DNA of 26,318 nucleotides from positions 1-26,318 of the IMG/VR virus record IMGVR_UViG_3300025168_000569; one strand, written 5' to 3'. Below are positions 1 through 26,318 of this stretch, in pieces (the stretch's first letter is position 1; the number at the start of each line of letters is the position of its first letter). Origin of the DNA: a virus. The notes under the pieces were generated by a model that was given only the letters and a program-made list of their open reading frames with translations, did not search any database and was not told the DNA's origin. A program made the position numbers and the translations under genes.

Positions 1-59
1 AAGAAGAAAAACAACAGCAGATAATAGAATCATGCTGTCAACTAGGAGATATAAAATGA
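1..59 (+). CDS. 3' end of an upstream gene (partial)
   Basis: The third reading frame is open from the window edge and stops at TGA 57-59, giving a tail EEKQQQIIESCCQLGDIK. The stop overlaps the next start as ATGA, a junction used repeatedly in this phage (for example 2277-2280 and 6385-6388), which is why this frame is preferred over the frame stopping at 22-24. Too little is visible to name a function, and it could be chance. Confidence 0.35.
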   Translation, partial: EEKQQQIIESCCQLGDIK

Positions 60-193
60 AACTAGAAACACTTACATTAATAGCTGGAATATTCTTTGTA
101 TGTACTATGTATGTACAAGCAGAGACAGTATATACACCTGATGGTACATATACATGCACTGTGTATGATGACGGCACAAGGATTTGTTTCTAA
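56..193 (+). CDS. Small predicted secreted protein, 45 aa
   Basis: The ATG at 56 has an AGGAG box at 44-48, seven bases upstream. The 45-residue product starts with a charged MKLE stretch, has a hydrophobic core at about residues 6-20 (TLIAGIFFVCTMYV), and a plausible signal peptidase site after VQA (residues 20-22). The mature part would be only about 23 residues, rich in Thr, Tyr and Asp, with two cysteines (TYTCTVYDDGTRIC) that could form a disulphide in the periplasm. Its stop overlaps the start of the next gene as TAATG, so translation is probably coupled. I do not recognise the family. A role at the envelope, such as excluding other phages, is only a guess from the export signal. Confidence 0.62.
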   Translation: MKLETLTLIAGIFFVCTMYVQAETVYTPDGTYTCTVYDDGTRICF

Positions 194-369
194 TGCGATG
201 TCGTGCATGTGATAAAAATTTATCTGACTTTGAATCTACTCGTAAGCATCATGAATCAGGTGAGTTTGTAGACCTGTGTAATAAATGTTATAGTACTATA
301 CAAAGTGATGTCAATGATATTGATGAGCGAGAAGACTTGCGTCATGTAGATGATGAATATGACGAGTAA
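193..369 (+). CDS. Small zinc-ribbon protein, 58 aa
   Basis: The product has two CxxC pairs, CRAC at residues 3-6 and CNKC at about 29-32, so it probably folds as a small zinc ribbon. The C-terminal third is strongly acidic (DVNDIDEREDL onward). The ATG at 193 is preferred because it overlaps the previous stop as TAATG; a TTG at 184 in the same frame is less likely. The last bases overlap the start of the primase gene, so this is the front of a coupled replication operon. Zinc-ribbon proteins of this size are common in marine podoviruses, but their function is not established. It could bind nucleic acid or a host protein. Confidence 0.72.
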   Translation: MRCRACDKNLSDFESTRKHHESGEFVDLCNKCYSTIQSDVNDIDEREDLRHVDDEYDE

Positions 370-1060
370 GTTTATAAAGCTAGGACCTTGCCCTCACTGT
401 GGTTCTAGTGATGCTAGGGGTGAGTATGCTGACAATTATTATTGTTTTAGTTGTGGTAAATACGATAAGAAATCTGACACTGCATCGTTGAGAGAGCGTA
501 TCAAACAGCGAACAAAACAACATGTAGCTAATGGTATTGGTCTCATTGATACAGTAAAAGAAATACCTCGTACTGCTATGCAATGGTTACTAAAGTATAA
601 CATTACACCAGCAGAAATAAAACAATATGGTATTGCTTGGTGTATGAACAGACAGTTACTTGTGTTAATACAAAATGCAGGATACTGGCAAGCTCGTAAC
701 TTTGGCTTTGGTAACATGAAGTATATGTCTCAAGGTATGAAACCTCTTGAGATATATGGTGAAGGTAAAACAATAGTAGCAGTAGAAGATGTATTGTCTG
801 CTATTAAAATAGCTAGATGTAGAGGTGAGGGTATCTGTGCTACACCTTTGCTTGGCTCCTCTATGAGCAAGCAAGTTGTCGCCCAGTTATCTAAGCAATA
901 TGACACAGTACATATATGGTTAGATAGAGATAAGGCTAAACAATCTATACGTATAAGAAACAATCTGCGTGAAGCAGGTGTAACTAGCAGGGCTATCATC
1001 AGTGCGCTAGACCCTAAAGAGTATAACAAAGAGGAGATATTAAAATGGTTGAAGAGTTAA
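359..1060 (+). CDS. DNA primase, T7 gp4 N-terminal half type
   Basis: This makes RNA primers for lagging-strand synthesis. An N-terminal zinc-binding domain is visible (CPHC at about residues 9-12 and CFSC at about 27-30 in the 233-residue form). A TOPRIM domain follows with the catalytic glutamate in VAVEDVLSA and the metal-binding acidic motif in HIWLDRDKA. In T7 the primase and helicase are one polypeptide. Here they are two genes that overlap by 16 bases, so they are made together and presumably work together at the fork. ATGs at 350, 353 and 359 are in frame; 359 is chosen because MTSKFIKLGPCPHC gives the usual short lead into the zinc finger. It overlaps the zinc-ribbon gene by 11 bases. 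Confidence 0.92.
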   Translation: MTSKFIKLGPCPHCGSSDARGEYADNYYCFSCGKYDKKSDTASLRERIKQRTKQHVANGIGLIDTVKEIPRTAMQWLLKYNITPAEIKQYGIAWCMNRQLLVLIQNAGYWQARNFGFGNMKYMSQGMKPLEIYGEGKTIVAVEDVLSAIKIARCRGEGICATPLLGSSMSKQVVAQLSKQYDTVHIWLDRDKAKQSIRIRNNLREAGVTSRAIISALDPKEYNKEEILKWLKS

Positions 1061-2280
1061 TCATCAAGCTGTTCATGACAGAACGAACGGCATACGATAG
1101 ATTCTACAAACATCTAAACTTAAGTTATATTAAAACTAACTTTGTTAGTTTATATAAATTGTTTATGGTAATTCATAGTTACTATGAAAAGTCTGACAAG
1201 ACTTCGATGAGTAAGAGTGATTTAGAATTAGCATATCATAGTAGTTATCTACTAGAAGATAGTGAACGCAATGAACTATCTGACCTATTAGATAGAATAC
1301 TAGAGCTTGAGTTAACAGAACAAAATGTGTATGCATATCTTAATGCACACAAACAGCGATGTATTGCAGGCGAAGTGGCTAAACTTGCATTAGATGTAGA
1401 AGATGGCACGGCTAAAGTAGAAGAGTTACTAAATAAATTTAATGAATTAGAACATGAAGACACACAAACAGAAGAGGCTACTCCTGTTAACATGGACTTA
1501 CATGAAATATATGAATCGCAAATCCAAACGCCTGGGCTACGATGGCGTTTAGATTGGCTCAACAAATCACTAGGTTCTTTACGCAAAGGTGACTTTGGTT
1601 TTATCTTTGCTAGACCAGAGACAGGTAAGACTACCTTCTTAGCATCAGAGATGACCCATATGGTATCACAAACGGATGGTGATATACTCTGGTTTAATAA
1701 CGAAGAGCAGGGTAAGAAGGTAGCAGTCAGATGTTTCCAAGCCCTGTTTGGTTTAACTAACAAAGAATTGTTTGATGATAGAGAAAACAATGCTAATGAA
1801 TATAAACAAAAAGTTGGTAGTAGAATTAAAATATATGACTATGAAGATAGTAGTAGTACTAGTCGTATTGAATCTATTATCAAAGAAACTAATCCATCGT
1901 TAATTATCTTTGACCAGATAGATAAAGTACGTGGTTTTAAAAGTGACAGGTATGACCTGGAACTTAAGAAACTCTATCAATGGGCTAGAGAAATGGCTAA
2001 GATATATGCACCAGTCATTGCAGTATCTCAAGCAGGTGGTACTGGTGAAGGTAAAGTATGGTTAACAATGGATGATGTAGACAGCAGCAAGACTGCAAAG
2101 CAAGGTGAAGCTGACTGGATACTAGGTATAGGTAAAGAACAAGACAACACTAGTAACATGAGATACTTAAACATTAGTAAAAATAAACTGTTAGGTGATA
2201 AAGATACATTACCTGACCTACGTCATGGCAATCAACAAGTCATGATTAAACCTAACATAGCGAGGTATGAAGAACTATGA
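1045..2280 (+). CDS. Replicative DNA helicase, DnaB/T7 gp4 C-terminal half type
   Basis: This is a RecA-fold hexameric helicase that unwinds DNA at the fork. The Walker A loop is ARPETGKTT (about residues 189-197). Walker B is SLIIFDQID with the acidic D290. A SQAGGTGEGK segment (328-337) lies where DnaB helicases sense DNA and nucleotide. The first 150 residues are helical and acidic and carry no zinc finger or TOPRIM domain, which agrees with the separate primase just upstream. The ATG at 1045 has a GAGGAG box at 1031-1036. The stop overlaps the polymerase start as ATGA. Family membership is clear from the motifs; RecA-like recombinases are less likely given the neighbours. Confidence 0.93.
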   Translation: MVEELIIKLFMTERTAYDRFYKHLNLSYIKTNFVSLYKLFMVIHSYYEKSDKTSMSKSDLELAYHSSYLLEDSERNELSDLLDRILELELTEQNVYAYLNAHKQRCIAGEVAKLALDVEDGTAKVEELLNKFNELEHEDTQTEEATPVNMDLHEIYESQIQTPGLRWRLDWLNKSLGSLRKGDFGFIFARPETGKTTFLASEMTHMVSQTDGDILWFNNEEQGKKVAVRCFQALFGLTNKELFDDRENNANEYKQKVGSRIKIYDYEDSSSTSRIESIIKETNPSLIIFDQIDKVRGFKSDRYDLELKKLYQWAREMAKIYAPVIAVSQAGGTGEGKVWLTMDDVDSSKTAKQGEADWILGIGKEQDNTSNMRYLNISKNKLLGDKDTLPDLRHGNQQVMIKPNIARYEEL

Positions 2281-3440
2281 GCTACTTAGTATTAGATGTA
2301 GAAACAACTATTAGTAACAAAGGTAATCCATTTGATAAGAACAACAAGCTATGCATGGTTGGGTTACTTACACCTGAAGAGTATGTAGTATATGATATAG
2401 AATACTCCGTTGACCCCTACAAGGAATCACTACAACGAATCCAATTAGCCGTGGATAAGTGCGATGTGCTTGTAGGGTTTAACATTAAGTTTGACTTGCA
2501 TTGGTTACGCAGGTATGGTATTGACTTTACAGGTAAACGTATCTGGGATTGTCAAATAGTAGAGTATGTATTATCTAATCAAGAGTTAGCTTACCCATCA
2601 CTCAATGGAACAGCAGAGTACTATGAGCTGGGTAGTAAGCTTGATGAAGTTAAAGAAAACTACTGGAAGAATGGTATTGACACAGACAAAGTACCACAAG
2701 AAATACTTGCTGACTACCTTAAACAAGATGTAGAACTAACAGAAAAAGTAATGAAAAAACAAATGGAAAGAATCAATGACCTTCCTCATATGAAGCGATT
2801 GATATCTTTACAAAATCAAGACGTACTTGTCCTACAAGAAATGGAATTCAATGGTATGATATACGACTATGATAAATCTAAAGTATTAGGAGATGAATTA
2901 CATGAACAAATCAGCAAACTTAATAAGAGGTTGTATGACTATCATTCTTACGATAGTTTTAATCCCAATTCTGGGGAGCATCTTTCTGCTTTTCTTTACG
3001 GTGGGGTTATCAAAGAGCGTTTTCAACGCCCCATCGGACATTATAAAACTGGCGTACATGCAGGCGAAGTTAAGTATAAATGGGATGAAAGAGATAAAGA
3101 ATTCCAAAGACAAATAACTCCCCTGCCTAAGAGTGAGCTTAAGAAAGAAGGGTTCTTTAGTACTAACGAAGAAACATTACGTAAAGTTAAACCTAAAACA
3201 AATGCCGGGAAAGAAATACTGGCAGCAATATTGGCACGAGCTACCATGCAGAAACGTATGACAACATACTATCATGGTGTGCCTGAACTAATTGATTCAA
3301 TGAACTGGAAAGATAGTAAGATACATGGTCAGTTGAATCAATGCAGGACTAAAACAGGTAGGCTAAGCAGTAGTAGTCCTAACCTACAAAACTTTGATGG
3401 AGAGATTAAGACTCTCTTCTTATCACGATACGGAGAATAA
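2277..3440 (+). CDS. Family A DNA polymerase, N-terminal piece: 3'-5' exonuclease and thumb
   Basis: This is the front half of a T7-like DNA polymerase. All three proofreading exonuclease motifs are intact: D7 and E9 in LVLDVETT, D73 in GFNIKFDLHW, and the YxxxD motif Y147 to D151 in YLKQD. A thumb region follows, and the piece ends just after the conserved palm sequence TGRLSSSSPNLQN and KTLFLSRYGE. It then stops, before motif A, which lies in the separate gene at 3677. About 390 residues precede motif A against about 474 in T7. That matches the loss of the roughly 76-residue thioredoxin-binding insert in the thumb. The start overlaps the helicase stop as ATGA. Confidence 0.93.
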   Translation: MSYLVLDVETTISNKGNPFDKNNKLCMVGLLTPEEYVVYDIEYSVDPYKESLQRIQLAVDKCDVLVGFNIKFDLHWLRRYGIDFTGKRIWDCQIVEYVLSNQELAYPSLNGTAEYYELGSKLDEVKENYWKNGIDTDKVPQEILADYLKQDVELTEKVMKKQMERINDLPHMKRLISLQNQDVLVLQEMEFNGMIYDYDKSKVLGDELHEQISKLNKRLYDYHSYDSFNPNSGEHLSAFLYGGVIKERFQRPIGHYKTGVHAGEVKYKWDERDKEFQRQITPLPKSELKKEGFFSTNEETLRKVKPKTNAGKEILAAILARATMQKRMTTYYHGVPELIDSMNWKDSKIHGQLNQCRTKTGRLSSSSPNLQNFDGEIKTLFLSRYGE

Positions 3441-3441
3441 C

Positions 3442-3675
3442 ATGAGCAGAGATGATTACTTAGCAGCACAAGAGTATGAAATAGATTCAGCTGAGCAACA
3501 GAAAGCACAAGAAGAAGCACATCAACACTTTACAGCACATGAGTTTAGTAACATGATACTATCTCTTGGACCTAATGCAGTACTGTCATTACTTACTGAT
3601 GAAGCTAGGTCTGAGTTAAGAAAAAGTATTATCTTACAATATAACCACAGACTAGTAGAAACTACAGGATTATAA
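3442..3675 (+). CDS. Unknown 78-aa protein lying between the two polymerase pieces
   Basis: The ATG at 3442 has a GGAG box at 3431-3434, within the end of the upstream polymerase piece, and begins two bases after its stop. The product is soluble, rich in Gln, Glu and Ala in its first half, and predicted helical, ending in a Leu-rich helix and LRKSIILQYNHRLVE. I see no LAGLIDADG, GIY-YIG or HNH motif, so it does not look like a homing endonuclease, and no intein motifs flank it. It ends one base before the start of the C-terminal polymerase piece. It may be a passenger, or it may help the two halves associate. An in-frame start at 3394 lies inside the polymerase and is not preferred. Confidence 0.75.
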   Translation: MSRDDYLAAQEYEIDSAEQQKAQEEAHQHFTAHEFSNMILSLGPNAVLSLLTDEARSELRKSIILQYNHRLVETTGL

Positions 3676-3676
3676 T

Positions 3677-4387
3677 ATGATACTTAACGCAGATGCAAAA
3701 GCTCTTGAATGGGTATGTGCATCCTTCTTATCACAAGATAAGACAGCACATCAAGAGATACATGATGAGATTGACCAGCATACAGATAATCAAACAAGGT
3801 TTGGTCTACCATCTAGATTGATAGCAAAGACATTCGTCTTTAGATTAATCTATGGTGGTAGTGCATTCAGTTATGCTAATGACCCTAACTTTAAAGATAT
3901 AGGTAATGAATTATTTTGGCAAAATGTCATTGACCAATTCTATCGTAAGTATACTGGTCTTAAAGATTGGCATGATAAACTTATGTTTGATGTAAAGAAA
4001 ACTAATCAACTCATCATGCCTACAGGTAGAACATACAAGTACTTACCTGAAACAAACAGTATGGGTAACATAAAGTATCCACGCACACGAATCCTTAACT
4101 ACCCAGTGCAAGGACTCGGTGCTGACCTTATGACAATAGCTCGTATTAGTTTGTATAACAAGATAGCAAAGATGGATGGTGTTAAACTTATCAATACAGT
4201 GCACGATTCAATCATGCTTGACTTCGACCCGAAGGTATGTTATACTAATAGTATAGTACAAATAGTTAAAGAATCATTTGAAAATGTACCAGCAAACTTT
4301 AAACATTTGTTTGGTAAAGAATTCAACCTACCCATGAGGGTTGATATACAAGTAGGAAATACATGGGGTAACTTAACTGATATATAA
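3677..4387 (+). CDS. Family A DNA polymerase, C-terminal piece: palm and fingers
   Basis: This carries the nucleotidyl transfer site. Motif A is ADAKALEW with catalytic D6 and E11. Motif B is RLIAKTFVFRLIYG with R47, K51, F55 and Y59. Motif C is TVHDSIML with catalytic D177 after H176. The protein starts directly at motif A, so with the upstream piece (2277-3440) the polymerase chain is complete with little or nothing missing at the junction. The two pieces total 623 residues. The residue matching E. coli PolI F762 and T7 Y526 is Phe. The start has no clear Shine-Dalgarno box, so it may rely on translation of the 78-residue gene ending one base earlier. Confidence 0.94.
   Translation: MILNADAKALEWVCASFLSQDKTAHQEIHDEIDQHTDNQTRFGLPSRLIAKTFVFRLIYGGSAFSYANDPNFKDIGNELFWQNVIDQFYRKYTGLKDWHDKLMFDVKKTNQLIMPTGRTYKYLPETNSMGNIKYPRTRILNYPVQGLGADLMTIARISLYNKIAKMDGVKLINTVHDSIMLDFDPKVCYTNSIVQIVKESFENVPANFKHLFGKEFNLPMRVDIQVGNTWGNLTDI
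4218..4246 (+). promoter_or_regulatory. Candidate sigma70 promoter inside the polymerase gene
   Basis: TTGACT (4218-4223), a 17-base spacer, and TATACT (4241-4246) with a TG one base before it (extended -10). Transcription would start near 4253, about 145 bases before ssb. The layout matches the stronger promoter at 7154-7182. Part of the -35 lies in codons of polymerase motif C (LDFD), so chance is possible. Confidence 0.42.
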
Positions 4388-4396
4388 GGAGATTAT

Positions 4397-4939
4397 ATGC
4401 AAGTAAATGTCGTAGATGTATCAAGCTTGAACACACATCAAGCAAAGAATGGTAGACAATACCAGTCAATTGAAATCATGTACAAGAATGACCAAGGTCA
4501 GGCACAGTCTAAAAAGCTAATGTCTTTCGCTAACCCTGCAGTATTTAAAGCAGCTCAAGACTGGGCAAAGGGTGATGTAATACATGTATCAACAGAGAAA
4601 GACCAGAATGGATATTGGCAATGGACAGCAGTAGGAACAGCTGACACCACTACAGACAACCGTGGTGATGATAGTTCAGCAGCAGCACCTACTCAAGCTA
4701 AAGCAGCGACCAGGGTATCAGGTAGTAACTATGAGACCAAGGATGAGCGTGCCGCTAGGCAAGTAATGATAGTCCGTCAGTCATCATTAAGTAATGCCGT
4801 AGCGACCCTAGCAATAGAAGGGAGCAAGGCAACAGCTAATGATGTAGTTAGTCTAGCTAAATTATATGAGGGGTATGTCTTAGGTTCAGAGCCATCAGGG
4901 GCTAGTATTAATGACCTTGAATCAGACATACCATTCTAA
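4397..4939 (+). CDS. ssb: Single-stranded DNA-binding protein
   Basis: This coats single-stranded DNA at the replication fork. The first 110 residues look like an OB fold (alternating beta strands, aromatic WAKGDVIHV and GYWQWTAVG). A linker rich in Ala, Thr and Asp follows. The C-terminus is ESDIPF, which closely matches the DDIPF tip that bacterial SSBs use to recruit partner enzymes; this tip is the best evidence. The ATG at 4397 has a strong AAGGAG box at 4386-4391. Residues 120-165 form an extra helical segment (YETKDERAARQVMIVRQSS) also seen in phage SSB-like proteins. It sits between the polymerase and the nucleases, and its stop overlaps the next start as TAATG. Confidence 0.85.
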   Translation: MQVNVVDVSSLNTHQAKNGRQYQSIEIMYKNDQGQAQSKKLMSFANPAVFKAAQDWAKGDVIHVSTEKDQNGYWQWTAVGTADTTTDNRGDDSSAAAPTQAKAATRVSGSNYETKDERAARQVMIVRQSSLSNAVATLAIEGSKATANDVVSLAKLYEGYVLGSEPSGASINDLESDIPF

Positions 4940-5160
4940 TGGATGGTAGATGGAAAGCTAATATTATAGCTCTAGGGATAATTATTTTATTCCTAGGGGT
5001 ATTAGCTTACTATGATAACCATGTATATAGTAATATTAATTTAGGTCAAGAAGTAATACTTGATGATATATTACCTTATGCTAATCCAACAGTTGATGAT
5101 TTACCTCCAGTAACAGAGGATGGTAGTCATCTTCCAGATATTCCTGCAATTATTTTATAG
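4939..5160 (+). CDS. Small single-pass membrane protein, 73 aa
   Basis: Residues 8-24 (IIALGIIILFLGVLAYY) form one clear transmembrane helix preceded by positive charges (RWK), which predicts an N-in, C-out protein. The outer part is acidic and proline-rich (DDLPPVTEDGSHLPDIP). The start overlaps the ssb stop as TAATG. I do not recognise the family. A spanin-like role is conceivable because of the proline-rich outer tail, but it lies in the replication region, has no lipobox, and is short, so this is weak. Confidence 0.62.
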   Translation: MDGRWKANIIALGIIILFLGVLAYYDNHVYSNINLGQEVILDDILPYANPTVDDLPPVTEDGSHLPDIPAIIL

Positions 5161-5168
5161 GAAAAATT

Positions 5169-5867
5169 ATGCAAGCATTAATTGACCATGATTTAGTAGT
5201 GTTTAGATGTGCAGCATCTGCAGAAAATGATGGTCTTAATATAGCAATCCATCGAGTAGAAGCATTACTTGATGAGTTGCTTACTAAGACTGGAGCAGAT
5301 AGCTATCGTGCGTTCTTATCAGGTAAGTCTAACTTCCGTAAGACTATCTATCCTGAGTACAAAGCTAATCGTACTGCACCTAAGCCCGTACATCTAGAAG
5401 CTCTACGAGAATATGCTCTAGAGAAACAGAATGCGGAACTTGCACCTGATACATTAGAGGCTGATGATGCCCTGGGCATTAATCAGACTGATGATACTAT
5501 GATTGTATCATTAGATAAAGATTTACTAATGGTCCCAGGTAAACATTTCTCATGGGAAATTAAAGGTAAAGGCTGGACAAAGCCCGATAAGTTTTTTACA
5601 CAAGATGCGATAGGTGGTATGAGATTATTCTTTGAGCAATGTCTTAAAGGTGATACTGCTGATAACATCAAAGGTATCGAAAAGATAGGTAACAAACGGG
5701 CTGCAGCTTTACTTGCAGATTGTGTTACTGAGCAGCAGATGTTTGATGCTGTTCGTAATGCATATGGTAATGATGACGAGTTTATTATGAACGCATCAGT
5801 ACTATGGATAATGCAGAATGAGGAGGATGTATGGAAGGACAGGTTTAATGCCTACGTTCAAAAGTAA
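5169..5867 (+). CDS. 5'-3' exonuclease, FEN family (T7 gp6-like)
   Basis: This flap-type nuclease removes RNA primers and degrades host DNA to nucleotides. Metal-binding acidic residues appear in order: D6 and D8 in LIDHDLV, E98 with D99 and D100 in LEADDA, and D116 and D118 in SLDKDLL. A helix-3-turn-helix DNA-binding segment follows, GDTADNIKGIEKIGNKRA (161-178), which is a FEN hallmark. Length (232) is somewhat shorter than T7 gp6. The start at 5169 has an AGGAAA box at 5159-5164. Its 3' end overlaps the Endonuclease I gene. The adjacent exonuclease and resolvase suggest joint processing of host DNA and replication intermediates. Confidence 0.92.
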   Translation: MQALIDHDLVVFRCAASAENDGLNIAIHRVEALLDELLTKTGADSYRAFLSGKSNFRKTIYPEYKANRTAPKPVHLEALREYALEKQNAELAPDTLEADDALGINQTDDTMIVSLDKDLLMVPGKHFSWEIKGKGWTKPDKFFTQDAIGGMRLFFEQCLKGDTADNIKGIEKIGNKRAAALLADCVTEQQMFDAVRNAYGNDDEFIMNASVLWIMQNEEDVWKDRFNAYVQK

Positions 5868-6228
5868 ACTAGAAGTTAAAGCTTGGGCAGTACTCAAAAA
5901 ACATTTCCCAAGTGTTAAGTATGAACCTGATGTAATAGAATACATACAACCCATCAAGTCACGGAAATATAATCCTGACTTTCGTATGGCAAAGAATGTA
6001 TACATAGAAGCAAAGGGTAAACTTGACTTAGCTACTAGACAAAAAATGGTTTGGTTTAAAGAATGTAATCCTGAAGTCACCATAATTTTCTTGTTTATGA
6101 ATCCCGATAACAAGATAACCAAACGCAGCAAAACAACATACTGGCAGTGGGCTGAGAAACAAGGGTTCATGTGGCTAGACTTTAGAAAGGATTGGATAAA
6201 TGATTATAAAAAACTTATCAGAAAATAA
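5848..6228 (+). CDS. Endonuclease I, Holliday junction resolvase (T7 gp3-like)
   Basis: This resolves branched DNA and breaks down host DNA. The four catalytic positions of T7 Endonuclease I align: E9 in KSKLEVKAW, D44 in YNPDF, and E54 and K56 in YIEAKGK. Downstream, KTTYWQWAEKQGF matches the T7 C-terminal region. With the ATG at 5848 the protein has 126 residues and a GAAGGA box (5833-5838) nine bases upstream. In-frame ATGs at 5818 and 5827 would add 10 or 7 residues, and the T7 enzyme also has an N-terminal extension used in its dimer, so a longer form is possible. It overlaps the exonuclease gene by 20 bases and the next gene by 29. Confidence 0.9.
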   Translation: MPTFKSKLEVKAWAVLKKHFPSVKYEPDVIEYIQPIKSRKYNPDFRMAKNVYIEAKGKLDLATRQKMVWFKECNPEVTIIFLFMNPDNKITKRSKTTYWQWAEKQGFMWLDFRKDWINDYKKLIRK

Positions 6229-6388
6229 AGATGGTAGTGTTGATTTTGATTTTAAAGTTGACAAGATGGAAACAGAATTCTTGTTATCCTTCGCTATCAA
6301 AGCTCTCATGCGTGAGGGCATAATTAAAACATCAGAAGAAGAGTTTGCTGAAACAGAAGTAGACCTTCCACTGGAGACTATGCAATGA
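6200..6388 (+). CDS. Small acidic protein, 62 aa, unknown
   Basis: The ATG at 6200 lies inside the Endonuclease I gene, and the stop overlaps the phosphoesterase start as ATGA, so it fits the coupled gene string. The product alternates strands and a helix (DGSVDFDFKVDK, then EFLLSFAIKALMREGI) and ends in an acidic tail. There are no cysteines, membrane segments or catalytic motifs. Similar short acidic proteins occur in marine podoviruses next to nuclease genes, but no function is known to me. Confidence 0.7.
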   Translation: MIIKNLSENKDGSVDFDFKVDKMETEFLLSFAIKALMREGIIKTSEEEFAETEVDLPLETMQ

Positions 6389-7152
6389 AGAAACATTTAG
6401 TAATAGGAGATACCCAGGTTAAGCCTGGGATTTCCCTATCTTATTTAACATGGATAGGTAGGTACATTGTTGACAAACAACCAGATGTAATCGTAATGAT
6501 TGGTGACTTTGCAGACATGCCTAGCTTATCTTCCTATGATGTAGGTAAAAAATCTTTCGAAGGTAGAACATACAAAGCAGATATTAAAGCTGCTCACAAG
6601 GGCATGGAAGCATTGCTAGCACCTATGAAAGCACTTAACAAAAGACTAGCTAAAGCTAAGAAGAAGTTATACAAACCTAAGATGGTACTGACTATGGGTA
6701 ACCATGAGCAGCGTATTAACACAGCCATTGAGTATGACAGAAAGCTAGATGGTCTTATATCATTTAATGATTTACAATACAAAGAAGCAGGATGGGATGT
6801 AATTCCATTCTTAGAAGTAACTAGTATTGATGGTGTTGCATACAGTCATTACTTTGCTAGTGGTGTTATGGGTAGACCAGTAACATCAGCACGTGCTTTA
6901 CTTACTAAAAAGCATATGTCTTGTGTAGCAGGTCATCAGCAAGGACATGATATAGCGTACGGCATGAGAGCAGATGGCAAACAAATGACATCTATCATCA
7001 GTGGTAGTTGTTATTTACATGATGAGTCATACTTATCTCATCAAACTAACCAACATTGGAGAGGATTGTATATGTTACATAATGTAGAGGATGGTTCATT
7101 CGATGAATGTGCAATACCATTACATTATTTAAAAAGAAAGTATAGGAAATAG
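6385..7152 (+). CDS. Calcineurin-like metallophosphoesterase
   Basis: This is a metal-dependent phosphatase or phosphodiesterase of the calcineurin-like fold. Metal ligands visible in order are D9 in VIGDTQ, D41 in MIGDFAD, N106 with H107 in TMGNHEQR, H155 in YSHYF, and H184 in VAGHQQGH. The first motif is GDTQ rather than the usual GDxH, so Gln replaces one metal-binding His. Some phage members of the family vary here, and activity may still be retained. Length (255) is normal. It ends the first gene string: a 36-base gap holding a promoter follows. Phage homologues are common in replication modules; the substrate is unknown. Confidence 0.86.
   Translation: MKKHLVIGDTQVKPGISLSYLTWIGRYIVDKQPDVIVMIGDFADMPSLSSYDVGKKSFEGRTYKADIKAAHKGMEALLAPMKALNKRLAKAKKKLYKPKMVLTMGNHEQRINTAIEYDRKLDGLISFNDLQYKEAGWDVIPFLEVTSIDGVAYSHYFASGVMGRPVTSARALLTKKHMSCVAGHQQGHDIAYGMRADGKQMTSIISGSCYLHDESYLSHQTNQHWRGLYMLHNVEDGSFDECAIPLHYLKRKYRK
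6413..6429 (+). other. Perfect GC-rich inverted repeat near the phosphoesterase start
   Basis: CCCAGG (6413-6418), loop TTAAG, CCTGGG (6424-6429). This is a 6-bp all-matched, GC-rich stem in an AT-rich region, 28 bases inside the gene, over the codons for TQVKPG. No U-tract follows, so it is not a standard terminator. It may slow translation or protect the RNA, or simply reflect codon choice. Confidence 0.3.
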
Positions 7153-7153
7153 C

Positions 7154-7182
7154 TTGACTTTCTCTGTAATATATGCTATAAT
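7154..7182 (+). promoter_or_regulatory. Strong sigma70-type promoter, probably giving a leaderless mRNA
   Basis: TTGACT (7154-7159), exactly 17 bases, then a perfect TATAAT (7177-7182) preceded by TGC, an extended -10. It lies in the only real gap of the early arm (7153-7188). With the usual six-base discriminator the +1 is 7189, which is the A of the next ATG. The match to the bacterial consensus suggests host RNA polymerase reads this unit. Confidence 0.77.
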
Positions 7183-7188
7183 ATTAAT

Positions 7189-7428
7189 ATGAAGACAAGT
7201 ACAATAAGAGCTAACGTAGCTAGACAAAAACAAATAGGTGGTAATCATTATACTAATTATAAAATACAACCTATAGAGTTTATAACAAGTAATAACATTG
7301 GTTTCATTGAAGGTAATGTAATCAAGTATGTTACAAGGTTTAGAGAAAAGAATGGTATAGAAGATATAAATAAAGCTATACATTACCTAGAACTTCTAAA
7401 AGAAATGTATTATAATGGAAAAACTTAA
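7189..7428 (+). CDS. DUF3310 family protein, 79 aa
   Basis: The core QIGGNHYTNYKIQPIEF, then EGNVIKYVTRF, then GIEDINKAIHYLELL is characteristic of DUF3310, a small phage family. It is often annotated near nucleotide metabolism genes and linked by some to the T7 gp1.7 nucleotide kinase group; that link is not certain. The first 15 residues are basic. No Shine-Dalgarno box precedes the ATG, and there is no other start before the conserved core. The promoter at 7154-7182 would place +1 on this ATG, so the message is probably leaderless. It heads the transcription unit leading to the ribonucleotide reductase. Confidence 0.87.
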   Translation: MKTSTIRANVARQKQIGGNHYTNYKIQPIEFITSNNIGFIEGNVIKYVTRFREKNGIEDINKAIHYLELLKEMYYNGKT

Positions 7429-7561
7429 AACAAAAAGAGTTTGCAATAAATGCAAAGAACCTGCTAAAATCTGGGATAAAGGTCAGTGGTGGTGTTCTAT
7501 TGATAGTAGCATGGGTAATTGGAACATGCGTGGTTATTGCAGCAAGGAGAAAAAGAAATGA
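7415..7561 (+). CDS. Small four-cysteine zinc-binding protein, 48 aa
   Basis: The ATG at 7415 lies inside the DUF3310 gene (14-base overlap), and the stop overlaps the next start as ATGA. The product has VCNKC at residues 9-13, then single cysteines at 27 (WWCS) and 42 (GYCS), giving four possible zinc ligands, plus several Trp residues and a lysine-rich end (SKEKKK). It is the second tiny Cys-ribbon protein in this arm, after 193-369, but the sequences differ. Function unknown. Confidence 0.68.
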   Translation: MEKLKTKRVCNKCKEPAKIWDKGQWWCSIDSSMGNWNMRGYCSKEKKK

Positions 7562-7941
7562 GAAACTTACTTACAACAACTATAGGTCATTTAATTATAG
7601 TAGTTATTCTTATTGGTTTATATGCATTACTAGGAAGTTTGTTTACAAAAGCTGAAGCAGGAGACAAAGTAGGTGTTGGTGATTTTGTTATGGCAGTCAG
7701 TTATACAGAGTCATACAATGATTTACAATATGTAGCTAACTTCGTTAACTGTGATATGGCAATGGAATATTACAATAATAATTGTGCATCACAAGGTGCG
7801 ATGATTATGATGTGTCAATTAGAACAGTATCTCTATATGCCTATTGGTCATGATAGTGATTCATCATTTGACTTTGAACCTACTGACAGACAATCATGTG
7901 GATTTGTCGGTGTACAACAACCTAAACTATACAAGGATTAA
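7558..7941 (+). CDS. Predicted secreted or membrane-anchored protein, 127 aa
   Basis: The ATG at 7558 has an AAGGAG box at 7544-7549 with eight bases of spacing, so longer in-frame starts upstream are rejected. Residues 9-28 (IGHLIIVVILIGLYALLGSL) are strongly hydrophobic, and KAEA followed by GD (about 31-35) is a good signal peptidase site. The rest is soluble, with four cysteines (VNCDM, NNCAS, MMCQL, QSCGF), which suits disulphides in the periplasm. It is unusual among replication genes. Family not recognised; an envelope or exclusion role would fit, but this is inference. Confidence 0.74.
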   Translation: MRNLLTTTIGHLIIVVILIGLYALLGSLFTKAEAGDKVGVGDFVMAVSYTESYNDLQYVANFVNCDMAMEYYNNNCASQGAMIMMCQLEQYLYMPIGHDSDSSFDFEPTDRQSCGFVGVQQPKLYKD

Positions 7942-7943
7942 TT

Positions 7944-8105
7944 ATGCCAGGAACTAATGGTACAAATGATTACGAAATTACTGGTGCAAAATTAAAGACT
8001 GCAGTACCAAGTGATAAGTATAAAGAAGGATGGGACAGAATCTTTGGTTCCAAACCTAATGATAAACAATTTGATAAGGTCAAAAAGACTAAGGGTCGGT
8101 CATAA
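7944..8105 (+). CDS. Small basic protein, 53 aa, unknown
   Basis: The ATG at 7944 follows an AAGGA box at 7933-7937 in the tail of the previous gene. The product is hydrophilic, Lys-rich in its second half (KEGWDRIFGSK, then KKTKGRS at the end), with no cysteines or membrane segment. It lies two bases after the preceding stop and two bases before the next start, so it fits the gene string. Function unknown. Confidence 0.67.
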   Translation: MPGTNGTNDYEITGAKLKTAVPSDKYKEGWDRIFGSKPNDKQFDKVKKTKGRS

Positions 8106-8107
8106 CT

Positions 8108-8299
8108 ATGGCACTATCATTCAAAGAAGTCTGCGAAGAATTAGCTAAGATAGACGAAACAACTCTTCTTGAGGTACTTGATATCTCATCAGAAGATATA
8201 GTTAATCACTTCCAAGACAAAATCGAGGATAATCTCGAAGAACTATCTAATGATTTAGATGAACATTCTAAACAATTAGACATATTTAACGAAGAATAA
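8108..8299 (+). CDS. Small acidic helical protein, 63 aa, unknown
   Basis: The product is strongly acidic (many Asp and Glu) and almost entirely helical in appearance (FKEVCEELAKIDETTLLEVL and DNLEELSNDLDEHSKQLD). A short coiled coil is possible. It ends twelve bases before the ribonucleotide reductase start. Its position suggests a partner or small regulator, but nothing in the sequence proves it; a DNA-mimic role could also be imagined from the charge. Confidence 0.68.
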   Translation: MALSFKEVCEELAKIDETTLLEVLDISSEDIVNHFQDKIEDNLEELSNDLDEHSKQLDIFNEE

Positions 8300-8311
8300 C
8301 AGGAGATAGCA

Positions 8312-10174
8312 TTGGATATTTACCAATCGGTAATAGCATCAAGTAGATACGCACGTTTTATACCTGAACTTAAAAGAAGAGAAACATGGGAAGAAACAGT
8401 AGACAGAATGGTTAGATACCTTAAGTCTAAAAACAAAGGGTTAGACAAAGAGTTTAAAGAGATACGTGAAGCAGTACTTAATTTAGAGATTATGCCTTCT
8501 ATGAGGCTTATGATGTCAGCAGGAGATGCATGTGAAAGAGACAACATTGCTGCTTACAATTGCTCTTATTTGGCTATTAATAATAAACGAGCTTTTAGTG
8601 AAGCATTATACATTTTAATGAACGGAACAGGAGTAGGATTTAGTTGTGAGAGACAAGAGATTAGTAAACTACCTAGCATACCAGAGGTACTTAGTAACAC
8701 TGATGATACTATTGTTGTTGGTGACAGTAAGCTTGGCTGGGCGAAGTCGTTTAAGAAACTATTATCTAGTCTATGGGAAGGAGATATACCCAAGATTGAC
8801 TACTCTAATGTTAGACCAGCAGGTGCTAGGCTAAAGACATTTGGTGGTAGAGCTAGTGGTCCAGAGCCATTAAAAAGGTTGTTTGATTTCGTAATAGAGT
8901 CATTCAAACATGCTCAAGGTCGTAAACTAACCTCGTTAGAGGTCCATGATATTATTTGTATGGTAGGAGAAATTGTGGTCGTTGGTGGTGTTAGACGTTC
9001 TGCCCTTATCTCACTATCTAATCTTACAGATAAACGCATGAGAGAGGCTAAAATGGGTGCCTGGTACAATGATTTTGCATACCGTGGGTTAGCTAATAAC
9101 TCAGTTGCTTATACAGAAAAACCTGATATGGAAACATTCATGGATGAATGGGTATCTTTAGTTAAGTCTAAGTCAGGAGAACGTGGTATATTCAATAGAG
9201 TTGCTGCGCAGAAACAAGCTGCTAAATGGAAAAGACGTGATGAAACAATGAGTTACGGAACTAATCCTTGCAGCGAGATTATACTACGTGATAAACAGTT
9301 CTGTAACTTAACAGAAGTAGTTGTAAGAAATGGAGATACTAATGATAGTCTACTTAACAAAGTACGACTAGCTACAATACTTGGTACATTACAATCTAAT
9401 CTAACTAACTTTCAGTTCTTATCTCATGACTGGAGTAAGAATACAATAGAAGAAAGATTACTTGGTGTATCACTAACAGGTATTATGGATGCTAAAATAA
9501 CATCTAATCCTGACCCTAAATTTTTAGAGGAGATGAGAGACCATGCTAGAAGAACCAATCACAAATACGCAGACAAACTTGACATACCAAGAAGCACAAG
9601 TATTACGTGTGTTAAACCTTCTGGGACTGTTTCTCAGCTCGTTGATAGTGCTAGCGGTATACATGCTCGTCATGCTGAGCACTACATAAGAACTATCCGT
9701 ATGGATAAGAAAGACCCTATCTATGAGTTTCTTAAAGGTCAGGGTGTAACAGTAGAAGATGAGCAATATAGACCTGACTCAACTGCAGTGTTTAGTTTCC
9801 CAATGAAAGCTCCTAAAGGTGCTGTTACTCGTAATGATATGACAGCTATAGAGCAGATGGAAAACTGGTTAGTATACCAACGTCATTGGTGTGAACATAA
9901 GCCATCAGTAACTATCAGTGTAAAAGATGATGAGTGGATGGATGTAGGTGCATGGGTATGGAAATACTTTGATGAAATATCAGGTATATCTTTCTTACCA
10001 CATAGTGACCATACATACGTACAAGCACCATATCAAGATGCAACTAAAGAAGAATACAATGCATTACTTAAAGAAACACCTAAACATATAGACTGGACTT
10101 CATTTATTGAAGAAGATGATAATACTGAAGGTAGTCAGACATTAGCGTGTACTGGAGGTTCTTGTGAGATTTAG
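8312..10174 (+). CDS. nrdJ: Cobalamin-dependent (class II) ribonucleotide reductase, monomeric type
   Basis: This reduces ribonucleotides to deoxyribonucleotides for phage DNA, using adenosylcobalamin to make the thiyl radical. The residues match the Lactobacillus leichmannii enzyme: C84 (AAYNCSY), then N318, C320 and E322 in TNPCSEI, and C331. The 11-residue spacing from C320 to C331 equals that of C408 to C419. The C-terminal redox pair is C613 and C618 in LACTGGSCEI. Length 620 is shorter than about 739 in the bacterial form. The start is TTG at 8312 with AGGAG at 8301-8305; the next in-frame Met is residue 33. It is the largest gene of the middle arm. A host able to supply cobalamin is implied. 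Confidence 0.95.
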   Translation: MDIYQSVIASSRYARFIPELKRRETWEETVDRMVRYLKSKNKGLDKEFKEIREAVLNLEIMPSMRLMMSAGDACERDNIAAYNCSYLAINNKRAFSEALYILMNGTGVGFSCERQEISKLPSIPEVLSNTDDTIVVGDSKLGWAKSFKKLLSSLWEGDIPKIDYSNVRPAGARLKTFGGRASGPEPLKRLFDFVIESFKHAQGRKLTSLEVHDIICMVGEIVVVGGVRRSALISLSNLTDKRMREAKMGAWYNDFAYRGLANNSVAYTEKPDMETFMDEWVSLVKSKSGERGIFNRVAAQKQAAKWKRRDETMSYGTNPCSEIILRDKQFCNLTEVVVRNGDTNDSLLNKVRLATILGTLQSNLTNFQFLSHDWSKNTIEERLLGVSLTGIMDAKITSNPDPKFLEEMRDHARRTNHKYADKLDIPRSTSITCVKPSGTVSQLVDSASGIHARHAEHYIRTIRMDKKDPIYEFLKGQGVTVEDEQYRPDSTAVFSFPMKAPKGAVTRNDMTAIEQMENWLVYQRHWCEHKPSVTISVKDDEWMDVGAWVWKYFDEISGISFLPHSDHTYVQAPYQDATKEEYNALLKETPKHIDWTSFIEEDDNTEGSQTLACTGGSCEI

Positions 10175-10304
10175 TTATTATCCTATACTCGGAGTCCATG
10201 TTGGCTTCGAGTTTACTGATGCAGTAATAGATGATGTACCAGTAAGTTATTTACTAATTGATTTGTTTATTATAAGAATACAATGTGCGTGGTATCCACA
10301 ATGA
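10164..10304 (+). CDS. Small hydrophobic protein, 46 aa, GTG start
   Basis: The GTG at 10164 has a strong GGAGG box at 10154-10158 inside the end of the reductase gene. The stop overlaps the next ATG as ATGA (10301-10304). Both junctions resemble others in this phage. The product contains SYYPILGVHVGFEF and a hydrophobic tail YLLIDLFIIRIQCAWYPQ, a pattern I associate with small conserved proteins of marine phages, though without a known role. Not certain to be expressed. Confidence 0.6.
   Translation: MRFSYYPILGVHVGFEFTDAVIDDVPVSYLLIDLFIIRIQCAWYPQ
10187..10212 (+). terminator. Hairpin 12 bases after the reductase stop, possible attenuator
   Basis: ACTCGGAG (10187-10194) pairs with CTTCGAGT (10205-10212) over eight positions with one G-U pair and a 10-base loop, followed by TTTACTG. 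The missing long U-tract makes a true terminator doubtful. It lies within the 46-residue ORF, so it may reduce but not end downstream transcription. Confidence 0.3.
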
Positions 10305-10669
10305 AGTTAGCTATCATAGGGAGTAGAAGTATTGAAGATGATGCCTGGACTCTTAAAACCGTGGATAAGGCAGTAAAAGAACTTAATCCTAAATGCATAC
10401 TAATGGGTGCTGCTAGAGGTCCAGACAATGCAGTAAGTCATTATGCAGAGTCTCATAATATAGATTTAATAAGGTTCTTACCTTATCATCTATTAGACCC
10501 TGTGGCTAACTTTGATAGTAAGCACTTCTTTATTCGTACTAAACAGATTATAAACAATGCTGACCATGTATTAGCCCTTTGGGATACTAAAAGTCATGGT
10601 ACACAGTATGCGATTAGATATGCTCAAAAGCTAGAGATACCTGTTAATGTTGTGAAATTTGTCTGGTAA
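10301..10669 (+). CDS. SLOG-family nucleotide-binding protein (DUF2493/YspA-like)
   Basis: The product opens with MKLAIIGSRSIED, carries LMGAARGPDNAVSHYA, and has a final strand HVLALWDTKSHGT. The GSR motif and the G-A-x-G-x-D pattern are typical of SLOG-superfamily Rossmann-like folds that bind nucleotide ligands. In bacteria and phages such domains can sense or cleave modified nucleotides; the exact activity here is unknown. ATG 10301 overlaps the previous stop as ATGA; an in-frame ATG at 10283 lacks a good Shine-Dalgarno. It is the last + strand gene; the converging late arm overlaps its 3' end. Length is 122 residues. Confidence 0.77.
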   Translation: MKLAIIGSRSIEDDAWTLKTVDKAVKELNPKCILMGAARGPDNAVSHYAESHNIDLIRFLPYHLLDPVANFDSKHFFIRTKQIINNADHVLALWDTKSHGTQYAIRYAQKLEIPVNVVKFVW

Positions 10670-10811
10670 CTCTACAATCTTCATAAATAGTTACCATTTC
10701 TGTAACTTCATATTTAGATTTACCTAATTTGAGAGGGTCAACATAGTCCCCTCCAACTACTGCCATACATATAGCAACAACGTGTAATATTACTGATTTA
10801 CTCGTTTCCAT
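10644..10811 (-). CDS. Possible small secreted protein at the end of the late arm, 55 aa
   Basis: On the minus strand, ATG at 10811-10809 follows directly on the stop of the previous gene (TAAATG). The frame runs 55 residues and overlaps the 3' end of the converging SLOG gene by 26 bases. A hydrophobic N-terminal stretch (VILHVVAICMAVVGG) could be a signal or membrane segment, followed by DYVDPLKLGKSKYEVTEM and a Cys. There is no Shine-Dalgarno box. The ordered, non-random look and the junction support it. The region of about 140 bases would otherwise be empty. Confidence 0.45.
   Translation of the reverse strand: METSKSVILHVVAICMAVVGGDYVDPLKLGKSKYEVTEMVTIYEDCRVTRQISQH
10665..10695 (+). terminator. 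Weak hairpin at the junction of the two arms
   Basis: GGTAACT (10665-10671) and AGTTACC (10689-10695) can pair over seven bases with a 17-base loop, just at the SLOG gene stop. The following ATTTCTG is only weakly U-rich. The position between converging arms is where a terminator is expected, but the fold itself is modest. Confidence 0.25.
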
Positions 10812-12056
10812 TTAAAAAGAAACACCCTTAGCTCCAGGTAGTTTCCAAAGAGTATTCATATTTCTTTCAATAGACTCTTTATTTTTACCACCAACATCAG
10901 TATGATGTAACTTACTATATATTTCTCGTTTTATTCTTGTTTCTTCATCTTTAGTTTTAGCTTTAAAAAACTTAATCCATAGTTGGTCACTACCTTTTTT
11001 TTCCATAAGGTCACCTATAACTAATAACTTTTGTTGTTCATAAGATAAACTCATTACATCACCAGTTTTATATACTCTATCCATCCAATCTATTTTTCTA
11101 TTTCCAAAATACTTTTTAGTTCTTTTAATAGCAGTTTGTAATGCTGATTGACCTTTAGAAGTATCTGTTAAAAATTGAAAATAACCTTTAGCTGAAGATT
11201 CACCAGTAGAATTAGCTACATTTCTATTTCTACTTTCTATATAAGCAAGTTCTTCCATAAATGTATCTAATCTTCTTCTAGCACCTTGTTCATCATCATT
11301 ATCATAAGGTATTGTACTTAAACTAATAGGTTGTCCTCTAACATTATCTGGGTCTTTTTGTCCTAATCGTTTTAAATGAGAAGTAACTAAATAATTTTCA
11401 GCTATACTATTGTTTTGGTTATAATATCTATCTTGAATAACTTCTGCTAAAGCCTCTGTAGCTATAGGAGTTTCAGTTTTACTATAATCAGCTTCTTTGT
11501 AAAAATATTCACTTGTTCCATCTTTAATAACTGCAGCATCATAATGAGCTTTGTGTTGTACTTCATGTAAAACAACAGATAATAAATCTTCTTTATTTTT
11601 TATTCTGTCTGCATGAATAATTATTTTTTCTAAACTACCATCAACAGAATAATCAAAGGCAGCTCTTGCATTAGTATAGCGTCCTTCTGGGTCCATAGTA
11701 GGTAATACTTCTATTCTTACATTAGCTAATTCAGGAGTATGTTTATACAATTTATCATGTTTCATTATATCACTAAGTACCCCTACTTTTTTAGATGACT
11801 TATCTTGTTTTCTAAAATCAGAATCTAATATGAATTTAGTACCATCATTATCTATAATAGATGCTTCTTTATCATCTATTTCTGTAAAAAACTTTTCTTT
11901 TCCAGTTTTATCAGTCCAAATACCTAAACCTGATTTAGGGTCTCCAGGTTTACCTTCTACTAATAAAGCTACATCAATTTTTTCATCAGTAAATACAGAA
12001 TAATTATCTTCCCAAGAAGTTTCTACTTTTTTATAATTATTTTCCCAATTTTCCAT
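10812..12056 (-). CDS. Virion protein joining an HExxH metallopeptidase-like domain and a lytic transglycosylase
   Basis: The middle of this 414-residue protein has SVVLHEVQHKAHY, with the zinc motif H164, E165, H168; a Glu at 201 or 205 (TEALAEV) could be the third ligand, as in gluzincins. The C-terminal third has AYIESRNRNV with catalytic-type E274, followed by ESSAKGYFQF, the pattern of SLT lytic transglycosylases that cut the glycan strands of peptidoglycan. In T7 the transglycosylase sits at the N-terminus of gp16; here it is in a separate protein after the gp15-like gene. It probably opens the cell wall during DNA ejection. Zinc-peptidase activity is inferred only from the motif. TAATG overlap with the upstream gene. 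Confidence 0.82.
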   Translation of the reverse strand: MENWENNYKKVETSWEDNYSVFTDEKIDVALLVEGKPGDPKSGLGIWTDKTGKEKFFTEIDDKEASIIDNDGTKFILDSDFRKQDKSSKKVGVLSDIMKHDKLYKHTPELANVRIEVLPTMDPEGRYTNARAAFDYSVDGSLEKIIIHADRIKNKEDLLSVVLHEVQHKAHYDAAVIKDGTSEYFYKEADYSKTETPIATEALAEVIQDRYYNQNNSIAENYLVTSHLKRLGQKDPDNVRGQPISLSTIPYDNDDEQGARRRLDTFMEELAYIESRNRNVANSTGESSAKGYFQFLTDTSKGQSALQTAIKRTKKYFGNRKIDWMDRVYKTGDVMSLSYEQQKLLVIGDLMEKKGSDQLWIKFFKAKTKDEETRIKREIYSKLHHTDVGGKNKESIERNMNTLWKLPGAKGVSF

Positions 12057-13939
12057 TATCTTATTCTTTTAATACCTTGAGGTCCTATAAAAACTGTACC
12101 AGGAGATAATGCTTTAACTTCTTCTTCAGTAGTAACTTTAATAGGTTCAGTAGTCATCTCTTGTGTATCTACTGTCTTACCTGTAGTAAGCATAGGAAAG
12201 TCTGTTTTAAGTATTTCATCTACAATAGAACTAGGTTTTTCTCCTCGTAGTTTAGCTTGTATCTTAATGTATTCATTAACTCTAGTTAAATTATTATTAA
12301 GTTTAGCATCTGTTGGAGCATAAACCATACCATTCTTAACTACTACAGTAGAACCTTCAGGTAAAGTAGTCTTAGTAGCTTCTTTATAAAACTCTACATT
12401 ATCTAAAACATCTTTACTAAAGTCTGGTTGACTCATTAAATTATCAAATACTTTATCAGAAGTACTAGAAATTCTAGGTAGTAACTTATCTAATTCTTTA
12501 TTCTTTAAATCACCAGTCATACTATTAGCTATATTAAATACATTATTAAAGTATCCTTTAGTTCCATCAGTTAAATCACCAAAAGCAACCTCAGCTTCAG
12601 CTAAATCATTAAAACTTTTATAACTACTATAGTTATTTAATTGTGTTTTTTCACCATAGTATTGACCATTATCACTTTGATAATTTAATTTAGAACCTTT
12701 CCTAGTTATAATTTCTTCCATAGCTTGTTTTATTTTTATCATTTCTTCTGGATTACTCTTAGTAAGTAAATCTAATAACTTACCATTTCCACCAGTAGTT
12801 AACGCAACATATGTATCTATTGTTAATTTAAGATTTTCTGCTTTTGCTTTATTAAAACCATTAGCTGTTACTTCATGTAATTTTTGTTCTAATTCTATAG
12901 TTTCTAATTTTTCTTTTAAAAATGCTTTTCTATTAGCAGGTACAATTTTTTGCATTTCTGTATCTAATCTATTTATTGCAGTTAATTGCATAGTATAAAA
13001 GTCTTCATTTCTTTTCTTTTCATAATCATTTCTAGCAGGTAAATTACTTACAGTCCATTGTAATTCTCTTCTAGCAGCTTCTGTTAATCTTTGTCTAGCA
13101 TCATTTTGTTCATCAACATTTTGTATATTATCTTCAATAAATTCTAATTGTTGAAATAATAAATTAAAAGACTTCTCTGCTTCTATATATAAACCATTAG
13201 TACCACCAACACCATCACCCATATTAGCAAGAAACTCTATTTTCTGTTCTTCACTAAACCTTTCATCAGCTGCAATTAACCTTGATTCTACTTCTTTATT
13301 TCTTAAATATTGTTGTTCTTTTTCAAAAAGATATGGTACTTCTTCTGGTCTTTGTCTCCAAGAAATATTTTGTTTATCTAAAAACTTAGTCATTTCAGCA
13401 GTTTGTGCTGCTTGTGTTTTTTGTTGAGCTTCCATAGAAGCTAAGTCAGATTTTAATAATGTATTTAATCCACCACGTTTATATACATTAGACATCTGTG
13501 CAGTAATTTCATCAGCATATGCAGGATTACGTGACATTAGTTCTTCTGCTGCAGCATTAGCTCTATATTGAAACTCAGAAGGACTCATTACTTTTTGTTC
13601 TTTAGCCATCTCTAATTTATTTATAACAGTATCTAACTCTTCTTGATAAGGAGCTGGTCCTTCAGTTTCCATAGATGCTTCTAATCTAGTTTTTTCTTCT
13701 TCTAATTGAGCAATAGCAGTAGGACTAGTATTTTGATACTGTTGTCTTAAATCTTCTGCTTCTTGTTCTGCTTGAGTTAGTGTCATTCTTTTATCTAAAG
13801 CTACTGCTCCTTTAATAGCAGTATCAGCTAAAGAAGCTACTGCACCTAAATTACTAAATTTAGCAGGCATAGCTTGTGGAGTAACATAAGTTAACTCTGG
13901 TCTATTTTGTGTCATTTTAGTTGTGTCAAATTCTGCCAT
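12056..13939 (-). CDS. Internal virion protein, gp15-like coiled-coil
   Basis: This 627-residue protein is largely helical, with heptad-like charged stretches (LTQAEQEAEDLRQQYQ, IAQLEEEKTRLEAS, IELEQKLHEV). SPSEFQYRANAAAEELMSR is a conserved-looking segment. There are no membrane helices. Size and place, between the giant protein and the transglycosylase, match T7 gp15 (about 747 residues), which forms the periplasmic tube for DNA delivery. The identification rests on gene order and coiled-coil character rather than motifs. An AAGGA box precedes the ATG. It starts two bases after the stop of the giant gene. Confidence 0.72.
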   Translation of the reverse strand: MAEFDTTKMTQNRPELTYVTPQAMPAKFSNLGAVASLADTAIKGAVALDKRMTLTQAEQEAEDLRQQYQNTSPTAIAQLEEEKTRLEASMETEGPAPYQEELDTVINKLEMAKEQKVMSPSEFQYRANAAAEELMSRNPAYADEITAQMSNVYKRGGLNTLLKSDLASMEAQQKTQAAQTAEMTKFLDKQNISWRQRPEEVPYLFEKEQQYLRNKEVESRLIAADERFSEEQKIEFLANMGDGVGGTNGLYIEAEKSFNLLFQQLEFIEDNIQNVDEQNDARQRLTEAARRELQWTVSNLPARNDYEKKRNEDFYTMQLTAINRLDTEMQKIVPANRKAFLKEKLETIELEQKLHEVTANGFNKAKAENLKLTIDTYVALTTGGNGKLLDLLTKSNPEEMIKIKQAMEEIITRKGSKLNYQSDNGQYYGEKTQLNNYSSYKSFNDLAEAEVAFGDLTDGTKGYFNNVFNIANSMTGDLKNKELDKLLPRISSTSDKVFDNLMSQPDFSKDVLDNVEFYKEATKTTLPEGSTVVVKNGMVYAPTDAKLNNNLTRVNEYIKIQAKLRGEKPSSIVDEILKTDFPMLTTGKTVDTQEMTTEPIKVTTEEEVKALSPGTVFIGPQGIKRIR

Positions 13940-13941
13940 TT

Positions 13942-16900
13942 TTATTCCTTATTATTAAAAAGTGTATTATTTTTATTTTTTAGTTGTTCAACGTTATCTG
14001 TTCCAAGAGACCTTGCAGTATCCAAAGCTTTCATACTATTTAAAAAATCATTAGCTACTTTATACTCTTCACTACCTTCATCATAATTTAATTCAATTAT
14101 TTTTCTAGCTGCTATTATTTCTGTTGTTGTCATTAACTGACCAGTAAAGATTCTTTGATGATACTTTTTAATAAAGTTTTGAGTTATAGGAGTTTGTTGC
14201 CTACCCATCATACCAAATACTTCAGAAATAAATTCATTATGTTCATTACTATTAGCTATAAATCCAACACCATTTAGTACTACTATATAATCAGATAAGC
14301 CTTTAGCTATATCCATATATGTAGGAACACCACCTTTAGCACTAGAAGATATTATAGTCATATAACGTCTAGCATGTTCTGATAATGACTTTCTTCTGTC
14401 TGAATCAGATGTTTGAACTTCCCAAAGGTATTCATTTTTAGATGTTTGTACACCCCAGAATGCTTTAAACCATGCTTCTGATTCTGTTTGTTTAAATCCA
14501 TACTCATGTCCTGTTTTAGTTGCAGCAATAAAATCATTTTCTCGTTCTTTAACAAACTGCATGTATGCTTTAGTAGGTGGAAATAATTTAGCTAATGATT
14601 GCATAGACCTAGCTACATTTTCATCTTTATAAGCTTCAGGGTTTCTTACCCAAATATCTAGAATTTCATCACCTACATTTATAGTACGCTTAAACCAACT
14701 TAAAGCTGCTCCTGCATTATTGTAATCAATATCTTCGTTATAGATACCTATAATTAATTCAACCATAGTAGCATAAGGACCTAAGAAAGCAAAGTCATCT
14801 CCATAGATACTATACAAATCACCAAACTTAGACATAGATGCTCTATCATCAGGCATTATAGAATCACCAATATAATTACCTACTACATAAGCTAAGTTTA
14901 ATTTTTCATGTGTTCTAGCTAACCACCATGCTGTAGGACTATCCATAGACTCTAATACTTTATTAATAATAACACCTACTCCTGCAATAGATGCACCAAA
15001 ATAAACAGTATTCCATGCTAAAGCTTTTAGTCTAGTTGCAAAATCAAAAGGAGTTGCATTAGGATTAATTGCTGCTTCTGTAATCTTAGCCATAAATGAT
15101 TTAAACTGAGCAAGTGTACGTAATGTTAAACTATTTTGCCAAGCTAAGTTTGTTGCCTTAGTCATACTTCCTGATAATCGATATGCGTCCCACATAATTT
15201 GAGATATTACTTTTCTATTTTCCCAAGACTTACCTGGATTTTGATTCTTCCAGTTTTCTAGTGCTGCTACTACTTGACCAAATCTTTGGAATAATTCACC
15301 TGCACCAAAACCAACATCAGTTAATCCTTTAACTGCTGTTTTACTTAAAGCTCCTGGAGTAAAAGGACTTTCTCCTAAATGAGGAGGTCTATTAATTAGT
15401 ATACCTTGAGTATAAATATGGTCTCCTACTAAAGATATAGAAAACTCTTTAATTCCTTGAACAAGCATTTCTAATTGTTTAGGACTATACTTCATAATAC
15501 TTTTATCATTTAAAGAATTTGGTAAATGGTCTTGAAAGAAAGCATCATTAACTCTCATAATATCTTTACCACTTTTTTTAAAATCATTAGTTAGCTTAGC
15601 ATAACGATGAGTTAAAGCCATTACTGTTACCCAATTTTGATAAAACTCATAGCCTAAAGGACCACCTTTACTTACTGCAGATATATTAGCTAAAGCTGCA
15701 GCTCCCTGTAAAAACAATTGTTTAGGAGCATTAACTAATAACTGTAATGTTGTTACTGCAGTTAATGGAGAACCTACTACAGCATCAGGATTCTTTTGTA
15801 CTTCTCTAGCAGTTTTAGCAGTACCACTAAACCTAGTATTCTCTGTTATATTACCTACTAAGTTAGCTAATTTACGTACAGCATGAGCAGAATATTTACT
15901 ATCTACTGCCATAGAAGAGCGCTCTTTATTAGTAATTAACCACCAATCTGCTTTAGCTTGTCTAGTCATTTCACCATATTGAACATTAGTTGGAGTCATT
16001 GTACTAATATCTAAAGGAAAATCAGGTACTACTATATCACTTTCTATCATGCCTGTTTTATCAGCTATAGCTTCAAATGTAAATACTTTACCTTTCATAG
16101 GCATATAAGTATTAACCCATTCTTTTTTAAGTTGTAATAAACCTATATTAGAAAAAGCAGTATCTGCTGCTCTAGCATTCTCTAAAGATGTTTCTAATGG
16201 GTCAGATTTTACTGTATAATCTATTTGTTCATTTCTTAATCTAATACCCATGACAGCTTGCTGTTCTCTAATTCTAAAGTCTGCTATTTCATTCATTTGT
16301 AATTCAGCAGCTTTATCAACAATGTACATAGATTTATTATCTAAGCTTGTTAATTTTTCTCTAGACCAAGCATACGCAGCTCTAGGAGAATCTACCATAG
16401 CTACTGTTACACCAAATTGACGTAATATACCCATAACTTCAGCACGTTTTGCTTGTTGTTTTTTAGTTAATAATTTACCAGTTAAATCTAATATTCTAGT
16501 ATTACCTAATTCTTTAAATTGGTTTTTTATAGATGCTTTAATTGGACGACCATTAATCTTTTGTTCTAATGGTATACGAATAACCATAGTAGATTCAGTA
16601 TGTTTTCTAGGTACGTGTCCTGGTCTAGCAGGTATTAACTGATTAGGTAATGGTTGTGGTTTAAATGTACTAAAGATACCATACTGATAAATGTCACCAT
16701 TCTCATCTACTTTGTTTCGTTTTAAACGATAGACCTGTTGAACAGGCATACCATCAACTTTTGTAAAATGAGTTCTTACTCCTCGTTCACCTAACTCAAA
16801 GTATACTGGTTTACTATTTACATAATCCCATGCTGCTGCTTGTAAGATTTCTCCTGTTTCTGTAAACACAGAATCAAATACATCTAGTTCTGCTATATCA

Positions 16901-19350
16901 AACTCTGCTTTAACAGGCATTACTTCTGGAGGCATATTATTATTTAATACTACATCTTTACCTCTAGGAACAATAAATGATTTATTATATCCTGTTTCTA
17001 ATAAGTTATTAGCATATGTTACATTATCTGCAGCAAGTACAGCATTGTCATATATTCTAAAAGTAGTAAGAGCTACTTGTAATTTATCCATAGAAGCTAC
17101 AGTAGGAGCTGTACCTAATGCATCTACTATTTGAGCTTGACTTAACTGAGCTAAACCATTCTTATCTTGATAAGTAAGTAATACATCTAGTTGATTTTGT
17201 TCTTTAACACTTAAATCTTTTTTAAATGTACGTACTAAAATCCGTTTCTGTTGTTCAAAGAATGATTGTTTAGTTACTTCATCTTGATATACTTTCTTTT
17301 CTAACTTAGAATTATGTCTACCATATACAAAGAATCGTTGCATTCCTCCTGTTTTAGATGCTGATGCTTCTGTATCATAGATAAATTTTTGTAATTTATC
17401 AGTAACTTTATTAGTAGGAAATCTCTCTGAAGGTAAAGCACCCATTACATTATTAGTATAATCATACATTGGTATATCAGGAGTCCACCTAATATAGTAA
17501 GAGTTAGTATTTAAAAAACTAGCAGGGTCAGCACCTAAAAATTGTTCTGGAGTAAATGTTCTAAGAACATTATTGTCTGACGTTACTTCTTGAATAAGTA
17601 ATTCTGTTGGTTTAATTGCTTTTTCTTCACCAGCAAAATTATCTAAAATAGATTTTTCTACTTGTGTATATGCTTCTAAAGCTTCTGCTTTATTATAATA
17701 CTCACTAGGAGATTTTTGAAATACTACAGACTGTAGCATACCTGCAGGAGTTCTAATATAACTAGTAATTGTTTGAGAGTTAGCTACAATCATAGGTACA
17801 GTAGGTATAATACCATTTAAAGTAAATGCTGTTTTTTCAGCATACTGGTCTACTAAAGCTGAATCAGCTAAGTTAGGATTATCAATTAATAAAGCTCTAC
17901 TTCTTTGTGTAACTGCATTCATAGCTGATACAGAAGATATATCATTTCTAAATCCAAACTTAGGATTCTTAATTATATTAGCATTAGGGTCAGTAAGATA
18001 AATAGCTAGTTTATTAGCATCTAATCCTGATGCTTTACCTACTTCACCTGTAACATCTTCTATAATTGTTTCAACTAATTTACTACCTGATTTAGGATTA
18101 GTTCTAGATACAGTAACAATAGGTGAATTTACTTTTACTTGATTTTCAGGAGAAGGAGTTATATTTTGTTTTTGATATTGTTCTGCTGATTTTCTGTTCG
18201 CTTCTCTTACAGCATTCATTTGTTCTTTAGTTGCTCTAACATGCACATCTCTAAATCCAGATTCTTCTATAGTTTCTACATTTTTACCTTTTCTATTTCT
18301 TAAAATAACAAAAGGTAATATAGAAACTCCTATTTCTAAAGGTATAGCAACTTTAGCAGGGTCTTCTGGACTAAGAAAGTTTGAGATTTTATCAATAGCG
18401 TAAGCAAAACCTTGATTAAATATAAATCCTGGAATAGTATTTTCTAATACTTCTGGACTATAACCTAATTCAGTCAATGCTTCTCTAACTGTTTCTTCAG
18501 TAGCATTTACAAATGTATCTTCAGAGTATACTTCTTTTTGAACTTCTGTCCAAGTTTTATCTTCTGGAACAACAGTTTGAATTTCTTTTAAAAGACTAGT
18601 AGAAGGAAATAATTGAGATAGTATTTTAAGAGTAGTCATTTGAGGTAGAGCAACTCCACCTGTTTTTCTTTTAATAATCTCTAGAGTATTCTTTATAAAC
18701 GCAGGTGACTTACCAATTAACATATCATAAAACCACATTAAGTTTGCTGTAATAGGCTCAAATTCAATATTAGGATTTTCAGACTGTCCTATTTGTTCTG
18801 CAACTACTAATAATGCATCAGATAAATCTTCTTCATTTACATCATTACTATTATTACCATTTGCTTTAATGTTGTCTACTAACTTTTCAGTATTCTGTTC
18901 TAGTTTAAGGTTATCTATTTCTTGAGTAATAACATCTATTGATGCTAAATCTTCATCTAAATTATTTTCAAGTATATAAGAATTAGATAAATCTTGTATA
19001 GCTTTATCTTTTATATCTTTAGATATATATGTATTAGACATAAAGTTTTGAAGATTAGCTTTCTTTTCTTCTGAAGATATTTCAGGATTAGTAATAATAT
19101 CTTCTAATATACGTTTAGAACTACTTTCTTGTTCTTCTCTCCATTGTATTCTAGCTTCTTCAACTAATAAAGATTTACCTTGTTCCCTTTGCTCTTCTTT
19201 TATATAATTATAAAGTTCAATAGGGTCATCTGTTTTAGTATTAGGTAAAATAGATGTGTAAAAAGCATCATCATTACTTTGTTGTTTTTCTGTTATTATA
19301 GGTTCATAATCAGAAAAAGGAATACTATTAATTGTAACTTCATCTACCAT
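13942..19350 (-). CDS. Giant internal virion protein, gp16-like, 1802 aa
   Basis: The largest gene here. T7 gp16 has about 1318 residues. The first 200 residues are acidic and helical. Hydrophobic segments occur near residues 340-350 (IPLEIGVSILPFVIL) and about 1440-1460 (NTVYFGASIAGVGVIIN), which could insert in the host membrane during ejection. Segment TLRTLAQFKSFMAKI in the last quarter resembles the C-terminal region of large podovirus internal proteins. I see no transglycosylase pattern in it; that activity appears to have moved to the 10812-12056 gene. An AAGGA box precedes the ATG. Assignment is by size, order and hydrophobic pattern; individual domains cannot be named by eye. Confidence 0.78.
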   Translation of the reverse strand: MVDEVTINSIPFSDYEPIITEKQQSNDDAFYTSILPNTKTDDPIELYNYIKEEQREQGKSLLVEEARIQWREEQESSSKRILEDIITNPEISSEEKKANLQNFMSNTYISKDIKDKAIQDLSNSYILENNLDEDLASIDVITQEIDNLKLEQNTEKLVDNIKANGNNSNDVNEEDLSDALLVVAEQIGQSENPNIEFEPITANLMWFYDMLIGKSPAFIKNTLEIIKRKTGGVALPQMTTLKILSQLFPSTSLLKEIQTVVPEDKTWTEVQKEVYSEDTFVNATEETVREALTELGYSPEVLENTIPGFIFNQGFAYAIDKISNFLSPEDPAKVAIPLEIGVSILPFVILRNRKGKNVETIEESGFRDVHVRATKEQMNAVREANRKSAEQYQKQNITPSPENQVKVNSPIVTVSRTNPKSGSKLVETIIEDVTGEVGKASGLDANKLAIYLTDPNANIIKNPKFGFRNDISSVSAMNAVTQRSRALLIDNPNLADSALVDQYAEKTAFTLNGIIPTVPMIVANSQTITSYIRTPAGMLQSVVFQKSPSEYYNKAEALEAYTQVEKSILDNFAGEEKAIKPTELLIQEVTSDNNVLRTFTPEQFLGADPASFLNTNSYYIRWTPDIPMYDYTNNVMGALPSERFPTNKVTDKLQKFIYDTEASASKTGGMQRFFVYGRHNSKLEKKVYQDEVTKQSFFEQQKRILVRTFKKDLSVKEQNQLDVLLTYQDKNGLAQLSQAQIVDALGTAPTVASMDKLQVALTTFRIYDNAVLAADNVTYANNLLETGYNKSFIVPRGKDVVLNNNMPPEVMPVKAEFDIAELDVFDSVFTETGEILQAAAWDYVNSKPVYFELGERGVRTHFTKVDGMPVQQVYRLKRNKVDENGDIYQYGIFSTFKPQPLPNQLIPARPGHVPRKHTESTMVIRIPLEQKINGRPIKASIKNQFKELGNTRILDLTGKLLTKKQQAKRAEVMGILRQFGVTVAMVDSPRAAYAWSREKLTSLDNKSMYIVDKAAELQMNEIADFRIREQQAVMGIRLRNEQIDYTVKSDPLETSLENARAADTAFSNIGLLQLKKEWVNTYMPMKGKVFTFEAIADKTGMIESDIVVPDFPLDISTMTPTNVQYGEMTRQAKADWWLITNKERSSMAVDSKYSAHAVRKLANLVGNITENTRFSGTAKTAREVQKNPDAVVGSPLTAVTTLQLLVNAPKQLFLQGAAALANISAVSKGGPLGYEFYQNWVTVMALTHRYAKLTNDFKKSGKDIMRVNDAFFQDHLPNSLNDKSIMKYSPKQLEMLVQGIKEFSISLVGDHIYTQGILINRPPHLGESPFTPGALSKTAVKGLTDVGFGAGELFQRFGQVVAALENWKNQNPGKSWENRKVISQIMWDAYRLSGSMTKATNLAWQNSLTLRTLAQFKSFMAKITEAAINPNATPFDFATRLKALAWNTVYFGASIAGVGVIINKVLESMDSPTAWWLARTHEKLNLAYVVGNYIGDSIMPDDRASMSKFGDLYSIYGDDFAFLGPYATMVELIIGIYNEDIDYNNAGAALSWFKRTINVGDEILDIWVRNPEAYKDENVARSMQSLAKLFPPTKAYMQFVKERENDFIAATKTGHEYGFKQTESEAWFKAFWGVQTSKNEYLWEVQTSDSDRRKSLSEHARRYMTIISSSAKGGVPTYMDIAKGLSDYIVVLNGVGFIANSNEHNEFISEVFGMMGRQQTPITQNFIKKYHQRIFTGQLMTTTEIIAARKIIELNYDEGSEEYKVANDFLNSMKALDTARSLGTDNVEQLKNKNNTLFNNKE

Positions 19351-19360
19351 TTATTAATCC

Positions 19361-19981
19361 TTATGTAAATAAGTTTCTAATTTCAGGACCTTGTGAAAAT
19401 ATATTACCACCTAGTGTGCTCATATTTTGCCAAGAAGTACCTTTACTAGCTGCTGTATTAGCTTTAGAACCAAAATTTGCAGCCATAGTATTAAGTCTAC
19501 CTATTTCATTACCATATCCTTCTGCTACATTAATATTACCTAGATTAACTGAAGCTTGTGTTCCTATACTACCAACAGAACCAAGATAACTTGAGGTACC
19601 TCCAGTACCTAATGTACCTCCCATACTTCCTGCAATTTGTCCTTGTTGTACTCTAGCTTGTCTTATAGCAGTTAATCTTTGTCTTTTTTGTTGTAACTGA
19701 TTATATCTATTTCTTTGAGCATCTGCTGCATTTCTAGCTTCTACTTGTTGTCGTTGATAACCTGATTGTTGACTAGCATACTTCTGAGATTGTATAGCTC
19801 CATAACCTTGCATAGCAAGACTACCTATACCAAGTGCAGTAGATGCACTTATTCCAGTTGCAGCTATTCCAGCTATTCCTGTATGTATACTAGCAGTCAT
19901 TGCTGGAGCCATATAATATGCTCCTGCTGCCATTGCTGCGTAAGGTGCTACTTTTTTAAATGTTTTAACTGCTCCACCCAT
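19361..19981 (-). CDS. Internal virion protein, gp14-like
   Basis: The 206-residue product has an Ala/Gly-rich hydrophobic N-terminal half (PYAAMAAGAYYMAPAM, then GIAGIAATGISASTALG), then a Gln/Arg-rich helix (QRNRYNQLQQKRQRL), then a Gly/Ser-rich low-complexity stretch and a short C-terminal helix. T7 gp14 (196 residues) has the same size and position and forms the outer-membrane pore of the ejection channel. A GGAG box precedes the ATG at 19981. Neighbours on both sides fit the T7 order of gp13, gp14 and the large internal proteins. Confidence 0.75.
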   Translation of the reverse strand: MGGAVKTFKKVAPYAAMAAGAYYMAPAMTASIHTGIAGIAATGISASTALGIGSLAMQGYGAIQSQKYASQQSGYQRQQVEARNAADAQRNRYNQLQQKRQRLTAIRQARVQQGQIAGSMGGTLGTGGTSSYLGSVGSIGTQASVNLGNINVAEGYGNEIGRLNTMAANFGSKANTAASKGTSWQNMSTLGGNIFSQGPEIRNLFT

Positions 19982-19982
19982 A

Positions 19983-20294
19983 TTATATCTCCAATTTAAC
20001 TAAGTAATTTAAAACTCCATCTTCTGTAAGTAATATACCATTTAGTATAGGTTCATATCCAAACAACATATTAAATTTTCTTTCTTTCTTTGTTTCACAA
20101 ATACCTATTACAGATTTAATACCCATCTCTTTCATCTGTTTCTTAGCATCTTCAAACACTTTCTTATACTTTCTAAATGAACTTAATGTCCATTCATCTG
20201 CTTCTGGTAATATTACATGAGTAGTATACGAACTTAACTCCTCATTCCAAGCTATACCATAGAAGCCATTACCTTCTTGATATAACTTTATCAT
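19983..20294 (-). CDS. GNAT-like small virion protein, gp13 counterpart
   Basis: This 103-residue protein lies directly after the nozzle gene, the place of T7 gp13. A long helix (RKYKKVFEDAKKQMKEMG) followed by KSVIGICETKKERKFNMLFGYEP resembles the acetyl-CoA-binding half of GNAT folds, and T7 gp13 also has a GNAT-like pattern. Members in phage virions probably do not acetylate anything. The start is one base after the nozzle stop, with no Shine-Dalgarno box, so it depends on coupled translation. Confidence 0.66.
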   Translation of the reverse strand: MIKLYQEGNGFYGIAWNEELSSYTTHVILPEADEWTLSSFRKYKKVFEDAKKQMKEMGIKSVIGICETKKERKFNMLFGYEPILNGILLTEDGVLNYLVKLEI

Positions 20295-20295
20295 A

Positions 20296-22545
20296 CTATA
20301 CTATTGATAGCATAGTTACTGGATGTCCCCATCCTAATAACTTCATATCCTTACCTTGTTCTGACCTAATATATAAACTTAAACATTTACCTGAACCTCT
20401 AAGTTTATTCTTAGTTACTACTATAGAGTCACCACTATCATAAGTATCACTTGCTCCTGATGGTGTATAGTTTCTTAGTATTCTATATGCTTGAAATTCT
20501 TTACCCCATTTACCATTAGCTGCAGAATTAGACCAACCCCATTGTGCTTGTACTTTACAAGATGATTGGTTCTTAAATACTAAATCATCACCTGATGCTA
20601 AAAAACCATCTTCTGTTTTTTGTAAATACAAGAATATATAAGGTATTTGTTTTTGTCTCATTATATCACCAAACAATTCATATCCTGTATAAAGGTAACT
20701 AGAGTAATCTATTCCTACACTATCTTTAGTTTTCCAATCTAAGAAGTCACTACCATTATATTTAGATAGTGTAAATGATGTTCCTACAATAGTAAGTAAG
20801 CTAAACTGTTCTGTTCTACTTGTAGCTACATCATCAGGTACTACAACTGTATCTCCTGCAGTAACTAACACAGTATCTGTTCCTGCTACAACAGATTCTT
20901 CTCTAGCTGATACTGAATATCCTGGCATTGCTACATAGTCTGCTACATAAGGTGAATCAGATGCTAAACTAGATAATTCATTTTTAGACCAAGCTTTTAA
21001 AGTTAAATCATAAATTAATTCTTTATTATAACTATTAGGATAATTAGAAGAAGAGTATCCTGTACTATCATTATATAAGTATCTAACTCTATTTTCTTTT
21101 TCATCATAGATACCCTTACAAAAATCTTTACCTACTTCAGGTATCTTAAGATATAAATCTTGTATTGATGTTAATGATAAAGATTCTGCTGCAAATCTAC
21201 CTGATGCTGTATCAGGTTTAAGTAAGTATATACCAGCTTTAGACCAGTAAATAAAGTTACCATTTACATTAACTACAGAGTCTCCATTTGTAATACCATT
21301 AGTAGATATTTTACTTGCTTGGAAAGATGTAGCAATAAACCCTCCAGTATCTCCATAAACTTCCCACACGCCATTTTCTGCAAAAACTAATACTGAGGCT
21401 TGAGAAGATATAATTTTAACAACACGAGTAATATCTGGTATTTGTATTGAACCACCATCTGTGTCTATTAAATCATTAATACCTGGGTCTGTTGGGTCAG
21501 CTTCTTGATGACATTTACCAAAATCATCATCTGATTTAATAATTTTACTAAAGAAAATATAACCTGAATAATTAGGACTTCTTATATCTCCATTAGCTAC
21601 AGAAGATTCAACACCAGAATAAAATAATCTTTGTGCATAAGAAGTAATAGTGCTTATATTACCATCTTCTCTATCAGTAGGTAATCCAGAAGTTACATCT
21701 GATTTACTCATTCTACCTACACCACGTTCAAAAGCATCAATAATAAAACTACCTTTAGCTATTTGATAGTTAGAAAATGAGTTCTTTATTAATGTATCTG
21801 GGTCATACTTTTCATAGTCAGAACTAGCTGTATTAGATATTTTACCTAATGTCCAGTTATCTGCATTGGATGGGTACTGTCCTAGTTCTGTATATGTATA
21901 ATCAATTGCATCAACACCAGTACTTGTTACAATATTTTTATTCCAACCTTGATTACGTAAGTTATATTTATGTTCATTACTTAATGTAGTAGGTCTAGTA
22001 TCAAGGAATAGAGAATCATCTACACCATATATATCTCTTATTTCTAATTGAATAGTTGATTGAGTTACAAGACCAGTATCTTTAGCATAAGTTAATAAAA
22101 CAGGTCTAGGTAAATCTTTAGAAACAATAACACATTTATTATTAATAACAGAAGTTTCTATTTTACTATTACTTAAAGAAGCTATAGTAATAGGAGAACC
22201 ACCATTCTTAAGGTTAGCAGATGGAGAATCTGTTAATAGATTCATAAACCATATTTTATCTTTAATACGAACAAGACCTAAAGATACTGATGTATCTCCT
22301 CCAGGACTTTCCCATACATGAAAAGATTGTTTACCTTCTTTAATATCTGTAGCAGTTAAACCTGTAGCTGTTAAAGCATATGAAGATTCATAGTCGACAC
22401 CTAACCTTCTAGACCTTGAACCATCACGGTTAAGGACAAAGTTAGCTTCATCTATAGATGCATTCTCAGGAAAAGTTAACTGATTAGCTTCAGTTATTAA
22501 ACCTTTAACAAACGACCTATAGGCTTTCTCGGCTTTCTGTGCCAT
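20296..22545 (-). CDS. Tail nozzle, tail tubular protein B (T7 gp12-like)
   Basis: The N-terminus KAYRSFVKGLITEANQLTF, then PENASIDEANFVLNRDGSR and RRLGVDYE, is typical of nozzle proteins of podoviruses. Most of the 749 residues look beta-rich (many Ser, Thr, Val and Gly), as expected of the propeller-like T7 gp12 (about 794 residues). It forms the distal tail tube through which DNA passes. GAGGAAG is upstream of the ATG at 22545, which overlaps the preceding gene by 29 bases. It is followed immediately by the gp13-like gene. Confidence 0.87.
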   Translation of the reverse strand: MAQKAEKAYRSFVKGLITEANQLTFPENASIDEANFVLNRDGSRSRRLGVDYESSYALTATGLTATDIKEGKQSFHVWESPGGDTSVSLGLVRIKDKIWFMNLLTDSPSANLKNGGSPITIASLSNSKIETSVINNKCVIVSKDLPRPVLLTYAKDTGLVTQSTIQLEIRDIYGVDDSLFLDTRPTTLSNEHKYNLRNQGWNKNIVTSTGVDAIDYTYTELGQYPSNADNWTLGKISNTASSDYEKYDPDTLIKNSFSNYQIAKGSFIIDAFERGVGRMSKSDVTSGLPTDREDGNISTITSYAQRLFYSGVESSVANGDIRSPNYSGYIFFSKIIKSDDDFGKCHQEADPTDPGINDLIDTDGGSIQIPDITRVVKIISSQASVLVFAENGVWEVYGDTGGFIATSFQASKISTNGITNGDSVVNVNGNFIYWSKAGIYLLKPDTASGRFAAESLSLTSIQDLYLKIPEVGKDFCKGIYDEKENRVRYLYNDSTGYSSSNYPNSYNKELIYDLTLKAWSKNELSSLASDSPYVADYVAMPGYSVSAREESVVAGTDTVLVTAGDTVVVPDDVATSRTEQFSLLTIVGTSFTLSKYNGSDFLDWKTKDSVGIDYSSYLYTGYELFGDIMRQKQIPYIFLYLQKTEDGFLASGDDLVFKNQSSCKVQAQWGWSNSAANGKWGKEFQAYRILRNYTPSGASDTYDSGDSIVVTKNKLRGSGKCLSLYIRSEQGKDMKLLGWGHPVTMLSIV

Positions 22546-22819
22546 TTACTTCCTCTTTTAATTTTTTCTTAGCTAGTCTTTTTTCTGTCTTAGCTTTAGC
22601 TTTTACTCTTTCATCTACCTGTTCTTTAGGTTTTGAATTAGCTAAATAACTAGCAACTGATGTTTCCATAAATACCATTGATGTATATGTACCTGTTAAC
22701 TCTTTTGGTATCTCTCCACCTTCACTCCACTGAAATACATAGTGTGCTGTGTTAGGTGCAATAACTGCTTGTAAATCCATCTTACCGTGAGTCTTCCAAC
22801 TCTTTTTGACATTGGTCAT
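22517..22819 (-). CDS. Basic protein, 100 aa, in the tail block
   Basis: The first 60 residues (MTNVKKSWKTHGKMDLQ then HYVFQWSEGGEIP and TYTSMVFMETS) look folded and beta-rich; the last 40 are a highly charged Lys/Arg/Glu helix (RVKAKAKTEKRLAKKKLKEE). AAGGAG precedes the ATG at 22819. It overlaps the nozzle gene by 29 bases. No T7 counterpart lies between gp11 and gp12, so this is an addition. Function unknown; a small virion component or assembly factor is likely. Confidence 0.72.
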   Translation of the reverse strand: MTNVKKSWKTHGKMDLQAVIAPNTAHYVFQWSEGGEIPKELTGTYTSMVFMETSVASYLANSKPKEQVDERVKAKAKTEKRLAKKKLKEEVNGTESRESL

Positions 22820-22829
22820 GTCTATCTCC

Positions 22830-23309
22830 TTATTTTACGTATTTTCCTCTGAGTGTTCCTGATTTTCTCATTCCACCCATACTTGCCATTTGTGGTCCAG
22901 CTCTAAATCTTTTTTTACTTTCTTCTTGTTTAGGAGCTGTTACTTTTTTAGGTGTTTTTAATTTACCTTGTTTATTTTTTTGCATACCACCATATTTAGT
23001 ATCTTCAGTAATTTGTTGTACTTTACCAATATTACCTTTAGTATTACGATTAACCTTGACTGTATAACCCATGTCAGGACCTACAGGTTTAAGTTGTGTA
23101 GGTGTATAGGGATTACCAGAACCTTTAGAAATCTTACCAGTTGTTTTAGTTTTAACTGTTTTCATATAAGCAGGTTTAAACTTTTTACCAGATGTATCTG
23201 TAGGTTTATATCCTTTTGAGCCAGGAGCTCTTGTAGGCTTTTCTTTTGCTAAAGGACCTGTGTATACAGACTTCCTTAAAAAGTCTTCTATTGTTTTAAA
23301 AATTGCCAT
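22830..23309 (-). CDS. Lysine-rich low-complexity protein, 159 aa
   Basis: After a short amphipathic start (MAIFKTIEDFLRKSV) the protein is Lys, Thr, Gly and Pro rich and very basic (KPAYMKTVKTKTTGKISKG, NKQGKLKTPKKVTAPK), with few hydrophobic residues, and so probably disordered. The C-terminus is FRAGPQMASMGGMRKSG. Its start overlaps the stop of the 55-residue gene as TAATG. It may bind DNA in the head or tail. No family recognised. It forms a basic gene trio with the genes on either side. Confidence 0.72.
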   Translation of the reverse strand: MAIFKTIEDFLRKSVYTGPLAKEKPTRAPGSKGYKPTDTSGKKFKPAYMKTVKTKTTGKISKGSGNPYTPTQLKPVGPDMGYTVKVNRNTKGNIGKVQQITEDTKYGGMQKNKQGKLKTPKKVTAPKQEESKKRFRAGPQMASMGGMRKSGTLRGKYVK

Positions 23310-23476
23310 TACCTTTTTCTCCCTTGTTTAAGTTTAAGTTTAGGAATCTTCTTAAACTTCGTAGAAGAATTCTTTGTAAGCATACTTTTTTTATATGCCT
23401 TTTCTGCTTTTTTCTTTTTCTTTCCATACTGCTCTTTATGAATAAACGACAATGTATTAGCTGTAGTAAAACTCAA
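23309..23476 (-). CDS. Tiny lysine-rich protein, 55 aa, TTG start
   Basis: The gap between the 159- and 259-residue genes is filled by a frame starting at TTG (23476-23474) with an AGGAGG box nine bases upstream, overlapping the preceding stop as TTGA. About a third of the residues are Lys or Arg (QYGKKKKKAEKAYKKS, KFKKIPKLKLKQGRKR). The stop overlaps the next ATG as TAATG. The strong ribosome site and both overlaps make it convincing despite the unusual start. It may bind nucleic acid. Confidence 0.65.
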   Translation of the reverse strand: MSFTTANTLSFIHKEQYGKKKKKAEKAYKKSMLTKNSSTKFKKIPKLKLKQGRKR

Positions 23477-24252
23477 TATTTAGACCCTCCTGTTTTGTTA
23501 GAAGAGTGTCTACCATAGTTAGGGTATCTAATACCTTTAGCAATCTTCCAAGCATCTTGACTCATTCTACGTCTTTGAGTTACAGATATTTGTTCTGCTT
23601 TCTGATTAGCCATTTGTTTCAATGTTAAGAAACAAGCAGACTTAGCTTCATTAAGTAAGTATGTAAACATCTGTACTGGTAAGTCAGGAGTAAATGTATC
23701 TGACATTGTAAATGCTACTGACCTTTTACCATGACTTTGTGTCTTACTGTTTTGCAATGTAGACTCTAAAGTTTTTAAGTATGCATCCATTACAATAGTT
23801 TCATCATCAAAAGATGTAAAATACTGTGGACATTTATCATTAAGTATGTTAAGAGTAATACCAGTAGTATCTGTAACTTTCTTTATGTTAGTAGCAGTAC
23901 TATCTCTAGCATCTACTATATCCATAAAATCTTCTGGTAACTTATAATCTATCATTTGAAAGTTATCTTTATCTGTAGCTTTCTTTTTATTATTATACTT
24001 AATCCATTTTAAGTCAATAATATCTTCAGGTAACTTCATGTGAGTAGGTCTATCATCTGTACCACTAGCTGTTAATTTAAATAACTCATATAAGAATGCA
24101 TAGTTCTTACCATCAATAATATTGTAGTAAGTAGTTTTAATTATCTGTGCTACTTGTAAAGCTTCTACACTATCATTAATGCTATTGACATCATCTGAGT
24201 CCATATCAGATAAGATGTCTTGAGTCATTGCTAGTAAATTCATTTTAGCCAT
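23473..24252 (-). CDS. Probable head-tail adaptor (T7 gp11-like)
   Basis: The opening MNLLAMTQDILSDMDSDDVN and VAQIIKTTYYNIIDGKNY, and the helical end LLNEAKSACFLTLKQMANQ, look like the adaptor proteins of marine podoviruses (tail tubular protein A). The position, after capsid proteins and before the nozzle, agrees with T7 gp11 (196 residues); this one is longer at 259. The C-terminal 30 residues are basic (SVTQRRRMSQDAWKIAK). An AGGA box precedes the ATG. Function is inferred by pattern and place, not by a diagnostic motif. Confidence 0.68.
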   Translation of the reverse strand: MAKMNLLAMTQDILSDMDSDDVNSINDSVEALQVAQIIKTTYYNIIDGKNYAFLYELFKLTASGTDDRPTHMKLPEDIIDLKWIKYNNKKKATDKDNFQMIDYKLPEDFMDIVDARDSTATNIKKVTDTTGITLNILNDKCPQYFTSFDDETIVMDAYLKTLESTLQNSKTQSHGKRSVAFTMSDTFTPDLPVQMFTYLLNEAKSACFLTLKQMANQKAEQISVTQRRRMSQDAWKIAKGIRYPNYGRHSSNKTGGSKY

Positions 24253-24260
24253 AATTTATC

Positions 24261-24830
24261 CTATGTTGCAGTTATTGTTAATCCTACTTTTTGAAAGACC
24301 ATATCACCAGAGGCTCCTGTATTTTGAGCATAGATTTCAAAGTAATCATTTGTAGCAGCATTATAAAAACAAGACCCAGCCATTTGAACTAATTCACCTG
24401 TAGCAGAAGTTACAACTGATTGAGAGCCAGCAATAACAGTTCCATTCCTATGAATTGATACCATTATATCTCTAGGTGAGCCTGAAGCTTGACTTACACT
24501 TACATCAAAATCAAGTTTTAATAATGTTGTTGCTGTTCCTGTGTATGTTAACCTAGCTGTAGTTGCTTCTGTAACTAAGCTACTATAACCTGAAGCTACT
24601 GTAGTTGGTGCTACTTTTGCAGTAGAACCACTATGAGCTAATGTATATGGAGAACCTGTATTGTAGAAATAAAACTTACCTTTTGGTAAAGCTAAACTAT
24701 CTGTTGCTAAAGTAGACCATGCACCTGAACCAGAACCATTAGCAATATATACAGTCTTATTAGAAGCTGCCGCTACTCCTTTTGGTTCATGTAGGTCAGT
24801 TCCTGTAATAAGTTTATGTTGTATTGTCAT
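24261..24830 (-). CDS. Virion surface protein, probable head fibre or decoration
   Basis: The N-terminal motif GTDLHEPKGVAAASNKTVY and ANGSGSGAW is recurrent at the start of podovirus virion proteins and may attach to the head. The C-terminal half (LKLDFDVSVSQASGSPRD, VSIHRNGTVIAG, NDYFEIYAQNTG) looks like a beta sandwich or jelly roll. Length is 189. AGGAAA precedes the ATG at 24830. It lies downstream of the hairpin at 24854-24880, so it may be made in lower amounts than the capsid genes upstream. Exact role not shown. Confidence 0.68.
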   Translation of the reverse strand: MTIQHKLITGTDLHEPKGVAAASNKTVYIANGSGSGAWSTLATDSLALPKGKFYFYNTGSPYTLAHSGSTAKVAPTTVASGYSSLVTEATTARLTYTGTATTLLKLDFDVSVSQASGSPRDIMVSIHRNGTVIAGSQSVVTSATGELVQMAGSCFYNAATNDYFEIYAQNTGASGDMVFQKVGLTITAT

Positions 24831-24853
24831 AATGTTTCCTGTATTAAATTAGG

Positions 24854-24880
24854 GGTAAGCCCTCCTAAGAGGGCATTACC
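24854..24880 (-). terminator. Strong hairpin after the capsid-side genes, probable partial terminator
   Basis: GCCCTC (24859-24864) pairs with GAGGGC (24869-24874) around a four-base loop, extended by GGTAA (24854-24858) and TTACC (24876-24880) with one bulged base. It lies six bases after the stop of the 162-residue gene. On the minus strand it is followed by CCTAATTTAATA, only a weak U-tract, so it may attenuate or protect 3' ends rather than terminate fully. Position recalls the T7 terminator after gene 10. Confidence 0.6.
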
Positions 24881-24886
24881 GAGGTA

Positions 24887-25375
24887 TTACTTGTCGTATG
24901 CGAATTCTACGACACATCTTGCTTTACCAGTTAACAAATCGTCAGCTGACTTATCTACGATAAGTTGACCTGGATTTGCACCGATGCCTTTACCAATTAA
25001 AGCACCAGCACCGTTAACAACATTACCAGCTGTACCGATAGCTGTTTGAGTTGCCTCATCAGCTTCGATTAAACCGTTAACGTCAATATCAGTACCATCT
25101 TTCTGCTCAAGACCAACTGTTAAGTCAGTAGTAGTAGAAGTAGATGTAAATGCTTCATCGATATAAAGAGTAGCAGACACAATAGATGCGTTTGCTGGGA
25201 TTACTTGTGGTAGGTTGCTGTTAAGAGCAGCAGGCAAATCATCAAAAGAGAAGTGCCATTCTGCGGACTTAACTACGCCCATTTTAGTAGACTCTTGACC
25301 ACCATATTTATTTTTAGTAGTACGAGTACCATAATGATTTGCAACGCCACGAACTGGAGCCATTTCAATAGTCAT
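24887..25375 (-). CDS. Structural protein following the capsid gene, probable decoration
   Basis: The 162-residue product is beta-rich and Ala/Thr/Gly-rich (VIPANASIVSATLYIDEAF, TDLTVGLEQKDG, NVVNGAGALIGKG). The pattern of a beta sandwich, and the place directly after the major capsid gene, suggest a head decoration or stabilising protein. AAGGAG precedes the ATG. By eye it and the capsid gene have higher GC and more regular codon use than the other late genes, as expected of heavily expressed genes. Family not recognised. Confidence 0.68.
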   Translation of the reverse strand: MTIEMAPVRGVANHYGTRTTKNKYGGQESTKMGVVKSAEWHFSFDDLPAALNSNLPQVIPANASIVSATLYIDEAFTSTSTTTDLTVGLEQKDGTDIDVNGLIEADEATQTAIGTAGNVVNGAGALIGKGIGANPGQLIVDKSADDLLTGKARCVVEFAYDK

Positions 25376-25386
25376 AACTTTTCTCC

Positions 25387-26318
25387 TTAGTAAGTTGCTT
25401 CATCAGTTAATAAAACGCCTAGTGTATCAGCACGCTGAACACCAAACCCGAACCTAGAAGTAACCTGATATTTATCAGCTCTTTCTTCTTGGTCTCTCCA
25501 ACCTTCTGTTTGCGGAGCACGTCTCCATGCATGCATAACAGGCTTACATGAATCATCTGCTACGCACATGAAGATGTTAGCCTTATCACCAACTTCAGCT
25601 GTATCATTAGCTAGGTCATATGCTGCACCGTTAATAGCTTCTGTTGCTGTAAGTGATGGTAAGAAGTTAGAAGTATAAATATCCCAACCCATAATGTTTC
25701 TTACGAAACGATGGTCTCTAGCAAAGCCTTCGTTAAGAACACCTTGGAATTGCGGAGTGTTATTAACAACTGTAGTTGCTGAGATTAATGTGTTAAGAGT
25801 TGCTTCTACGATAGGGTCAACAATTGCAATACGACCTGATGCAGGTGAATTAGCTTTGTCAAACGCTAGTTTCATAGATACAAAGTCAGCAAGAACAACA
25901 TTTCTTGTTGATGCTCCAGCGCCACCAGCAATAAAGCGGTGAGGTCTATTATTAACTAAGTTAAGATTAGCTGCTGTTTGTCCGCCATTAGCGACAGCTA
26001 GAAAACGTCCTTCGTGGTTTTCACCAAGAGCACGTGTAGATTCCATAGCTCTCATAGCCATGAGTGTATCTACTTGTGAACCATCTTCACGTAGGTCATC
26101 AGTAACTTTCCAAGCATCACCGATATAATCAGTAATAGCTAAAGTAATGTTACCTGTATCTATGTTAGTAAAGTTCAATGGTGTATCTTCAGCTGCATCT
26201 TGAAGTGTTACAGTACCAACTGTTTTAATGTTTAGTGTTGTACCTGAACCGAAGTCTGTTACATCACGATACATTCCTTCTGGAAGAAGGTAGTCGTGTA
26301 AGTTATCAAGAATAAACT
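25387..26318 (-). CDS. Major capsid protein (5' end beyond the window)
   Basis: The frame is open to the right edge: before the ATG at 26274 it continues as FILDNLHDYLLPEG, then MYRDVTDFGSGTTL, so the true start lies outside and at least 310 residues are present. DWxAW-like segments (TDYIGDAWKVTDDL), ALGENHEGRFLAVANG and RFGFGVQRADTLGVLL look like the coat proteins of podoviruses of the HK97-fold group, with a spine helix and a beta P-domain. Codon use is strongly biased. It is the first visible gene of the late arm. The assignment as major capsid is by pattern and position. Confidence 0.8.
   Translation of the reverse strand, partial: FILDNLHDYLLPEGMYRDVTDFGSGTTLNIKTVGTVTLQDAAEDTPLNFTNIDTGNITLAITDYIGDAWKVTDDLREDGSQVDTLMAMRAMESTRALGENHEGRFLAVANGGQTAANLNLVNNRPHRFIAGGAGASTRNVVLADFVSMKLAFDKANSPASGRIAIVDPIVEATLNTLISATTVVNNTPQFQGVLNEGFARDHRFVRNIMGWDIYTSNFLPSLTATEAINGAAYDLANDTAEVGDKANIFMCVADDSCKPVMHAWRRAPQTEGWRDQEERADKYQVTSRFGFGVQRADTLGVLLTDEATY

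Follow-up and report, generated by a model that had tools for sequence, protein, structure and literature searches.

Results

The window, the whole 26,318-nucleotide stretch of viral DNA that was analysed (IMG/VR record IMGVR_UViG_3300025168_000569), contains a DNA polymerase encoded in two pieces. A primase gene (350-1060) runs in the same direction as the polymerase genes and is followed by a DnaB-like helicase gene (1045-2280, plus strand), which overlaps the start of the polymerase N half by 4 nt (ATGA) and whose counterpart in Methylophilales phage MEP401 is annotated as a DNA helicase. The N half (2277-3440, plus strand; 387 aa) comprises the 3'-5' exonuclease, the thumb and the palm as far as the strand that precedes motif A, and ends in ...TGRLSSSSPNLQNFDGEIKTLFLSRYGE ahead of its stop codon. 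The C half (3677-4387, plus strand; 236 aa) opens with MILNADAKALEW... and carries palm motif A (Asp6), fingers motif B and motif C. The 236-nt gap between the halves (3441-3676) is occupied by a small ORF (3442-3675, plus strand) of the MEP401 ORF14 family, which encodes a predicted helical protein of 77 aa. Its putative ribosome-binding site, GGAG at 3432-3435 (plus strand), recognised by its match to the consensus, lies within the last N-half codons, 6 nt ahead of the ATG at 3442. The site for the C half, AGGA at 3666-3669 (plus strand), sits in the final codons of the 77-aa ORF, the TAA stop of which (3673-3675) is followed by the C-half ATG at 3677-3679, and a similar layout was found in most relatives. 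Another gene (4397-4939, plus strand) comes next after the C half, an order shared with L003 and L005, two split relatives. Re-reading of the sequence confirmed the coordinates, the 236-base gap and the GGAG box of an earlier note on this DNA; the 78 residues it gave for the small ORF include the stop.

The nearest relatives are MEP401 and MEP402, complete genomes of cultured phages of OM43 strain FZCC0133 classed in Zobellviridae, which contain the same three genes in the same order with the same break. Over the polymerase region, the window is 97.1% identical in DNA to MEP401 and 90.4% to MEP402, and its N half shares 97% of its amino acids with MEP401 gp13. The split itself is not new: the polymerases of these phages have been described as ORF13 and ORF15 'segmented by a small unknown protein (ORF14)', and split polymerases were reported in most group I metagenomic genomes (PMC10580990).

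We examined the two halves for family-A (PolA) domains and residues. The N half matches PF01612 (E 2e-6) and the front of PF00476 (E 8e-19), and the C half matches positions 154-380 of PF00476, to the end of the model (E 4e-23), so that the halves cover complementary parts of one domain and together hold motifs A, B and C. The exonuclease residues D7/E9/D73/Y147/D151 are present in the N half, and the polymerase residues D6, R47/K51/F55/Y59 and H176/D177 in the C half. The earlier claim that all catalytic residues are intact holds for these residues but not at the position of Pol I Glu883, which is Ser178 in the C half, as it is in fused and ICP2-type relatives (VHDS). The label 'T7-like' was also loose: the mark of T7 DNA polymerase is Tyr526, equivalent to Pol I position 762, where the C half has Phe55, and its nearest relatives are MEP401 and MEP402. 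In the AlphaFold model of the C half (mean pLDDT 93.8), residues 2-7 form the motif-A strand, and a PDB comparison matched the model to palm and fingers structures of family-A enzymes.

Fused relatives are known (L142, L143 and L166). Alignment of the fused relative HTVC033P to Klenow placed the break between ...FIAPED and YVIVSADYSQ, at about E. coli Pol I 698/699, a number obtained by counting backwards from Asp705, whose position is known. The fused polymerase of L166 has only a short 'YKDG' turn at this site and all motifs of the split enzyme are in place, in agreement with the earlier view that nothing essential is lost at the break. The locus thus holds two ORFs with their own starts and stops that make up one ancestral protein without essential loss.

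Scans of IMG/VR with the C half, the N half and the small ORF, together with phage records, yielded about 200 loci containing both halves, most of them on fragments; a scan with the N half of the Alcaligenes phage alone gave no matches, and no relatives were found in bacterial genomes. None of the first 133 two-half loci was fused. In the next set, loci flagged as 'fused' at -17 to -4 nt proved to be overlapping genes in different frames, and L166 alone reads through the break in one frame (SRYKDGVLLNYDVKGLE). All loci of the MEP clade but one share the same break, and in each of the 112 distinct junctions it falls at one and the same turn, immediately ahead of motif A, with an ATG as the C-half start in 107 of them. 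The gap ranges from -17 nt (gene overlap) to 3.6 kb: 16 of the 112 gaps are no larger than 5 nt, 6 are of 6-150 nt, 71 of 151-330 nt, 18 of 331-1100 nt, and one is larger. The last is that of MW202796, in which several genes, including a DNA cytosine methyltransferase gene, lie between the halves. At the other end of the range, the polymerase genes overlap by one base in Alcaligenes phage QDWS535 and as ...TAATG in L074. A polymerase split before motif A with a small gene between the halves is real, and agreement between two cultured isolates and 112 distinct junctions rules out a sequencing error or frameshift. The earlier note had considered that close relatives might all lack a split; we found the opposite, and the relatives show the break to be an old one. 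Of the 112 junctions, 110 have a tight stop-to-start spacing, as do 21 of 25 other, ordinary boundaries in MEP401. Since tight packing is normal in this genome, the spacing is no special sign of coupled synthesis, and we do not claim coupled translation as a feature of the split.

The report on MEP401 and MEP402 considered an intron possible and left open whether the gene is interrupted or split (PMC10580990); the comparisons made here argue against an intron and point to a clade-wide split with an exchangeable slot. A self-splicing intron in the gap, yielding one fused polymerase, would not be out of place in this gene, since phage polymerase genes often carry group I introns, with polA examples in SPO1, SP82, Bastille, Pf-WMP3, phiL7 and PhiI/W31 at sites 674, 676 and 881 (PMC3428280). 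However, those introns act at the RNA level and their exons rejoin, whereas the MEP break at about 698/699 has a stop, a ribosome-binding site, a start and no ribozyme. At the window junction, an Rfam search as permissive as E=1 revealed no ribozyme core and no other hit, and the ICP2 junction likewise gave no match. The gap contents of relatives are non-homologous, the C half comes with a start codon and a ribosome-binding site of its own, and the gap amounts to -17 to 5 nt at 16 of the 112 junctions and to 3.6 kb of ordinary genes at another. Because of this range, no intron or intein can be general, and we consider an intron at the window junction highly improbable. Splicing, which the earlier note had named as a possible refutation of its reading, is not the explanation.

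A probable intron does occur elsewhere in the same polymerase family. In L160, an HNH-encoding insert (4930-5600) interrupts motif B (KVFVFR^LMYGG) and matches the group I intron model RF00028 end to end, at E 3e-4, below the curated threshold; its downstream exon has no separate start. Inserts of the same type were found in L164 (4068-4650) and L166 (6345-7027). The insertion site, after the residue following the equivalent of Pol I Phe762, is not among the sites 674, 676 and 881. The L160 case indicates that a real intron in this family is recognisable and sits elsewhere.

The halves might alternatively be joined after translation by a split intein, for which the jumbo phage MIJ3 offers a precedent, with a split PolB, a putative split intein and an HNH gene (PMC6892783). 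Pfam searches found no intein or Hint domain here, and there is no room for one: the N half stops no more than a few residues from the final polymerase strand, and the motif-A strand opens the C half, leaving no spare residues at either terminus. We regard joining by an intein as almost certainly excluded.

Decay of the polymerase in a phage relying on the host enzyme would be another reading. Against it, dN/dS is well below 1 in both halves, indicating purifying selection. The catalytic residues are retained, and 139 of 144 distinct C halves keep an unbroken frame once introns are set apart. That four of the five broken frames fall just after the motif-A Asp (chance about 4e-5 if breaks were uniform) is the one point in favour of decay, which we judge very improbable. 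These four breaks lie within codons 8-11 (L004:5053-5095, L159:4362-4400, L164:3890-3930 and L205:3697-3735) and comprise +1 and -1 shifts and an in-frame TAG; they may reflect recoding, a nuclease scar or assembly error.

We investigated the contents of the slot between the halves, assigning slot classes by HMM and by eye. The 77-aa family occupies the slot at 138 of the 222 loci examined. In L011, L012 and L014, a family member is accompanied by a winged-helix protein (HTH_39, E 4e-10). The slot of L004 (uncultured phage MW202697; 4849-5055) holds an R67-type dihydrofolate reductase gene (PF06442, E 3e-22), that of L171 (6167-6637) an endonuclease gene (PHROG 3322, E 6e-30) whose end overlaps the C-half start, and those of L080, L119 and L182 single-span membrane peptides; in some relatives the slot is empty. 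With these classes (empty, 77-aa family or other), at least 16 changes of slot state are needed across the 51 split tips of the tree. In the window itself, a small ORF (4939-5160) whose membrane-anchored product has an acidic, proline-rich tail resembles the slot membrane peptides of L080, L119 and L182.

The pairwise dN/dS of the 77-aa ORF is 0.12-0.39, indicating that it is a real gene. Its AlphaFold model shows three helices with a helical hairpin (pLDDT 90.6). Searches of Pfam, PHROG and the PDB gave no match, to nucleases or otherwise, and the closest viral structures are two unnamed phage proteins (E 0.17-0.31). The earlier note proposed that this protein may join the halves. A third subunit that holds or assembles both chains would fit its presence in 138 of 222 slots, a frequency that may point to a genuine role alongside the polymerase, as well as its purifying selection and its confidently modelled hairpin. 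It would also fit the position of the gene in MW202796, after the N half although the C half is 3.6 kb away, and the copy retained in L074, 3.6 kb off and upstream of the primase. However, the gene was undetected in the complete split-polymerase genomes MW202697 and Alcaligenes phage QDWS535 and in the 48-51 kb contigs behind L157, L158, L161 and L162. Moreover, some split relatives have overlapping or abutting halves, several lineages with overlapping halves have no 77-aa gene there, and among the nearest relatives the gene evolves faster than the halves. Since whole split-polymerase genomes lack a copy and that of L074 lies elsewhere, the protein is no general joiner, and a role as third subunit appears unlikely. 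We favour the reading that the 77-aa gene is an exchangeable passenger, which may play an accessory part within its lineage.

A second type of split was found in Vibrio phages of the ICP2 type (NC_015158, NC_024791, Saratov-12 and VP41s3), in which a family-A polymerase is likewise encoded by two ORFs with a variable or empty slot, but the break lies about 20 residues upstream of the MEP-type break. The ICP2-type N half ends in ...PNLQNISN* and the C half starts with MSDIKRCIISRF or a close variant, so that the strand preceding motif A is in the C chain in the ICP2 type and in the N chain in the MEP type. The polA group I intron sites 674/676 (PMC3428280) are situated just a few residues ahead of this break. 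In ICP2_2013_A_Haiti and Saratov-12, only 9 nt with a ribosome-binding site separate the halves; the slot holds an HNH ORF in ICP2 and an 86-aa ORF in VP41s3. L229 also has an ICP2-type split, with about 530 nt between the halves and a C half that is 46% identical.

In a tree built by a quick search on about 630 columns, the ICP2-type and MEP-type polymerases are apart, with fused lineages among them; the placement of L153, on a long branch, is unsure. A single clade for both splits was rejected (AU p=0.011), as was an MEP-type clade without the fused L166 (AU p=0.010), both values resting on a long-branched tree from a quick search and on groups that the trait itself delimits. One split event for both types was thus rejected by the AU test, and the ICP2 type appears to be a second, independent split. 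The polymerase of L166 (4995-6347) is fused at the MEP break site and nested inside the split clade, suggesting a possible re-fusion; the mixed alignment around L166, in which C pieces were misplaced, was left out.

Discussion

We conclude that the window very probably encodes a family-A replicative polymerase as a gene in pieces, with two unspliced chains, a slot that takes up passenger genes and a probable fracture by a homing endonuclease. The split, the fixed break site, the variable slot and the lack of a general intron or intein are shown by comparison of sequences across the relatives. The N and C halves would be translated as separate chains from one operon, with neither RNA nor protein spliced, and would pair non-covalently. 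The palm sheet would be completed at a turn made up of just a few residues in fused relatives. With all motifs in place, the expectation of a working two-subunit enzyme is upheld, and we infer that the two chains assemble and are active. The break point would serve as a permissive slot at which small genes come and go.

Known systems offer precedents for this arrangement. In T4-like phages such as 25 and 44RR, the replicative polymerase is made as two chains, 43A and 43B, with gap contents that vary among relatives, and gp43A and gp43B of Aeromonas phage 25 copurify and are active (PMC2988022). These are family-B enzymes, whereas the polymerase of the window belongs to family A and is broken just before motif A. 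In Aeromonas phage Aeh1, the essential metabolic gene nrdA is likewise in two pieces with a small gene, mobE, between them and no splicing, and the split nrdA is fully functional (PMC2988022). Aeh1 differs in that the gene encodes a ribonucleotide reductase and the inserted gene is an HNH homing endonuclease, whereas the window contains a helical ORF without a nuclease signature.

For the origin of the split, it is plausible that a free-standing homing endonuclease gene inserted beside the strongly conserved target, fractured the polymerase gene and was later lost or replaced. The break in the window holds the 77-aa ORF, which has no nuclease match, and an endonuclease was found at the break in L171 of the MEP clade and, as an HNH ORF, in ICP2. 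Because only one MEP-clade lineage carries an endonuclease there, it may have invaded an existing split, and the endonuclease of phage 25 may likewise have entered an already split gene (PMC2988022).

We see about an even chance that phage family-A polymerases fracture repeatedly at the turn before motif A, with two independent breaks at nearby places, at least one re-fusion and harmless turnover of mobile small genes (an endonuclease, a winged helix, an R67-type DHFR, membrane peptides and the 77-aa helical family) in a large and long-lived two-chain PolA lineage. The split replicative polymerases known from experiment are the family-B enzymes of T4-like phages; the polymerases described here make up a family-A lineage of aquatic phages that is both broad and old. 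Since fused, overlapping, adjacent and dispersed versions occur naturally, the assembly of a split enzyme and the fracture of a gene are directly testable in this group.

The results also carry a warning for annotation, as gaps at the MEP break site in such polymerases are not introns. The polymerase of ICP2 (NC_015158; L006:3959-6527) is annotated as a single joined CDS across the HNH gene. Because the sister strains have 9 nt between the halves, with a stop, a ribosome-binding site and a start, the ICP2 polymerase is probably split as well, with a free-standing HNH gene, and the joined RefSeq CDS is probably wrong.
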